Translations under genes and position numbers: made by a program | Notes under the pieces: generated by a model | The model's database searches: none | What the model saw: the letters and a program-made list of their open reading frames with translations, nothing else | What the model was told of the DNA's origin: nothing | Shown: piece by piece, positions 1 to 64,000 of the stretch | How positions within the stretch are numbered: position 1 is the stretch's first letter | How the letters are laid out: every line of letters starts with the position of its first letter | Assembly: GCF_017094485.1 (NCBI RefSeq) | Contig: NZ_CP064786.1 | Location: 2,977,128-3,041,127 of the forward strand | Direction: 5' to 3' | From: Natranaeroarchaeum sulfidigenes | Lineage (GTDB): Archaea > Halobacteriota > Halobacteria > Halobacteriales > Natronoarchaeaceae | DNA length: 64,000 bases

Positions 1-505
1 CCCGTGTCTGCAGTCCGAGCCAGCCGTCGTACAGCGCGGCGGCGATCTGATACGTACTGTTCGGGCCGAGGTCGACAGCATCGTCGAGCGCGCGATACTC
101 CTCACCGAAGAACCCCAGAAAACCCTCGGGGGCGTCGAGGCCAACCTCGACGAGCGCTTCAGCGATCAGGAAATCAATGAAGTCCTCGGGAGAGCCCTGT
201 ACCCGGGGCTTGACGATGACGACAGGTGGGTCGGTCTGGTGAGTCCATGCGACGCTCCCGTCGCCGGGCAGCCCGATCGTGAAGTCCGACCCGGCATACC
301 GGCGAAGCACCGTCGGCACGTCCTCGGGAAGCCACTCGGCGGGAGCGGTGTAGGGGTCGAGCGCGTCGACGATCAGGCCCAGATCCTCGGCCTGTGCGGA
401 CGGGACCGTCTTGAAATCCGACGCGGCGTCGACGACGATGGCCGCCGGGGCGTGCGCGTCGCGGACAGCATCGAGATCGTCTGGGAGATCACGTACCTGG
501 AACAT
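1..505 (-). CDS. Haloarchaeal protein of unknown function (DUF7089-like), 3' end outside the window
   Basis: Reading the minus strand from the ATG at 505 gives an uninterrupted frame to the window edge, so about 168 residues are visible and the C-terminus is missing. The protein starts MFQVRDLPDDLDAVRDAH and contains the stretches GLPGDGSVAWTHQTDPP and FIDFLIAEALVEVGLD. There is no signal peptide or membrane segment. From memory this resembles a haloarchaea-only family catalogued as DUF7089; no function is known to me. It is coupled to the tiny upstream gene by a TGATG stop/start overlap. Confidence 0.7.
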   Translation of the reverse strand, partial: MFQVRDLPDDLDAVRDAHAPAAIVVDAASDFKTVPSAQAEDLGLIVDALDPYTAPAEWLPEDVPTVLRRYAGSDFTIGLPGDGSVAWTHQTDPPVVIVKPRVQGSPEDFIDFLIAEALVEVGLDAPEGFLGFFGEEYRALDDAVDLGPNSTYQIAAALYDGWLGLQTR

Positions 506-594
506 CAGGCGAGCAGGTTCTGCAGGATCAATGCGACAGCGAGCACGCCCGTGACACCGATCGTTCCGACGACGATTTTGGTAGCCTGACTCAT
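505..594 (-). CDS. 29-residue single-span membrane peptide
   Basis: The minus-strand frame from the ATG at 594 encodes 29 residues, MSQATKIVVGTIGVTGVLA followed by a hydrophobic tail ending QNLLA. One membrane helix covers nearly the whole peptide. Its stop overlaps the ATG of the following gene by one base (TGATG), which suggests translational coupling. A CTTTAAG box at 619-625 lies about 28 nt before the ATG, the spacing expected for a leaderless haloarchaeal transcript. Function is unknown. Promoter spacing and coupling are the reasons for calling such a short frame a gene. Confidence 0.6.
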   Translation of the reverse strand: MSQATKIVVGTIGVTGVLAVALILQNLLA

Positions 595-618
595 ATTCGA
601 TGGGAGGTGGGCCGGTCG

Positions 619-625
619 CTTAAAG
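619..625 (-). promoter_or_regulatory. TATA-like box for the two-gene leaderless unit ending at position 1
   Basis: CTTTAAG on the minus strand is centred about 28 nt from the ATG at 594. This fits transcription starting at or next to the start codon. Confidence 0.5.
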
Positions 626-673
626 GCTTTCAGATACGTCCTCTCTCAGTCAATAAATCCGTTGCCGAGCGAA

Positions 674-857
674 CGATGGGATTTTGCGCCCGCCGAACCA
701 GGCCCGGGTATGAACCTCACAGACCGCCCCCGTCGGCTTCGCCGCGACGGGATCCGCGAACTCGTCCGTGAGACGGAGCTTTCGGCAGCCGATCTGATCG
801 CGCCGGTGTTCGTCGACGCGACGACCGACGAGCGCGTCCCGCTCTACGATGCCGTCG
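674..857 (+). repeat. Left copy of a direct repeat derived from the hemB promoter and 5' end
   Basis: This 184 bp segment aligns to 3816-4032 with about 13 mismatches by eye and one gap. The gap is a 33 bp deletion between two copies of CGAGCGCGTCCC in the intact gene (3971-3982 and 4004-4015), which is the signature of slippage between short direct repeats. Both copies include the upstream box GATGGGATTTTGCGC and are in the same orientation. Between them lies the RCK-permease-RCK cassette. Confidence 0.85.
711..857 (+). pseudogene. hemB: hemB 5' fragment (porphobilinogen synthase remnant)
   Basis: The frame from the ATG at 711 reads MNLTDRPRRLRRDGIRELV and continues as the N-terminus of HemB as far as VPLYDAVAR. 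It then runs into the 3' end of the convergent RCK gene and stops at 925 with unrelated residues. About 50 HemB residues are present, with an in-frame loss of 11 residues relative to the intact gene at 3852. The zinc site and both active-site lysines are absent, so it cannot be an enzyme. The promoter region is retained, so it may still be transcribed toward the RCK gene. Confidence 0.85.
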
Positions 858-861
858 CTCG

Positions 862-1527
862 TCACCCACGGAACAGGTTGACTACCTCGTCGGCGACAGC
901 CGGCTCGGTAGCGAGAATGTACTGACGCCCGGCAACGAGTTCCGTGTCGGGACCCGCGATCGAGTCGGAGTCGTTCTCCGAGATCACGAGGCTCCCCCTC
1001 GGAAGCGACACCTCACTCAGTGTTCGACCGGCAACAGGTGCGGCCGATCCCGCCGTTATTTCGAGGATCCGAACGTCACCGACCGTCGCCTTGAGCGTTC
1101 GGACGCCCGTCTCGATCGCGCTGGCCGCGGCACCGGCTCCGGATTCTTCGGGGGTGAACGTGGCATCCACGAACTCGCCGTATTCCGAGCCGTCGTGAGT
1201 GGTCCGCATGACCGTTCGAATGGACGGGTTCGTCTCCCTCGCTATCGTACAGGCGGCCAGATTCGTCCCTTCGGTATCAGTCAGCCCCGCGATGACGTCC
1301 GCGCTCTCCAGATCCGCCTGTCTGAGTACCGAGGGACGCGTCGCATCACCGTGGATCACCGTGGCGATGTACTCGTTTTCGAGCAGTTGTACTCGATCGT
1401 CCCGGCGCTCGACGACGACGACATCGTGGTCGTGTTCGGCCAGTATCCGGGCTGTCCTGAGTCCCGTGCGTCCACTCCCCACGAGGACGACACGGAGTGG
1501 CCCGTTGGAAGGTTGAAAGGAGCTCAT
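862..1527 (-). CDS. RCK (TrkA-N plus TrkA-C) regulatory protein, divergent from the APC permease
   Basis: This 221-residue protein has an N-terminal Rossmann nucleotide-binding domain (VVLVGSGRTGLRTARIL, an acidic residue at the end of strand 2, then GDATRPSVLRQADLESADV). A TrkA-C domain follows from about residue 140 (VAGRTLSEVSLPRGSLVI). Soluble RCK proteins bind NAD(H) or nucleotides and gate ion or solute transporters. It is a clear paralogue of the protein at 3116-3769; both contain DATRPS(V/I)LRQADLESADV and end in LFRG. It is divergent from the permease, and its 3' end abuts the hemB fragment. The transported partner is inferred from position. Confidence 0.82.
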   Translation of the reverse strand: MSSFQPSNGPLRVVLVGSGRTGLRTARILAEHDHDVVVVERRDDRVQLLENEYIATVIHGDATRPSVLRQADLESADVIAGLTDTEGTNLAACTIARETNPSIRTVMRTTHDGSEYGEFVDATFTPEESGAGAAASAIETGVRTLKATVGDVRILEITAGSAAPVAGRTLSEVSLPRGSLVISENDSDSIAGPDTELVAGRQYILATEPAVADEVVNLFRG

Positions 1528-1690
1528 GCCCTATCTTTTCTTGCCAATTCAAAAGAAAGTACGCACGTGGCAGGTATCGTCCTTATACGTCTTTGTATGG
1601 TATTTATTTCGTATTCTATGGGGGAAACTATTATGCTTGATCAATTATATCAATAGATTACGCTCGATGGCTCCGAGTGTGTTATAATCG

Positions 1691-3100
1691 ATGTCCGAGC
1701 AACAGACACGGGAGCCGCAGGCCGAACTGGGGCTGCTGGATGCGACGATGATCGGGATGGGGGCGATGATCGGTGCGGGAGTGTTCGTGCTCACCGGCCT
1801 CGCGGCGGAGATCACCGGTCCGGCGGTGATCCTCGTGTTCTTCCTCAATGGAATCGTCACCGGGTTCACTGGGTTGGCCTACGCCGAACTGTCGAGTGCG
1901 ATCCCGAAGAGCGGGGGCGGATACGCCTTCGTCGAGGAGATCTTTTCCGACGTGGCTGCTTTCCAGATGGGCTGGATGCTCTGGTTCGGCTACATGATCG
2001 CGGGTGCGCTGTACGCGCTTGGGTTCGCTGCGAACCTCATCGAGTGGATCCAGATTTACTGGAGCGGCTTCCCCGCTGGCTCGGTACTCGGCGGGCTTAC
2101 GAGCTGGACCGTGCTGTACGCGTTCAGCGTCGTCGCCATGCTGATCGTATTGAACGTCCTCTCGACGGCTGCGAGCGGCGCGGCGGAAACCGTCGGGACG
2201 ATCATCAAGGTCGGTATTCTCCTCGTGTTCTCCGCGTTCGGAGCGTTCGCAATCGATACCGGCGAGTACACCCCGGTGTTCCCCGAGGGCGTCGGTGCGA
2301 TTATCCCCGCCATGGGGCTGACGTTCATCGCGTTCCAGGGATACGATCTCATTTCGACCGTGACCGAGGAAGTCGAAAACCCACGCGAGAACATCCCGAA
2401 GGCGATCTTTCTGGCACTCGCAGGCACCATTATCGTCTACCTCGCGGTCGTCGTGGTCGCGGTCGGAACCCTCAGTGCCGATCGACTCGGGGCGCAGGGG
2501 GAGACGGCTATCGCCAGCGCCGCCGGGGAGTTCATGCCCGAAATTCCGGTTCTCGGACCGGGTTCGACGCTCATCTGGTTCGGTGCGGTCTTCTCGACGC
2601 TTACCGCACTGAATGCGGTCGTGATCGCCTCCAGCCGTGTCGCCTTCGCGATGGGGCGTGATCGGCTGTTCCCGTCCCGCGTCGGACAGATTCACCACCG
2701 GTTCGGAACCCCTGCACTCGGTGTCGTCATCAGTGCCGCCGTGATGTTGTTATCGGTGGTGTTCCTCCCGATTCAGATGGTCGGCAACCTGTCGAGTCTG
2801 TTCTTCCTGCTGGCGTTCGTCGCGGTGAACGCGGCGGTGATCAAACTCCGCCGCGAGCGCCCGAACATGAACCGGCCCTACGAGATGCCGCTGTATCCAG
2901 TGCCGCCGATTCTCGGCATCGTCTTCAACATCGGCATCGCCGGGTTCCTGGTCGTCAGGGATCCCGTGACCGGAGTACTTGCGGCGGGATGGCTCACGCT
3001 CGGTGTCGGGGCGTTCTTCCTGCTGAAACGCACCGGGTTCGGCGGCGGAAAGATCACCTCGGATGAGCCCCAGACCGACCCACAGACACTCGATGACTGA
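1691..3100 (+). CDS. APC-family amino acid permease
   Basis: The 469-residue protein has about 12 predicted membrane helices and the APC signature at its start, with GMGAMIGAGVFVLTG in helix 1 and SGGGYAFVEE after helix 2. It resembles haloarchaeal cationic amino acid/polyamine transporters but lacks the C-terminal UspA domains some of those carry. It probably moves an amino acid or polyamine across the cytoplasmic membrane by cation coupling; the substrate cannot be read from sequence. The RCK gene starts 15 bp downstream, and an RCK paralogue is divergent upstream, so regulation by nucleotide-sensing RCK subunits is a reasonable inference. The upstream 160 bp is AT-rich and holds both divergent promoters. 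Confidence 0.85.
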   Translation: MSEQQTREPQAELGLLDATMIGMGAMIGAGVFVLTGLAAEITGPAVILVFFLNGIVTGFTGLAYAELSSAIPKSGGGYAFVEEIFSDVAAFQMGWMLWFGYMIAGALYALGFAANLIEWIQIYWSGFPAGSVLGGLTSWTVLYAFSVVAMLIVLNVLSTAASGAAETVGTIIKVGILLVFSAFGAFAIDTGEYTPVFPEGVGAIIPAMGLTFIAFQGYDLISTVTEEVENPRENIPKAIFLALAGTIIVYLAVVVVAVGTLSADRLGAQGETAIASAAGEFMPEIPVLGPGSTLIWFGAVFSTLTALNAVVIASSRVAFAMGRDRLFPSRVGQIHHRFGTPALGVVISAAVMLLSVVFLPIQMVGNLSSLFFLLAFVAVNAAVIKLRRERPNMNRPYEMPLYPVPPILGIVFNIGIAGFLVVRDPVTGVLAAGWLTLGVGAFFLLKRTGFGGGKITSDEPQTDPQTLDD

Positions 3101-3115
3101 GACACAGTACAATCC

Positions 3116-3769
3116 ATGAGCACACGAGACCTCGACGTTGTGATCGTTGGCGGCGGCCGGGTTGGCCTCCGCACCGCACAGACACTCGACAACCGCGGGC
3201 ACGATATCACCGTCATCGAGCAGGACCCGGAACGGAGCGATCGCATCGCCGACGAGTATATCGCCACGGTGATCAACGGTGATGCGACGCGTCCCTCGAT
3301 ACTCAGGCAGGCGGACCTGGAGAGTGCGGACGTGCTTGCGGCCCTGACCGCTGACCTCGGGACGAACCTCGCCGTCTGTCTGACCGCCAGGCAGTACGGT
3401 TCGCCAATACGGACCGTGATGCGACGGCTGGAAGACGATAGCGACGAGTACGGGGATCTCGTCGATTCGACAGTGTTTCCCGAACAGGCCGGGGCACGGA
3501 TCGCAGCGAACGCCGTTGACTCCGGCGTCCGGGCGCTCGAAGACATGGTCGGCGACCTGGAAATCCTGGTGATCGAAGTGACCGAATCGGCGCCCGTCGC
3601 CGGCCGGACGCTCGGCGAGATCACGCTCCCGGAGGGAAGTATCATCGTCTCCGGGGCCGACGGCAACGCGACTGCCGGTGCCGGGACGAGACTCGACCCC
3701 GGCCAGTCCTACGTCGTCGCAACCGAGTCGGACGTCGAAACGGAGATCGTCCGGCTGTTCCGCGGGTGA
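3116..3769 (+). CDS. RCK (TrkA-N plus TrkA-C) regulatory protein, in operon with the APC permease
   Basis: This 217-residue protein has the nucleotide-binding motif VVIVGGGRVGLRTA, then GDATRPSILRQADLESADV, and a TrkA-C domain (VAGRTLGEITLPEGSIIV). It lies 15 bp after the permease stop and is almost certainly cotranscribed with it. It is paralogous to the divergent protein at 862-1527 (more than half of residues identical by eye). A Trk potassium channel subunit is not present nearby, so the protein more likely regulates the adjacent permease or a distant channel. Confidence 0.83.
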   Translation: MSTRDLDVVIVGGGRVGLRTAQTLDNRGHDITVIEQDPERSDRIADEYIATVINGDATRPSILRQADLESADVLAALTADLGTNLAVCLTARQYGSPIRTVMRRLEDDSDEYGDLVDSTVFPEQAGARIAANAVDSGVRALEDMVGDLEILVIEVTESAPVAGRTLGEITLPEGSIIVSGADGNATAGAGTRLDPGQSYVVATESDVETEIVRLFRG

Positions 3770-3815
3770 GGTTCCGGCCCTCGGGGCTGATCTCGGCTCT
3801 CCTGCAGCCAGGAGC

Positions 3816-4032
3816 CGATGGGATTTTGCGCTCGCCGAACCAAGCCCGGGTATGGACCTCACAGACCGCCCCCGTCGACTTCGCCGCGACGGGATCCGCG
3901 AACTCGTTCGGGAAACGGAGCTTGCGGCGGCCGATCTGATCGCGCCGGTGTTCGTCGACGCGACGACCGACGAGCGCGTCCCCATCGAGACGATGCCGGG
4001 CCACGAGCGCGTCCCGCTTGAGGAAGCCGTCG
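3816..4032 (+). repeat. Right copy of the hemB direct repeat (inside intact hemB)
   Basis: This is the partner of 674-857. It comprises the hemB promoter region and about 60 codons. The intact 33 bp segment absent from the left copy is bounded here by the 12 bp repeats at 3971-3982 and 4004-4015. Confidence 0.85.
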
Positions 4033-4832
4033 ACCGGGTCGAGGAGGTGCTCGAAACGGGTGTCAGCGCCGTCATTCTCTTTGGAATCCCGGAATCGAAA
4101 GACGCCCGCGGCACTCGGGCGTGGGCCGAGGACGGCGTGATTCAGGAAGCGACCCGGCGGATCACGGCCGAAACCGACGCCTACGTCATCACCGACCTCT
4201 GTCTGTGTGAGTACACCGACCACGGCCACTGTGGCGTGCTCGAAGACGCCGCCGCCGAGGAGCCACGGCTGACCGTCGACAACGACGAGACCCTGGAGCT
4301 GCTCTCGCAAATCGCCGTCTCACAGGCCGAGGCCGGTGCGGATATGATCGCCCCGAGTGGCATGATGGACGGAATGGTCGGAACGATCCGCGAGGGGTTG
4401 GATCGGGAAGACTTCCAGGACGTGCCGATCATGAGCTACGCGGCCAAATACGAGTCCAGTTTCTACGGTCCCTTCCGGGACGCCGCCGACGGCGCACCCG
4501 CGTTCGGGAACCGGCGACACTACCAGATGGATCCGGCCAACGCCGAGGAAGCGATCCGCGAGGTCGCCTTAGACGTCGAGCAGGGCGCGGACGTCCTGAT
4601 GGTCAAGCCCGCACTGCCCTATCTCGATATCGTGCGGGATATCGACCGGAAGTTCGACCGGCCCGTCGCCGCCTATAATGTCAGCGGCGAGTACGCTATG
4701 CTACAGGCCGCCGCCGACCGGGGCTGGCTCGATCTGGAAGCCACCGCACTGGAGTCGCTGATCTCGATCAAACGCGCCGGCGCGGACCTGATCCTCACCT
4801 ACTTCGCCGAGGACATCGCGGAGCACCTCTAG
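3852..4832 (+). CDS. hemB: Porphobilinogen synthase (5-aminolevulinate dehydratase)
   Basis: The 326-residue enzyme condenses two 5-aminolevulinate molecules to porphobilinogen in heme and siroheme synthesis. It has the cysteine-rich metal site DLCLCEYTDHGHCG, the first Schiff-base lysine in MSYAAKYESSFYGPFRDA and the second in VLMVKPALPYLDI. Length is typical. The frame is open further upstream, but the ATG at 3852 matches the family N-terminus (MDLTDRPRRLRRDGIR). The stop overlaps that of the convergent cupin gene within a CTAG. Other heme genes lie 23-28 kb away (hemL, hemC, hemD). Its 5' end is duplicated at 674-857. Confidence 0.95.
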   Translation: MDLTDRPRRLRRDGIRELVRETELAAADLIAPVFVDATTDERVPIETMPGHERVPLEEAVDRVEEVLETGVSAVILFGIPESKDARGTRAWAEDGVIQEATRRITAETDAYVITDLCLCEYTDHGHCGVLEDAAAEEPRLTVDNDETLELLSQIAVSQAEAGADMIAPSGMMDGMVGTIREGLDREDFQDVPIMSYAAKYESSFYGPFRDAADGAPAFGNRRHYQMDPANAEEAIREVALDVEQGADVLMVKPALPYLDIVRDIDRKFDRPVAAYNVSGEYAMLQAAADRGWLDLEATALESLISIKRAGADLILTYFAEDIAEHL

Positions 4833-5305
4833 GGCAGCTCGGCCCCACACTCGGTGCAGGTGAACTGAAACTCGTCGTCGACCAGCCGCGTCTCCTGGGT
4901 GGTCTCGGCCTCACACGCTGGACAGTAAAGCCGGGACTGCAGGGCATCCCAGTCGTGGGTCGCACCCGGCGCACCAAGCGCCCAGCCGATCACGCGCTCG
5001 TCGCCGTCGTTGTACCCCTCCTGAAACTCGCCCGGCGGGAACCGGATCAACTCGCCCGCCCCGACCTCGACTGGCTCGCGGTCGAGACCGACGTCGAACG
5101 TCGCGACCCCCGCCTCGATGTAGAACACCTCCTCCTGATCGTGGTGGGCGTGCAGGCCGCCCGAGAACGACTCACCGGATTCGAGCTCGAAGTAGTTCAT
5201 CGCGAAATCGGTCGTCCCGAGCGTGTCGGAAACGGGTTTGCGGACGCTGTGGACGCCCAGCGGACTCAGCTCGTTCTCGACGTCGTCAATGCGCACCTTC
5301 TCCAT
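4829..5305 (-). CDS. Cupin protein with C-terminal zinc ribbon
   Basis: This is a 158-residue protein. Residues about 35-105 form a single cupin barrel with metal-binding motif 1 as HAHHDQEEVFYIEAG and the second motif around ELIRFPPGEFQEG. The C-terminal 30 residues carry two CxxC pairs (YCPACEAE and FTCTECGAE), a zinc ribbon. Cupins of this form bind metal and act as small isomerases, dioxygenases or sensors; the substrate is unknown. It is convergent with hemB and overlaps it by three bases. The start is followed upstream by a 190 bp divergent intergenic region. Confidence 0.8.
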   Translation of the reverse strand: MEKVRIDDVENELSPLGVHSVRKPVSDTLGTTDFAMNYFELESGESFSGGLHAHHDQEEVFYIEAGVATFDVGLDREPVEVGAGELIRFPPGEFQEGYNDGDERVIGWALGAPGATHDWDALQSRLYCPACEAETTQETRLVDDEFQFTCTECGAELP

Positions 5306-5381
5306 ACGGGTGGCCTACGGACGAGCGTGGAAAAGAACTATCGGCGGTTCGGGCGTTTTCGCCACCGATCTCAGTCTACCG

Positions 5382-5398
5382 TGCAGTTTTTGACTGCA
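5382..5398. promoter_or_regulatory. Inverted repeat in a divergent intergenic region
   Basis: TGCAGT and ACTGCA are separated by TTTTG, a 6 bp dyad with a 5 bp spacer. It lies between the cupin gene (minus) and the helical-protein gene (plus). It could be an operator; nothing identifies the protein that would bind it. Confidence 0.3.
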
Positions 5399-5496
5399 AC
5401 CACTGCCACTACCAGTAAAAAGTATTGGGTGCCGGCTGAACGAACCGAGAAACGTGTATTTAGGTGCGAGGGACGCGAATTCGACCGGAGAGACCG

Positions 5497-7038
5497 ATGT
5501 TTGACAGCGACACCCGGACTGTCGGCGAGCTCGAATCGGAGGTGGGGTCCTTCGAGGGGACGCCAACCGAGGCACTGGACGAGGACGAACGTGGCCGGCT
5601 GGTCGACGCGCTCGTCGCACTGGCCGACGCGTACGGCAGTCGGGGCGAGTTCGACGAGGAAACGAAGATGCTAGATCGACTGGAACGGCTCCACGAAGAA
5701 CACCCCAACGCCGACATCGACATTCACCTCGCGGCGGCACGGGCAAACGCGACCGCGGTGGACGCACGCGATGACATCTACGAGACTGGAATCGACCCGG
5801 AACGAATCGAGAGCCACCGGGAGGCCATCGAGGAACTGTACGCGACACGGTCGGAACCGACGATCGCCGGACCGCTCGCGCAGGCGACCGCGGAGACGAT
5901 CCACGCGTACGGCAAAGCCGAGGAGTCCGGACGGATCGGGCCGTTGCTCGACCGACTCGAAGCGATCTACGACCGCCACGAGGTGACCGAGGTCGCAGCC
6001 GCGGTCATGCACGGCTACGCCCACGCAGAGCGGTATCTCGGCGACGCCGAGTACCTCTCCCGGGCGGAGAATCTCTACAGTGCGCATCCCGACCGGGACG
6101 TCGCGGTCGGTCTCGCGGGCGTGCTTGCCGGGCACACCAACGTCGATGCCGCCAGCGAGGACGTCGAGGCGATCGAACGCCGAATCGCGCGGATCGAAGC
6201 CCTCGCCGAACAGTATCCGGCGGTCGAGGCGGAGATCGCTCGCTGGCTCCCGATCGCGGCAGCCAACGCGACCCGTGCGAGCTTCGAACAGGCCGACTAC
6301 AGCCGGATCGAACACTGGGGCCGCAAGACCCTGGAGTACCACGATCGACTGGAGACACCGACGAGCGCAACCTGGGCAGCCGTCGCGACGTTTTATTCCG
6401 CCCGGGCGTCGTTTTTCGATGCCGACATCGAGGCGGGCGAAGACAAGCTCGACCGGCTCAGAGCGCTGGAATCGGCACACGATAACCCGATCTTCGAACA
6501 CTGGCTCGGCCGGGGGATGTTCGATGCGGTGAGAGCCTACGTCGAGACCGCCCGCGCGGACCGTGCACAGGAGCTGGCCGACGAACTCGCCAAGTACGCC
6601 GAAGGCCATCAGGATCAGGCACAGATCGAGGCGGGGCTGGAGAGTCTTCGGGAGCAGGCACCCGAGATCTTCGAGGGGGACGGCGTCACCATCGACATCG
6701 GCGGCCCCGATGGGAGGGCGACCGAAGAGGATACCGGAGAACCAGGGGCGAACGGTGCGGCTGTCGATCTGAGCCCCATCCAGCCCGACGAGCAGGCCAC
6801 CCTCGAAGGCAGCCAGGAGCTCAGCGAGGCGATCGACCTCCTCGACGACGAGGATCACTCGCATGGATCGTGTGAGTCAGGGGGCTGTGGGGACTGTAAC
6901 TCCGATCCCGACTACGGAGAGCCAGCCAGCGGTCCAGTTATCGCGGCTGGACTGCTCGTGTTCGTCGCCGTCTTTGCCTCGGTCGTCTACGCCGGCTATC
7001 GGCTCGTGAAACTCGGCGCGTCAGCACTACGGAACTGA
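5497..7038 (+). CDS. Large helical-repeat protein with cysteine-rich linker and C-terminal membrane anchor
   Basis: From the ATG at 5497 (MFDSDTRTVGELESEVGSF) the protein has 513 residues. Residues 1 to about 400 are almost entirely alpha-helical and acidic, with repeating aromatic/alanine spacing that resembles TPR-like solenoids, but I see no canonical TPR consensus. A His/Cys-rich linker follows (HSHGSCESGGCGDCNSD), then one membrane helix (VIAAGLLVFVAVFASVVYA) and a short tail. The topology suggests a cytoplasmic scaffold anchored at the membrane. I do not recognise a named family. An in-frame ATG at 5464 is possible, but the upstream extension looks non-conserved. Confidence 0.7.
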   Translation: MFDSDTRTVGELESEVGSFEGTPTEALDEDERGRLVDALVALADAYGSRGEFDEETKMLDRLERLHEEHPNADIDIHLAAARANATAVDARDDIYETGIDPERIESHREAIEELYATRSEPTIAGPLAQATAETIHAYGKAEESGRIGPLLDRLEAIYDRHEVTEVAAAVMHGYAHAERYLGDAEYLSRAENLYSAHPDRDVAVGLAGVLAGHTNVDAASEDVEAIERRIARIEALAEQYPAVEAEIARWLPIAAANATRASFEQADYSRIEHWGRKTLEYHDRLETPTSATWAAVATFYSARASFFDADIEAGEDKLDRLRALESAHDNPIFEHWLGRGMFDAVRAYVETARADRAQELADELAKYAEGHQDQAQIEAGLESLREQAPEIFEGDGVTIDIGGPDGRATEEDTGEPGANGAAVDLSPIQPDEQATLEGSQELSEAIDLLDDEDHSHGSCESGGCGDCNSDPDYGEPASGPVIAAGLLVFVAVFASVVYAGYRLVKLGASALRN

Positions 7039-7080
7039 CCTGACAGCGATCTTTTTACTCCTACCGCTCGCGTATCCGGT

Positions 7081-7890
7081 ATGTGGAAACGGATCGCAGT
7101 CATCCTCGTGCTGGTCGTCGCGCTCGTCGGTGGCGGTGTCGTCCTCTACTTCTCGACGCCATACGAGGGGTCGGAGGCGTCTATCCAGTCCGTGCAGGAC
7201 GACCCGCGCGTCGACGTCGAGACGGCCGATGGAGTCAGCGTGCTCTCCCCCGCCGACGGTGACTCCGAGATCGGCGTCGTTTTTTATCCGGGCGCACGGG
7301 TTGCGCCGAACGCGTACTACCGATCGCTCGCACCGCTCGTTACCGAGGCAAACGCCACGGTCTACATCGCCGAGATGCCGCTGAACGTCGCGCTGCTCGA
7401 TGCCGACGCCGCGGACGATATTCGCGCAGACGAAGCCCAGATCGAGACGTGGATCGTCGGCGGCCACTCGCTTGGGGGTGTCGCGGCTTGCAGCTACGCC
7501 GCCGAGACGGACGTCGACGGGCTGCTCATGTTTGCCTCCTACTGCAACGACGACATCAGCGATCGTGATATCGCCGTCCTCAGTGTCACCGGAAGCGCGG
7601 ATACCGTGCTCGACTGGGAGGACTATCGTGCCAGTAACGCGGATCTGCCACCTGCGACCACGAGCGAGCGGCTGCCGGACGTCAACCACACGCAGTTCGG
7701 CTCGTACCGCGGCCAGCGCGGCGATTCGATGTCTCCACTATCGTATGATGAAGCTCACGATAGACTCGCAGAAGTCCTCGTGCCCTGGATCGAGGCGCGT
7801 GTCATCGAGACACGGTTCTGCCGTGGCTGGTCGAAGCACAGTACGTATGACGGTAGACACTTATATCACCCACCGGTAAGCCCGGAGTAG
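7081..7890 (+). CDS. Alpha/beta hydrolase with N-terminal membrane anchor
   Basis: The 269-residue protein starts with an uncleaved-looking hydrophobic anchor (VILVLVVALVGGGVVLYF). The hydrolase core has the nucleophile elbow GGHSLGGVAA (Ser), a likely acid in TGSADTVLDWE and a late histidine in DVNHTQFGSY. It probably faces the cell exterior and acts on an ester or peptide; the substrate is unknown. The last 30 residues or so, after WIEARV, look unlike the family. The DNA there also contains the TATA-like box of the next gene, so the stop next to the phosphate permease start may be a recent C-terminal extension. Confidence 0.72.
   Translation: MWKRIAVILVLVVALVGGGVVLYFSTPYEGSEASIQSVQDDPRVDVETADGVSVLSPADGDSEIGVVFYPGARVAPNAYYRSLAPLVTEANATVYIAEMPLNVALLDADAADDIRADEAQIETWIVGGHSLGGVAACSYAAETDVDGLLMFASYCNDDISDRDIAVLSVTGSADTVLDWEDYRASNADLPPATTSERLPDVNHTQFGSYRGQRGDSMSPLSYDEAHDRLAEVLVPWIEARVIETRFCRGWSKHSTYDGRHLYHPPVSPE
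7861..7867 (+). promoter_or_regulatory. TATA-like box for the PiT permease inside the 3' end of the hydrolase gene
   Basis: TTATATC lies about 28 nt before the ATG at 7891, fitting a leaderless transcript. The permease can therefore be expressed independently although its start directly follows the hydrolase stop. Confidence 0.5.
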
Positions 7891-9075
<1,185 letters not shown>

Positions 9076-9076
9076 G

Positions 9077-10450
9077 CTACTCGTCGTTGTCTTTGTCCCC
9101 ATCGTCATTGTGGGTCTCGGCTTTTAACTCCTCCAGACGAGCCTGTTTGATTCGTGTGTTCTCGACTTCCTCGACCGTGATTCGGATCCCATCGTACTCG
9201 ATCTGCTCTCCTTCCTCGACGAGTCGCCCCGCACGGTTGAACACGAAGCCGGCGACGGTCTCGAACTCCTCCCCTTCAGGTAGATCGATCTCCAGCGCTT
9301 CGTTGACCTCGTGGATATTGACCTCGCCCTGAACGACTGCGCCCCTCTCGACGTACTCGATCGGTTCGTCTTCACCGCCTTCGAGAATCTCACCGACGAT
9401 CTCTTCGACCATATCCTCCATCGTGATCAGGCCTTCCGTCGTCCCGAACTCGTCGATCACGATCACCATGTGCATTCGTTCCTCGCGCATCTCGGTCAGC
9501 AACTCATCGACGTTTTTCGATTCAGGAACGTGCAGGGTCGGGCTGATCAGATCTTCGAGGTCGAGATCGTTCAGGTCTGCCTCGCCGTAGTTGACGTCGC
9601 GGACGAGATCACGGATGTGGACGACACCGACGACATTGTCGAGGCTCCCCTCGTACACCGGTACGCGTGCGTGGCCGCTCTGGACGGCGGTCTGGATCGC
9701 CTCGTCGACATCCGCGTCGACCGGTACCGCTGTCATATCGAGTCGCGGCGTCATTACTTCCTTGGCGATCGACTTGTTGAACCGGAAGATCCGCTGGAGC
9801 ATCTCGTGTTCTTCCTCCTTGATGACCCCCTCCCGTTCCCCGGTCTCGATCATCTCCTGAATCTCCGAACGAGTAACGTAGCCGGACTCGATGGCTGCCT
9901 GCCCGCCGGTGAGCCTGTTCACCTGCCGCGTGAGCACGTCGAACGTGACCACCAGGGGCAAGAGGAGATAACCGGAGAATTTGAGCGGCCGTGCGATCCG
10001 TAACGCCCACGACTCGGTGTTCTCGACCGCGTATGACTTCGGGGCGCTCTCGCCGAACAGCAAGACGACGGCAGTGATCCCGAACGTCGCGGCCGCGACC
10101 GCCGCCCCCTGACTGAGATACAGGGCCAGCAGGGCGGTCGCGATCGAGGACATCGCGATGTTGACTAGATTGTTCCCGACCAGAATGGTTACGAGTAGCC
10201 GGTGGGGGTCCTCCTTGAGCTGTTTGAGCGTCGAGGCACCACGTCGACCCTCATCGACCAACACGTCGGTCCGATACTCCGGAAGAGCGAACATTGCGAT
10301 CTCCGAAGATGAGAAGAAGGCAGACAGACCCATCAGTATGACCAGCGTCGTGATACCGACGAGGGTGACCGTCGAGTCCGTGAACTCGACACCGAACAGG
10401 GAGAACGCGAGCACAGATGACTGGAGAATCGACGAAAGAGGGAACACCAT
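9077..10450 (-). CDS. CNNM/CorC-type membrane protein with CBS pair (hemolysin C family)
   Basis: This 457-residue protein has an N-terminal DUF21/CNNM domain of four helices (residues about 1-200, including [21 protein letters not shown]). A CBS pair follows ([11 protein letters not shown] and VHIRDLVRD, then [19 protein letters not shown]), and a C-terminal CorC/HlyC FAD-like domain ([19 protein letters not shown]). Such proteins are implicated in magnesium efflux or homeostasis. The domain order and length are complete. It is convergent with the PiT gene, with one base between the stop codons. Confidence 0.9.
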
Positions 10451-10547
10451 GTTCGGATACGTTGACTGTCGGGTGAATTAACTCTTGTGCGCTGACCACG
10501 GTGATGCCGACGCCAGCGTTTTGCCTGCCGCGACCGAACCGCCCAGT

Positions 10548-10805
10548 ATGAGCGACCCCTCGATTACCGTGTATCGATTACAGGCCTGTCCGTTCTGCGA
10601 GCGGGTGATCCGGACGCTTGACGACCTTGACCTCGACTACCGCTCCCGGTTCGTCGAGCCGATGCACTCCGACCGGAACGTGGTCAAACGGGTGAGCGGG
10701 AAGCGGTCGGTTCCTGCACTCGTCGACGAGCGAACGGGCGTCACGATGTCCGAGAGCGCCAACATCGTCGAGTATCTCGAAGGAATGTACGGGGGTGATA
10801 CCTGA
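10548..10805 (+). CDS. Glutaredoxin-like protein (GST N-terminal type)
   Basis: The 85-residue thioredoxin-fold protein has an active site CPFC (LQACPFCERVIRTLDDL), the cis-proline loop SVPALVD and MSESANIVEYLE near the end. It should act as a cytosolic thiol-disulfide oxidoreductase; haloarchaea use gamma-glutamylcysteine instead of glutathione. The ATG at 10548 matches the fold start; upstream in-frame codons add unrelated sequence. The stop overlaps the next ATG (TGATG), so it is translationally coupled to the peroxiredoxin-fold gene. Confidence 0.85.
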   Translation: MSDPSITVYRLQACPFCERVIRTLDDLDLDYRSRFVEPMHSDRNVVKRVSGKRSVPALVDERTGVTMSESANIVEYLEGMYGGDT

Positions 10806-11323
10806 TGGTCGATCTCGATTTCGACGTCGTCCAGTTGCCAGACCGCGAGCACGTCGAAACGGGTGAGACCGCACCGGATTTCACGCGCCCGCTCGTGAAC
10901 GACGAGTTCTGGGAGGACCGGTCGCTCTCGGAGCTGACTGACGGGGGACCGGTCCTCCTCGTCTTCTACCCGATGGACGGCGCGTTCCCCGCGACCTACA
11001 TCTGGAAAGAGCTTCGAGACCGGGCGTGGGACGAGACTTACGACGTGCGGATCGTCGGCTGTTCGATCTCCGACCCGTACGCCCACAGGCGGCTGATCGA
11101 GGAGCGTGGGATCGACTACGAGCTGTTCAGCGATCCGAACAATACCGTCGCCGTCGAGTACGGCGTCCCGCACGATCTGGACGGGATGACAGGTGTCTCC
11201 GAGCCTCGCCCTGCGGTCTTTCTGCTCGACGAGGAGCGGGTTGTCGAGTACGCGTGGGTCGCCGGGAAGTGGCCCGAGTTCCCCGACTACGACGAGGTCG
11301 AATCGGCGCTCGGCGAGCTGTAG
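10805..11323 (+). CDS. Peroxiredoxin-fold (AhpC/TSA, Bcp-like) protein lacking the catalytic cysteines
   Basis: The 172-residue protein has the full redoxin fold (APDFTRPLVNDEF, VLLVFYPMD, CSISDPYAHRRLIEE, FSDPNNTVAVEYGV, PAVFLLDEERVVEYAWV). The active-site loop reads VFYPMDGAFPATYIWKELRD. Aligned without gaps to Bcp-type VFYP..MTPGCT...CGLRD, the peroxidatic Cys is Ala and the resolving Cys is Lys. The only Cys left is in VGCSISD. It is therefore unlikely to be a classical peroxidase. Coupling to the glutaredoxin gene suggests a shared redox role or a structural partner role. Confidence 0.8.
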   Translation: MVDLDFDVVQLPDREHVETGETAPDFTRPLVNDEFWEDRSLSELTDGGPVLLVFYPMDGAFPATYIWKELRDRAWDETYDVRIVGCSISDPYAHRRLIEERGIDYELFSDPNNTVAVEYGVPHDLDGMTGVSEPRPAVFLLDEERVVEYAWVAGKWPEFPDYDEVESALGEL

Positions 11324-11345
11324 AGAGTTGCGTCGCGAGTTGCGG

Positions 11346-11462
11346 GCAAACAGGCGACACGTCGAGGACACGACGCGGCGTGTCGCACAGCCGCGCAGAC
11401 CGCCGTCGTGTTGTCGTAGCTAGAGCACAGCGACTCTGGCCGCCCGATCACATATAAACGCT
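11346..11462 (+). repeat. Intergenic element, copy A
   Basis: This 117 bp segment shares three blocks with copy B at 25376-25490 in the same order and nearly the same spacing. They are a left block ending AACAGGCGAC, a 21 bp identical core (11369-11389), and a right block TGGCCGCCC.ATC..ATATAAA. The core-to-TATA distance is 63 nt here and 62 nt in copy B. In this copy GCGACACG and CGTGTCGC form an 8 bp inverted repeat around the core. It lies between two convergent genes, so the TATA-like box points into the 3' end of prs on the antisense strand. Confidence 0.65.
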
Positions 11463-11468
11463 CGGCCC

Positions 11469-12338
11469 TCAGAACTGCTCTTCGAGCGCGTCGGCGATCG
11501 CTGGGGCGGCGCTGACCGCGCTATGGGGGCGCTCGATCGTATCAGTGCCGTAGATCGCGTCGACCCCGGCACGCGAGAGCTTCGTCACGGCGTTTTCGGC
11601 GAGCAGAGGGTGGACGCAGGTGACGAACACCCGGTTCGCGCCACGCTCGTGAAGGATCTCAACGGCTTCGCTCATCGTGGAACCGGTGGCAATTATATCG
11701 TCGACGACCACCACGTCCCGCCCCTCGACACTCGCATCGCTCGGCGAGATTTCGACCTCGGTCCCCGAATGCCGGGTCTTCTCGAAGTAATCGATTGCCC
11801 CCGTTCCGGCGGTCTCCTGTACCGTCTCGGCGAGGTCGATCGCACCGGCGTCGGGCGAGAGAAAGAGCGGATCAGCGAGATCATCGGGGAGCGGTTCGGC
11901 CAGTCGTCCTGCCGCGCTGACCGAGGTAGCAGTCGGCTCGAAGAAGTCACAGACGTCTTCCTCGTGTGGGTCGATCGTCAGCACTCGGTCGGCACCAGTG
12001 CTGATCGCGCGGGCGACAGCGCGGGCGGAGACAGGTTCGCCCGGATTGAACGCTCGATCCTGCCGTGCGTAGCCCATGTACGGGAGGACAGTAACGACGT
12101 CGTCGAACCCGGCTTCACGGGCGGCGTCCTGCAACTGGAGGAGTTCGAGGTGTGCGTCGCTGGTCGGCGTCGAGGCCACGACGATCGCGCGGTCGGTACT
12201 GGTCGGTGTCACGTCGCCGATGCTCGCCATCACCTCGCCGTCCGGAAACCGGTCGAACGCGACCGGGGCGAGCAGCTCGTCGAGTAGCTCGGCCAGTTCG
12301 GCCGCGAGCGACTGGGAGTGGCGTCCGCTGAGGATCAT
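11469..12338 (-). CDS. prs: Ribose-phosphate pyrophosphokinase (PRPP synthetase)
   Basis: The 289-residue enzyme transfers pyrophosphate from ATP to ribose 5-phosphate, giving PRPP for nucleotide, histidine and pyrimidine-salvage reactions. Visible motifs are FPDGE in the N-terminal half, YARQDR, the loop TIDPHEEDVCDFF, and the PRPP-binding loop VVVVDDIIATGSTM. The length is typical of the short archaeal (class III-like) enzymes. It lies alone on the minus strand. PRPP users in the window include upp and the his genes. Confidence 0.93.
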   Translation of the reverse strand: MILSGRHSQSLAAELAELLDELLAPVAFDRFPDGEVMASIGDVTPTSTDRAIVVASTPTSDAHLELLQLQDAAREAGFDDVVTVLPYMGYARQDRAFNPGEPVSARAVARAISTGADRVLTIDPHEEDVCDFFEPTATSVSAAGRLAEPLPDDLADPLFLSPDAGAIDLAETVQETAGTGAIDYFEKTRHSGTEVEISPSDASVEGRDVVVVDDIIATGSTMSEAVEILHERGANRVFVTCVHPLLAENAVTKLSRAGVDAIYGTDTIERPHSAVSAAPAIADALEEQF

Positions 12339-12400
12339 ACCCGATTGAACTCCGGCCGACGTTAAACGCGTTTTCGTTCGGGGCAGCGACCGCCCGCGGA

Positions 12401-12826
12401 TCAGGCGCGGGCTTTGATATCTTCGACGATATCGTCGAGGTCCTCCTCTGAAAGATCAGGGCGCTGTCCCGCGATAGCGTGAACCGGCGCGCCGCCGTCA
12501 TCCTCGAACCGGGGGATGATGTGACCGTGAACGTGTGGGACTTCCTGTCCGGCTTCCGCGCCATTATTAAAGGCGACATTGGAGGCGTCGGCCCCGACGG
12601 CGTCCTCGACGGCCGGGACGAGGTAATGAAGCGTGTCGAACACCTCCGCACCCAGATCCTCTGGCAGGTCGTTCAGCGTCTCGTGGTGTGCTTTCGGGAT
12701 CACGAGCGTATGGCCGGGCGAAAGCGGGTTGGCGTCCAGAAACGCCAGCGTCTCATCGTCCTCGTAGACCGTTCTGCTCGGGATCTCGCCGTCGATGATC
12801 GCACAGAAGATACAGTCCTCGCTCAT
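12401..12826 (-). CDS. HIT-family nucleotide hydrolase/transferase
   Basis: The 141-residue protein begins MSEDCIFCAIIDGEIPS and has the histidine triad HVHGHIIPR near residue 97, with the helix VGADASNVAFNNGAEAGQ before it. HIT enzymes cleave nucleotide-phosphoramidate or dinucleotide substrates. Two Cys at the N-terminus (CIFC) and downstream histidines may bind zinc as in HinT relatives. The ATG at 12826 gives the family N-terminus; the upstream in-frame ATG adds nine unrelated residues. The 22-bp repeat array at 12942-13029 lies upstream. Confidence 0.9.
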   Translation of the reverse strand: MSEDCIFCAIIDGEIPSRTVYEDDETLAFLDANPLSPGHTLVIPKAHHETLNDLPEDLGAEVFDTLHYLVPAVEDAVGADASNVAFNNGAEAGQEVPHVHGHIIPRFEDDGGAPVHAIAGQRPDLSEEDLDDIVEDIKARA

Positions 12827-12941
12827 ATCCCACATGTCGGCGGCCGGTAGCAAAAACGTTGTCCAGCCGGCTGCGGGCTGCCTGTCGATCCGACAACCAC
12901 GGGGCCAGCATCGACGTGGAAATAGTTCCGGTATCCGTATG

Positions 12942-13029
12942 CTACAGATTTCGAAGTATGGAACTACTGATTATGTAGCGTTACACTACAGTTTTTGTAG
13001 CTAAAGACGAAAACTTTCGAGGTGTTCGA
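12942..13029. repeat. Array of four operator-like units at exactly 22 bp period (array 1)
   Basis: Units begin at 12942, 12964, 12986 and 13008. Their first 15 bases are CTACAGATTTCGAAG, CTACTGATTATGTAG, CTACAGTTTTTGTAG and the degenerate CGAAAACTTTCGAGG. Each is a dyad (CTAC...GTAG or CTAC...GAAG), and a 22 bp step is about two helical turns, which places all units on one DNA face. The array ends 2 bp from the stop codon of the glycosylase gene and lies 116 bp upstream of the HIT start. A matching three-unit array is at 33471-33536. Confidence 0.8.
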
Positions 13030-13031
13030 TC

Positions 13032-13666
13032 TCACCCGACGAACTCGTCCAGACGCTCGGCGACCGTCGTGACGTACTCGTCGGATTCGTAACCGAGCCG
13101 GGCGATCCAGACGTCCTGATATGAGGGATGCAGAACCGGCAGGACAGCGGGGTCGATGCTCGCTGGGTCGACTGGGTCGAGGACACAGTCTAAAAACCCA
13201 TCGAGCGACCGATCAGCGAGGGCAAAGACCGACGCCGTGGCGTGTTTGCCGGCGGGCACGATCACGCCGGGATCGATCTCGTCGAGTTCGGTTTCGAGAT
13301 GAGTGCGACAGGTCGCCCGCTCCTCGTCTGTCGGTTCGCGGTTCGAACCGTCATCGCCTTCCGGGAAGCACTTGACCGCGTTGGTGTAATAGGCGTCGTT
13401 GCCGTAGCCCGCATCGGCGAGCAGTCGTCTGATTCGCTGGCCGGAATGACGCGTCGTGAACGCCTTGCCCGTCCAGTTGCCGCCGCGCCATCGCTCGTTG
13501 GGGCCTCTCCGGGCGACAGCCCCGCGCCGGGCGCTTCGCCGACGACAACGATGCTGGCGTCGAGCGGGCCGGTTCCCCACGAGATGCACTCCCGGGAGTC
13601 GGCGAGGGCAGGACACCGCTGACAGTTCGGTTCGAGGACGTTACAGGAGTCCGGGAACTCGAGCAT
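13032..13666 (-). pseudogene. Uracil-DNA glycosylase (family 4/5-like, Fe-S), frameshifted
   Basis: The N-terminal part from the ATG at 13666 reads MLEFPDSCNVLEPNCQRCPA, with cluster-type cysteines, and ends in VVVGEAPGAG (catalytic motif A). The rest lies in another frame: NERWRGGNWTGKAFTTRHSG, YYTNAVKCFP, and the C-terminal motif LPVLHPSYQDV. The frames switch near 13495-13530, around a GGCCCC tract, and one missing base restores a full-length protein of about 210 residues. Everything else is intact, so this is a very recent lesion or a sequencing error. The function would be removal of uracil from DNA. Confidence 0.8.
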
Positions 13667-13743
13667 AATGGTTCGGGAAGGAGCGATCGGACAAAGCATC
13701 ACCGACAGAAAGACCCATATCGGATCGGGGAGTTTGATGCGGT

Positions 13744-13962
13744 ATGCAATTGGATGTACTCGTCGAACTGGTCGCGTACCTGCTGCTTGCGGTCGTGATC
13801 ACAGGCCTCGGTCTGCTGGCGGAGCTACAGAGCCTCTCCTATCTGCTGAGCGGTGAGACGATGGCAGCACTCTGGCTCGCCGGAATGGGAATCCTCTTTC
13901 TGTACGCGGGCGTGTACATGCTCGGTTACGGAAAGCTGATGCCCGCGGTTCGACAGCTCTGA
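13744..13962 (+). CDS. Small two-span membrane protein
   Basis: The 72-residue protein has two hydrophobic segments (LVAYLLLAVVITGLGLLAEL and ALWLAGMGILFLYAGVYMLG) joined by a short polar loop. A CCATATCGG box sits about 30 nt before the ATG. I do not recognise the family; function is unknown. Confidence 0.65.
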   Translation: MQLDVLVELVAYLLLAVVITGLGLLAELQSLSYLLSGETMAALWLAGMGILFLYAGVYMLGYGKLMPAVRQL

Positions 13963-14028
13963 GAGAAGGGCCCGAGCGTCGCCGGTCGTACCGATTGCCC
14001 TTTGTTTTCGGAGTGAGATAGGCCGTGT

Positions 14029-17000
14029 ATGGATAGATTTCGGGAAGTCGACGACCAGTACGATCCGGACGCGGTAGAAGACCGCGCGTTCGAGTACTGG
14101 GAGGACGTCGACGCCTACGAGAAAGCGAAAGCCGAGCGTGAAGGGGCCGAAGAGTTCTTTTTCGTCGATGGGCCACCGTACACCTCCGGTGCGGCCCACA
14201 TGGGCACGACGTGGAACAAGACGCTGAAAGACGCCTACATTCGCTATCTCCGGATGTCCGGCTACGACGTCACCGACCGGCCGGGCTACGATATGCACGG
14301 CCTGCCGATCGAGACGAAAGTCGAGGAGCGTCTGGGCTTCGAGAACAAAAAGGACATCCAGGAGTTCGGCGAGGAAGCCTTCATCGAGGAGTGCAAGGAG
14401 TTCGCCGACGAACAGCTGGAGGGGCTCGAATCCGACTTCAAGTCCTTCGGCGTCTGGATGGACTGGGACGACCCCTACAAGACGGTGAACCCGGAGTACA
14501 TGGAAGCGGCATGGTGGGGCTTCGAGCAGGCCCACCAGAAGGGGCTCGTCGAGCAGGGCCAGCGCTCGATCTCACAGTGTCCCCGGTGTGAAACTGCGAT
14601 CGCCAACAACGAGGTCGAGTACGAGGACGTCACCGATCCCTCGCTCTACGTGAAGTTCGATCTCGTAGATCGCGATGGCCAGCTCGTCATCTGGACGACG
14701 ACGCCGTGGACGATCCCGGCGAACACCTTCGTCGCGGTCGACGAGAAGCTGACCTATCAGGGCGTCCGCGCCGAGAGAGATGGAAAGGAAGAGACACTCT
14801 ACATCGCCGAGGCCTGCGTGGAGGACGTCCTTCGGGAAGGTGGCTACGAGGATTACGAGGTCGTCGACGAGGTCACCGGCGAGGAGATGGTCGGGTGGGA
14901 GTACGAGCATCCACTGGCCGAGAACGTCGACCATCCCGGCGGCGATGGCGCTTTTCAGGTGTACACTGCTGAGTACGTCGAGGCCGACCGGACGGGACTC
15001 GTCCACTCCGCACCCGGCCACGGTGAGGAGGACTTCGAGCGCGGGCGCGAACTCGGCCTCGACATCTTCTGCCCAGTCGGCGGAGATGGCGTCTACACCG
15101 CTGCGGCAGGAAAATACGCGGGCGAGTTCGTCAAGGACGCCGACGAGGAGATCATAGACGACCTTCAGGACAGCGGTGCAATGTTGCACTCCGGTGAGAC
15201 CCACCACAGCTACGGCCACTGCTGGCGCTGTGATACCGGCATCATCCAGATCGTCACTGACCAGTGGTTCATCACAGTCACCGACATCAAAGACGAGCTG
15301 CTCGACAACATCGAGGACAGCGAGTGGTATCCCGGGTGGGCACGGGACAACCGCTTCCGTGACTTCGTCGAGGACGCACCGGACTGGAACGTCTCGCGCC
15401 AGCGCTACTGGGGTATTCCGGTGCCGATCTGGCTTCCGGAGAACTGGAGCGGCGACATGGACGACGCCATCGTGATCGGCGACCGGGAAGAACTGGCCGA
15501 GCGTGTCGATCAGGAGATCGATCCCGAGAGCGTCGACTTGCACAAGGGCACCGTCGACGAGTTGACGATCACGGAGGACGGCGAGACGTATCGCCGTGTC
15601 CCCGACGTCTTCGACGTCTGGCTCGACTCCTCGGTCGCGACGTGGGGGACCCTCGATTACCCGAGCAACGATACTGACTTCGACCGGCTCTGGCCCGCCG
15701 ACCTCATCATCGAGGCCCACGACCAGACCCGTGGCTGGTTCTGGTCACAGCTCGGCATGGCCACCGCGGCGATGGGCGAGATTCCGTACAACGACGTCGT
15801 GATGCACGGCTACGCCAACATGCCCGACGGGCGCGGGATGTCCAAGTCCAAAGGCATCACCGTCGAGCCCGACGAGGTAATCGAGGAGTACGGCGCGGAC
15901 CCGATGCGCCTGTTCCTCCTGTCGGTCAACCCGCAGGGCGAGGACATGCGCTTCTCGTGGGACGAGACCGAGAGCATGCAGCGCAACCTGAACATCCTCT
16001 GGAACGTGTTCCGGTTCCCGCTGGAGTATATGCGTCTCGATGGGTTCGATCCAGCAGAAACGACCCTCGAAGACGTCGATGACGATCTCGATCTCGTCGA
16101 CGAGTGGGTGCTCGCCCGGCTACAGAGCGTCGTCACGGAGATGACCGAATCGTGGGACGAGTACCGACAGGACCGAGCGATCGACGCACTGCTGGAGTTC
16201 GTCGTCGAGGACGTCTCGCGCTTTTACATCCAGGTCGTCCGCGAGCGAATGTGGGACGAGCAGGGATCGGCGAGCAAGCAGGCCGCTTACGCAACGTTTT
16301 ACGAGGTTCTGGAGACGGTCGTGCGTCTGCTCGCGCCCGCCGCCCCGCTGGTCAGTGAAGAGATCTACCGGACCCTCACCGGCGACACCGGCAAGGACAC
16401 CGTTCACGCGCTCGACTGGCCCGAGGCCGACGAGTACTGGGCCGACGAGCAGTTAGAAACCGACGTGGCGCTCCTGCGGGCCGTCGAAGAGGCGGGGTCG
16501 AACGCCCGCCAACAGGCGGAACGAAAGCTCCGCTGGCCGGTCACCCGTGTGGTCGTCGCAGCGGATGACGACCGCGCCGTGGAGGCCATCAAACGTCACC
16601 GCGATCTGCTCGCCGACCGGCTCAACGCCCGTGAGATCGAACTCGTCGGAGTCGGCGAGGACTGGGGCGAGCTCGCCTACAGCGCCGAAGCGGACATGAG
16701 CGAACTCGGCCCGGCCTTCGGCGGCCGCGCGGGCGAGGTTATGAACGCCCTCAACGAGTCTCGCGTCGACGAGCCAAGTCTCGATGTACTCGAAGCCGCC
16801 GTCGCGGACGTCCTGGAGGGCGAGTCACTGACTGACGCGATGGTCGAGTTCGTCACCGAGACGCCCGAGGGCGTCACGGGGACCGCGTTCAGCCGCAACG
16901 GCGACGACCTCGGCGTCGTCTACGTCGACACCACCCTCACCGAGGACATCGAAAGCGAGGGCTACGCCCGCGAGGTGATCCGGCGAGTCCAGGAGATGCG

Positions 17001-17226
17001 CAAGGAAATGGATCTGGACATCGAAGAGCGGATCCGCCTCGACGTCGAGATCGCTGACGATCGTATTGCGGAACTCGTCAGAGAGCACGATGAGCTGATC
17101 GCTGAGGAAGTGCGTGCTGACGAGATCGGAGACGTCGAGGACGGATACGAGAAGACATGGGACGTCGAGGGTGTCGAGATGGAGATCACGATCGCTCCTG
17201 TCGCGACGACCGAAGCCGCCGAGTAG
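14029..17226 (+). CDS. ileS: Isoleucyl-tRNA synthetase
   Basis: The 1065-residue class I synthetase charges tRNA-Ile. The HIGH-equivalent motif is in PPYTSGAAHMGTTWNKTLKD near residue 46, and the KMSKS motif is MSKSKGI near residue 605. The connective-peptide editing domain with TTPWTIPANT, the anticodon-binding domain, and the archaeal/eukaryotic-type C-terminal extension are present. Zinc-type cysteine pairs SQCPRCETA and HCWRCDTGI are visible. Length and domain order are normal. It stands alone, with the amylase-family gene convergent downstream. Confidence 0.97.
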   Translation: MDRFREVDDQYDPDAVEDRAFEYWEDVDAYEKAKAEREGAEEFFFVDGPPYTSGAAHMGTTWNKTLKDAYIRYLRMSGYDVTDRPGYDMHGLPIETKVEERLGFENKKDIQEFGEEAFIEECKEFADEQLEGLESDFKSFGVWMDWDDPYKTVNPEYMEAAWWGFEQAHQKGLVEQGQRSISQCPRCETAIANNEVEYEDVTDPSLYVKFDLVDRDGQLVIWTTTPWTIPANTFVAVDEKLTYQGVRAERDGKEETLYIAEACVEDVLREGGYEDYEVVDEVTGEEMVGWEYEHPLAENVDHPGGDGAFQVYTAEYVEADRTGLVHSAPGHGEEDFERGRELGLDIFCPVGGDGVYTAAAGKYAGEFVKDADEEIIDDLQDSGAMLHSGETHHSYGHCWRCDTGIIQIVTDQWFITVTDIKDELLDNIEDSEWYPGWARDNRFRDFVEDAPDWNVSRQRYWGIPVPIWLPENWSGDMDDAIVIGDREELAERVDQEIDPESVDLHKGTVDELTITEDGETYRRVPDVFDVWLDSSVATWGTLDYPSNDTDFDRLWPADLIIEAHDQTRGWFWSQLGMATAAMGEIPYNDVVMHGYANMPDGRGMSKSKGITVEPDEVIEEYGADPMRLFLLSVNPQGEDMRFSWDETESMQRNLNILWNVFRFPLEYMRLDGFDPAETTLEDVDDDLDLVDEWVLARLQSVVTEMTESWDEYRQDRAIDALLEFVVEDVSRFYIQVVRERMWDEQGSASKQAAYATFYEVLETVVRLLAPAAPLVSEEIYRTLTGDTGKDTVHALDWPEADEYWADEQLETDVALLRAVEEAGSNARQQAERKLRWPVTRVVVAADDDRAVEAIKRHRDLLADRLNAREIELVGVGEDWGELAYSAEADMSELGPAFGGRAGEVMNALNESRVDEPSLDVLEAAVADVLEGESLTDAMVEFVTETPEGVTGTAFSRNGDDLGVVYVDTTLTEDIESEGYAREVIRRVQEMRKEMDLDIEERIRLDVEIADDRIAELVREHDELIAEEVRADEIGDVEDGYEKTWDVEGVEMEITIAPVATTEAAE

Positions 17227-17313
17227 CACAGGGTACTCTTCGCGTTATTGTACCAGTCAAAAGCCGGTACTCCGCGGTTGAGTCGAGAAAAACCGGAGTA
17301 GCTGATCTGTAGT

Positions 17314-20300
17314 CTATTCTTCCGTGTCTTCGTCGGCGTTCTCGGAGAGGCGCTTGGCTGCGAGCGCACCGGCACCGACGCCGGCCGCACCCGCTGCGAC
17401 GCCGAAGCCGGGGAGGCCATCGTCTTCGTCGTCGTCTTCTTCCTCATCTTCCTCACCGTTTGCCGGCTCGGGCTCTTCGTCTCCGAGCGCGACGAACGGG
17501 ATCTCGGGGGTCGTATCCTCGTCGTACGCGAGCACGTCCGCGCGGCTCTCGCCCTCTGGCAGGAGCAGGTCCATCGCGGCCGGGTCGTCCGCATCCGGAT
17601 CGCCACCGCCGATCGCGTGCTCGCCCGGATCGGGGTTGATCGGCCGGATGTCCCCATCGCCGAAGCCATCGAACGGCGTCATGATCGCGGCAAAGGAGAC
17701 ATCGTCGGTCCAGTCGACCGCGCTCTTCGGGAAGTCGACAGCGACCGTGTGATCGTCGACCTGCTGGTACTCTACATCGCCGGAGACGGGCTCGCCCTCG
17801 GCGTCCTCAATATCCGTCGTTCCTTCACCGTGTGCGAGCACACGCGTTTGATGGGGCGTCGCGAAGCCGAAGTTCGTTCCGGCACGACCCTCGGTGCTCT
17901 CGGGGCCGTCGGCCTCCGGCGAGTTGATGTAGATCTGGACGAACTGGTGGGAGACCGGATCCAGTCCCCACGGGTTCTGGATCTCCTCGTTCATGGTGAA
18001 CTCGAACTTGACGCGGGCGGGCGACTCGTGGATGGTCACGGACTCGACATCCCAGGCACCCTCGTAGTAGTCGTCGCCGGTCGGGTAGGTGAACTGATCG
18101 GGACCGTACGGTTCGCCGTCGGTGCCGGTCTCGAAGTGTTCGACCTCCTCGAACTCGGCGATCAGCGAGTCATAAGGGATCTCTGCGAGTTCTCCTTCGG
18201 AGTACGCGAGGGCGTCCTCGTTGCTCTCCACACCGGCGCGGTCGATTACGTTCGGCGCATACTCGTTTTCGGCACCGCCGAAGACGTCCTCGCCGGCGTC
18301 TGCCTCAACCGGGCGGACGTTGCCGGGCGCGTCACTGTCGTAACCGAGCATCAGTGCGGCGATCTCCATCTGATCGAGTCCGCCGTCGATCGCACTCTGT
18401 GGGAACTCGAACAGCATGGCCTCGTTCGCGTTGTTGACCGTGATCTCGCCCGAGGCGAGCTCCTCGCCCTCGTAGTTTTCGAGACGGGCACCGTGTTCAC
18501 CGTCGGCGATGAATCGATAGTGGTACGGTTCCTCGAACGTCGCGTTAACTCCCTCCCGGGCATCAGTTGTGCCGCCGTCGACATCGGGATGGCGGATATA
18601 TACTTGCAGATGTTGATGGGAGAATCCGTGCTCGTAGTCCCACGGATTGGTCAGGTCGCCGTCCACTTCGACGGCGAACTGGTAGTCGTTTCTCGACTGA
18701 TGGACGTCAAAGCGGGTTAGATCGAAGGCCCCCTCGTCGAAGTCGTCGCCGGTCGGATACTCGTAGGTCCCCGGTCCGGCGTCGGTGCCGCTTTCGGCCG
18801 AGAGCTCGATAATCATGTCGCCGATCGAGAACAGCGACGGCGTCTCCAGCACGGCGAACGTGTCGACCTCGACGGTGACTCCCGTGTCACTGACATCGGT
18901 CGCAATATCTTCGCCGGTGACCAGATTGACCGTATCGACTTCCGGGCGCAGGATCGGTTCGACGGGATCGTCCTCGAAGTTCACGATACAGATAACGGTC
19001 TCGGGCCCGTCGATGTCGTCCAGTTCCGAGGCATCACGGCCGAACACGATCATGTTCGGGTTGTCGAAGTCGGGGTCGTCGAGTGGGAACGCGTACGCAC
19101 CACGGAGCTCTGCTTTCGGTTTGAGCGCGTCCAGTTCTTGGTAGGCCTGGTTGACCTCCTTGAAGAACTCGAGGTGGTCTTCGTCGTACTCGTCCCAGTT
19201 CATGAAGGCGCGTTGTTTGCCGCCTTCACGAACGTCAGCCCCGATATCGAGTTCGCCATCGGTGATGCCACGGTTATCCTCGTCGAACGCATCCATATCG
19301 GTCGCCGGCCAGCGGTTCTCCCCGTAGCGACTGATCTGTCGTTCCTGTCCGTAGTAGAACTTCGGAACGCCGGGCAGACCGATACAGGCCGCCCACGCGG
19401 CGCGCTCACGTCGTGCGCCCGCTTCCCACTCCTCGTCGGGAACCTCGTCGCGGTCTTCAGGGTCGTTGAGGTTCCGAACGATGCTGTTGAGGAGCCGTTC
19501 CTCGTCGTGGTTCTCGACGTAGTTGAGGATCAGCGAGTGGTCCGGGAACCCATCCTCGGTGCGGGCCTCGATCGAGTCGATCAGCGACTGTGCGCCCGTA
19601 TCGCCGGCGGCAACCGACGCAGCGGTGCCGGTGAACCCGTCCGTATCGAGATGCATATCGAAGGCGTTCTCGGCCATCTCCGGCTCTTTCGGGATCGTCT
19701 CGTCGAGCATGAGGAACTCCTCATCGTTCTCGCGGACGATCTCGCGGATGTCTTTCCACATACTGATCGGAACGCCCCAGGCGATATCACAGCGGAACCC
19801 GTCGACGCCGACCTCGCCGGACCAGAAGTCAGCGAACGCGAGCATATGCTCGCGGACGGCGACGTTGTCGAAGTTGAAGTTCGGCATCACACGCAGACCG
19901 AAGAAACCGGTGTTCGCCGGCGCGGGATCCGCGATTTCGGCGGTTGGGTCTTCCTGTAGACCGTCGACCGTCGAGGCAGCCTCGACGCGATCCCACCAGT
20001 CGAAGTACTTCGAGTCCTCGTCCCACTCGTTGACCGAGGGATACTCGAACTCGGCGTCGATCAGCGCCTGCGATCGCTCTTCATCCTGGTCGGCGATCGT
20101 GTCCTGAAAGTACGGATGGCCACGTCCCGCGTGATTGATGACGAGGTCGAAACAGACCTTGATATCTCGCTCGTGACACTCGTCGACGAACTCTTTGTAG
20201 GCTTCGATCGGCTCTTTGCCTTCGGGAGCCAGATCCTCCGCGATTCCGAAGTAGTCGTTCGTATCGTAGCCGTGGGGACCGCCGCCAGCTGGCTGGTCGC

Positions 20301-21354
20301 CCGGCCAGTTCGAGAGGTTCTGTTCTTGGAACATCTTGTCGACGCTCTCGGCTGGTACGACCGGTGTCAGCCAGACCGCGTCGACGCCCAGCTCTTCGAG
20401 ATAATCGAGTCCACGCGCGCCTGTCTCGTCGTCGCCGTTGATGAGCGTGTCGAACGTGGTCGCGCCGCGTTCACCCGCCCACGAGCGTGGGAAGATCTGG
20501 TACATGATCCCCTCTTCCATCCACTCGGGCGCGCGGTTGGGAAGGTGGGTTTCCCCATCGGGGTGGAGCTCGATAGTGTCGATCATACTGCGTGCGCTCC
20601 CGTCGTACGCCGCGACGTGGACGCGTCCGCGCTCGCCGTCCAGCGCGCTCTCGGGGACGGTTGCCTCGAATCCGTCGGTATCGATGTCGTCGGTATCGAG
20701 TGCGTCACGGTCGTCCGCGAGGAAGACGACCTCCAGATCGTCCGTCAATGCATTGCTCGCCGGGTTGAGTTCCGGATTCGCGTTGAGGGTGAACTCGCCG
20801 CCGTCGTGCTCGCCCTCAAGTTCGACCGTCGGACGTGGGCCGTCGCCCTCCGGGAACGCGTGGATAGTCATTTCATGTGTCCCGTCCGGGGCGTCCAGTT
20901 CCAGCACGTATCGCCCAGGTTCGTCGGCGACGAACTCTACGGCGTGTTCTTTCTCCGTCGAGTGGCGCGGCACTGGCGCTTCGTCGTGTGTGTGCTCGAA
21001 CAACAACTCGGCGTCGCTACCGTCCGGTTGTTCGACGAGCGACCACTCGAAGTCGTCGCTGTCGTAATTGTCCGGATCCGCCTCGAAGTCCGGAATACGC
21101 GGTGCAATGTTGTCACGGGAGCCAAACGACCACTCACCAATATCTTCGGGGTTCGAAATCATCTCGCCGACTTCGACGAACCGCGGATGTCCGGGGTGAT
21201 ATGAGTCGGGACCGTCAGCGTGACGCTGTTCGTAGTTGTCGACCGAATCGGCGCCGGCAGAGAACGGGGTGAACCAGAGTGCACCCGCACCCGCCATTCC
21301 GCCGAGTACTGTTCTGCGTCTGATATCTGGGTTGAGGGAGTTGTTGTTACTCAT
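17314..21354 (-). CDS. Secreted alpha-amylase-family glycoside hydrolase (GH13) with two glucodextranase-like domains and PGF-CTERM tail
   Basis: This 1346-residue protein has a Tat-type signal (RRRTVLGGMAGAGALWF) and an N-terminal beta-rich region. A GH13 barrel starts near residue 270 (EEGIMYQIFPRSW) with DLVINHAGRGHP, the nucleophile region GFRCDIAWG, the acid/base region LMLDETIP and the third carboxylate region NYVENHDEERL. Two homologous C-terminal modules follow, at about 840-1040 and 1055-1270, each starting YPTGDD(F/Y)xEGA and resembling the glucodextranase/DOMON-like domain. The end is an acidic linker, PGFGVAAGAAG and a basic tail, as in PGF-CTERM archaeosortase substrates. It should degrade alpha-glucans at the cell surface. 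Confidence 0.88.
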   Translation of the reverse strand: MSNNNSLNPDIRRRTVLGGMAGAGALWFTPFSAGADSVDNYEQRHADGPDSYHPGHPRFVEVGEMISNPEDIGEWSFGSRDNIAPRIPDFEADPDNYDSDDFEWSLVEQPDGSDAELLFEHTHDEAPVPRHSTEKEHAVEFVADEPGRYVLELDAPDGTHEMTIHAFPEGDGPRPTVELEGEHDGGEFTLNANPELNPASNALTDDLEVVFLADDRDALDTDDIDTDGFEATVPESALDGERGRVHVAAYDGSARSMIDTIELHPDGETHLPNRAPEWMEEGIMYQIFPRSWAGERGATTFDTLINGDDETGARGLDYLEELGVDAVWLTPVVPAESVDKMFQEQNLSNWPGDQPAGGGPHGYDTNDYFGIAEDLAPEGKEPIEAYKEFVDECHERDIKVCFDLVINHAGRGHPYFQDTIADQDEERSQALIDAEFEYPSVNEWDEDSKYFDWWDRVEAASTVDGLQEDPTAEIADPAPANTGFFGLRVMPNFNFDNVAVREHMLAFADFWSGEVGVDGFRCDIAWGVPISMWKDIREIVRENDEEFLMLDETIPKEPEMAENAFDMHLDTDGFTGTAASVAAGDTGAQSLIDSIEARTEDGFPDHSLILNYVENHDEERLLNSIVRNLNDPEDRDEVPDEEWEAGARRERAAWAACIGLPGVPKFYYGQERQISRYGENRWPATDMDAFDEDNRGITDGELDIGADVREGGKQRAFMNWDEYDEDHLEFFKEVNQAYQELDALKPKAELRGAYAFPLDDPDFDNPNMIVFGRDASELDDIDGPETVICIVNFEDDPVEPILRPEVDTVNLVTGEDIATDVSDTGVTVEVDTFAVLETPSLFSIGDMIIELSAESGTDAGPGTYEYPTGDDFDEGAFDLTRFDVHQSRNDYQFAVEVDGDLTNPWDYEHGFSHQHLQVYIRHPDVDGGTTDAREGVNATFEEPYHYRFIADGEHGARLENYEGEELASGEITVNNANEAMLFEFPQSAIDGGLDQMEIAALMLGYDSDAPGNVRPVEADAGEDVFGGAENEYAPNVIDRAGVESNEDALAYSEGELAEIPYDSLIAEFEEVEHFETGTDGEPYGPDQFTYPTGDDYYEGAWDVESVTIHESPARVKFEFTMNEEIQNPWGLDPVSHQFVQIYINSPEADGPESTEGRAGTNFGFATPHQTRVLAHGEGTTDIEDAEGEPVSGDVEYQQVDDHTVAVDFPKSAVDWTDDVSFAAIMTPFDGFGDGDIRPINPDPGEHAIGGGDPDADDPAAMDLLLPEGESRADVLAYDEDTTPEIPFVALGDEEPEPANGEEDEEEDDDEDDGLPGFGVAAGAAGVGAGALAAKRLSENADEDTEE

Positions 21355-21696
21355 GATATTGTTAAATAACGTGTGTCTGCGAACCAGGAGACCATCGGGA
21401 AACCGCCTCCTCCAACGACGTTATCCGAAACCGCTGTGGTAGCAAACGGATAACGGTCGCGGACAGTTCGTGGACAGCCGTGTTGCGGTTCGAACCGCTG
21501 CCCACGTCCGCGACTGGTTTGGCTGCGACTCATCAACACACAGTGAGGTAATAGTTCATCATGTATAATACCACATTTACAACTAGTATTTGCCCCTAGT
21601 CTATGATCTCGTAATCAAGTATATAATGAATGTTATTTCTGCAGTGTGTAGTTACCACTCTGAACGAGCTGTGGTACAGGTCGAATACAGGGCCAG
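21355..21696. other. Non-coding gap upstream of the amylase-family gene
   Basis: This 342 bp gap carries no convincing gene. Next to the amylase start is a TTATTTAAC box on the minus strand, unusually close to the ATG. Nested inverted repeats occupy 21421-21514 (listed separately). The rest (about 21540-21640) is AT-rich with no repeat that I can define. Beyond it the H-NOX-like gene ends convergently. Confidence 0.5.
21421..21514. repeat. Nested inverted repeats upstream of the amylase-family gene
   Basis: Two dyads are visible. TTATCCG (21421-21427) pairs with CGGATAA (21447-21453). Next, GTCGCGGA (21456-21463) pairs perfectly with TCCGCGAC (21507-21514), enclosing CGTGG/CCACG (21469-21473 with 21502-21506) and GCGGTTCGAACCGC (21485-21498). 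The second is a long imperfect hairpin of about 59 bp. On the amylase strand both lie about 65-160 nt before the ATG, so they could be operators or leader RNA structure. Confidence 0.55.
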
Positions 21697-22242
21697 TCAG
21701 TCGAGTGTAACGTGTAGCTCACACCGATCGGCACCCGCCTGCAGACAGGCTGGTTCCACGATTTCTGCCGTCCGTTCGTACTCGTCAGCGATACCGATCA
21801 CGATGCCACGCAGTACCGTGCAGAGCTGGCGGTCTGAACGATACGTCAGCACGACTTCGTTCCCATCAGTCCGCGTCGAAACGGTCGACGACGTACTGTG
21901 CTCATCATCGGAGTCGAGTTGCTCATAGATCGAATCTAGCGCGAGTAATACTTCCCGAGCGTCCCAGTCGTCACGAATGTGTGCTTTGAACGTATCGAGT
22001 AACGACGGTGCCAGCGACCGGCCGAACGACTTGTGGAGCGAGGCGTCGGGCCGCCCACTCAGTTCGGAGAGCGCCGTTGCCGCCCGTGTGAACTCCTCGT
22101 CAGGGTAGTCAGTGACGGGAAGATAGAGCGTCGGCTCGAGACCTGCTTCGTCAACGACCGCTTCCCAGTTGATCCCATCGACCTCCGTTTCGACGAACTC
22201 CTTGAACGCCTTATGAACGATCCCGTGCATACCGTTACTCAC
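21697..22242 (-). CDS. H-NOX-like (heme NO-binding domain) protein with substituted proximal ligand
   Basis: This 181-residue protein matches the H-NOX fold. It starts MHGIVHKAFKEFVETE, followed by the helical part and then the porphyrin-propionate motif YxSxR (here LTYRSDRQL) and the late strand region IVIGIADEYE. The segment aligned with the proximal-histidine helix of characterised H-NOX proteins (MDEVHLQL) reads LDSIYEQL, so the His appears to be Tyr. The end (EPACLQAGADRCELHV) resembles the cysteine pair of V4R domains. It may bind heme differently or sense another ligand. No kinase or chemoreceptor gene is adjacent. Confidence 0.7.
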   Translation of the reverse strand: MSNGMHGIVHKAFKEFVETEVDGINWEAVVDEAGLEPTLYLPVTDYPDEEFTRAATALSELSGRPDASLHKSFGRSLAPSLLDTFKAHIRDDWDAREVLLALDSIYEQLDSDDEHSTSSTVSTRTDGNEVVLTYRSDRQLCTVLRGIVIGIADEYERTAEIVEPACLQAGADRCELHVTLD

Positions 22243-22324
22243 CCTGCCAACTGATCGACGTAATCATATGTTGGACTACAGACCTACAAGTGGTAAATAT
22301 TCCGACGTAAGCTCATAGTACAGG

Positions 22325-23506
22325 TTACTTTTCTAGCTCGTCGATCAGTTCGGCGTCGTCGATTTCGGCCCGCGAGTCTCGACCGATATCCTCTGTCTGC
22401 TCGGCGGGAGCTGTCTCGTCGTTGAATTCGCTGATCAGTTCCTCGATGTTGTTCAGTCCGAGCAGTTCGGCCGTCTCGTCGTCGAAGTCGAGGCTTTCCA
22501 GTGCGCCGTCACCCACCTGCACGTCGCTTCCAGAGAGGTGTTTTCCGTAGCGGCCGATCATGGAGGTGAGCTCCTGGGGCATAACGAATGTCGTCGACTC
22601 GCCTTTCCCGATCTCTTCGAGCGTCTCCATGCCCTTGTCGATTACCGCCCGCTCACCCATCGACTCCGCGGATTTCGCGCGAAGCACTGTCGATATCGAG
22701 TCACCCTGTGCTTCGAGGATCTGACTCTGTTTTTCACCCTGCGCCCGGATGATATTCGATTGCTTGTCACCTTCGGCCTTCTCGACGGCACTCCGCCGCT
22801 CACCCTGTGCTTCGAGAATCATGGCACGACGGCGGCGCTCGGCGGACGTCTGCTGTTCCATCGCCCGCTGCACATCTTTGCTCGGGTTGACCTCCCGGAC
22901 CTCCACCGCTTCGACCCGGATCCCCCAGCGATCGGTCGCTTCATCGACCTCATCGTGGATCCTTCTGTTGATCTTTTCGCGTTTGTTCAGCGTCTCGTCC
23001 AGTTCCATATCGCCGAGTACGGCACGAAGCGTGGTCTGAGCCAGGTTCGAGACAGCCCGTTTGTAGTCATCAACCTCCAGAAACGCCTTCTTCGCGTCCA
23101 TGACACGGATGTAGATGACGGCGTCGGCGGTCACCGGCGAGTTATCACGCGTGATGGCCTCTTGGCGCGGGACATCGATCGTCTGTGTTCGCATATCGAA
23201 AAGGTACGTCTTCGAGACGAACGGTGGAACGAAGTTGATACCGGGCTGTAGCAGTTGTCGGTACTCGCCGAACACCGTCAGTGCGCGTTTCTCGTAGGCG
23301 TTGACGATCTCGACCGCGCTCGCCACCGTCACGACTGCGAGCGTCAGCAAGAGAGCGCCGACGATAGAGAGCGGCGTCAACTCGAGGAAATTCGTCAGAA
23401 GCACGGCACTCGCTGCCAGTGCAAGAGCACCGATCAGCACCGTCTGTGGCCTGAGTCCGTGCGTTCGATGCACGCTCTGGATCCTGTCTCCCCCTGATTG
23501 GGACAT
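22325..23506 (-). CDS. SPFH/band 7 (stomatin-like) membrane protein
   Basis: The 393-residue protein has two closely spaced N-terminal hydrophobic segments (residues about 20-65) and the SPFH domain at about 65-260. It begins VNAYEKRALTVFGEYRQLL and includes GIRVEAVEVREVNPSKDVQRAMEQQ. A charged coiled coil with EAQGE/RAQGE repeats follows. Such proteins form oligomeric membrane scaffolds and often work with NfeD-type or protease partners; none is adjacent. It lies 63 bp downstream of uvrC on the same strand. Confidence 0.88.
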   Translation of the reverse strand: MSQSGGDRIQSVHRTHGLRPQTVLIGALALAASAVLLTNFLELTPLSIVGALLLTLAVVTVASAVEIVNAYEKRALTVFGEYRQLLQPGINFVPPFVSKTYLFDMRTQTIDVPRQEAITRDNSPVTADAVIYIRVMDAKKAFLEVDDYKRAVSNLAQTTLRAVLGDMELDETLNKREKINRRIHDEVDEATDRWGIRVEAVEVREVNPSKDVQRAMEQQTSAERRRRAMILEAQGERRSAVEKAEGDKQSNIIRAQGEKQSQILEAQGDSISTVLRAKSAESMGERAVIDKGMETLEEIGKGESTTFVMPQELTSMIGRYGKHLSGSDVQVGDGALESLDFDDETAELLGLNNIEELISEFNDETAPAEQTEDIGRDSRAEIDDAELIDELEK

Positions 23507-23569
23507 GTTCGACTAGTAGGACTGACGCGGGTTAACGGTTCGCACCGGAGAAGGACCGACACTACGTGC

Positions 23570-25312
23570 TTACAGCTGCTCTTCGAGTAACGTAACCGTT
23601 CCCTCACCAACCCCCTCGACCGACAGGAGTTCGTCACGAGACGCACCACGGACCCCCTTCACGCTACCGAACCGACCCAGCAGCCGCTTACGTGTTTCTG
23701 GACCGATGCCATCGATCCCGTCGAGCGCCGTCGACACCTCATCACGCAGAGTCTGATGGTACTGCAGGGCAAAGCGATGGGCCTCGTCGCGAACCCGCTG
23801 TACGAGATGTAACTGGGGCGCATCATCCGGCCAGTCGTGCGTCCTCTCCGGCGTGATCACGAGCTCTTCGTCTTTCGCGATGGCGATCGTCGGGATGTCC
23901 CAGTCTATCGCATCGAGCGCCGCCCGCGCCGCCGAAAGCTGTCCTTCACCTCCGTCGATTACCAGCAGGTCCGGATCAGGTCGGTCATCACACCCCTCCA
24001 CGGCACGACTGGCTCGCCACTCGACTAGCGAACGCATGTTCGCGTAGTCATCGTTTCCGCCATTCAGCCGCTTGCGGCGGTAGTCGCTGCTCTCGCGGGA
24101 CCCATCGACGAACGTAACGTTGCTTCCGACCGCCTCGTTTCCCTGAGCATGACTGACATCGAATCCCTCGATTCGCGTCGGCCGATCGATATCCAGGGCC
24201 GCTGCGAGGGCACCGACCTCGTCACGGCCGTCGGTGCCGCGGCGGGCGTTTTTGAGCGCCAGATCGACGAGCGTCGCCTCCCGACCGGCACCTGGAACAC
24301 GAACCGCGACGTCTTCCGCGTCGAGCCATGCAGCAAGCTCCTGGTCGTCGAGATGCTCCGGGAGTACGAGCGCGTCCGGAAGCTCCCGCTCGGCGTAGTA
24401 CTGTGGGACGAACGCCGACAGAACGCGCGCGATCTGATCCGGTCCGCTGTCGGGTGCAGCGAGCGTATGCCGGTCCCGGTCGACGAGCTGGCCGCCATCA
24501 CTGTGTAGCCGGGCGACGGTCGCCTCCTCGCCCTCGATGGCGACACCAAGTACGTCCAGTAGCCGTTCGCCGCCGGATTCTTCGCTGGCGACGGCGGCAC
24601 CGCTGTCACCGTGGAACGCCTCGACGGTCTGCAGTCGATCGCGCAGGTTGGCAGCACGCTCGAACTCCCGACTCTCGGCTGCTTGCTCCATCGATCGACG
24701 CAGGGGAGTGGCGAGGACACCGATCTCACCCTCGAAGAATCGCTGCGTAGCCGTGACGTCTTCCGCGTACGCCGCTTCGCTTATTTCGCCAGTACAGGGA
24801 GCGGTACAGATACCGACCTCGTAGTCGAGACAGGGACGATCCCGGTTCGCGTACTTGTGATCCGAGCAGCCCCGCACTCCGTAGATTTCCCGGAGCCCCT
24901 TGACGACCGTTTCGAGGCGAGACCGACTGGTATACGGGCCGTACACCGTTGCACCCTCGTCCGGATCGCGGGTGATCTCGATCCGTGGAACTGGGTGGTC
25001 AGTTAGCTGGACCAGCGGGTAGGACTTGTCGTCTTTCAGTCGGACGTTGTACCGGGGCTGGTGGCGCTTGATCATGTTCGCCTCCAGCAACAGCGCCTGC
25101 GTCTCCGTGTCCGTCACCGCAACGTCGATGGCATCGGCACGGTCGACCATCCGCTCGATCCGGCGACTGCGCGGATCAGCGTACGAGCGTACCCGGTCAC
25201 GGATGTCGACCGCCTTCCCGACATAGAGCACCTGCTCGTCGGCGAGGAACTGGTAGACGCCAGGCTCGGTCGGGAGGTCGCTCGCCCGATCACGGACCGC
25301 TCTCGCGTCCAT
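23570..25312 (-). CDS. uvrC: Excinuclease ABC subunit C
   Basis: This 580-residue protein has an N-terminal GIY-YIG nuclease ([18 protein letters not shown]), a UVR motif region near residue 200 ([16 protein letters not shown]) and the RNase H-like endonuclease domain ([31 protein letters not shown]). Two helix-hairpin-helix motifs end the protein ([24 protein letters not shown]). UvrC makes both incisions in nucleotide excision repair with UvrA/UvrB, which are not in this window. A cysteine-rich patch ([19 protein letters not shown], then CTAPC) is typical. Confidence 0.95.
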
Positions 25313-25375
25313 CGGGACCGGCTAGGTGAGCGTTGAGTTTCAACTCTACGGCTGACCCCGAGAGGCAGGCCAGTA

Positions 25376-25490
25376 GCGAACAGGCGACGGAATCCGCCAC
25401 GACGCGGCGTGTCGCACACCAGCCCCGGCCAGCGCCGTGTCAGCAGGTCATCGCATGGCGATCATGGCCGCCCTATCGTATATAAAAGCT
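25376..25490 (+). repeat. Intergenic element, copy B
   Basis: This is the partner of copy A (11346-11462). The identical 21 bp core is at 25398-25418, and the TGGCCGCCC.ATC..ATATAAA block ends the element. Here GCGAC/GTCGC and an inner CGCC/GGCG can pair, a different stem from copy A but around the same core. The TATA-like box points to the small membrane protein at 25538. It would start a transcript with a leader of about 30 nt. Confidence 0.65.
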
Positions 25491-25537
25491 GGGAGGCTTG
25501 TCGTCATGCTCAAGCCGACCCGCTCCTAACGACAGAT

Positions 25538-25750
25538 ATGTTCGAAAAGAACGTCGGTGGAACCGATCGTACGCTCCGGTTTGTCGGCGGAGCCGCGCTG
25601 TTACTCGTCGGTGTTGTGACACTCGGCCGAAGATCGAAACGGAACGGACTTGGCGCCCTGGTCGTCGGCGCAGGGCTCCTTGCGAGCGCGCTCACACAGC
25701 GGTGCACGGTAAACAAACTGCTCGGAATCGACACCTGTCCAGCGGAGTAG
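25538..25750 (+). CDS. YgaP-type small membrane protein (DUF2892)
   Basis: The 70-residue protein starts MFEKNVGGTDRTLRFVGGAA and has two short membrane helices, with CTVNKLLGIDTC at the end. This is the DUF2892 pattern found alone or attached to rhodanese domains; its role is uncertain (possibly thiol or sulfide handling). The ATG at 25538 gives the standard N-terminus. It is expressed from the TATA-like box of repeat copy B. Confidence 0.85.
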   Translation: MFEKNVGGTDRTLRFVGGAALLLVGVVTLGRRSKRNGLGALVVGAGLLASALTQRCTVNKLLGIDTCPAE

Positions 25751-25765
25751 CGCCACCAGGAGTGG

Positions 25766-27178
25766 TCAGGAGAGCTGTTCGGCGACGATTTCGTCTGCCA
25801 ACTCGATGAACTCCGCCTCGGTCCCTGCGGGGACGGTCGCTCCGGCTGCCACGTCGTGACCGCCCCCATCACCGCCGACTGCGCGTGAGGCCTCGCCCAT
25901 CACCGCCGAGAGATCCAGTCCCTCCCTGACCAGCGTGTGCGTTCCGCGAGAGGAGACTTTCACCTCCTCGTCGGTCTTGTTCGCGAAGGCGATGATCGGC
26001 GTCCCGCGGTCGACGCCGTCGGCCCCGACCGCCATTCCGGCGACGATGCCGACGATCGTCTCTCTGATCCGATCCTCGGCGTGGAACCACTGGACGTGCT
26101 CTTCACGTGTGACGCCTTCGGAGGTGACCCACTCGATACCATCAGAAAGGTTTCGACGGTGGTCCCGGAGGAGTTGCCGGGCCCGGTCGAGCGCGTCTCC
26201 GCGGTCCCCGAGACAGACCGCAAGGCCCACATCCGCACGTTCATAGCGTGCAGTCGCGTTCAGTAATGTCGAAAACTCGCTTGCATCCCGCAGTTCGGTC
26301 CCTTCCGGTTCGGCGGTGAGCGAGTACGTCGTTCCCACGAGACCGTCGATCTTCTCTGCCGGGACGCCTCTCGATACCGCGCGCTGGACGAGCGCGCTGG
26401 CGACCGTCTGTCGCTCGTCGTCGGTCAGGTCGACCCAGCGCCGCCAGTCGCCGTCGGCTTTGAGATCCAGATCGAGGTCGTCGAGAAAACCCATCGCGCC
26501 GCGCTCGTCGTTGCTGATGCCGGGGATGTAGACGTCGGTCGAGTATTCGAGGAGTTTCGGCAGGGGGCGGGTCTGCTTGCCGTACAGGGAGAGATCGGTA
26601 GCCTCTTCGAGGACGCCTGCCGAAACCCCTTCCTCGACGATCCGCCGGTTCGCGCCGACGAGTTCGCCGCCGCTTGCCTGCATATCGCCGACCGCACCGA
26701 CAATGGCGAGCGCCGCGAGATCCCGATTGTCGCCGTCTTCAGGTTCGAGCGCTCTCGCAAGTGCGTAGCTCGCACCGGCACCCGAAAGCTCGGACGCGCC
26801 GTTGATCCCGAACAACAGCGGGTTCAGGTGATACTCGGTTTCGGCGTCTGCCGGTTGGTGATGATCGGCGATGACCGGGGTGATATCTCCCGACTGCTCG
26901 TACTCTGTGATGATATCGAGCTGTCCGCTCCCGAAGTCGGTGAAGAGGACGACGTCCCGGTCCATGTTCGCGATCTCAGCAATCTCGTCCTCGCCGAGCT
27001 GTTTGCTGAATACCGTCTCGAAAGGAATTCTGCCGCGTTCGAGCGCGCTCGCCGCGATCGCGGCACTCGTCAGGCCGTCCGCGTCGATGTGCGAGGCGAG
27101 AACCACGCCGTCGGCGTCGTGCAGTCGCTCGGCACACTCAGCAGCGCGCTCGGCGAGGTCAGGAATCGGAGCGTCCAT
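25766..27178 (-). CDS. DHH/DHHA1-family (RecJ-like) phosphoesterase
   Basis: This 470-residue protein has DHH motifs SHIDADGLTSAA, FTDFGSGQ and IADHHQP in the first 110 residues. The DHHA1 motif GGDGGGHDVAAG is near the end. This is the archaeal RecJ-like family, which includes single-strand nucleases and the GINS-associated nuclease; which activity it has is not certain. No GINS or MCM gene is adjacent. It ends 15 bp from the convergent DUF2892 stop. Its upstream region is shared with a divergent wHTH gene. Confidence 0.88.
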   Translation of the reverse strand: MDAPIPDLAERAAECAERLHDADGVVLASHIDADGLTSAAIAASALERGRIPFETVFSKQLGEDEIAEIANMDRDVVLFTDFGSGQLDIITEYEQSGDITPVIADHHQPADAETEYHLNPLLFGINGASELSGAGASYALARALEPEDGDNRDLAALAIVGAVGDMQASGGELVGANRRIVEEGVSAGVLEEATDLSLYGKQTRPLPKLLEYSTDVYIPGISNDERGAMGFLDDLDLDLKADGDWRRWVDLTDDERQTVASALVQRAVSRGVPAEKIDGLVGTTYSLTAEPEGTELRDASEFSTLLNATARYERADVGLAVCLGDRGDALDRARQLLRDHRRNLSDGIEWVTSEGVTREEHVQWFHAEDRIRETIVGIVAGMAVGADGVDRGTPIIAFANKTDEEVKVSSRGTHTLVREGLDLSAVMGEASRAVGGDGGGHDVAAGATVPAGTEAEFIELADEIVAEQLS

Positions 27179-27247
27179 CTGGTCGAACGGGAGTTGTGCG
27201 GAATAAGGGTTAAAGTTGCGGGTCTACAGGCGGAGCAGGCCGAGTGC

Positions 27248-27267
27248 CTCGGGGCTTGACCCCGGAG
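27248..27267. other. GC-rich hairpin in a divergent intergenic region
   Basis: CTCGGGG and CCCCGGAG can pair across CTTGA with one bulge. It lies between the DHH gene (minus) and the wHTH gene (plus). It could be part of a leader or an operator. I see no complete RNA gene around it. Confidence 0.3.
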
Positions 27268-27356
27268 CAGTTCACACTCGCACCGACCCACGATGACAGC
27301 CTCACCGTGTCCGTCGCGCCGACAGCTATATCTCTGCTGAATAAACATGTAGGAAT

Positions 27357-27722
27357 ATGCACGAACGTGGCAGGGAAACCGCGCCAATGTCGGACGTAAC
27401 CGAGCGACTCACGCTGCTTGCGCTGGTATGTCTCGCCGACCAGGGAGAGACACCCGCACACGCCGAAAAAGTCTCTGCAACCTGCCGAACGCAACTCGTA
27501 GACGCTTCGGTAGATCCGACCGACAAAGCAGTTGTCCGGCGGCTCAAACGGCTCGCCGACACCGAATACGTCGACCAGACCCGCATCGACGACCAGTCGC
27601 CAGTCGGCAAGGGGAACCCTGCCTACCGGCTCGCCGTCGATGTCGAAACCGCGCTGGAACCGTTCGTGACCGAGCGACAGATCGCCAAAGTGGTGGAATC
27701 GATCGAGAGCGACGGTTCGTAA
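27357..27722 (+). CDS. Small winged-helix-type DNA-binding protein
   Basis: The 121-residue frame starts MHERGRETAPMSDVTERL; the ATG at 27387 is an alternative start (111 residues). The 27357 start fits a CTATATC box about 28 nt upstream, so a leaderless mRNA would begin there. The helix pattern LTLLALVCLADQGE followed by AVVRRLKRLADTEYVDQ and a basic wing-like segment (SPVGKGNPAYRLAV) suggests a winged helix. The regulated target is unknown. It is convergent with hemD, with no intergenic gap. Confidence 0.7.
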   Translation: MHERGRETAPMSDVTERLTLLALVCLADQGETPAHAEKVSATCRTQLVDASVDPTDKAVVRRLKRLADTEYVDQTRIDDQSPVGKGNPAYRLAVDVETALEPFVTERQIAKVVESIESDGS

Positions 27723-28458
27723 CTACTCGTGGTAGGTCGGGGCGGCAGCCTCGACTACGTCACACGCCAGTTCCTCGAAGTCGGCAGTGTCGGGGACGAC
27801 ATCGACGTCGATCCCGTACTCCTCGGCAGTCTTGCGAGTCGGCGGGCCGATCACGCCGACGACGGCGTCGTTCAGCCCCTCGATCGCCGCCTCCCTGATG
27901 CCGCGCTCTTCTGCGGCCTCAACGAAGTGAGCCACCGTCAGCGAGGAGGTAAACGCCGCCGCGTCGAGGTCGCCCTCGGCGGCGAGGTCGGCCGACTCGC
28001 CCGCGCCATCCGGTCGCACAAGCCGGTACAGAATCGTCTCGTGGACGTAGGCTCCGGCGTCCTCGAGTCCGTCGGTGAGCACGTCGCTGCCGTGATCGCT
28101 CCGGGCGACCTCGACGCGTTTGCCGTCAACGTCCCCGGTCAGCGCGTCGACCAGTCCTGTTGAGGTGTACTCTTCGGGGACGATATCGACCGGGTACTCA
28201 GTGGCGCGCATGGCATCGGCCGTGCTCTCGCCGATCGCCGCGACGGTCGCGTCACCGGGCTCCCAGCCGGCCGCGGCGGCGAGCTCGACGCCCGTCTTGC
28301 TCGTCAGGACGACGAGGTCGGCGTCGGTCCGTGGCGTTGCGCCGGTCGAGTTAACGGCCAGCATCGCGTCGGGGATCGGCGTCGCACCGAGCGATTCGAT
28401 CAGTTCGACGGCCTCGTCGAGGCGCTCATCGTCGGGCCGGAAGACGGCAACGGTGGTG

Positions 28459-28469
<11 letters not shown>
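27723..28469 (-). CDS. hemD: Uroporphyrinogen-III synthase
   Basis: This 248-residue protein has two alternating alpha/beta domains. VAVFRPDDERLDEAVELIES opens domain 1, with VLTSKTGVELA following. AAFTSSLTVAHFVEAAEE and VGVIGPPTRKTAEEYGI lie in domain 2. HemD closes hydroxymethylbilane with ring D inversion. Sequence conservation in this family is low, but the position directly after cobA and hemC is decisive. It overlaps cobA by 11 bp and is the last gene of the hemC-cobA-hemD unit. Confidence 0.9.
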
Positions 28470-29261
<792 letters not shown>

Positions 29262-29265
<4 letters not shown>

Positions 29266-30383
29266 TCTTCCCCCCGTTTGGCTTCGCCCTCCCCTTCCTC
29301 CCGCTTCGCTTCCTCGATCAGCTCGGCCGCACCCTGTTCGGCCAGATCCTGCGCGAACGCCCGCGCGTCGCGGACGTGGCGTTCGACCGACAGATCGCGG
29401 CTCGTCGCGACGGTCTCCCCGCCGTCGCGGCTGTACACCCGGACGACCGCGTTGACGTGCTCGCCCTGCACGACGGCGTAGACGCCGATCGGCGCGACAC
29501 AGCCCCCACCCAGTTCGGCGAGGATCGTCCGTTCGACCGTCGTCTCGACCCGGGTGCGGGGGTTGTCGAGCGCGGTATGGATCCGTTCGCCGACCGCGTC
29601 GTCCAGACTCGTCACCGCGAGCGCGCCCTGGCCCGGCGAGGGGACGAAGTCAGTCGTCGGCAGGCGCTCGTACTCGATGCGGTGGAGCAGGCCGCTCCGT
29701 TCGAGTCCGGCTTCCGCGAGGACGATTGCATCGTATTCCGTTTCTACCTCTCGCTCCATCGCGCGGCGCTCTATTTCGGCGAGATCCGAGAACCACTCCT
29801 CGACGTCCCGATCGTAGGGGTGTTCGTACTCGTCGTTGCCCGCGTTCCCCTTGCGCTCTTTCTCGGCTTCCGTGCGGGCTTCGTGTTCGGCCTGCAGCCC
29901 CGGCGCGAGCAGTTTCTCGACCCGGGTGTCGACGTTGCCCCGGAGCGGCTCGACGGTGAGGTCCGGGCGGGCGTCGAGCAACTGGGCCTGTCGGCGCAGA
30001 CTCGACGTCCCCACGGTCGCGCCCTCGGGCAGGTCGTCCAGACTCGTCCCGTCGGGCGTAACGAGCACGTCGCCCGGCGGGCCGCGCTCGGGGATGCCCG
30101 AGACGATCAGTTCCTCGGGCTGATCTGTCGGCATGTCCTTCATCGAGTGGACCGCGGCGTCGACCTCGCCATCGATAACCTTCTCGTCGAGGCTGCGGAC
30201 GAACGCGCCGGTCTTGCCGAGCCGATGGATCAGCTCGTCGCGGATCCGATCGCCCGTCGTCTCCACCTCGACCAGTTCGACGTCCTGTCGACGGCTTTCG
30301 AGGGCCTCCTTCACCGTCGCCGCCTGGCGGCGGGCGAGATCGGAGCTCCGTGTCGCCAGCCGAATCGTATCGCGGTTGCTCAT
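29262..30383 (-). CDS. hemC: Porphobilinogen deaminase (hydroxymethylbilane synthase)
   Basis: The 373-residue enzyme polymerises four porphobilinogens. It has RLATRSSDLARRQA, the DAAVHSMKDMP catalytic-Asp segment, GTSSLRRQAQLL and the cofactor-binding cysteine in LGGGCVAPIGVYA. An acidic/charged insertion of about 45 residues (after DTRVEKLL) and a charged tail (KREEGEGEAKRGEE) are typical halophilic additions. The ATG at 30383 (MSNRDTIRL) fits the family; the frame continues to 30416 with unrelated residues. It is the first gene of the hemC-cobA-hemD operon. Confidence 0.95.
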
Positions 30384-30446
30384 ACCCTGCTCTCTATCTG
30401 CCACGGTGAAAAGCACGTTCTTTGGCTCTGCCGCTGTGCGTGTCCG

Positions 30447-30917
30447 TCAAGCGCCAGCACTGGGGTCGGCGTCACCCGGTCCGTCGGCCGCATCGCCGAC
30501 CAGGTCCGCGGCGTCGGCGTCGCCGGCCGCCCGGAGCGCCGGGAGTTCGTCCGCGGCATCCCCACGCAGGCGGTACGTCTCGTGGTAGTCGTCGGGGTCG
30601 CGTCCACGGCCCGACAGCGCGCCGACCACGCCCGCGATCCGCTCGTAGTTCTCGCGGACGAGCGAGCCGACGATGCCGGGCGTCCCCGCCCGATCCGCGA
30701 GCTCCTGGGCCGCCGAGCGTCCCGCGTACACCCGTTGCTCGTCGGGGTCTACCAGCACCATCGCGAACGGACGCTCGCCGAACTGCGCGTCGAGGAACGG
30801 GCCGACCGCGTCGTCGTACCACGAGACGGCGACGACGTCGTCGAGCCGTTTCAGCGCCACCGCGGCGATCGAACAGTACGGGCACTCGCCGTCGAAGATC
30901 AGGACGGAGCTACTCAT
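30447..30917 (-). CDS. DCC-family thiol-disulfide oxidoreductase (DUF393)
   Basis: The 156-residue protein has the family motif at its start (LIFDGECPYCSIAAVALKRL), with CxxC in a thioredoxin-like context, then YAGRSAAQELADRAG. The alanine/aspartate-rich tail is low complexity. The reaction is unproven. Its position between hemL and hemC on the same strand makes a redox role near tetrapyrrole synthesis possible, but that is inference. Confidence 0.82.
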   Translation of the reverse strand: MSSSVLIFDGECPYCSIAAVALKRLDDVVAVSWYDDAVGPFLDAQFGERPFAMVLVDPDEQRVYAGRSAAQELADRAGTPGIVGSLVRENYERIAGVVGALSGRGRDPDDYHETYRLRGDAADELPALRAAGDADAADLVGDAADGPGDADPSAGA

Positions 30918-30973
30918 CAGGCGTATCAGGTGCTACAGGAGTATAAACGACACTCCGGATCGAGTCGGACGGG

Positions 30974-31147
30974 CTACTTCGCGAAGTAGCTCGTGAAAAA
31001 GCCCGAGAGGAAGGCAGTGATCGCGACCGACAGCGCGACTTCGCCGAGCCCCCACGGTCCGTCCTCTTCGTCCGCGAGCGCGACCGTGATTCCGACGCTG
31101 ATGATGACCGAGATGATGCCGTTCGCGACGTGTTTGAACAGACCCAT
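30974..31147 (-). CDS. 57-residue two-span membrane protein next to hemL
   Basis: Reading the minus strand from the ATG at 31147 gives MGLFKHVANGIISVIISVG, a polar loop ADEEDGPWGLGE, and a second hydrophobic helix ending SYFAK. A CCTATATTTTTGC box about 29 nt before the ATG supports a leaderless mRNA of its own. The function is unknown. It lies between hemL (upstream) and the DCC gene, all on the minus strand. Confidence 0.7.
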   Translation of the reverse strand: MGLFKHVANGIISVIISVGITVALADEEDGPWGLGEVALSVAITAFLSGFFTSYFAK

Positions 31148-31207
31148 AGCGGAGAGAGGGTCTTCGCAAAAATATAGGCTACGCCGGTTCGATCGTCCCT
31201 CGGCGTC

Positions 31208-32545
31208 TCAGAGCGCCTCCTCGTACGCCGAAAGCAGCGTCTCGACGTCCTCCTCGGTATGTGCGTAGCTGACGAACTGGGACTCGTACTGGTTGACCGT
31301 GAGGAAGATACCCTGCTCTTTCATCGCGGGCCAGAACAGTCGCTCCCAGCGCTCGTCCTCGCAGTCGGCGACATCCGCGCCGTTTTTCGGGCAGTGATCG
31401 TAGCGCGGGCAGTCGGGACGCTGGCGACAGCCGGCCTCGCACTGGCCCTCGGTGGAGTCGGGACCCTCGCGGGTGAACAGGACTTTGAACATGCTGTCCG
31501 TGCCCGCGACGGTGTAACTGGGCGCGCGGTCGGCGACGATCTCGGTCAGCCCCTCGCGGAGCTGTTCGCCCAGCGCGTTGACGTGCTCGTAGACGTCGTT
31601 CTCGGCGGCGTATTTCAGGGACTCGTAGCCCGCCGCCATCGTGACGGGGTGACCCGAGAAGGTGCCCGACTGGAACACCTCGCCCGCGGGCGTGAACTGC
31701 TCGATGATCTCGGCCTTGCCGCCGATCGCGCCGACCGGGAAGCCGCCGCCGACGATCTTGCCGAAGGTCGTCACGTCGGGCGTGACGCCGAACTTGCCCT
31801 GCGCGCACTGGAGCCCGCCGACGCGGAAGCCGGTGATGACCTCGTCGAAGATCAGGAGGGCGTCGTGGTCCTCCGTGAGATCCCGGAGCGTCTCGTGGTA
31901 GCCCTCGACCGGGTGGACGATCCCCGTGTTGCCGAGGATCGGCTCGGTGAGCACCGCGGCGATCTCGTCGCCGTGGGCCGCGAAAACGTCCTGAACGGCG
32001 TCGACATCGTTGAACGGCACCGGGATCGTGTGCTGGGCGAACTCCTCGGGGATCCCCGGGCTGCTCGGGTGGACGTGGCCGTCCTCGCCCTCGACCAGCG
32101 TCGACTCCTGTGCACCGTGGTAGCCGCCCTGCATGACGACGATCTTGTCCCGACCGGTGTAGCCGCGGGCGAGCCGGATCGCGGAGACGGTCGCCTCGGT
32201 GCCGGAGTTTACGAATCGGATCATCTCGACGCTCGGGACGTGGCGGGAAACGAACTCGGCGAGGTCGACCTCGATCTCCGTGGGTGCGCCGTACATCGGC
32301 CCCTCGCTGACCGTCGACTGGACTGCGCTCTGGACCGGCTGTGGCAGGTCGTGTCCGTACAGCAGCGGGCCGTAGCCGTTGACGAAGTCGAGATACCGGT
32401 TGCCGTCGGCGTCGATGACGTGGCCGCCGTCGCCGCGCTCGATGAAAAAGGGATACGGTCGGATCGCGCGCACCGAGGAGTTGACACCGCCCGGGATCGA
32501 CGACAGTGCACGGTCGTAGAGTTCGCGGGAGCTATCGTGATTCAT
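31208..32545 (-). CDS. hemL: Glutamate-1-semialdehyde 2,1-aminomutase
   Basis: The 445-residue PLP enzyme makes 5-aminolevulinate. It has [51 protein letters not shown] and the PLP lysine in [19 protein letters not shown] cysteine-bearing stretch between [15 protein letters not shown] and CEDERW is an insertion seen in haloarchaeal enzymes. Its partner hemA (glutamyl-tRNA reductase) is not in the window. It belongs to the hem region on the same strand as hemC-cobA-hemD. Confidence 0.95.
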
Positions 32546-32679
32546 GCCCGCGAGTTGGAACGCGCGGGTAAAGTTAGTACCGGCATCGCGGCGTCGAGCC
32601 GTCCCGCTCGAGCGCGTCGTACGACGGCAGATACACGCGCAGCGGAAAGAATTTGACGCCGATCCGAGAACAGTCGATC

Positions 32680-33465
32680 ATGTTCGTCGAACTTGCCCTC
32701 CTGCTCGGGGTCGCCGGCGTTGCAGGGTACTTCCTGATCGGCGGTGGCCGCAGACTTCGGACGACGTATCACATTCTCCAGAACGACCCGCTCGACGTTC
32801 GGTCGGTCAACGGCCATCGAGGTCCGGTCGAGGTCGAGGGACAGGCCGTGCCGGACGACGAGCACGGAACTGTCACGGCCCCCTTTACCGGGACAGAATG
32901 TCTCGCCTACACCTACGAGGTCGAGGAACTACGTTCCTCGGGCAAGAACTCCAGCTGGCACACCCTCGACGAGGGACAGGGTGGCGTCGACTTCCTCGTC
33001 GACGATGGAACAGGGCGCGTACGCGTCGATCCGCAGGGTGCGGATATCCGCCTCGACGGTGACTCGATCACCGTCAAACCCGGCAAGGAGTTGCCTGATA
33101 GACTGGAACGATACGTCGAGGCGACCGAGGGCGTCGACAAACAGGACGGAACGGTGAACCTGCTCGTTACCGAGGTGAACACGGGAAACAAACAGCGCTT
33201 TACGGAGCGTCGGCTCGACGTCGGCGAAACGGTCTACGTCTACGGTCAGGCTACCCGCGGCCCCTCGGCGGGCTGGGGGAGTACGGTCGTCGATGCGGTG
33301 ATCGGCAACGGAGACGCCATTCCGACGTTCGTCGTCTCCGACACCGACGAGCGCGCCACTGCGTGGCGATTCGCACGAGGCGGGCTGTGGCGGGTCGCTG
33401 TGGGCCTCGGTGTGCTCGTGATCGGTGCCCTGTTCGTACTGCCAGCGGTCGCCCTGTCCGTCTGA
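32680..33465 (+). CDS. GIDE-domain membrane protein (MULAN/E3-ligase-like, no RING)
   Basis: From the ATG at 32680 the 261-residue protein has an N-terminal helix (FVELALLLGVAGVAGYFLIG), a GIDE domain at about residues 25-215 (GPVEVEGQAV, PFTGTECLAYTYEVEE, GRVRVDPQGADI, ERRLDVGETVYVYGQA) and a C-terminal helix (VAVGLGVLVIGALFVLP). In eukaryotes this domain precedes a RING finger; no RING is present here. The molecular role in archaea is unknown. The 22-bp repeat array 2 starts 6 bp after its stop codon. Confidence 0.8.
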   Translation: MFVELALLLGVAGVAGYFLIGGGRRLRTTYHILQNDPLDVRSVNGHRGPVEVEGQAVPDDEHGTVTAPFTGTECLAYTYEVEELRSSGKNSSWHTLDEGQGGVDFLVDDGTGRVRVDPQGADIRLDGDSITVKPGKELPDRLERYVEATEGVDKQDGTVNLLVTEVNTGNKQRFTERRLDVGETVYVYGQATRGPSAGWGSTVVDAVIGNGDAIPTFVVSDTDERATAWRFARGGLWRVAVGLGVLVIGALFVLPAVALSV

Positions 33466-33470
33466 TTGTA

Positions 33471-33536
33471 CTACAGTTTTCGAAGTTTATGGCTATAATA
33501 ATCGAAGCGTATAGCTACAGTCCTCGAAGTCGCGGG
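33471..33536. repeat. Array of three operator-like units at exactly 22 bp period (array 2)
   Basis: Units start at 33471, 33493 and 33515 with CTACAGTTTTCGAAG, CTATAATAATCGAAG and CTACAGTCCTCGAAG. All three keep CTA at positions 1-3 and TCGAAG at positions 10-15. The period and the motif match array 1 (12942-13029), and both arrays begin within a few bases of a stop codon. This one lies between convergent genes, so a promoter operator for either neighbour is not obvious. Confidence 0.8.
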
Positions 33537-33597
33537 ACAGTGCAGGTAAACCGCGCAAACGCGCCGTATATTCCTTCGAAAGCAAAGAGGGGCCCGC

Positions 33598-33648
33598 GGC
33601 AGGAGCCACCTGCCAGCGAACCCCGGAGGGGTGGACGATCACTCGTCC
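33598..33648. terminator. Two hairpins between convergent genes
   Basis: GGCAGG/CCTGCC (33598-33614, 5 nt loop) and GGACGA/TCGTCC (33633-33648, 4 nt loop) lie between the GIDE gene and the Amt-PII gene. They could contribute to termination, but no T-tract follows, so this is tentative. Confidence 0.3.
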
Positions 33649-33720
33649 GAGGGCCGACGCGTCAACCACCCGCGTCCGCCATGGATATGCACACAGTAGT
33701 CCCGTACTCCGCAGTTGCCC

Positions 33721-35520
33721 CTACACCGCGTCGGGTCCGGTTTTACCAGTTCGTACCTGTACCGCCTCCTCGACGTCCATCACGAAGATCTTGCCGTCAC
33801 CGGGCTCGCCGGTGTTGGCACCCTCCCGGATCGCCTCGACGACGTCCCCGGCGGGCACGTCCGCGACGACCGTTTCGATCTTTACTTTCTGGTGGAGGTC
33901 GACCGTGTACTCTTCGCCACGCCACTGGCCCTTCTTTGCGGGCTGGCTACCGCGGCCGGAGACGTTGGTGACCGTCAGCGACGGCGCACCGACTTCCGCG
34001 AGCTGTTGTTTGATCGCGCCGAGTCGGTCGGGACGAACGATCGCCGTGACCATCTTAATCGGCTTTTCGATGTCCTCACCACCGTCGGACCGTAGCTCCG
34101 ACGAGGCTCGCTCGCCGACCTCGCCACCGTCAGTGCGAATCTCGTGATGTTCCACAGGGACGCCGCCGTCCGTGGCGACGTCGGGACCGCCGAACTCGGG
34201 GTAGGTGTCGACGCCGTGTTCGGAGACGTCGAGGCCGTCACGCTCGTGTTCAGGGGTGACGCGGGCCTGACCCATCGCCTTGAGTGCGCCCCAGACTGCG
34301 GCCGTCGTGACGACGGTCCAGATCGTCAACACTGCGACACCGATGATCTGTGGACCGAACGCGCCCGCTTCGATCGAGAGAATTCCGCCAGCGATGAGCC
34401 CGCCGCCGATTGCCGTGCCCTCGACGGACCACAGCGGGTAGACGATCAGACCGAGCATCCCGGCGCTCCCGTGGACCGGAAAGACTGCACAGACATCGTC
34501 GATCTTGAGCGTCTGCTCGACGAACTTGAACACCAGGGGGAGCTGTGCGCCGGCGAGGAAGCCGATCGCGATCGCACCCATCGGCGTGATCAGGTTCGTC
34601 GGGCCCGTGACACCAACCAGACCAGCGAGCATGCCGTTTGCGACGTACAGCGTATCGACCTTTCCGGTCATGTACAACGCGGCGGCGGCCGCACCGATCC
34701 CGCCAACGCCCATACCGAGTGCCGTCACGATCGCAACACGGCCCACGACTTCGAAGGCACCGAGCTCGAACACACCGGGTTCAGGGTTGATCGGCGTCGC
34801 GGCAGTGCCGACGTTGAAGCCGAACCAGCCGAAACAAAGGATCAGCGTCCCCAGGACGGCGAAGGTCATCGAGTGACCGGGGATGATGTTGACACTGCCG
34901 TCCTCGTTGTACTTGTCCATCCGGCTACCGAGCACCCATGCCGCGGTGAGCCCGGCGACGCCGCCGAGACCGTGGACGACCATCCCACCCGCGAAGTCCT
35001 CGAACCCAAGGCCAGCAAGGAGCGGCGCGACACCATCGGCGGCGTGTGGTGCGTACCAGACCAGACCGGCGGCAACGGGGTAGATGAACGCCGCCAGAAC
35101 GAAGGTGTACGCCAAGTACGCACGGAGTTTCGCTCGTCCTGCGACCGCGCCCGAGACGATCGTCGCGGCAGTCATCGCGAACACCGCGCTAAACAGGACG
35201 TTCATCAGTCCCTCGCTGGGGTCGGCACCGAACATCGTCAGCTCCCCGGTACCACCTCCGACGAGTAACGAACCGATATTATTCGATATCCCGAGACCGA
35301 CGACGAAAAACACCGCAATCCCGATCGCCCAGGTGAGCATGTTCTTGGTCAGCTGATTCGCGACGTTCTTCGAGCGCACCTGACCGGATTCGAGCATCGC
35401 GAAGCCGGCGTGCATGAAGAAGATCAGGAAGGTGACGGTGAGTGCCCAGACCATGTTGATACCGGTCGCGAGCTCGTCTAGATCCGCCGCACTGATCTCC
35501 ATGATAACCGGGTCTACCAT
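33721..35520 (-). CDS. amt: Ammonium transporter fused to a PII (GlnB/GlnK) domain
   Basis: This single 599-residue frame contains a full Amt domain (about residues 10-425) and, after an acidic linker of about 60 residues, a complete PII domain (about 487-599). Amt signatures include [19 protein letters not shown] and [15 protein letters not shown], with both pore histidines. PII begins [17 protein letters not shown]; the T-loop keeps the tyrosine in [10 protein letters not shown], and the end has [22 protein letters not shown]. In most organisms PII is a separate trimer that plugs Amt; here it is tethered in cis. The ATG at 35520 has an in-frame alternative six codons on. Confidence 0.93.
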
Positions 35521-35943
35521 ACGACCACCTTCGAGCCCATCGAGGGTTTACGGAAATTCAGTGAATGTTCGTCCAACGGTTCCAGTGTATCCCGCACGTT
35601 TATGAGCGCCATTGCGGTTGTTCGTATTGAATCAACCCAATATAAGGATTGGCGTTGACAGACTGGCAAATACACTGCCCCTAATTGTAATAGTGAAAAA
35701 ATCTCGTTTGGTTATATCTATATAAGGTTGTGAAACACACGGGAGTCAGCACACGCTGTATAACTTCTGGACGAACGGAAACCACAACTCAAAGCAGACC
35801 CGACTGCCCAGCCACAGGCCGACGACCACTGCGAGGACACGTCGAAACGCATAATATGCCAATATCGAGCGTTAGACGGCTCTTTAGACAGTTCTGTAGA
35901 ATTCAGGTACGGTGCGAGACGAACTGGTTACGCTTGCGCGCGC
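35521..35943. other. 423 bp non-coding region upstream of Amt-PII
   Basis: No convincing gene is present. A CGTAAACC box on the minus strand, about 30 nt before the Amt start, may be its promoter. The middle (about 35630-35730) is AT-rich with several TATA-like strings (CAATATAAGG, TATCTATATAAGG), enough for more than one promoter or a nitrogen-responsive control region. Open frames here are antisense extensions of the DUF5828 gene and look spurious. Confidence 0.45.
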
Positions 35944-36648
35944 TCAGTTTTTCGTCGACTTGGAGCGCCCATCGACATCGTCTTCCGGCGGCTCGACGCC
36001 CTCGACCGCCTCGGCGATCTCCGTGTCTTTCTCGGTGTCGATATGCCAGCGGTCGATCGTATCCTCGTACTCCGCGAGCCGTTCGGACACCTCCTCTTTC
36101 AGGCCATCGTCGTTGACATTAACCTCAAAAATGAACTCCTCCTCGTCCCCGTTGGTCGATTGCTGGAGGTTCGCACTGATCAGTGGATTATCGAAATAGT
36201 AGGGTGCAAGCTGTGTCATCACCCGCTGGTAAACGGTGTCTTCAACCTTGCGAAGCGCTTTCCGACCGGCCGAGTCGGCTGCCCGTGCGACGTAATCGAT
36301 TGACTCACCCCACTTGCCGACCGCCCCCTCAGCATCGTCAGCGTCGAGTTTCTCGTAGGACTCGCTGAGTTTCTCGCCGGCCGTTTTGATGTCCTCGTCG
36401 GGATTTTTACCTGCCTGTTCGCCCTTCCCCTCCGCGACGCTTGCCTGTTCAGCGGTCTTCTCGCTGACGTCTTCCTCGATTCGCTCGTGTGATTTGGGTC
36501 GCCACTCATCCCACTCTTCGAACGCTCGAGCGTACTCGTCGCCACGATGGACCTGTACGTCACGGAGCGCACGCGAGATCCGCTCGCCGTGTTCCACGAT
36601 GTCCCCCCACGTCCCCCGGATCTTGAATCCCGAGATGCTCTCTTCCAT
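35944..36648 (-). CDS. Haloarchaeal DUF5828-family protein
   Basis: The 234-residue acidic, soluble, largely helical protein starts MEESISGFKIRGTWGDIVEH. It has a conserved-looking helical core near GRKALRKVEDTVYQRVMTQLAPYYFDN (shown by its ends, residues about 128-155) and a charged tail. From memory this matches DUF5828, restricted to haloarchaea, with no known function. It lies 85 bp after the DUF5786 gene in the opposite reading sense of neither operon I can define. Confidence 0.72.
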   Translation of the reverse strand: MEESISGFKIRGTWGDIVEHGERISRALRDVQVHRGDEYARAFEEWDEWRPKSHERIEEDVSEKTAEQASVAEGKGEQAGKNPDEDIKTAGEKLSESYEKLDADDAEGAVGKWGESIDYVARAADSAGRKALRKVEDTVYQRVMTQLAPYYFDNPLISANLQQSTNGDEEEFIFEVNVNDDGLKEEVSERLAEYEDTIDRWHIDTEKDTEIAEAVEGVEPPEDDVDGRSKSTKN

Positions 36649-36733
36649 GGCCGTGTGGGTATCCGCTAAAACAGGCGTCTATATACGCTTTATCCCTGCG
36701 TTCGATGGTACGGCACCCACAATCCGACGCCGT

Positions 36734-36913
36734 CTACTCCTCGTCGTCCTCTCGCATCTGCTGGAGTCGTCCGACCAGATCCTCGGTTGACTCCTCGGTA
36801 TCGAAGGTAATCGCGCCGTCGTGATCGTTCTCATGGACGTTGACAGCTCCATCGTCGTCTGTTTCGACGTTCTGATCCTGTTGTTCGGACTCGTCGTAAC
36901 TACCAAAACCCAT
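36734..36913 (-). CDS. Small acidic DUF5786-family protein
   Basis: From the ATG at 36913 the protein has 59 residues and starts MGFGSYDESEQQDQNVET, ending STEDLVGRLQQMREDDEE. It is hydrophilic and acidic with one C-terminal amphipathic helix. From memory it fits DUF5786, a small haloarchaeal family of unknown function. Its stop lies 85 bp upstream of the DUF5828 gene, same strand, so the two may be cotranscribed. Confidence 0.72.
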   Translation of the reverse strand: MGFGSYDESEQQDQNVETDDDGAVNVHENDHDGAITFDTEESTEDLVGRLQQMREDDEE

Positions 36914-37007
36914 GCGGGATACGAGGCAGAGCGCCGACATAGGTAGTTCGGTTCGGGAACGGACTGGCACGTATCCACACGCACACTGGCGTTATTCGGA
37001 AGCGGAT

Positions 37008-38105
37008 TCAGAACGCCCGTTCGTACTGCGGTGGGACGTCGATCCGATCCAGCGCATCGAGTTCGCGGGCGGCCCGGAGCGGGAACTGCGGATCACGCAG
37101 GAATTCACGGCCAACGATCGCGAGGTCGGCCCGATCGTTGCGGATCAGCGCGTCCGCCCCCTCGGGCGTCGTGATCCCGCCGACTGCACCGATGCCGACG
37201 TCTTCGCTCGTGTGCTCACGAACGTGCTCTGCGAGTGGCACCTGGTAGTTCGGGCCCGAGGGCGGGAGTTGCTGGTCGGGATGGATACCCCCACTGGAGA
37301 CGTCGATCAGATCGACGCCAGCGTCAGCGAGCCGATCCGCGAGCCGGGCCGACTGCTCGACGGTCCAGGACTCCCGGTCGGGGAGCCAGTCAGTGCCCGA
37401 GAGCCGAACGAACAGGGGACGGTCGTCCGGCCAGATATCCCGGACCGCTGCTGTGACCTCCAGGGGAAACCGGATCCGGTTCTCGAAGCTCCCGCCGTAC
37501 TCGTCGTCACGGTCGTTGGCGACGGGCGAGAGGAACTCGTGGAGCAGGTAGCCGTGGGCCGCGTGGATCTCAGCGATCTCGAACCCGGCGTCGAGGGCGT
37601 ACCCGGCGGCGTCGGCGAACGTCTCGACAAGTCGCGCGATTTCCTCGCGGGACAGGGCGGCAACCTCGACCGGTGACTCGTGGCCGGGATAGGGAATCGC
37701 GCTCGGCGCGACGACGTTCCAGCCACCCTCGTCGGGCTGAAGCGGTCCCCGACCCTCCCACGGTCGGCGCGTGCTCGCTTTTCGCCCGGCGTGCGCCAGC
37801 TGGATCGCCGGAACGCTCCCCTGCGATCGGATGAACTCGGTGATGGGCGCGAGCGCGTCGGCGTGCTCGCCACTCCAGATACCCAGATCTTCGGGCGAGA
37901 TACGTCCCCGCGGTTCGACTGCAGTCGCCTCGGTCATCACCACTCCCGCGCGGCCGGTCGCTCGCGCACCCAGATGTGTCCGATGCCACTCGGTTGCGAG
38001 GCCATCCCGATCCTCACAGGAGTACTGACACATCGGCGAAACCATCACGCGGTTCGGGATCTCCGTTCCACGCAGTTCGAGCGGGGAGAACAGATCGTCT
38101 GTCAT
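37008..38105 (-). CDS. Old Yellow Enzyme-family NADH:flavin oxidoreductase (YqjM-like)
   Basis: This 365-residue FMN barrel enzyme starts [19 protein letters not shown]. The flavin-tuning cysteine is in MVSPMCQYS and [10 protein letters not shown] follows. [17 protein letters not shown] carries substrate-binding residues, and [19 protein letters not shown] is near the phosphate site. It reduces activated C=C bonds with NAD(P)H; the physiological substrate is unknown. It is of the thermophilic-like class with Cys near residue 26. It is divergent from upp across a region with a perfect 8 bp dyad. Confidence 0.92.
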
Positions 38106-38118
38106 CGTTGCCCCTACT

Positions 38119-38142
38119 CACCGCGGGCACAAAGCCGCGGTG
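38119..38142. promoter_or_regulatory. Perfect 8 bp dyad between divergent genes
   Basis: CACCGCGG and CCGCGGTG flank an 8 bp spacer. The dyad sits 14 bp upstream of the flavin oxidoreductase start and about 120 bp upstream of upp. It is an operator candidate for the oxidoreductase gene. Confidence 0.4.
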
Positions 38143-38259
38143 ATCAGCGATGGCGTTTCCGGTAGTTCGGGCGCACACACCCCCAGTATGCGGGCCGGAA
38201 CGCTCGCGCGGTACGCGAGGATCGATAGCTTATACTCGTCGGACGCTCGATTGGCGAGC

Positions 38260-38934
38260 ATGACCATCGAAGACCGGGATGAAGCACACGTCGTCACGCA
38301 CGCGCTCGCGAAGGACACGCTCTCCAGACTTCGGGATGTAGAAACCGAGCAGGTCGCCTTCCGGAAGGGGCTCGTCAAACTCGGCCGAATCTGTGGGTAC
38401 GAGATCATCGACGGTCGAATGGAGACCGAGTACGTCTCGATCGATACGCCCCTCGAAGAGACGATGGGCGAGCGCGTGAAAGGACTCGACGACGTCGTCA
38501 TAATTAACGTTTTGCGCGCGGCGACGCCTTTTGTCGAGGGACTCCTGAAGGCGTTCCCGCGGGCGCGACAGGGCGTCATCAGCGCAAGTCGGGACGAGAG
38601 CGCCCGCAAGGAAGACGGCTCGTTCCCGATCACCGTCGACTACGTGAAACTACCCGAGATCACAGAGGATGACACCGTCATCGTCGCCGACCCGATGCTC
38701 GCGACCGGTTCGACGATGTGTACTGTGCTGGATCACGTCCTCGAGAATGCCCCCGAGCCCGAGCGCTTTATCGTCCTCTCGGCTGTGAGCGCCCCGGATG
38801 GCCTCCTGCGCGTCGGCGAGGAGTTCGACGAGGTCGACCTGCTGACCGTCGCCATCGACGACCATCTCGACGATGACGGCTTCATCGTTCCCGGCCTCGG
38901 CGACGCCGGGGATCGGGCGTTCCGTACGCAGTGA
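38260..38934 (+). CDS. upp: Uracil phosphoribosyltransferase
   Basis: The 224-residue enzyme converts uracil and PRPP to UMP in pyrimidine salvage. It has [18 protein letters not shown], the PRPP loop [14 protein letters not shown], and the uracil-binding end [13 protein letters not shown]. The start at 38260 ([12 protein letters not shown]) gives the family N-terminus, and a CTTATACTCG box lies about 28 nt before it. PRPP comes from Prs (11469-12338). Confidence 0.95.
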
Positions 38935-38989
38935 GGTAGGGAGAGACGACCACTAGAATTTTGTGGGAGAGGCACTCACATCCGAGTAG

Positions 38990-39187
38990 ATGTCAGCTCC
39001 GTGTGACTCCTGTAGCGAACCAGTCTCCGATCCGCTCGCGCGGACAGTCCGACTCACAGTCGACCGATCGCAGGTCGATACCCAGCGGCTCTGCCCGCCC
39101 TGTTTTGCCGACTGGATCGGTCGCTACCGCGCGGAGATGGAAACTGACGACGACCCGCTCTCCGACGACGAGATTATTGTCGACTGA
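38990..39187 (+). CDS. Small zinc-finger protein
   Basis: The 65-residue acidic protein has two paired cysteines, CDSC near the start and CPPC in the middle, spaced for one zinc site, with FADWIGRYRAEMET after the second pair. Such mini zinc fingers are abundant in haloarchaea. Its role is unknown; regulation or protein-protein contacts are possible. It stands 55 bp after upp on the same strand. Confidence 0.75.
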   Translation: MSAPCDSCSEPVSDPLARTVRLTVDRSQVDTQRLCPPCFADWIGRYRAEMETDDDPLSDDEIIVD

Positions 39188-39302
39188 CCACTACCGCCCC
39201 CAGCTGACCACCACAGACCCACAACACCAACCCCTTCACTTCGGATCGAAACCGAGAGAGGGAGAACCTGTAGCACTGCCGATCGCCGCTAACGAAACGG
39301 AG

Positions 39303-39902
39303 CTATTCGATATGGGCTCGTCCGCTGGTCGCGCTCCGAAGCCGATCACGAAGTCCAGCAGCATCCTCGACTGGGACGCGAACGTCGAAGGCAACGCGTT
39401 CCCCGTAGTCTGCCTCGAACTCGACGCTGGCGCTGTCGAGGACACTCCGAACCGTCCCGGAGTCATCGTACTCGACGGTAACCGAGACACGCTCGTGCGG
39501 GCGCTCCTCGACGACGCCAGCCTCGTCGAGCGCTTCCTTGACGGCACGGGAGTACGCCCGTGCGAGTCCACCGACGCCGAGGTTAGTTCCGCCGTAGTAC
39601 CGCGTCACGACGACGGCGACGTTCTCTACAGCTTCCTGCTGGAGCACGTTCAGAGCGGGCTTGCCCGCCGACCCTGCCGGTTCTCCGTCGTCGCTCGACC
39701 ACTCGCGGAACGGATCGGCCCGGACTCGATAGGCAGGGACGTTGTGCGTCGCGTCGTCGTACTCGGTCCCGATCGCCGCGACGAATTCCTCTGCCTGTCC
39801 GGTCGTCTCGACCGGGGCGATATGGCCGATAAACTCGGATCCCAGTACCTCGAAGGCCGCGCTGGCGCGCTCGGCGACGGTTAGATAGGCGTCGTCCGAC
39901 AT
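39303..39902 (-). CDS. IMPACT/YigZ-family protein
   Basis: This 199-residue protein has the N-terminal UPF0029 domain with FIGHIAPVETTGQAEEFVAA, HNVPAYRV, the signature DDGEPAGSAGKPALNVLQ and VVVTRYYGGTNLGVGGLARA. A C-terminal ferredoxin-like domain (EF-G IV-like) follows. Homologues affect translation control or bind nucleic acid; the exact role in archaea is open. It is 3 bp from the gene upstream on the same strand, so the two may be cotranscribed. Confidence 0.9.
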   Translation of the reverse strand: MSDDAYLTVAERASAAFEVLGSEFIGHIAPVETTGQAEEFVAAIGTEYDDATHNVPAYRVRADPFREWSSDDGEPAGSAGKPALNVLQQEAVENVAVVVTRYYGGTNLGVGGLARAYSRAVKEALDEAGVVEERPHERVSVTVEYDDSGTVRSVLDSASVEFEADYGERVAFDVRVPVEDAAGLRDRLRSATSGRAHIE

Positions 39903-39905
39903 CGA

Positions 39906-40430
39906 TCAGCCGTCCTCTGGGTCTGACGAATCGGTTGACGATACGGAAGGGGCGTCGTCCGAACTGTGGGCGTACTCGGCGTACACAAGGAGGACGAGAG
40001 TGAGGAGTAACAGGGTCTCGGCAGTCTTGGAGATGCCATCGATGGGAGAGCCCACCAGGTGCTCGGCGAGAATCACGATCGGGTTACCCTCGTGGCTGTG
40101 GCCGTGGGTATCCTCGACCCACGGGAGCACGGCCATGTGGCCGCCGAGGTGCCAGTAGGCCCACCCGAGGATGTAGGTCAGCATCAAACCGATTCCGAGA
40201 ACGTATGCGCGAAGCCGTGAAAGGAGCTGCTGACGGACCAGTAGAAGCGCAACGATGATCGCAACGCCGGACACGATAAACAGCAGTGGACGGGGATCCC
40301 AGTAGATCGGCTGGTCGGTCTGGGCCGCCGTAATGAGCCGAGGAATGGCCCAGTACAGGTGGAGTCCGGCGACGACCGCTGCTAGCTGTACCGCAGCGAA
40401 CTCGAGTGTTCCCCGTACGCTGTCGTCCAT
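39906..40430 (-). CDS. Haloarchaeal four-span membrane protein
   Basis: The 174-residue protein has about four membrane helices (AAVQLAAVVAGLHLYWAI, LFIVSGVAIIVALLLV, YVLGIGLMLTYILGWAYW, TLLLLTLVLLVYAEYA). A histidine-rich loop lies between helices 3 and 4 (HLGGHM, then DTHGHSHEGNP), which could bind metal. I do not recognise a named family. It is directly upstream of the IMPACT gene. Confidence 0.7.
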   Translation of the reverse strand: MDDSVRGTLEFAAVQLAAVVAGLHLYWAIPRLITAAQTDQPIYWDPRPLLFIVSGVAIIVALLLVRQQLLSRLRAYVLGIGLMLTYILGWAYWHLGGHMAVLPWVEDTHGHSHEGNPIVILAEHLVGSPIDGISKTAETLLLLTLVLLVYAEYAHSSDDAPSVSSTDSSDPEDG

Positions 40431-40479
40431 ATGCGTACTCGTCTCGGGATCGTCAATAGGCCGTCGGTTTCTCGGACGC

Positions 40480-40983
40480 TCACTTCAGTTCGATCGAGCG
40501 GACAAAGGAGAGATCGGATAGCTCGTTGATCAGCGATCCCGGCAACTCCTGATCGGTGACGATGTAGAGGCGCGGTTCATCGGTGAATTCGGGATCCTCG
40601 CTGATCGTCTGACGGATCGAGACGCCCTCCTCGGCGAGCAGTCCCGTGACCCTTGCGACGATTCCCTCCTGTTCGGCGTCAGTAACCTCGATCGACAGGA
40701 CGGTGAGATCGAGGACGGGAGCGAGATCCATCAGGCTGGGGACCTGTGAGATATTCTGGAAGATGCGGGTGAGCTCCTCGTCGTCGAGGATCGCGTCGGT
40801 CGTCGAGTCAACTACTCGCCGGTCGACATCGATCTCGCGTGCAATGCCGGTGTTCGGGATCTCGATCCCGCCCGAGACGACCCGCCCCTCGTCGTTGACG
40901 GAGAAGCCGCGTTCCAGCAACAGGCGGATGACCGCCTGCTGTGACGGGCTGCCCTCGAACTTTTCCATGATCTCGTCGAACAT
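40480..40983 (-). CDS. ACT-domain amino-acid-responsive regulator (COG2150-like)
   Basis: From the ATG at 40983 the 167-residue protein has an N-terminal helix-turn-helix-like part (SPSQQAVIRLLLERGFSV, NTGIAREIDVDRRVVDSTTD). A C-terminal ACT domain follows (VLSIEVTDAEQEGIVARVTG, EEGVSIRQTISED). It is likely a transcription regulator that senses an amino acid. The TATA-like box CTATAAATAC lies about 30 nt upstream. Its target is unknown; the frame is open further upstream but with unlike sequence. Confidence 0.8.
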   Translation of the reverse strand: MFDEIMEKFEGSPSQQAVIRLLLERGFSVNDEGRVVSGGIEIPNTGIAREIDVDRRVVDSTTDAILDDEELTRIFQNISQVPSLMDLAPVLDLTVLSIEVTDAEQEGIVARVTGLLAEEGVSIRQTISEDPEFTDEPRLYIVTDQELPGSLINELSDLSFVRSIELK

Positions 40984-41111
40984 CCTTGTCCGGGCGAACG
41001 GTCGGCCCGTATTTATAGAATGTGTCGCCCACCGGCCAGGCGGAGCGTGCGACTGGACTACATGTTTCAATGAGATTTATGTTAGCAGAGGACCTCGGTA
41101 TTGAGCAGCCA

Positions 41112-43811
41112 ATGGGACCCACGATCGATGTGGTCCACGTCGGACGACACCAGGACGACGTGGGGACCACGGACCCACCAGTCACAGAGACTCACCAGCG
41201 TGATCCCCACGCCGTCCGCGCCGTCGGCACAGTAGATCAAACCCTGAGCGCAGTCGAGTCACGCCGCCCCGACGTGCTAGTAGTCGAGCACGACCTCCCA
41301 GGCGGCACGGGACTCGACGTCCTGGGTGCTGTGACCGAACGCTGGCCGGAGCTCCCGATCGTTTACTACACTGCCCAGCCGGACGCTGAAGTCGCAGCCA
41401 GAGCCAGTCAGGTTGGGATCACGGAGTACGTGTACGAAGCAGCGCTGGACGAGCAAACGCTCCTTGACCGTGCGCGTGCCGTCGTGTCCGGGAACACGAA
41501 CGCGGACACCGTCCCCGACGCCATAGCAACCCGAGAGGATGCGCTCGAACGACTGTACTCGACAGTTGCCCCGAACGAGTCGGTAGCGGAGACCATCGAC
41601 GATTTGCTCTCACTCGCAATGGACGTATTCGAGACGGGTGGAGCCGTACTATCGCGAATCGAGAACGGCGAGTACACGATCGAACACGTTCAGGGGTTCG
41701 ACGGAGCCGTCGAGGCAGGCGAGACGCTACCGCTCTCGGCGACGTTCTGTGAGCGGACGATCGCCGGCAAAGCCGCGCTCCAGTTCGGCCAGTTGGCCGA
41801 TGCACCATACGATCTGTCCGAGCGACCGGTTGCCGAGGAGTTCGGTATCGAGTGTTACGTGGGGACGCCCGTCGTCGTCGACGGCGAGCCGTACGGTACC
41901 CTCTGTCTGTTTGATCGGGAGCCTCGCTCGGGCTTCGACGAATGGGAAGTGACCTTCATCGAACTGCTGGCGACCTGGGTCAGCCGCGAGCTCGAACGCG
42001 AGCGGCGGGAGCAAGAGCGTGACACCGTAGACTCCGAGCTCAGGGAGGTCTTCGAGCGTGTCGACGACGGCTTTTTCGGGATCGACGACGAGTGGCAGTT
42101 CACGTATCTCAACGCCCGCGCGGAATCGCTGCTGCAGCGCGAGGCCGAGGAACTGATCGGACGGAACGTCTGGGAGGAGTTCCCCGAGGCGATTACACGG
42201 GCGTTCTACGAGCGCTATCACCGCGCGATGGAGACACAGGAGCCGGTCGATTTCGAGGAGTACTTCCCCCCGCTGGGGATCTGGTTTCAGGTTCGTGCGT
42301 ATCCGGGCGACACCGGGCTCTCCGTCTATTTCGAGGACGTTACCGAGCGCAAAGAACGCGAGCAGGAGCTCGAACGCTACGAGCGGGTGTTCGAGAACGT
42401 CAGTGATATGATCGCCGTGCTCGACGAGAACGACGAGTTCGCACTCGTGACCCCATCGCTCGCGGAGAAGCTCGGTTACGACCGCGACGAGCTCATCGGC
42501 ACACACGTCTCGGCTGTCACCGGTGACACGACCATCGAGGAGAGCTACGAACTCGGCCGGGAGCTGGTCGACGAGCCGCACGGATCCACGCGCCGATGGG
42601 AAACTGAGATCATCGACGCCGACGGGGGTGTACTACCGGTCGAGCTGGAGTTTTCGGTCCTCGAAACCGAGGCAGGGGGCTACCAGACGCTCTGTGCGGT
42701 GCGGGATATCTCCGAATTAGCCGACACCAGAGAGGAGCTAGCGGACCAGCGCGATCGCTTCCAGTACCTCTTCGAGTATATACCGGATCCAGTCGTCGAG
42801 GTCGAGTTCACCGACGGCGAGCCGATCGTTCGGTCGACAAACAGCGCCTTCACCGATGTCTTCGGCCACGAGCAGTCTGCCATCGAGGGGCGCTCGCTCA
42901 ATGAGCTGATCCTTCTACCGGGCCAGCAAACGGCTGCGACTGAGCTTGACGAGGAAGCGATCGAGGGGAACGTACAGCGTGCGGAGCTTCGCCGACTCAC
43001 AGTCGATGGCCCCCGAGAGTTCCTCTTTCGTGGCCTCCCCTACGACACTGGCGAGGAGGGCGTGTGGGGCTTCGGTATCTACACCGACATCAGCGAGCAA
43101 AAGCGCCACGAACAACAGCTACAGGTTCTCAACCGGATCCTCAGGCACAATCTCCGGAACGATCTCAACGTCGTCATCGGGCTGGCCGAACATCTCGCGG
43201 CCGACAGTGACGATCCGGAAAGCGTCGAGCAGGCGAACGAGCTAGTCTCACAGGCCCGGTCGCTCGTCGATCTCGGGGACAAGGCCAGACAGACCGAGCG
43301 AGTTCTGGATCCCGAGACGGAAGTGTACGCCGAGCAAGCGCGGTCGCTGTTCGACGGGCTCGTCCGTGAGTACGGCGAAGGGTACGACGGGCTGTCAATA
43401 ACCACGGAGTTCGGACACGAAGAGCCGTTCGAGATCGATCGTCGTGTACGGATTGCCGTCGATAACCTCGTCGAGAATGCGATCGAGCACAACGACGGCC
43501 CGGTCTCCGTGACGCTCAGGACCGCGGTCGACGAGGAGGGTCGCCTCCGGATCAGCGTCGAAGACGACGGGACGGGCATCCCGAAGACGGAACGCTCGGT
43601 GCTCTCGGGCGAACAGGAGATCACGCCACTCAGCCACGGGAGCGGGCTCGGACTGTGGCTAGTTGTCTGGGTGGCACAGACCGTCGGCGGCGAGGTGGAG
43701 TTCGGCGAGCGTCCGGATGGAGGGAGTATCGTCACACTGACCGTCCCACACCGGCAGACTGCGCTGCTCGATTCCGGCGAGAGTGCGGGCGAGTCCCGAT
43801 CTGATGTGTAG
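41112..43811 (+). CDS. Sensor histidine kinase: pseudo-receiver, GAF, three PAS, HisKA-like, HATPase
   Basis: From the ATG at 41112 (MGPTIDVVHVGRHQDDV) the protein has 899 residues; a TTTATGTT box sits about 29 nt upstream. Order: receiver-like domain (1-115), GAF (about 150-300, with EEFGIECYVGTPVVVDGEPYG within), PAS (about 315-430), PAS (about 435-560), PAS (about 570-690), the phospho-His helix RILRHNLRNDLNVV, and an ATPase with NLVENAIEHND, EDDGTGIPK and GSGLGLWLV. The receiver reads VVEHDLPGGTG, with Glu where the phosphoacceptor Asp is expected and no lysine at YVYEAAL. The stimulus is unknown and no transmembrane helix is present. Confidence 0.87.
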   Translation: MGPTIDVVHVGRHQDDVGTTDPPVTETHQRDPHAVRAVGTVDQTLSAVESRRPDVLVVEHDLPGGTGLDVLGAVTERWPELPIVYYTAQPDAEVAARASQVGITEYVYEAALDEQTLLDRARAVVSGNTNADTVPDAIATREDALERLYSTVAPNESVAETIDDLLSLAMDVFETGGAVLSRIENGEYTIEHVQGFDGAVEAGETLPLSATFCERTIAGKAALQFGQLADAPYDLSERPVAEEFGIECYVGTPVVVDGEPYGTLCLFDREPRSGFDEWEVTFIELLATWVSRELERERREQERDTVDSELREVFERVDDGFFGIDDEWQFTYLNARAESLLQREAEELIGRNVWEEFPEAITRAFYERYHRAMETQEPVDFEEYFPPLGIWFQVRAYPGDTGLSVYFEDVTERKEREQELERYERVFENVSDMIAVLDENDEFALVTPSLAEKLGYDRDELIGTHVSAVTGDTTIEESYELGRELVDEPHGSTRRWETEIIDADGGVLPVELEFSVLETEAGGYQTLCAVRDISELADTREELADQRDRFQYLFEYIPDPVVEVEFTDGEPIVRSTNSAFTDVFGHEQSAIEGRSLNELILLPGQQTAATELDEEAIEGNVQRAELRRLTVDGPREFLFRGLPYDTGEEGVWGFGIYTDISEQKRHEQQLQVLNRILRHNLRNDLNVVIGLAEHLAADSDDPESVEQANELVSQARSLVDLGDKARQTERVLDPETEVYAEQARSLFDGLVREYGEGYDGLSITTEFGHEEPFEIDRRVRIAVDNLVENAIEHNDGPVSVTLRTAVDEEGRLRISVEDDGTGIPKTERSVLSGEQEITPLSHGSGLGLWLVVWVAQTVGGEVEFGERPDGGSIVTLTVPHRQTALLDSGESAGESRSDV

Positions 43812-43816
43812 TTCCG

Positions 43817-44404
43817 CTATAGCTCTCCTTTCGTGCTCGGCGTGTCGCTTCGTCGCTCGTCGATCCGCGTCGCGTCGTCGAGCGCGCGGGCCGTGGCCTT
43901 GAACAGCGCCTCGATTTCGTGGTGGGCGTTCTCGCCCGTGACCTCCGCGTGGAGGGTGAGCCCGGCGTTCATCGCCAGCGAGCGCAGGAAGTGTTTGGCC
44001 ATGTGGCTGGTCATCCCACCCACTGCGGCCTGTGAGAACTCGCCGTCGAACCGGAAGAGGGGGCGGCCACTCACGTCGACGACGACACCGGCGACAGCCT
44101 CGTCGAGGGGAACCTTCCGGTCAGCATAGCGGACGATCCCGCGCTTGTCGCCCAGCGCCTCCGCGAAGGCGTCGCCCAGCACGATCGCGACGTCCTCGAC
44201 CGTGTGGTGGTCGTCGATCTCCAGATCGCCGTCACACTCGACCGTGAGGTCGAACAGGCCGTGTTTGGCGAACGATTCAAGCATGTGGTCGAAGAAGCCG
44301 ATCCCGGTGTCGACGGCGGCGTCGCCGTCCCCGTCGATTTCGACGGTGACGTCGATATCGGTCTCTGCGGTCTCGCGGGAGACTGCCGCGGCGCGGTCGG
44401 TCAT
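43817..44404 (-). CDS. hisB: Imidazoleglycerol-phosphate dehydratase
   Basis: The 195-residue enzyme has the metal-binding histidine motifs [18 protein letters not shown] and [14 protein letters not shown] in the first repeat, and [18 protein letters not shown] and [17 protein letters not shown] in the second. It catalyses step 6 of histidine synthesis and is the stand-alone archaeal form without a phosphatase domain. The start at 44404 ([17 protein letters not shown]) is chosen for the family N-terminus. hisA is 70 bp upstream on the same strand. Confidence 0.95.
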
Positions 44405-44474
44405 ATCGGCGTCAACGCACCCGAGCACTATGGTTCCTGCGTCTCGCGTCGTGGCGAGCGCAGCAGATGTATCG

Positions 44475-45203
44475 TTACCGCAGCGCCGCCCGCGCCTCTT
44501 CGAGCGTGAACTCGCCCTCGTACAGCGCGCTCCCGACGACCACCGCGCTCGCGCCCGCTGCGCGCAGATCACGGATATCGTCGATCGATGCGACGCCGCC
44601 GCTGGCGATGACTGGAATATCGACCGCCTCGACGACCCGCCGGACGGGATCGGTCTGGACGCCGTCGAGTTGTCCCTCGACATCGACGTCGGTAAAGAGG
44701 ATTGCGCCCGCACCGAGTTCCTCGTAGCGTGTGGCGGCCTCCGCCGGATCGATCCCCGTTCCCTCGGTCCACCCCTCGACGACGACCTCGCCGTCTTTCG
44801 CGTCGAGGCTCACGACGACGCTTTCGGGATACTCCGCGCTGATCTCGGCGACGAGATCGGGATCGTTCACCGCCGCAGTGCCCATAATGACCCGGTCGAG
44901 GCCGCGTTCGAGTAAGTCCGCGGCGTCCGCAGCGGTGCGGATCCCGCCGCCCAGCTGAAGCGAGACGTCCGTGGCCTCGACGATCCGCTCGACAGCGTCG
45001 GCGTTCGCGCGCTCGCCCTCGAACGCGCCGTCCAGATCGACGAGGTGGAGCGTCGCCGCGCCCTGATCGATCCAGCGTTCGGCAGCCTCGACCGGATCGC
45101 CGTAGCGTTTCTCAGTACCGCGCTCGCCCTGTACCAGCTGGACGACCTCACCGTCTTGCAGATCGACCGCGGGCACGATCTCGAACTCGGGGAATGCACT
45201 CAT
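44475..45203 (-). CDS. hisA: Phosphoribosylformimino-5-aminoimidazole carboxamide ribotide isomerase
   Basis: The 242-residue barrel enzyme starts [20 protein letters not shown], with the first catalytic Asp in that strand and the second in [12 protein letters not shown]. The phosphate-binding motifs are [12 protein letters not shown] and [12 protein letters not shown]. It catalyses step 4 of histidine synthesis. A GTTTAGGCG box lies about 30 nt before the ATG. The open frame continues upstream to 45701, but that part is antisense to the PiT gene. Confidence 0.95.
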
Positions 45204-45300
45204 ACGTGGGGGGTAGACCGGGGAGCGCCTAAACCCACCGAACCGGTCGGGCGCTGGCGTCAGGGCGGCGAGGGAGGGAGCTGTCGAGACGAGTACGTCA

Positions 45301-45311
45301 CTTATTTTATC
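45301..45311 (+). promoter_or_regulatory. TATA-like box for the first PiT gene
   Basis: CTTATTTTATC lies about 27 nt before the ATG at 45334, fitting a leaderless transcript and selecting that start over an in-frame ATG 18 bp upstream. Confidence 0.5.
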
Positions 45312-45333
45312 GGATTTGTCGTACTGTTGCCCA

Positions 45334-46515
45334 ATGGAAACGCTGCTCGCTATCGGCGTCGTCGCGTCGATCTTCGTCGGCTTCAACATCGGCGGCTCCT
45401 CGACAGGCATCGCGTGGGGACCGCCGGTCGGGGCTGGCGTCGTGACGAAAACGACCGCCGCAGCGCTTATGACGGTATTTGTCTTCCTCGGCGGCTGGAC
45501 AGTCGGCCGAAACGTCATGGGGACGCTGAGCGAGGGGATCATTACCCTAGAGGGAGGCATTCCGCTCGCAGGCGGGGTCGCAATCCTCTTTTTCATCGGC
45601 CTCGGGATTCTCGTCGCGAACGTCTTTGGCGTCCCCGTCCCGACCTCGATGACGACCGTCGGCGCGATCGCCGGACTGGGTCTCGCGACGGATACGCTCA
45701 ACTATCCGATGATCGCCGAGATCATCTCGTGGTGGTTCGTGACGCCGATCATCGGGTTCTGGATCGGCGGCGTCATCGGGCGATACGTTTATCCGGAAGT
45801 CAACCGACGTGTGGAGATCAAAAAGACCGACGGGCCACTTTTCGTCATCGATCGGGCCTCGGGTGTGCCGAAGCCGTCGTTCGGGCCGAACACGACGTGG
45901 TCGGAAGTCGTGAGTACGACGATCGTGTTCGTCATCGGCTGTTACATGGCATTTAGCGCGGGGGCGAGCAACGTTCCGAACGCTGCTGCGCCACTCGTGA
46001 GTGCTGCGGGCGGGCTCCCCGAAAACACCGCGATTATCCTCGCCACACTGGCGATCGGTCTCGGAGGGTTCACGATCGCCCGACGGACGATGGAATCGGT
46101 CGGAAGCGAGCTAAGCGACATCCCACTCCTTGCCGCATTGTTCGTGATGGTGACCGCCTCGACGATCACGACATTGCTTTCCTGGATCGGGATCCCGATC
46201 AGTCTCGTGATGTCGACAGTCATGACGATCGTCGGTATCGGCTGGGGGCGTGCAACTCGACCGATCACCGTCCGTGAAGCAGTGACCCGCGATGCGAACG
46301 GCCACGAGATCGTCACCGGTGCCATCACCGCGGAGACAACAGACAGCAACGAAGCCGCACCGATCGGTGAACCCGAACCGAGCGAGGTCCTCAACGCCGA
46401 GAATCTGTTCAACCCCCGGGCGATTATCAAGTACATCTCGATGTGGATCATCGGCCCGACGATGTCGACCGGGCTGGCATATGGTTTCTTTGTGCTTTTC
46501 CCGGGAGTCGTGTGA
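45334..46515 (+). CDS. pitA: PiT-family inorganic phosphate transporter (first of a pair)
   Basis: The 393-residue protein has the PiT repeats FVGFNIGGSSTGIAWGPPVG near the start and SAGASNVPNAAAPLVSAAGG in the second half. The GANDxANAxG-type signatures are modified but recognisable. An extended hydrophilic loop (about residues 150-195) separates the halves. It probably imports phosphate with a cation (Na+ or H+). A UspA gene and a second PiT gene of the same subgroup follow on the same strand. Confidence 0.88.
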   Translation: METLLAIGVVASIFVGFNIGGSSTGIAWGPPVGAGVVTKTTAAALMTVFVFLGGWTVGRNVMGTLSEGIITLEGGIPLAGGVAILFFIGLGILVANVFGVPVPTSMTTVGAIAGLGLATDTLNYPMIAEIISWWFVTPIIGFWIGGVIGRYVYPEVNRRVEIKKTDGPLFVIDRASGVPKPSFGPNTTWSEVVSTTIVFVIGCYMAFSAGASNVPNAAAPLVSAAGGLPENTAIILATLAIGLGGFTIARRTMESVGSELSDIPLLAALFVMVTASTITTLLSWIGIPISLVMSTVMTIVGIGWGRATRPITVREAVTRDANGHEIVTGAITAETTDSNEAAPIGEPEPSEVLNAENLFNPRAIIKYISMWIIGPTMSTGLAYGFFVLFPGVV

Positions 46516-46553
46516 TCCGGACGCTTAGGTAGATGGGCATCGTACTCCGTCAT

Positions 46554-46982
46554 ATGGTTTCACGAGTTCTCGTTCCGATGGATGACTCCGAGCACGCAGA
46601 GGACGCACTCGAATACGCGTTCGATAACTATCCCGACGCCGAAATCACCGTGCTCCACGTCGTTGGCGTACCGTCGATGATGATGGGGGAGGCGACGGCG
46701 CTGTCACTCGAAGACAATCTCGAATCCGCCGCTGGGGAGCGCTCGGAACCTGTTTTCGAGCGGGCCAGGGGGATTGCCGCCGATCGGGACCGCGACATCG
46801 ACACGGTCGTCGGAGTCGGTCACCCCGCCCGGAACATCCTCGATCGGGCCGAGAACTACGATACGATCGTGCTCGGTGCGCACGGCTCGGACTGGAGCCG
46901 CGTATCACATCGGTTCCTCGTCGGGAACATCGCCGAGACGGTGTCAAAGCGGGCGACGGTTCCCGTGGTACTGGTCAGATGA
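46554..46982 (+). CDS. Universal stress protein (UspA family)
   Basis: The 142-residue protein has the UspA nucleotide-binding pattern: VLVPMDDSEHAEDALEYA at the start and IVLGAHGSDWSRVSHRFLVG near the end, an ATP-binding G-2x-G-9x-G(S/T)-like segment (altered: GAHGSDWSRVSHRFLVGN), then VSKRATVPVVLVR. It sits between two PiT permease genes, all on one strand, so it may bind a nucleotide and modulate phosphate uptake; this is inferred from position only. Confidence 0.88.
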   Translation: MVSRVLVPMDDSEHAEDALEYAFDNYPDAEITVLHVVGVPSMMMGEATALSLEDNLESAAGERSEPVFERARGIAADRDRDIDTVVGVGHPARNILDRAENYDTIVLGAHGSDWSRVSHRFLVGNIAETVSKRATVPVVLVR

Positions 46983-47043
46983 ACTATCGGTGGATCGTGT
47001 CGATATCCAACGCATTAAGTCAACAGTTACTCTCTATCTATTC

Positions 47044-48219
47044 GTGATCGAACCGCTACTACTGATCGGACTCATCGTAGCGATCTTCGTCGGCTACAAC
47101 ATCGGTGGCGCGACGACCGGCCCGGCGTTCGGACCGGCAGTCGGTGCCGACGTCATTACCAAGACGGCGGCAGCGGCCTTTATGTCCGTATTCTTCTTCG
47201 TCGGCGCGTTCACGATCGGTCGCGAGGTCGTCGACACGCTGAGCGAGGGGTTGATCGATCCGGGCGTGTTCACCCTCGAAACCAGTATTACCGTGCTGTT
47301 CTTTATCGGGTTCGCGCTGTTCATCGGGAACTTCTTTGGTGTACCCGCGTCGACGTCGATGACGACCGTCGGGGCGATCGGCGGGCTGGGCTACGCGAGC
47401 GGGACGCTGAACTGGGCACAGCTCGGCGAGATCGTGACCTGGTGGCTGGTCGCACCGTTGATCGGCTTCTGGGTCTGTGGCGTGATCGGCCGGTACTTTT
47501 ACCCCCGTATCAACGCGTGGATCAACATCCAGCGTAGCGACAACGAGCTATTTATCATCGACACCTCGGGGCGGATACCGCGGGTGGGAATCAGCGACGA
47601 AGCGACCCGGCGCGAACTAGTTGGGGCGATAATAGTCATTCTGATCGGCTGTCTGATGGCATTTAGCTCCGGGACGAGTAACATCGCCAACGCGATCGCA
47701 CCGCTGGTCGGCAGCGGTGATCTTGAGATGAACGCAGGGATTATTATCGGGAGCGTCGCCGTCGGGATCGGTGCGTTTACGATCGGTCGTCGCACGATGG
47801 AAACGCTTGGCAACGATATTACACACCTGCCACTGACCGCCGCGATCGTCATCGCTACTGTCAGTTCCTTCATCGTCGTGGCGCTATCGGCTCTTGGAAT
47901 TCCTGCTAGCTTCGTCGTCATCGCGACGATGGGTATTGTGGGCCTCGGCTGGGGACGGGCAACCCGGACAGTCGGTGTCCGGGAAGGAATGCGCGGCGAA
48001 AAAGAGGCGACCGTCTCCGTTGGCGCGCTGTCGGCGGATGAGGAGGGAGAAGAACTGCCCGATATCGGCGAAGAAGAGCCCGAAGACATTCCGAGCGCGG
48101 GCGATCTGTTCGATCCAGCCACCACCGGTCGAGTGATCCTGCTGCAGAATCTCGTTCCCGCAATATCGACGATCGGCGCGTACCTCGTCTTCCAGTTCGT
48201 CCCGGTGTTTGGTTTTTAA
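47044..48219 (+). CDS. pitA: PiT-family inorganic phosphate transporter (second of a pair)
   Basis: The 391-residue protein uses a GTG start (47044; MIEPLLLIGLIVAIFVGYN). The signature segments are GGATTGPAFGPAVGADVI and SSGTSNIANAIAPLVGSG, closer to the classical PiT motifs than those at 7891. It is about half identical to the first PiT protein by eye, with the same hydrophilic loop (QRSDNELFIIDTSGRIP), so the two are tandem paralogues separated by UspA. The C-terminal half has an acidic cytoplasmic loop (EEEPEDIPSAGD). Confidence 0.88.
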   Translation: MIEPLLLIGLIVAIFVGYNIGGATTGPAFGPAVGADVITKTAAAAFMSVFFFVGAFTIGREVVDTLSEGLIDPGVFTLETSITVLFFIGFALFIGNFFGVPASTSMTTVGAIGGLGYASGTLNWAQLGEIVTWWLVAPLIGFWVCGVIGRYFYPRINAWINIQRSDNELFIIDTSGRIPRVGISDEATRRELVGAIIVILIGCLMAFSSGTSNIANAIAPLVGSGDLEMNAGIIIGSVAVGIGAFTIGRRTMETLGNDITHLPLTAAIVIATVSSFIVVALSALGIPASFVVIATMGIVGLGWGRATRTVGVREGMRGEKEATVSVGALSADEEGEELPDIGEEEPEDIPSAGDLFDPATTGRVILLQNLVPAISTIGAYLVFQFVPVFGF

Positions 48220-48332
48220 AATCCCTGGATCGAATGTAGGGTGTTAAAGGCTTCTTTGCCGCCAATTCCGGACGTTCAGACAGCGGAGGAAAACAATAAC
48301 TTCTAACCGTTAGGACCGCGAACATCAGGTTG

Positions 48333-48722
48333 ATGCCCACTGTAGAATACCTCAATTACGAAGTGCTGGACGATCAGGGCTGGGACATGGACGACGACGA
48401 CCTCTTCGAGCAGGCCGCCGACGCTGGTCTCGACGAAGAGGACTACGGCTCCCTCGAAGTTAACGAAGGGGAGTATATCCTCGAAGCAGCCGAGGCGCAG
48501 GGCTACGACTGGCCCTTCTCGTGCCGTGCCGGTGCCTGTGCGAACTGCGCAGCCATCGTCTACGAGGGCGACATCGACATGGATATGCAGCAGATCCTCA
48601 GCGACGAGGAAGTCGAAGAGAAGGGCGTCCGGCTGACCTGCATCGGTAGTCCCGACGCCGACGAGGTCAAGATCGTCTACAACGCGAAACACCTCGATTA
48701 CCTGCAGAACCGCGTCATCTAA
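48333..48722 (+). CDS. 2Fe-2S ferredoxin, halobacterial type
   Basis: The 129-residue protein has plant-type cluster cysteines in [18 protein letters not shown], with the fourth in VRLTCIGSP. An acidic helical insertion near the N-terminus ([20 protein letters not shown]) is the known halobacterial addition that helps function at high salt. It is the main soluble electron carrier, for example for 2-oxoacid oxidoreductases, in these organisms. The promoter is likely the T/A-rich segment near 48290, giving a short leader. No reductase gene is adjacent. Confidence 0.93.
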
Positions 48723-48808
48723 ACCGGGACAGGCGGCCGAACGGACTCCATTTTTGCAGACTGACGATCTGATCTCTGCACACGGTACCGCGGCGTGAAA
48801 AAGTACCT

Positions 48809-48824
48809 GTCTTTCATGAAAGAC
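48809..48824. promoter_or_regulatory. Perfect 16 bp palindrome between convergent genes
   Basis: GTCTTTCATGAAAGAC is its own reverse complement. It lies between the 3' ends of the ferredoxin and wHTH genes, so it is not at an obvious promoter; termination or protein binding are both possible. Confidence 0.4.
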
Positions 48825-48855
48825 GTCGAGATCGATCCGGAGACACTCGGTCTGC

Positions 48856-49401
48856 TTAGCACTCCTGGGTGTCGATCGACTCTTCAGTAGCGCGCTCCAG
48901 TAGGTCGTCGACGAGACGGGTGAACCGGTCGACGAACCGGTCCGAAACGCGCGGGGTCACGTCCGAGAGCATCGTCGCAGTCCGTCCAGGATTCGACAGT
49001 GTCAGCGTTACCCGGTTGTGCTCGTCGTAGTGCTTCTCGACGACATCTTGCTCGACGAGATGTCCGACGTGATGTTCGAGCGTACTGCGGGCGATACCCA
49101 GCGCCTCGGCGACATCGGCCGGGGCCGCAGGTTCGTGTTCGATCAAGTGGATGACGATCGATCTGGCCGTCTCGCGGCGAAAGAGTGCAAGCGCACCTCG
49201 CTCCCACTCGTCATACGACGGCGGATAGTAGTGTGTTCGGCCATAGAACTCGCCACGAACCACCTCGCCAGCGTCGATCAGTCGCCGGATGTGGTACTGA
49301 ACCTGTCCAGGGGCGTACTCGGAATCGCGGACGAGTTCGTTGAAATGGACCCCGGCGTCGTCGTGGACGTGCGCCCGGATCGTGGGTCGTGTCTGGGTCA
49401 T
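48856..49401 (-). CDS. Winged-helix transcription regulator with two HTH domains
   Basis: From the ATG at 49401 the 181-residue protein has a first wHTH (IRAHVHDDAGVHFNELVRDS, then APGQVQYHIRRLIDAGEVVR, wing FYGRTHYYPPSY). A second follows (APADVAEALGIARSTLEHHV, then DVVEKHYDEHNRVTLTLS). This tandem MarR/ArsR-like architecture is common in haloarchaea. The start is chosen by homology to that pattern. It is divergent from a small membrane-protein gene that usually accompanies such regulators, so it probably controls it. The ligand is unknown. Confidence 0.83.
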   Translation of the reverse strand: MTQTRPTIRAHVHDDAGVHFNELVRDSEYAPGQVQYHIRRLIDAGEVVRGEFYGRTHYYPPSYDEWERGALALFRRETARSIVIHLIEHEPAAPADVAEALGIARSTLEHHVGHLVEQDVVEKHYDEHNRVTLTLSNPGRTATMLSDVTPRVSDRFVDRFTRLVDDLLERATEESIDTQEC

Positions 49402-49524
49402 CTGTTGTCGAGGGTATTCGACCGTTCTTAATGACCCACCAATACAAGGTGTTTCGTTTCTTCCCAGCGGCTGGGAACAGTGACCGAAGAGCATACCGGG
49501 GTGGCGAGGTAGCTAGAGAAAAAG

Positions 49525-49887
49525 ATGGTTTCAGGGTGTTGGTCCGCATCGTGGGTCCGGCTTGCCGCGACAGCATCGTTAGGGGACACGTGGGTGGATC
49601 CACAGCTCGCGCCGGTGCTCGTCGGCGTCATTATTCTCGCAGTGTTAGGGACGACTGCGCTCTTTCTCGCAGGTGTCGTCGCCTATTCGCGTCGGGGGAC
49701 GCCGAGGTATCTGCTCATCACGGTCGTGCTCGGTCTGCTCGTCGCACGCTCGGTCGTCGGGCTGGGCACGGTCCTCGGCATCGTCCCGATGACAGCACAC
49801 CACCTCGTCGAACACGGCTTCGACTTCCTGATTGCGATCCTTATTCTCTACGCAGTCTATCGGAGCGGTCCGAGTGGGGACGGGTGA
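49525..49887 (+). CDS. Three-span membrane protein paired with the wHTH regulator (DUF7471-like)
   Basis: The 120-residue frame has three membrane helices (PVLVGVIILAVLGTTALFLA, RYLLITVVLGLLVARSVVGL, HGFDFLIAILILYAVY). The motif LGIVPMTAHHLVEHGFDF before helix 3 contains three histidines. From memory it resembles DUF7471, a haloarchaeal family next to tandem-wHTH genes. The first 23 residues look unlike the family, so a GTG start at 49594 is possible. The histidines near a membrane edge suggest metal or heme binding, but this is unproven. Confidence 0.65.
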   Translation: MVSGCWSASWVRLAATASLGDTWVDPQLAPVLVGVIILAVLGTTALFLAGVVAYSRRGTPRYLLITVVLGLLVARSVVGLGTVLGIVPMTAHHLVEHGFDFLIAILILYAVYRSGPSGDG

Positions 49888-49952
49888 CGCACAGGAGTGG
49901 CCGAGCAGCAGGAGCCGGAATTTATAACTCGGTGCCCCACACCGTTCGGGAC

Positions 49953-51002
49953 ATGCTCGAACTCGGTCCGGTCTTTGCCGGGACGACCGATCTCCTGCGG
50001 CTCGTCGCCGTTCCCGTGTTCGCGTGGGCCGCGTGGCGCGACATTCGGACGCGACGGGTCCCGAACGTCACGTGGCTCCCGCTTGCCGCGCTCGGCCTGT
50101 TGTTGCTGGTCTGGGACGGCTGGCACGCGGTCGGAATCGGCGGCTACGACTGGCAGTTGTTCCTCGTCACCACGGCGATCAGCCTCGGTATCGTCGTCCC
50201 ACTGTCCTACGCGTTCTGGTGGATGGGTGGGTTCGGCGGGGCCGACGCAAAGGCGCTGATGACGATTGCGATCCTGTTTCCGGCCTTTCCCACCTACTAC
50301 GTCGAAACGAGCGTCTATCCGGCGGTCCAGACCGATGTAGGCGTCTTCTCGTTTACCATCCTCACCAACGCCGTGCTCGTCGCGGTCGCGTTCCCAGTTG
50401 CCCTGGCCGCGTACAACGCCGTACGGGGGCGATTCGCTCCGGCGATGCTCGTCGGGCGAGTCCGCCACTGGTCCGATCTGTCGACCGCTCACGGTCGGGT
50501 GATGGAAAACCAGGAGGGGTTCACCCGGAGTGGGCTCGATCTCGACGTCTTGCGGATGTACCTGCGCTGGCGCGGACTGACGCTCGCGGACCTGCGCGAG
50601 GATCCCGATCGGTATCGGGATCCCGAAACGCTCCCCGAGGAGCCAAACCCGCCGACCGATGGGGCGGTAACCGCGGATGGAGAAGCCGTTCCTGTTGCCG
50701 GCGAATCGGCAGCTGCCGAGCGGATTACGGAGACCGAGGGGGCTGCCGATGATGAGGACGCAGAATCGACGACCTACGACGACCCGTGGGGTGCGGCCGC
50801 ATTCCTCGACAGCATCGAGGGATCGGCGTACGGGACCACACCCGGAAAGCTCCGCGACGGGCTGGACACGCTGGTCGAGCGCGAACAGGTATGGGTGTCG
50901 CCCGGCGTTCCGTTCATCGTCCCCATCTTCCTCGGGCTTCTCGTCGCACTGGTGTACGGTGATCTACTCTTCCGGGTGCTGGAGCTGCTCGGACTCGTGT
51001 AG
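49953..51002 (+). CDS. pibD: Prepilin/preflagellin peptidase (A24 family)
   Basis: The 349-residue membrane protease cleaves class III signal peptides of archaellins and type IV pilins at the cytoplasmic face. Both catalytic aspartates are visible, in AAWRDIRTRRVPN and in GGFGGADAKALM. About six helices surround an acidic cytoplasmic domain (residues about 180-310). A final helix (FIVPIFLGLLVALVYGDLLF) ends the protein. The ATG at 49953 follows a TTTATAAC box by about 30 nt. No pilin genes are adjacent, which is usual for PibD. Confidence 0.88.
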   Translation: MLELGPVFAGTTDLLRLVAVPVFAWAAWRDIRTRRVPNVTWLPLAALGLLLLVWDGWHAVGIGGYDWQLFLVTTAISLGIVVPLSYAFWWMGGFGGADAKALMTIAILFPAFPTYYVETSVYPAVQTDVGVFSFTILTNAVLVAVAFPVALAAYNAVRGRFAPAMLVGRVRHWSDLSTAHGRVMENQEGFTRSGLDLDVLRMYLRWRGLTLADLREDPDRYRDPETLPEEPNPPTDGAVTADGEAVPVAGESAAAERITETEGAADDEDAESTTYDDPWGAAAFLDSIEGSAYGTTPGKLRDGLDTLVEREQVWVSPGVPFIVPIFLGLLVALVYGDLLFRVLELLGLV

Positions 51003-51077
51003 CCGGTAGCGGAGAACCCCACAGGCGACGTCCCGCCGACCAAAAAGCCTACTTCCGGGAGCCGCTTTCTCCCGGGT

Positions 51078-51455
51078 ATGAGCGAGACACGTGCGGACGT
51101 CGAGCTGGATTTCGGCGACGACGGGCTGATCCCGGCGGTGGCACAGGACGCCGACACCGGCGAGATCCTGATGCTCGCCTATGCAACCCGCGAGGCCGTC
51201 GATCGGACCCGCGAGACCGACCGCGCACACTACTACTCGCGGAGTCGCGACGAACTCTGGGAGAAAGGCGCGTCGAGTGGCCACGTCCAGCACGTCGAAG
51301 AGATCCTCGTCGATTGCGATGGCGACGCCATCGTCTACCGGATCGAACAGGAGGGTGGAGCGTGTCACACCGGTTTTGACTCCTGTTTTCACCGAACCAT
51401 CGACGGCGAGATCATCGGCGAAAAGGTGTTCGATCCCGAGAGCGTCTACGAGTGA
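51078..51455 (+). CDS. hisI: Phosphoribosyl-AMP cyclohydrolase
   Basis: The 125-residue enzyme opens the adenine ring in step 3 of histidine synthesis. It has [40 protein letters not shown], the metal-site [15 protein letters not shown] and the cysteines in [12 protein letters not shown]. It is the short archaeal form without the HisE domain. The next gene begins 11 bp after its stop, so the two are probably cotranscribed. Confidence 0.95.
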
Positions 51456-51466
51456 CCGGTGAACAG

Positions 51467-52603
51467 ATGAGCCAGGACACTACCGACGAATTCGAGTCGA
51501 TTACAGCCCTCCACGATGCATACGAGGAGCTGAACCAGGTCAGCGAGGAGCTAGACCACATCGGAGAACAGGAAGTCGAACGCGCAGTCGAGGCGTACAA
51601 TCAGGCCCATCGAATCCTCGATCGGTACGCCGACGACGCGACCGGTACCGGTGACTTCGGTTCCTACGTCCAGTTCCGGGGGCAGTACTCCACGTTCGTC
51701 GAGGGCCTTCCGGAGTGGCTTCCGCGTCGGGACGTATTCGAGGACTCCCTCGATATCGTCGACAAGCGGCGGCTCAACGAGGGAGATTTTACCCGTGCAC
51801 GGGAACGGCTGGACGGCGTCGCCGATCTCGTGGAGTTGCTCGAGAACCGGGACGAAGCCAAAGAGGAGTATCACGAGGCACGTCTCGATGCAATCGATCG
51901 GATCGAGGAGATCGAGGAGGAGATCGTAGAGGTTGAGCGAACACTGGAACTGGGGGAGGCGGATCTGGACGCGCCGATCGAGCGTCTCCGCGAGCCGATC
52001 GAGCAGTACAACAAAGGTGTTCGTGAGGCGTTCCGGGAGTACCGAAGCGAGACGAGTGCCCGCGAGTTCCTGGAGTTTATCGAGCGAACGAAGCAGTTCC
52101 CGCTCGTTCCGCTGCCGCGCCCGCCCGAGGAGTTGCTGGAGTATGTCAGAAACAGTCCCGACGGGATCGAATCGGTACCGACGCTGCTGGAGTACGCCGA
52201 GTACTCACACTCTAAACTCGTCCACTACGCCGACGATGCCGACGCCCTCAAGCGGAAGATTGCCACACAGCGAACCTACCTGGATCGACTCGAAGCCGAG
52301 CCGTTGACGCTGGCGTGGCCGCCTGAGGCAGCCAGGACCGTTCGCTGGCGAGTCGACGAGTTGCGCCGTGTTGTCGGACGGTTCGCATCCGAGTCGACGA
52401 TCGCTGCGCTCCGCGAGGTTCAGCGACTGACGCGGGAGGAGGCGGAGTTCGAGCGCCTGCGCAACGCAGCGATCGCGGTCCACGAACTCGACGAGCGGAC
52501 CCGTGAGCAACTCGCATCGGGGGAAATCAAGCGAGAGCTCGAACAGCTCCGGACGGAAAAAGAGACATTGCAGGAGCGACTCGACGCACTACCGGAGAGC
52601 TGA
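51467..52603 (+). CDS. Coiled-coil protein (DUF7118-like)
   Basis: From the ATG at 51467 (MSQDTTDEFESITALHDAYE) the protein has 378 residues. A GGTGA sequence 8 nt upstream can pair with 16S rRNA and favours this ATG over an in-frame GTG at 51452 that overlaps the hisI stop. It is acidic and almost wholly helical, with long heptad stretches (residues about 130-190 and 300-375). From memory it fits DUF7118, a haloarchaeal family of unknown function, often near hisI. No enzyme motif is visible. Confidence 0.75.
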   Translation: MSQDTTDEFESITALHDAYEELNQVSEELDHIGEQEVERAVEAYNQAHRILDRYADDATGTGDFGSYVQFRGQYSTFVEGLPEWLPRRDVFEDSLDIVDKRRLNEGDFTRARERLDGVADLVELLENRDEAKEEYHEARLDAIDRIEEIEEEIVEVERTLELGEADLDAPIERLREPIEQYNKGVREAFREYRSETSAREFLEFIERTKQFPLVPLPRPPEELLEYVRNSPDGIESVPTLLEYAEYSHSKLVHYADDADALKRKIATQRTYLDRLEAEPLTLAWPPEAARTVRWRVDELRRVVGRFASESTIAALREVQRLTREEAEFERLRNAAIAVHELDERTREQLASGEIKRELEQLRTEKETLQERLDALPES

Positions 52604-52620
52604 TCCGGACCGACGATCCC

Positions 52621-53979
52621 TTACTGCCGCCCGCGTTCGAGGGCCTCCCGGACGTGGTCGACCAGCTCCTGTGCTCGTTGCTCGCTGCCTGCTTCCGCAT
52701 ACAGTCGGATTAACGGTTCCGTTCCGCTTGGCCTGGTGAGAACCCATGCGTCCCCGTAATCGAGTCTGATGCCGTCCTGCGTCGAAAGCTCGACGTCCAC
52801 ATCTCTGGCCCACTCGGCTGCGGCGTCGAGCATCGCGTCCCGCTCAGTTCTGTCCTCGTACGTGAGGTTGACGCGGATGTTGTGATAGCCCGAATACGGC
52901 GCGACGATCTCGCTGGCGTTGCGGCTGGCGACGAGTTCGAGAAACCGCGCGGCGGTGAACGCGCCGTCACGGGCGAGCCGATATCGCGGGAAAAAGAGCC
53001 CACCATTACCCTCTCCCGCGATCGGAACGGAGATGCCCTGTTTCTGGAGTTCGCGGATCCGGCTGACAATATATGTACTGCCGATCGGCGTCAGTTCGAG
53101 TTCGGCGTCGGCCGCAGAGACCGCATCGACGAGCCGCTGGGAGACGTTAACTGCGGAGACCGTCGTCTCACCCGGGTCGAGCTCCGCAGCGACGAGCGCG
53201 GCCAGCGTGGCGTCCCCCTCCATGTACTCGCCGGTCTCGTCGAAGAAGACGGCGCGGTCGCCATCGCCGTCGTGGGCAATCCCCAGGTCGGCGTCGGTCG
53301 CCTGAACCAGCCGCCCGAGATCGTCGAGGTTCTCGGGGATCGGTTCGGCATCACGGCCCGGGAAATGCCCATCTGGCTGGGCGTTGACTGTCACGACGTC
53401 ACACCCGAGCGCACGGAAGAACTGGGGGCTCGTGAGGGAGGCTGCACCATGCCCAGGGTCGAGCGCCACAGTTAGATTGGCCCCGGCGATCCGGTCGACA
53501 TCGACGACATCGAGCAGTTCGTCGAGATAGTCGTCGTTTGCGGTCTCGACACGTCTAGATCGTCCGACCTCGTTCCATGCCCTCGTGTCCGAGGCGTCCG
53601 CCAAGAACACCTCCTCGATACGTTCGAGTTCGTCGACCGAGAGGCCAACACCGTCGGAGCCGACGAGTTTGATACCATTGAACTCCGGCGGGTTGTGCGA
53701 CGCGGTGACGATGACGACCGGGATACCGGCTCGCTCGGCGTAGGCCTGTGCCGCCGGTGTGGGCGTGACGCCGAGTCGGTCGATATCGGTCCCGACACTT
53801 GCCAGTCCGCTGGCGACCGCGTCGGCGATCATCTCGCCGGTAACCCGTGTATCGCGGGCAATTCCGACCCGGTCATCGTCCCAGACCGATCCGGCGGCCT
53901 GTGCGACCTCCATCGCAAACGAAGGCGTCAACGACTCGTTGACGATCCCCCGCGTTCCGCTCGACCCGAATACTTCCAT
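52621..53979 (-). CDS. glmM: Phosphoglucomutase/phosphomannomutase family (GlmM-like) phosphohexomutase
   Basis: The 452-residue enzyme has the phosphoserine loop VTASHNPPEFNGIK, the metal-binding GIAHDGDGDRAVFFDE, the sugar-binding GEGNGGLFFP and the phosphate-binding RPSGTEPLIRLYAE. It interconverts hexose 1- and 6-phosphates; glucosamine, mannose and glucose substrates are all possible, so the symbol is tentative. The start at 53979 (MEVFGSSGTRGIVNESLT) matches the family; the frame is open to 54021. It is divergent from the DsbA-like gene. Confidence 0.87.
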   Translation of the reverse strand: MEVFGSSGTRGIVNESLTPSFAMEVAQAAGSVWDDDRVGIARDTRVTGEMIADAVASGLASVGTDIDRLGVTPTPAAQAYAERAGIPVVIVTASHNPPEFNGIKLVGSDGVGLSVDELERIEEVFLADASDTRAWNEVGRSRRVETANDDYLDELLDVVDVDRIAGANLTVALDPGHGAASLTSPQFFRALGCDVVTVNAQPDGHFPGRDAEPIPENLDDLGRLVQATDADLGIAHDGDGDRAVFFDETGEYMEGDATLAALVAAELDPGETTVSAVNVSQRLVDAVSAADAELELTPIGSTYIVSRIRELQKQGISVPIAGEGNGGLFFPRYRLARDGAFTAARFLELVASRNASEIVAPYSGYHNIRVNLTYEDRTERDAMLDAAAEWARDVDVELSTQDGIRLDYGDAWVLTRPSGTEPLIRLYAEAGSEQRAQELVDHVREALERGRQ

Positions 53980-54099
53980 ACATCCGGACGTGCGTGGGCA
54001 ATACTCAAAGCCGTTCCGCACCGCGATAGCGATACAGCGTCAGCGTTGCGTGCCCCTGAACCCGAATGGTTGATGAACGCAGGTTACTAATCACCGGAT

Positions 54100-54741
54100 A
54101 TGAGCACGAAACAGTCGAGGCGACGGTTTATGGCACTGACAGCGACAGGAGTCGCCGGTGCAGTTGCGGGCTGTCTGGGCGAGGAGGACGGCCCGGCTGC
54201 GGATGGGGAAACAGTCGACGAGTTACCGACGCCGGTACAGGGTGATCCGGACTCGGACGTAACAGTAGCAGTCTACGAGGACTTCAGTTGTCCTGGCTGC
54301 CAGACGTATAAACTGTCCGTCTATCCGGAGATCAAAACGGAATTCATCGAGTCCGACCGGATCAGATACGAACACCATGATCTGCCGGTGGTTAACGAAA
54401 CCTGGTCGTATCAGATCCCGAGCGCTGCCAGAGCGGTGCAGGATACCGAAGACGACGAGGCGTTCTTCGCGTTCGCAGAAGCGATCTATCCGTACCAGGA
54501 CGAGTACTCGTTCGATACCGTTGAATCGGTCGCCGAGGAAGTCGGTGCCGACGGTGATGCCATCCGTGACGCCGCGGAAGACCTGACCTACCTGCCAGTG
54601 ATCGAAGCAAGTAGTGACGCAGGGCAGGATCGTGGGGTTAGCTCGACACCGACAGTTGTGGTCAACGACGAACTGCTGACGCCGCAGCAAGGCGAGGACT
54701 TCTACCAGGAAATCGCAAGCACCATCGAATCCGCCGAGTAG
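54100..54741 (+). CDS. DsbA-like thiol-disulfide lipoprotein
   Basis: This 213-residue secreted protein has a twin-arginine signal (QSRRRFMALTATGVAGAVAG) with a lipobox cysteine (AGC, residue 26), so it is anchored outside the membrane. A DsbA-type thioredoxin fold follows with the active site YEDFSCPGCQTYK, the helical insertion, and the cis-proline segment VSSTPTVVVNDEL. It should form or isomerise disulfides in exported proteins. No DsbB homologue is adjacent. Confidence 0.9.
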   Translation: MSTKQSRRRFMALTATGVAGAVAGCLGEEDGPAADGETVDELPTPVQGDPDSDVTVAVYEDFSCPGCQTYKLSVYPEIKTEFIESDRIRYEHHDLPVVNETWSYQIPSAARAVQDTEDDEAFFAFAEAIYPYQDEYSFDTVESVAEEVGADGDAIRDAAEDLTYLPVIEASSDAGQDRGVSSTPTVVVNDELLTPQQGEDFYQEIASTIESAE

Positions 54742-54788
54742 CTCGGCGAGGCGGTACGTTTTTTCGACGGACCATCCAAGGAACGCTG

Positions 54789-55370
54789 ATGACCGATCTC
54801 GACCGCGCAGCAACGGCGATCCGGGACGGGGACCTCGTCGTCTACCCCACAGAGACGGTGTACGGCCTGGCTGCAGACGCACTGGATGCAAACGCCGTCG
54901 AGCGAGTGTTCGAAACGAAAGGCCGCGAGCGCTCGAATCCGGTCTCACTGGGCGTCCCGGACGTCGACACCGTTGCGGAGTACGTGGATGCGACAGAGCG
55001 CGAACGGGCGTTCATGCACGAGTTTCTTCCCGGTCCGGTCACGGTCCTGTGCGAGCGTCGTGAGATGGTTCCGGACGTACTCACTGCAGGGAGTGATCGT
55101 GTCGGCGTTCGAGTGCCGGATCACGATCTGGCACTGGCCCTACTGGAGCGAACCGGGCCGATCACCGCGACGAGCGCGAACGTGAGCGGTCGACCGAGCG
55201 CCTGCCGCGTCTCGGAAGTCGACACGGAGATCATCGAGGCCGCGAGCGTCGTCCTCGACGGGGGGAAGACGGGTGGCGTCGAAAGCACTGTCGTCGACGT
55301 CGAAGGCGGAGAGATCCATCGCCGCGGCGCGCTGGGCGACGAGATCGAGGATTGGCTGGCCGAGCACTGA
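54789..55370 (+). CDS. Threonylcarbamoyl-AMP synthase (Sua5/YrdC/YwlC)
   Basis: The 193-residue YrdC-domain protein makes threonylcarbamoyl-AMP for t6A37 modification of ANN-decoding tRNAs. It has VVYPTETVYGLAADALD, KGRERSNPVSLGV, FLPGPVTVLCER and TATSANVSGRPS, with SVVLDGGKTGGVESTVVDVE near the end. It lacks the C-terminal Sua5 domain, so it is the short YrdC form. The convergent Cas4-like gene ends 40 bp downstream. Confidence 0.92.
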   Translation: MTDLDRAATAIRDGDLVVYPTETVYGLAADALDANAVERVFETKGRERSNPVSLGVPDVDTVAEYVDATERERAFMHEFLPGPVTVLCERREMVPDVLTAGSDRVGVRVPDHDLALALLERTGPITATSANVSGRPSACRVSEVDTEIIEAASVVLDGGKTGGVESTVVDVEGGEIHRRGALGDEIEDWLAEH

Positions 55371-55410
55371 GTCGGACGCCCGTATCCCGCCTGAGCACGA
55401 TTCTCTGGTA

Positions 55411-56076
55411 TTATCCGAATCCCAGTAGCGACCGGAGCGTGCGCGTCTCGACGCCGCACTGCTCGCTGTACTCGCAGGCGGAACACTTCGTATCGTTCTG
55501 CAAGCGGGGCGGTGGAGTACCCAGTGATTCAACTGTTCGGATCGTATCACGATACTGTGCCCTCCGGCGACCGTCGATCGAAACCGATCGGACGATGCCG
55601 TGTGTCGGATACTCGACGTACGCGCGCTCGACCGGGCGTTCCCGTTCCCACGCGAGGGCTTTGGCGGCCGCGACGGCGTGGACCGACTGTGGCTCCCAGA
55701 CACCCTGTTCCGGTGGCGTTCCCGTGGCGACGAGGGAGGGGACTGGCGGGTCCTCAAGGCACTTGTGGACGACCCCACGGGACTCCCGCCCGGTCAGCAG
55801 GACGTCCCGGCAAGGAGGATCGACGAGATCGTCGAAGCGGTCGATCCGCTCGCGGGTTCGCTGGAGGTTTCGGCGAAAGGTGAGGGGCGAGATGTCGATG
55901 GGGAGGTCGGATAGTGTCCCATCGTCGGCCCCGATCAGCTCGTCGTAGCGATACGCGAGAGCGCGGCGACGCTCCACGTCGGGCGGCGGCGAACGGTCCT
56001 CCTCCCGCCAGGCATAATAGAGCTGTCGCGGGCAGAACGCAGCAGAGCGGAGGTCACTGAAGGCGTGCAGAGCCAT
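55411..56076 (-). CDS. Cas4-like PD-(D/E)XK protein, probably inactive, not linked to CRISPR
   Basis: The 221-residue protein has the Cas4 layout: an N-terminal CPRQLYYA with the first cluster cysteine and a C-terminal group CSACEYSEQCGVETRTLRS with three more, as for a 4Fe-4S cluster. The nuclease core segment reads SRGVVHKCLEDPPVPSLVAT, where Cas4 has the metal-binding D and then ExK; these appear to be His, Ser and Ala. A TTTATATTT box is about 25 nt before the ATG (leaderless). No cas genes or repeats are nearby. It may act in another DNA role or be structural. Confidence 0.72.
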   Translation of the reverse strand: MALHAFSDLRSAAFCPRQLYYAWREEDRSPPPDVERRRALAYRYDELIGADDGTLSDLPIDISPLTFRRNLQRTRERIDRFDDLVDPPCRDVLLTGRESRGVVHKCLEDPPVPSLVATGTPPEQGVWEPQSVHAVAAAKALAWERERPVERAYVEYPTHGIVRSVSIDGRRRAQYRDTIRTVESLGTPPPRLQNDTKCSACEYSEQCGVETRTLRSLLGFG

Positions 56077-56096
56077 ACCGGCGGTGGCTCGTAATC

Positions 56097-56105
56097 AAAT
56101 ATAAA
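56097..56105 (-). promoter_or_regulatory. TATA-like box for the Cas4-like gene
   Basis: TTTATATTT on the minus strand lies about 25 nt before the ATG at 56076, giving a leaderless transcript. Confidence 0.5.
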
Positions 56106-56192
56106 CTGTCGGACTGTCGTGGTGTATTGATCTGCAGCGGCGGGTACTGGAGGCGCGGAGTTCAGGGGTCGATACGAGAAGACCGCGGGACG

Positions 56193-56795
56193 TTAGAACG
56201 AGACGTCTGTTTCCATTCCCTCCGTGGCATCGTCAAGGCCGTCTTCCTGAACGTCACCGGTCATGTGTGTCGAGAGATCGGCCTCGCCGATTATACTGTC
56301 AAATTCATCCCGGTACCGATCGTTGGCATGCCGGGATTCGTTCTGTGCGGCGATGATTCGACGATACCGTCGGACTGTGGATTCACTGACATCGAACTCC
56401 TCAGCGAGGTCCGCCGTCGCCGGATCGTCGGTGAGGTGGCGGCGGAATTCGTCGAGGTCGAACGGCGCATCCAGATCGCGCTCGTGGATCAGATGGAGAT
56501 CGAGTCGAGCGCGAACCACAGTTGTACGCGATTCGTCGATGTCGCGTGCGATTTTGGCGTCCGACTCGTCGGCGTAGAAGCCGTCGACGATCTCGCAGTA
56601 CTGCTCGTCGGAGAGGTCCGTCTCGAACTCGTAGCGCTCCTGCATGCTCTCGATGACGGCTTCGATACGTTCACGGACGGCCTCGTTATCGACATCGGTG
56701 ATCGATCCGCGGGTGTCTTCCTGTGACTCCGTGACGGTCTCCTCGTCGGTCACGTCGATGAAGATATCACGGAGCTCTTCGGTCTTCTCGTCCAT
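56193..56795 (-). CDS. cmi4: Conditioned medium-induced protein 4 (Cmi4) homologue
   Basis: The 200-residue soluble acidic protein starts MDEKTEELRDIFIDVTDEET, as in the haloarchaeal Cmi4 family known from conditioned-medium studies. It contains two helix-turn-helix-like segments: ESDAKIARDIDESRTTVVRA, and TADLAEEFDVSESTVRRYRR. It may be a DNA-binding regulator tied to growth phase. The ATG at 56795 is chosen; a TTG start upstream (56813) is possible. Upstream, a TTTTATACC box lies about 35 nt away. It is divergent from bioY. Confidence 0.8.
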   Translation of the reverse strand: MDEKTEELRDIFIDVTDEETVTESQEDTRGSITDVDNEAVRERIEAVIESMQERYEFETDLSDEQYCEIVDGFYADESDAKIARDIDESRTTVVRARLDLHLIHERDLDAPFDLDEFRRHLTDDPATADLAEEFDVSESTVRRYRRIIAAQNESRHANDRYRDEFDSIIGEADLSTHMTGDVQEDGLDDATEGMETDVSF

Positions 56796-56893
56796 CAGTA
56801 CGCAGTGTATCAACAGGAGAAGGTATAAAAGCTTGTTCGGCTGGAGTTTTGTAAACCAATATATTCAAGGCGGTTGACGACAACCGCTCGGAC

Positions 56894-57496
56894 ATGAACG
56901 ATACTGGGCAACGGGTTAAGCTCGTCGACGGCGAAACCGTCGTTGGCATCGCCGGTGCAGCACTGATGGCGGCGTTGACTGGCGTGCTGGCGTATCTGGC
57001 GCTGCCGTATCCCTGGTCGCCTGCACCGATCACCCTGCAGATCCTCGGCGTCTTCCTCGTGGGACTGTTCCTCGGGGCGAAGTGGGGCGGGCTCTCGATG
57101 GTGTTGTATCTCGTCGCCGGAGCAGTCGGGGCACCGGTGTTCGCACACGGACAGGCAGGGATCGGCCACCTCTTCTCCGATTCTGCAGGCTACCTGTTCT
57201 CGTTCCCGGTTGCCGTCGTTGCGATCGGCTACGTACTGTACGGGGATAGCGGGCTCCACTCACCGGCCGATGTTAGCGTCCCACGGCTGGTTCTGGGACT
57301 AATCGCCGGGCTGGCGATTATCTACCCAATGGGAATCGCTGGGCTGATGATCGTGCTGGAGTTGAGCCTTGCCGAAGCCGTAATCGGCGGTGCCGTCGTC
57401 TTCTTCCCCGGTGAGGCTGCCAAAATCGCCGCCGCGGTCGCGATCGCCCGGAGCGGGCACGTCCTTGACTGGCCGCCACAGGGCGTCGGGCAGTAA
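56894..57496 (+). CDS. bioY: Biotin transporter S component BioY
   Basis: The 200-residue protein has about six membrane helices and the BioY segments PITLQILGVFLVGLFLGAKW (residues about 40-59), the AGAVGAPVFAHG loop and the conserved DxxKxxxA-like end (FPGEAAKIAAAVAIARS). It binds biotin with high affinity and delivers it to the energising module encoded next. A palindromic GGTTGACGACAACC lies just before the start. The gap to bioM is 4 bp. Confidence 0.92.
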   Translation: MNDTGQRVKLVDGETVVGIAGAALMAALTGVLAYLALPYPWSPAPITLQILGVFLVGLFLGAKWGGLSMVLYLVAGAVGAPVFAHGQAGIGHLFSDSAGYLFSFPVAVVAIGYVLYGDSGLHSPADVSVPRLVLGLIAGLAIIYPMGIAGLMIVLELSLAEAVIGGAVVFFPGEAAKIAAAVAIARSGHVLDWPPQGVGQ

Positions 57497-57500
57497 GTAA

Positions 57501-58217
57501 ATGATAGAAACTACTGATCTCGTCTTCGAGTACGGGGACGTTCGGGTACTCGACCGGGTTTCGCTCCGGATCGGCGACGGCGAGTTCGTCGTGCTGGCGG
57601 GGGCGAACGGTTCCGGGAAGACGACGCTGGTTCGTCAGTTCAACGGACTGTTGACGCCGGACCAGGGTGAGGTAACAGTGGACGGAACGCCCGTCGAAGA
57701 CGATTTGCTCGGTGCCCGCCAGCACGTCGGGATGGTGTTTCAGTCGCCCCGCGACCAGTTCGTGGCCACGACGGTCGGGACAGACGTCGCATTCGGCCCG
57801 GAGAACCTCGGGCTAGATCGCGACGAGATCGATCGCCGGGTGAGCGAGGCGCTCGATGCGGTCGGAATGACTGGTCGAGGTGACGAACGGATCGACCAGC
57901 TCTCCGGTGGCGAACAGGAGCGGGTTGCCATCGCGGGTGCGCTCGCAATGGAGCCCGACCATCTGGTGCTCGACGAACCCTTTACCGGCCTCGACGAGCC
58001 AGCGCGCCAGTCCGTACTGGAGAAGCTAGCGGCGCTGGGTGAGAGCGGAACCGGCATCGTCGTGGTCACCCACGACTTGCGGGACGTTCTCGACCTCGCC
58101 GACCGTGTGATCGCGCTGGTCGATGGTCGGGTCGCGGTCGATACCACCCCTGACTCGGTGGAGGCAGCGCTCGACGGCATCGGTGTTCGGATACCAGCGG
58201 GGTCAAACAGGCGGTGA
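57501..58217 (+). CDS. bioM: ECF transporter ATPase (A component)
   Basis: The 238-residue ABC ATPase has Walker A GANGSGKTTLVRQ, Q-loop GMVFQSPRDQF, ABC signature QLSGGEQERVAIAGAL, Walker B HLVLDEPFTGLD and the switch histidine in VVVTHDLRDVL. Only one ATPase gene is present, so it probably works as a homodimer. It sits between bioY and bioN, forming one operon of three genes. Confidence 0.93.
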   Translation: MIETTDLVFEYGDVRVLDRVSLRIGDGEFVVLAGANGSGKTTLVRQFNGLLTPDQGEVTVDGTPVEDDLLGARQHVGMVFQSPRDQFVATTVGTDVAFGPENLGLDRDEIDRRVSEALDAVGMTGRGDERIDQLSGGEQERVAIAGALAMEPDHLVLDEPFTGLDEPARQSVLEKLAALGESGTGIVVVTHDLRDVLDLADRVIALVDGRVAVDTTPDSVEAALDGIGVRIPAGSNRR

Positions 58218-58227
58218 GTCCTCGACG

Positions 58228-58932
58228 ATGTTGACCTACGCACCGGGCACGACGCTCGCTCACCGGCTGGACCCGCGTGCGAAGCTCGGCTTTCAGATCG
58301 CGTTTGCCGTCGCTGCGTTCGCCCACACTACCATGTCGGGGATGGTCGTACTGACCGTTCTGGCGCTTGCCGTTCTGGTTACCGCCCGCGTGTCGCCGCT
58401 TCGGGCACTGTGGTCGATCCGGCTGCCACTCGTACTGCTGGCGTTTGCACCGCTGCTGGCCGCCGCCACCCTCGGCCCGCCGTGGGTCGACATCGGGGAC
58501 GGCCTCGTGACTGCCCTCGCGAGCTATCGGGTCGTCCTGATACTACTGGTCAGTACCGCATACGTGGTGACGACCGCACCGAGAGAGTCACGGGCGGCAA
58601 TCCAGTGGGCGGTGCCCGGACGCCCGGGCGTCGTTCTCGGGATCGGCGTCTCACTGATCTTCCGATTCCTGCCGGTGTTACAGTCGGATCTGCGCAACAT
58701 CCGCGACGCCATCGCCGCGCGCGGTGGCGAGAACGCGAGTCTGCGGCGGCGTGCCGAACTGATCGGCGTGCATGGCGTCTCGCGGACGTTCCGGCGAGCA
58801 AATCGGCTGGCACTCGCGATGCAGGCCCGATGTTTCTCGTGGAACCCGACCCTGCCGCCGCTTTCGGCAACCCGGCTGGACGTCCCAGTAGTTGCGGTGA
58901 GTGGTGTACTTTTGTTATCACCGCTGCTCTGA
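58228..58932 (+). CDS. bioN: ECF transporter transmembrane T component
   Basis: The 234-residue protein has the EcfT layout: an N-terminal GTTLAHRLDPRAKLGFQI, four to five membrane helices, and the two coupling motifs of the AxARG type, in IAARGGENASLRRR and ALAMQARCFSW. It bridges the ATPase and BioY. The start at 58228 (MLTYAPGTT) is 10 bp after bioM. The C-terminus is short (VLLLSPLL) and is the first copy of a T-rich repeat that runs past the stop codon. Confidence 0.9.
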   Translation: MLTYAPGTTLAHRLDPRAKLGFQIAFAVAAFAHTTMSGMVVLTVLALAVLVTARVSPLRALWSIRLPLVLLAFAPLLAAATLGPPWVDIGDGLVTALASYRVVLILLVSTAYVVTTAPRESRAAIQWAVPGRPGVVLGIGVSLIFRFLPVLQSDLRNIRDAIAARGGENASLRRRAELIGVHGVSRTFRRANRLALAMQARCFSWNPTLPPLSATRLDVPVVAVSGVLLLSPLL

Positions 58933-58978
58933 GGCTGGGTTTTGTTGTCACCGCCGGATTATTTTTGTCACCACCTGG
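58909..58978 (+). terminator. T-rich repeats at the end of the biotin operon
   Basis: Three related segments, CTTTTGTTATCACCGCTG, GTTTTGTTGTCACCGCCG and ATTTTTGTCACCACCTG, start near 58909, 58939 and 58960. The T-tracts just before and after the bioN stop are what archaeal RNA polymerase uses to terminate. The repeated TCACCNCC(G/T) part after each tract is unexplained. Confidence 0.45.
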
Positions 58979-59075
58979 TTGAGTGGTTCTCCCCGATACT
59001 CCGACGAGAATAAACTAGGAATTAGTTGTAGATTACCCATTGACGAGAGCGGGACGACGGGTGTTCGTGGGAAGA

Positions 59076-59080
59076 TTTAT
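59076..59080 (+). promoter_or_regulatory. TATA-like box for the Fe-S oxidoreductase gene
   Basis: TTTAT lies about 28 nt before the ATG at 59106, so the mRNA is probably leaderless. Confidence 0.45.
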
Positions 59081-59105
59081 CTGTCCGGTGTGCGCGTGAT
59101 AATAC

Positions 59106-61235
59106 ATGACATTTATCGCGCAAAGCGGTGGGGAACCGACCCGGCCGACGTTCTACCAGATCGACCTCGTCGGCGAGGTAATCTTCTACTATCTCGCCGC
59201 CGTCGCGATCATCATTTTCCTGTACGGTGCGTACGGTCGTGTACAACGGTACACGCGCGGCGACGAGGACTGGTTCGATAGACTGGATGGCATTGTCGGC
59301 CGGATTATTACGGCAGTAAAGTTGGTCGGATCGAACCGACCGCTGTTCGACCGTGATCTGTATGCCGGCGTGATGCACACGTTCATTCTCTGGGGATTCC
59401 TGACGCTCCTGATGGGGACGACGATCCTCGCCATCGACATGGATATCTACCGCCCGCTGACCGGCGAGTCGTTCTGGGTCGGCGACTTCTATCTCTCCTA
59501 CCAGTTCATGATGGACGCAATGGGACTGTTGTTCGTCGTCGGCGTCGGGATGGCGATGTACAGCCGGTATGATGTCCGAAAGGCTCGCCTCTGGGGGAAA
59601 CATACGAGCCTCGAAGACGACCTGTTCATCTGGACGCTCTTTATCCTCGGGGTCGGTGGATTCCTGCTCGAGGCCCTCGGTATTCTTGGACGTGGGTTCC
59701 CCAGTCACGAGACCGTGAGCTTCGTCGGCTACTTCATCGCCGTCGTGCTCGGTGCGGGTGGGATGACGCCCGAGGGGGCACAGGCCGCCTATCCAGTGGT
59801 CTGGTGGCTTCACGCGATCCACGCGCTTGCCTTCGTCGCCGCAATCCCATACACAAAGCCGTTCCATATGCTCTCCTCGTTTGCAAACGTCGTGACCCGC
59901 GATGAGAAGGCGGGCACACGACTTCCCGGCGTCCCCGCCGACCTCGATGCAACCAACGCCGAGTCGATCGAGGACTTCAGCTGGAAAGAGATTCTCGACC
60001 AGGACGCCTGCACGAAGTGTGGTCGCTGTTCGTCGGTCTGTCCGGCGAAGGCGTCGGGTCGACCGCTCGATCCGCGCGACGTGATCCTCGACCTGAAAGC
60101 GTACCGCGAATCCCTGGAGGGTGATGGCGGTGAGGGGGAGAAACCGATTATCGCCGATGGTGGGACATCGGTGATAGACAGCTCGACGATGGAGTCGTGT
60201 ATGTCCTGTATGGCCTGTATGGACGCCTGTCCCGTCGATATCGAGCATCTGAACTCGTTCACCCGGATGAACCGTCAGCTCGTCGACGAGGGCGCGGTCG
60301 ACTCGAACTTGCAGGACGTCTTCCAGGACGTGATGCAGAAAGGCAACACGTTCGGGGAAGCCCAGCGTGATCGTGCGGACTGGGCCGACGACCTGGAGTT
60401 CGATCCCACGGACGCGCGCGAGCAGGACGTCGAATACCTCTGGTACGTCGGCGATTACCCGAGCTTCGACGAGCGCAACAAGAAAGTCGCCAGATCACTC
60501 GCCCGCATCTTTGAGGAAGCCGACGTCGAGTGGGGGATCCTCTTCGACGACGAGAAGTACGATGGTAACGACATCCGCCGGATCGGCGAGGAGTTCCTCT
60601 ACCTCGAACTGGCCGGACATCACGTCGAGACGTTCGAGGACTGCGAGTTCGAGCAGATCGTCTGTACCGATCCGCATAGCTACAATACGTTCAAAAACGA
60701 GTATCCGGAGGTGGATTTCGCGGAATTCGCCGACGATCCGATGATGCCTTTCGAGTACGACGAGCAGTGGAACTCGGATGGCGAAATCGACGTGAAACAC
60801 TGGACGCAGGTCGTTGAGGAACTTGTGGAGGCGGGTCGGCTCGGTCTTTCGGGCGACGAACTCGACTACACTGTTACCTACCACGATCCCTGTCACCTCG
60901 GTCGGTACAACGACGAGTACGAAGCGCCGCGAGAGTTGATCCGTGCCACCGGTGCGGATCTCTACGAGATGCCCCGAAGTCGCAAGGATTCATTCTGCTG
61001 TGGCGGCGGGGGCGGGGGCCTCTGGATGGAGTTCGACGAGGAACCGAAGCCGAGCGAGGAGCGGCTGCGGGAGGCGTTAGAGGATACCGACGCCGGTGAC
61101 GCGGTCGAGAAGTTTGTCGTCGCCTGCCCGATGTGTACGACGATGTTCGAGGACGGGCGGAAAACGGGGGATTTCGAGGAGGATATAGAAATCGTGGACC
61201 TTGCAGAGTTGTTGATCGAGGCTGTGGAAGCGTAG
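59106..61235 (+). CDS. FadF-like membrane Fe-S oxidoreductase (CCG-domain, heterodisulfide-reductase-related)
   Basis: This 709-residue protein begins with five membrane helices (about residues 20-265) of the respiratory nitrate reductase gamma type, with histidines such as VMHTFILWGF for heme b. Two 4Fe-4S ferredoxin motifs follow (CTKCGRCSSVCPA, CMSCMACMDACPV). The C-terminal half has CCG-type modules: CTDPHSYNTFKNEYP in the first, and DPCHLGRYNDEY with FCCGGGGGGLW and CPMCTTMFED in the second. It probably transfers electrons from acyl-CoA dehydrogenase/ETF or lactate- and glycolate-type dehydrogenases to quinone. No partner gene is adjacent. Confidence 0.87.
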   Translation: MTFIAQSGGEPTRPTFYQIDLVGEVIFYYLAAVAIIIFLYGAYGRVQRYTRGDEDWFDRLDGIVGRIITAVKLVGSNRPLFDRDLYAGVMHTFILWGFLTLLMGTTILAIDMDIYRPLTGESFWVGDFYLSYQFMMDAMGLLFVVGVGMAMYSRYDVRKARLWGKHTSLEDDLFIWTLFILGVGGFLLEALGILGRGFPSHETVSFVGYFIAVVLGAGGMTPEGAQAAYPVVWWLHAIHALAFVAAIPYTKPFHMLSSFANVVTRDEKAGTRLPGVPADLDATNAESIEDFSWKEILDQDACTKCGRCSSVCPAKASGRPLDPRDVILDLKAYRESLEGDGGEGEKPIIADGGTSVIDSSTMESCMSCMACMDACPVDIEHLNSFTRMNRQLVDEGAVDSNLQDVFQDVMQKGNTFGEAQRDRADWADDLEFDPTDAREQDVEYLWYVGDYPSFDERNKKVARSLARIFEEADVEWGILFDDEKYDGNDIRRIGEEFLYLELAGHHVETFEDCEFEQIVCTDPHSYNTFKNEYPEVDFAEFADDPMMPFEYDEQWNSDGEIDVKHWTQVVEELVEAGRLGLSGDELDYTVTYHDPCHLGRYNDEYEAPRELIRATGADLYEMPRSRKDSFCCGGGGGGLWMEFDEEPKPSEERLREALEDTDAGDAVEKFVVACPMCTTMFEDGRKTGDFEEDIEIVDLAELLIEAVEA

Positions 61236-61286
61236 TAGAGTCAAAATCCGGACGCGGGACGCCGAAAATCCTGGTGTACGGTGATA

Positions 61287-62273
61287 CTACCGGTCCTCGT
61301 CCCCACGCCACGCATCGGGTACCTCGATCGCGTAGCGGCCGTCCTCCATCAGCGAGACGATGTACTCCTCGCGGTCGTACAGCTCCATCAGGTTGAGTTC
61401 GTACTCGCCCGGACGGACGATTTTGATGCTCTCGAACTGCTGGTTGAGTTCGGCCCGAAGTGCTTCGAGGTCGGGGTTGTCGCTGTCGTTGTCAGGGGTG
61501 CCCGCGATTCTGCCCTCCGACGCATCCGGCGCGCCCTGCCCGGCAGGGGTGTCGTGTTGAGGCTGCTGGTTGTCCTCGACCGACTGTGTGGGCGGATCGT
61601 CGGGCAGTTCATCAGGAGAGACGACATCCGAGCGCGCGCTCGCCTGTGCCGTGTCTTCGGTATCGACGGGAGTCTTGCCGGCCGCGTCGTCACGATCGGA
61701 TCTATCGGGTTGATTGTGGTCGGGTCGCTGGCCAACATCCGGCCACTCTTTTGATTCGGGGGGGTCCGGTGATGATCGGTCCCTGTAGGGATCTTCGAAG
61801 CCGTGATCCGGCCATTCTGTCGAACTCTCTTGCCCGAGGTCCGGGCGGCTATCGTTCGCCGTCGATGTATTTGAAGCGGCTTCACGACTGGCCGACGTGG
61901 GGGGTTGCGCGTCGGTGCGGCGGGTATCGGCCGCCTGTTCCGGTTCAGGATCGGATGCATCAGACGATTCGGACGTATTCGACGCCGGAGCGTTAGAACG
62001 AGTACCTGTTTTATCCGCTCGGTCAGAAGAGGTCGGCGACTCGTCACTGCTCACCCAGTCACGCACCGTTCGGGTGGCCTGTGATACGGTATTAGCAACG
62101 CTTGATGACGAATCCGGGGGTTCGTGGTCGTCCGGGATGTTCGAAGTAGACTCATCAGAACGACCAGCAGGCTCGAACTGGAACTTGTTGCCGCCACAGT
62201 CCGGACAGCCAGAGAGCATCTCCTTGGAGCCGTCCGGAAACGTCCGACCACAGTTCGTACACTGATGTGGCAT
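61287..62273 (-). CDS. oapC: Origin-associated zinc-ribbon protein OapC
   Basis: The 328-residue protein has an N-terminal zinc ribbon (QCTNCGRTFPDGS then SGCPDCGGNKFQF), a long Ser/Asp/Pro-rich low-complexity middle (residues about 40-240) and a conserved C-terminal domain (FESIKIVRPGEYELNLMELY). The name and role follow the oapABC genes beside oriC in Haloferax and relatives. It is coupled to oapB by a TAATG overlap. Confidence 0.88.
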   Translation of the reverse strand: MPHQCTNCGRTFPDGSKEMLSGCPDCGGNKFQFEPAGRSDESTSNIPDDHEPPDSSSSVANTVSQATRTVRDWVSSDESPTSSDRADKTGTRSNAPASNTSESSDASDPEPEQAADTRRTDAQPPTSASREAASNTSTANDSRPDLGQESSTEWPDHGFEDPYRDRSSPDPPESKEWPDVGQRPDHNQPDRSDRDDAAGKTPVDTEDTAQASARSDVVSPDELPDDPPTQSVEDNQQPQHDTPAGQGAPDASEGRIAGTPDNDSDNPDLEALRAELNQQFESIKIVRPGEYELNLMELYDREEYIVSLMEDGRYAIEVPDAWRGDEDR

Positions 62274-62662
62274 TATTTCCGTGAGACCAGAGCGCTGATG
62301 AGCGTCTCGTCCTTGTGAAGCGTCTCGATCTGATTCGCCGGTCCGATTACCGTCAGTTTCGACGTCTCCTCTTTCCCCATGAGTCGTGAGAAGAGCCCAC
62401 TATCCGTCTCACCGCGGGGATACGTCTCGATCTCGATCCCGTTGAAGTCCTCCGGGTCGGCGGGTGTGATCTCGGTCATCGTCACCTCGATCAGTTTCGA
62501 CTCCTCGTCGGGGGTCAGCCCCTGTTCGAGGATGACGATATTGCCATCCCTGACTCCATCGAGGATCATCCGGATCTTCTCCATGCCCGTCATCCCGTCC
62601 ATCCGATCGCCGCTGATCAGGTCGATCTGAACGCCGTCGGAGGGATCTTTTACTTCTGGCAT
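62273..62662 (-). CDS. oapB: Origin-associated protein OapB (DUF2073)
   Basis: The 129-residue protein starts MPEVKDPSDGVQIDLISGDR and has the conserved segments MEKIRMILDGVRDGNIVILE and SKLTVIGPANQIETLHKD. This is the archaeal DUF2073 family, found with the Era-like GTPase. It overlaps both neighbours by TAATG, so the three genes form one translationally coupled operon reading away from the origin. Confidence 0.9.
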   Translation of the reverse strand: MPEVKDPSDGVQIDLISGDRMDGMTGMEKIRMILDGVRDGNIVILEQGLTPDEESKLIEVTMTEITPADPEDFNGIEIETYPRGETDSGLFSRLMGKEETSKLTVIGPANQIETLHKDETLISALVSRK

Positions 62663-63303
62663 TATCCGAAGTACTCCGCGATTTTGTCGTACACTTCGTC
62701 CATGTTGTCTCCTTCCAGCGCAGAGAGTTCGACCGTCTCGTGTTGGGGGAAGGCGTTCGCAATCTGCTGGACGTTCGATCCCTCGAGGTCGATCTTGTTC
62801 GCAAAGATCAGTACGGGGAGGTTCTGGCTCTCGATAATCCCGACGAGCATCGTATTGACCTGCGTGAACGGATCCTCCGTGGAGTCGAGAACGTAGATGA
62901 CGCCATCGACGTCCTCGCGCAGCCAGTGCATCGCCTCGGCGACCCCCTCGGTTGCCTCACGGGAGCGCCGGACGGCGTCGTCCTCGTCGATGTCGTAGTC
63001 GAGGAACTCCTCGTAGTCGACCTTCGTCGTCACGCCGGGTGTATCGACGATATCGATCGATACGGACTTCCCGTTACGCTCTATCTCGACGTTTTCCTTG
63101 CGTCTTGCTCGACGTGTTTCGTGTGGAACGTGGCTTTCGGGGCCGATGGCATCGCCCGTCCAGTCCCGTGCGATTCGATTGGCTAGTGTGGTTTTGCCAG
63201 CGTTCGGCGGTCCATAGATACCTATCCGTTTCTGTTCGTCCTCGGAGAAGAGGCGGCCTGTTACGCGGGATACGCTATCCCTGAGTTCTGTAAATAGTCC
63301 CAT
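62662..63303 (-). CDS. oapA: Origin-associated Era-like GTPase OapA
   Basis: From the ATG at 63303 (MGLFTELRDSVSRVTGRLF) the protein has 213 residues; a GTG three codons upstream is possible. The GTPase motifs are G1 GPPNAGKTT, G3 DTPGVT and G4 ANKIDLE; switch-region residues lie around PHETRRARR. It is a small Ras-like/Era-like GTPase conserved in archaea next to the origin. In Haloferax, loss of oap genes affects origin use; the mechanism is not settled. It is the first gene of the operon that starts at the origin. Confidence 0.92.
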   Translation of the reverse strand: MGLFTELRDSVSRVTGRLFSEDEQKRIGIYGPPNAGKTTLANRIARDWTGDAIGPESHVPHETRRARRKENVEIERNGKSVSIDIVDTPGVTTKVDYEEFLDYDIDEDDAVRRSREATEGVAEAMHWLREDVDGVIYVLDSTEDPFTQVNTMLVGIIESQNLPVLIFANKIDLEGSNVQQIANAFPQHETVELSALEGDNMDEVYDKIAEYFG

Positions 63304-63481
63304 GTTGTTCACCCCGCACCCATGCGTTTTCGTCGCGGGCTTACGCGTGGGTTATGGTGTATGGCGCTACAACGTCACTGTATATACTTAAGCCTTGGTC
63401 AGACGAGTATTAGCATAGTTGTAGTTACATAATTTTAATGTGTTGAAAATTACGCGTTAGAAACCGGTTGGACAGCCGAAT

Positions 63482-63511
63482 TTTATAGGATCAATATTTA
63501 TAGGATCAATA
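63482..63511 (+). repeat. 15 bp tandem duplication in the origin region
   Basis: TTTATAGGATCAATA occurs twice without a gap (63482-63496 and 63497-63511). It is AT-rich and lies on the oapA side of the ORB cluster. Confidence 0.75.
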
Positions 63512-63631
63512 TTAGTGGAGAAAAAGCGGTGCCGGGCTTCAGTGTATAAGATACACGAACGTAGAGAGTTCTCGGTGAGCTCGCGTTGCAGGAGTCGGCA
63601 CGTCGTTGATGCTGTTGGTGGTATTGTCCAC

Positions 63632-63660
63632 CACCCCCACCCCTTCGTTTCGAGTGGAAC
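63632..63660 (-). other. Origin recognition box ORB1 (reverse orientation)
   Basis: On the minus strand the segment reads GTTCCACTCGAAACGAAGGG followed by GTGGGGGTG. It has the dyad TTCCAC..GAAAC and the halophile G-string of Orc1/Cdc6 binding sites. With ORB2 it forms an inverted pair around the AT-rich element. Confidence 0.88.
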
Positions 63661-63672
63661 CCCCCTCAGAGA

Positions 63673-63691
63673 CCCCACCCCCGTGGTGGGG
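63673..63691. repeat. GC hairpin beside ORB1
   Basis: CCCCACC and GGTGGGG pair across CCCGT. It adjoins the G-string side of ORB1's inner flank and may be a structural part of the origin. Confidence 0.5.
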
Positions 63692-63714
63692 GAGGGAGTA
63701 AGTTGGCGATAGAT

Positions 63715-63870
63715 GTCTCCGTGTGACGTTGTCTTCTAGACTGTACTAGAAATACTCTAGACAATACTCCAGTTCTATACGCCTTCTACTGCAGTGCGGA
63801 TACTGTTTAACACAGTGTGTAATAAAACTTTGCGTAGCACTAGACTTCGCCTGATCTCTCACCCCACCCA
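63715..63870. other. Candidate duplex unwinding element
   Basis: This AT-richer stretch lies between inverted ORB1 and ORB2, where the unwinding element lies in characterised haloarchaeal origins. It contains the repeated string TCTAGAC (near 63734 and 63756) and the dyad ACTGT/ACAGT. Assignment is by position and composition only. Confidence 0.55.
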
Positions 63871-63882
63871 CCTAATAAACGG

Positions 63883-63914
63883 GTTCCACCTGAAACGAAG
63901 GGGTGGGGGGGGGG
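63883..63914 (+). other. Origin recognition box ORB2 (forward orientation)
   Basis: The plus strand reads GTTCCACCTGAAACGAAGGG and then GTGGGG with a run of ten or so G. It is the best match of the three to the haloarchaeal ORB pattern. Confidence 0.88.
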
Positions 63915-63932
63915 TCCGGACGCCGTGTCACT

Positions 63933-63956
63933 GAACCCCTTCCTTTCGAGTGGAGT
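63933..63956 (-). other. Origin recognition box ORB3 (reverse, weaker)
   Basis: On the minus strand the segment reads ACTCCACTCGAAAGGAAGGG and then GTTC. The dyad half-sites are kept, but one base in GAAACG differs (GAAAGG) and the G-string is short. Confidence 0.7.
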
Positions 63957-64000
63957 CTTCTCCCGTGCTTGCTGGGTTGTGGAATCGGTTCGATTCCCTG

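Follow-up and report, generated by a model that had tools for sequence, protein, structure and literature searches.

The window analysed here, a 64,000-nucleotide stretch of the Natranaeroarchaeum sulfidigenes chromosome (genome G000), contains a short array of dyads between two genes of the reverse strand. The uracil-DNA glycosylase (UDG) gene whose stop codon borders the array occupies 13032..13616 (− strand; Pfam UDG PF03167, 2.7e-17), and the gene downstream of the array, at 12401..12826 (− strand), codes for a HIT-domain protein (Pfam HIT PF01230, 4.1e-29); taking the ATG at 12826 as its start codon, 114 bp separate the start from unit 1. A preliminary description had placed four units at 12942, 12964, 12986 and 13008, a 22-bp step, and these are present as written; when the unit is defined as the 17-bp ACTWCR-N5-YGWAGT, each start moves back by one base. 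On the + strand, unit 1 occupies 12941..12957 (GCTACAGATTTCGAAGT) and carries 11 of the 12 specified bases, unit 2 occupies 12963..12979 (ACTACTGATTATGTAGC; 10/12), unit 3 occupies 12985..13001 (ACTACAGTTTTTGTAGC; 11/12) and unit 4 occupies 13007..13023 (ACGAAAACTTTCGAGGT; 9/12). The dyad CTAC...GTAG/GAAG that had been ascribed to every unit is found in units 1-3 but is degenerate in unit 4, so that the array comprises three good units and a fourth that would not stand alone. By eye, unit 4 resembles the UDG-nearest unit of the corresponding array in Natranaeroarchaeum aerophilus (L249), which is intact. The location of the array directly after a stop codon was also borne out, unit 4 ending 8 bases, and unit 3 ending 30 bases, before the UDG stop at 13032. 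The UDG gene itself appears to be divided between two frames, with ORFs at 13262-13702 and 13032-13616, which means that over 13032-13702 either the gene is frameshifted or there is a sequencing error.

A second array is found at 33470..33530 (+ strand), with three units at 33470, 33492 and 33514 that score 12, 9 and 11 of 12, respectively. A GIDE-like gene (32680..33465, + strand; Pfam GIDE PF12483, 1.1e-7) ends 4 bp before this array, and convergent with it across the array lies a gene whose product joins an ammonium transporter to a C-terminal P-II domain (33721..35520, − strand; Pfam PF00909 and PF00543). The second array is kept in N. aerophilus between the same two genes (L191). Elsewhere in the window, at 63482-63513, there is a perfect, AT-rich 15-bp tandem repeat (TTTATAGGATCAATA) of 2.1 copies.

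Unit structure and genome-wide distribution

The repeating element consists of the 17-bp dyad and a 5-bp spacer, repeated every 22 bp, with 6-bp half-sites that alternate in orientation at 11-bp steps. Half-sites that are about one helical turn apart in an inverted repeat fit a winged-helix dimer. The half-sites are mostly ACTACA or ACTTCG/ACTTCA and are alike between arrays, while the cores and spacers vary. Furthermore, a unit tends to pair an A-type half (ACTACA) with one of the T type (ACTTCG), with unlike versus like pairings numbering 76 versus 18 in this genome (76/94; Fisher 2e-9) and 69 versus 22 in N. aerophilus (genome G140; 69/91; 5e-7). As the two halves are mostly of unlike type, perfect palindromes are avoided, and this asymmetry is not predicted by a plain homodimer. 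An RNA hairpin was set aside by inspection, on the grounds that perfect palindromes are under-represented.

The array stretches of this genome contain 42 perfect units, around which other good units are found at distances of 22 bp (39 cases), 44 bp (13), 21 bp (7), 43 bp (4), 66 bp (2), 25 bp (1) and 65 bp (1), and at no other distance between 17 and 79 bp; this count is favoured by selection, because the stretches were chosen with the 22-bp pattern, yet they hold 42 of the 47 perfect units present genome-wide. Over 76 stretches from both species, and counting units that score at least 9, the arrays are composed of two (39 arrays), three (26), four (8) or five (3) units. One array has a 21-bp instead of a 22-bp step (L169 near 3000; G000:C1:1803995).

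Within the 3,041,127-bp chromosome of this genome there are 41 such arrays. A pattern of two units allowing up to 3 mismatches gave 54 matches compared with 8 for the reversed pattern, and at up to 2 mismatches the numbers were 40 and 0, leaving 14 versus 8 in the class of exactly 3 mismatches, to which both window arrays belong (the second as judged from its own sequence). The total is made up of 31 arrays, into which the 40 matches merge by place, nine arrays from the 3-mismatch class and the one 21-bp-step array, recovered by single-unit scans; 39 of the 41 were taken as stretches and two lie in the window. Few of the nine 3-mismatch arrays can be due to chance, since eight of them are kept in the congener, and the window array is likewise secured, despite the weakness of its class, by its conservation there. 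The arrays are not evenly distributed: regular spacing along the chromosome was rejected, with a coefficient of variation (CV) of 1.07 versus 0.97 for random placement, and overall their distribution looks random.

In N. aerophilus, the only other genome of the genus in the collection, 51 two-unit matches were found at up to 2 mismatches versus 1 for the reversed pattern, and the matches listed fall in 36 places, represented by 35 stretches, so that at least 36 arrays are present. By comparison, 284 of the 292 haloarchaeal genomes drawn are without any two-unit match at this threshold; besides the two Natranaeroarchaeum species, matches occur in G282 (10, control 4), G044 (2) and G118, G246, G250 and G277 (1 each). 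Five genomes from two other genera of the family have no two-unit match even at 3 mismatches. The array found in G282, which belongs to another family, comprises seven units with the same 22-bp step, several of them nearly identical (L240, about 45-215; G282:C59). Exact dyads were also tallied in a selection of 53 genomes, of which 33 have a relative of the HxlR-family protein described below and 20 lack one; the numbers are 47 for N. sulfidigenes (control 1), 67 for N. aerophilus (0), 19 for G282 (4), 9 for G044 (1) and 0-5 for each of the other 49.

Two further candidates were tried and rejected. Among 39 other haloarchaeal HIT loci, alternating half-sites at step 11 gave one weak match (score 29/36), fewer than were obtained at steps 9, 12 and 15, which are codon-like; this argues against the arrays being a general feature of HIT genes. 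A viral carrier was rejected also: one IMG/VR contig (L238, 5360-5490) does carry an exact match to the two-unit pattern, yet this contig is AT-rich and phage-like and has a repeat of its own (ACTACGGTTTCCGTAGT). Two of those repeats lie 22 bp apart on the contig and look unrelated to the arrays.

Conservation between the two species

At least 34 of the 41 arrays, including that of the window, are kept in place in N. aerophilus. This number comprises 32 arrays matched by their flanking genes (20 by both and 12 by one), the window array and the array at the hxlR gene (L178), and is a lower bound, as stretches of the N. aerophilus genome were taken for matches with up to 2 mismatches only. The nine arrays without a flank match are L155, L160, L167, L169, L170, L172, L178, L179 and the window's own.

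The half-sites are better conserved than the surrounding intergenic DNA. Over the 32 orthologous array pairs, 854 of 975 aligned half-site bases are identical between the species (0.876), compared with identities of 0.680 for the N5 core, 0.564 for the N5 spacer, 0.682 for intergenic flanks and 0.826 for coding flanks. Leaving aside three out-of-register pairs (L157, L174, L184) the corresponding values are 0.876 for half-sites, 0.697 for the core, 0.578 for the spacer, 0.690 for intergenic and 0.820 for coding flanks.

The counterpart of the window array in N. aerophilus is a three-unit array between the UDG and HIT genes. By hand count, the gap between these genes is 205 bp here and 182 bp in the congener, compared with 100 and 67 bp in two genomes of the family that are free of the array, a difference that points to insertion of the array within this genus. 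At two loci (L250, L254) another gene stands in front of the HIT gene, and a third locus, L252 on the − strand, was left out of the comparison.

A candidate ligand of the HxlR family

A comparison of the genes adjoining arrays across lineages identified an HxlR-family gene next to an array in N. sulfidigenes, G250, G277 and G282. The N. sulfidigenes protein is coded outside the window (G000:C1:2517661-2518071), is 137 amino acids long and belongs to the winged-helix HxlR family (Pfam HxlR 1.4e-12), with HxlR (PDB 7bzd/7bze), YodB and QsrR as its counterparts by sequence among solved structures. In both Natranaeroarchaeum species the hxlR gene has a two-unit array upstream at an equal distance, with units ending 105 and 83 bp from the start. 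Relatives of the protein at E<=1e-15 are present in 68 of the 292 genomes of the class; 7 of the 8 genomes with a two-unit match have one, versus 61 of the 284 others, the exception being G118.

Fifty relatives (the 30 best and 20 further ones, of 83 places) were examined, which are related to each other and hence do not amount to 50 independent cases. A unit scoring at least 11/12 is found within 300 bp upstream of 20 of them (7/30 of the closer and 13/20 of the more distant relatives) and within 300 bp downstream of 10 (for example L271, L274, L275 and L278), and 30 of the 50 are without such a unit upstream. As controls, none of 118 far flanks contained one, local shuffles gave a mean of 0.24, and for HIT genes of other haloarchaea the upstream region held one in 2 of 37 cases. 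Of 62 exact dyads in 22 genomes, 12, spread over 11 of these genomes, are no more than 200 bp from a relative, against an expected 0.016, the 22 being the relative-bearing genomes with all sites listed, exclusive of G000, G140, G044 and G127 and of seven genomes without a site; in five genomes (G256, G272, G228, G147 and G129) the dyad beside the relative is the only exact dyad. Upstream of the relatives, like half-sites are most often 8 bp apart (22 pairs), with 22 bp in second place (17 pairs; the next has 9), and the canonical forward-to-reverse distance of 12 is third (19 pairs, after 13 with 23 and 5 with 21). Two relatives are situated near genes for NmrA-like NAD(P)-binding proteins (L260, L262).

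Because relatives often carry the site beside their own gene, the arrays are likely to be docking sites for a small DNA-binding protein of the HxlR type, and from this genomic association we consider the 137-aa protein their probable ligand. On the other hand, dispersed arrays are absent from most relative-bearing genomes, and the presence of the protein is therefore not a sufficient explanation for the expansion. Across 36 aligned relatives one stretch, PNTLS-RL, does not vary; judged by homology, its probable location is the DNA-reading helix.

The known members of the HxlR (MarR/DUF24) group, among them HxlR, YodB, CatR and HypR of B. subtilis and QsrR of S. aureus, are winged-helix proteins like the candidate and bind dyad operators. 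In the DNA-bound B. subtilis HxlR the recognition helices are 34.8 Å apart, as given in the available part of that report (PMC7835342), a spacing close to the 11-bp step between half-sites of the arrays. HxlR senses formaldehyde through a cysteine (PMC7835342, in part), and YodB, CatR and QsrR sense quinones in the same manner, according to the accessible sections of PMC6798810. The thiol-switch DUF24 sensors (YodB, CatR, HypR and QsrR) have a conserved N-terminal redox cysteine, whereas the candidate protein contains no cysteine at all, as is the case for 33 of the 36 aligned relatives, and a YodB-type thiol switch therefore does not apply. Compared with the operators of these regulators, the present case also differs in comprising 41 phased arrays spread over a chromosome.

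Position relative to genes and possible role

Genes around the arrays were called with our own hexamer score trained on the window, and their start codons are uncertain. The gene caller drew a frame across the array in 3 of the 76 stretches (L160, L174, L220). Of 40 of the 41 arrays in N. sulfidigenes, 10 lie in divergent, 19 in tandem and 11 in convergent gaps, compared with 32, 32 and 5 of 69 neighbouring gaps that hold no array and measure 100 bp or more; for 34 of the 35 arrays in N. aerophilus the corresponding numbers are 10, 11 and 13, compared with 27, 22 and 7 of 56, with the reservation for both species that convergent gaps holding an array may owe their length to it.

With regard to the ends of genes, the preliminary description had proposed a transcription-end element among other functions. 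What stood of its interpretation is a putative protein-binding array built of dyads, with several sites and two helical turns to the unit. A particular link with stop codons or transcript ends was not supported, given that 18 of 40 array ends in N. sulfidigenes lie within 45 bp of a stop and 18.9 would be expected from random placement within the gap (gaps of up to 450 bp). In contrast to this neutrality toward stops, the 45 bp upstream of start codons are avoided (3 of 34 array ends versus 12.6 expected, same gaps; two further ends overlap a called start), placing the arrays in intergenic gaps and clear of the core promoter.

We propose that the operator of a local, self-regulating HxlR-family protein was multiplied over the chromosome in the genus Natranaeroarchaeum, and that the protein would bind both the array of its own gene and the dispersed arrays. 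Given half-sites that alternate every 11 bp in 22-bp units, dimers bound one after another would be aligned on a single face of the helix, two turns apart, and might touch, with neighbouring dimers helping each other to bind. Runs of two to five dimers could thus form short nucleoprotein patches in intergenic gaps, clear of the core promoter, acting mainly as boundary or chromosome-organising sites and controlling promoters at some. Taken as a whole, this account of dimer runs on a multiplied operator is in our estimate about evenly balanced between right and wrong. The mixed, mainly boundary-like role is assigned with low confidence, although, if the ligand is indeed of the HxlR family, we rate a boundary or organising function as somewhat more likely than an operator function alone. 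More tentative still, and rather doubtful, is the transition in full, in which copying of the operator as 22-bp phased arrays would have turned a local regulator into a genome-wide boundary or organising protein that acts through face-aligned runs of dimers. Counting against an architectural role are the irregular chromosomal spacing and a possible regulator position: 17 of 34 start-facing array ends in N. sulfidigenes lie 55-95 bp from the start, versus 7.3 expected.

The latter observation leads to the reading that competes most closely, in which the same ligand occupies classical operators and is a global regulator of some 30-40 transcription units in the genus; this is possible but, in our view, unlikely. 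In its favour, 29 of the 40 N. sulfidigenes arrays face at least one start codon (those in divergent and tandem gaps), and the preferred distance lies just upstream of the TATA region, as judged from an AT peak about -30 from starts. T-type half-sites also face the start more often than A-type ones do (26:10 in N. sulfidigenes, p 0.011; 20:9 in N. aerophilus, p 0.061). The relatives YodB and QsrR regulate small gene sets, as described in the part of PMC6798810 available. However, the distance preference is weak once the first 40-50 bp, the core promoter, are barred (p 0.03-0.17, marginal, in N. sulfidigenes; 0.004-0.07, modest, in N. aerophilus), and the polarity of the half-sites is weak also and disappears if every unit of the tandem arrays is included (p 0.47 and 0.38). 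The flanking genes share no common theme, by eye among those listed and by Pfam for 10: they include genes for universal stress proteins, HMG-CoA reductase and a TatD-like nuclease (Pfam), and for histidyl-tRNA synthetase, SRP54 and citrate synthase (by eye). In the two species, 11/40 and 13/34 arrays lie between convergent genes, despite the scarcity of array-free convergent gaps, and for this reason the arrays are not considered to be operators only.

For the organising role that we prefer, a close parallel is SegB, of the SegAB chromosome segregation system of the Sulfolobales, which according to the accessible part of the report has 39 peaks and 46-49 sites in S. solfataricus and brings about compaction and looping (PMC12284271). 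The resemblance lies in about 40 scattered chromosomal sites and a small site-specific protein, which in the present case is predicted. SegB is, however, a ribbon-helix-helix protein with a 13-bp site, more than 80% of its sites are inside genes and many are near segAB (PMC12284271, in part), in contrast to a winged-helix candidate and arrays that are phased and intergenic; the core of its site, AGA-S-TCT, as given in the same portion of that source, also differs from the array motif. The haloarchaeal histones HstA and HpyA likewise have discrete sites, and the loci of HstA share an 11-bp periodicity with the arrays, but in the available text the HstA motif is another sequence (TCGNSSNCGA) and binding is without intergenic preference (PMC10128011).

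The arrays, or an HxlR site in haloarchaea, were not found described in the open-licence PMC literature among the matches listed, with subscription journals outside the scope of the search, and the arrays are undescribed in the available parts of PMC12284271, PMC10128011, PMC7835342, PMC6798810, PMC13286277, PMC3119063 and PMC12306157. For the arrays one can specify the sites, with their exact geometry and conserved locations, as well as a named candidate protein, and the relatives that keep mainly the local site provide a natural before-and-after comparison. Few site-specific chromosome-organising proteins are, to our knowledge, known in haloarchaea, and there is as yet no settled account of how regulators of local scope come to act globally.

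A distinctly less probable alternative is that the dispersed arrays are occupied by some other protein, for instance a second HxlR paralog or a hetero-oligomer, for which the site beside the gene of the 137-aa protein would be one target among others. Asymmetric units would suit a heterodimer, and a first look gave 26 HxlR candidates in N. sulfidigenes, with a single one among the 14 scored reaching E<=1e-15; yet it is the genes of this lineage that the dyad adjoins in half of the 22 other genomes, and the PNTLS-RL stretch is invariant among the aligned relatives.

It is very improbable that the arrays are mobile repeats of the REP or MITE type without a function for the host, a possibility that is largely refuted. 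REP repeats are alike over their length and mobile. The same holds for the PATEs of haloarchaea, as described in the available part of PMC3119063. In common with REP/BIME, PATE and MITE elements the arrays are palindromes present in many copies, dispersed and intergenic, often between convergent genes, and the longer UDG-HIT gap where the array is present makes it look like added DNA. The whole-length likeness of REP/BIME elements is not found, however, as only the half-sites are alike between arrays; the copies are conserved in place, with conservation focused on the half-sites, and in genomes lacking any such repeat family this dyad occurs on its own next to HxlR genes.

Finally, a chance pattern has a negligible probability: the window array is among the weaker ones, its best pair having 3 mismatches, but chance is refuted by the genome counts relative to the reversed pattern, by conservation in the congener, by the sites beside HxlR relatives and by the recurrence of motif and 22-bp phase at other loci, which the preliminary description had itself named as the test, and in the second array of the window.
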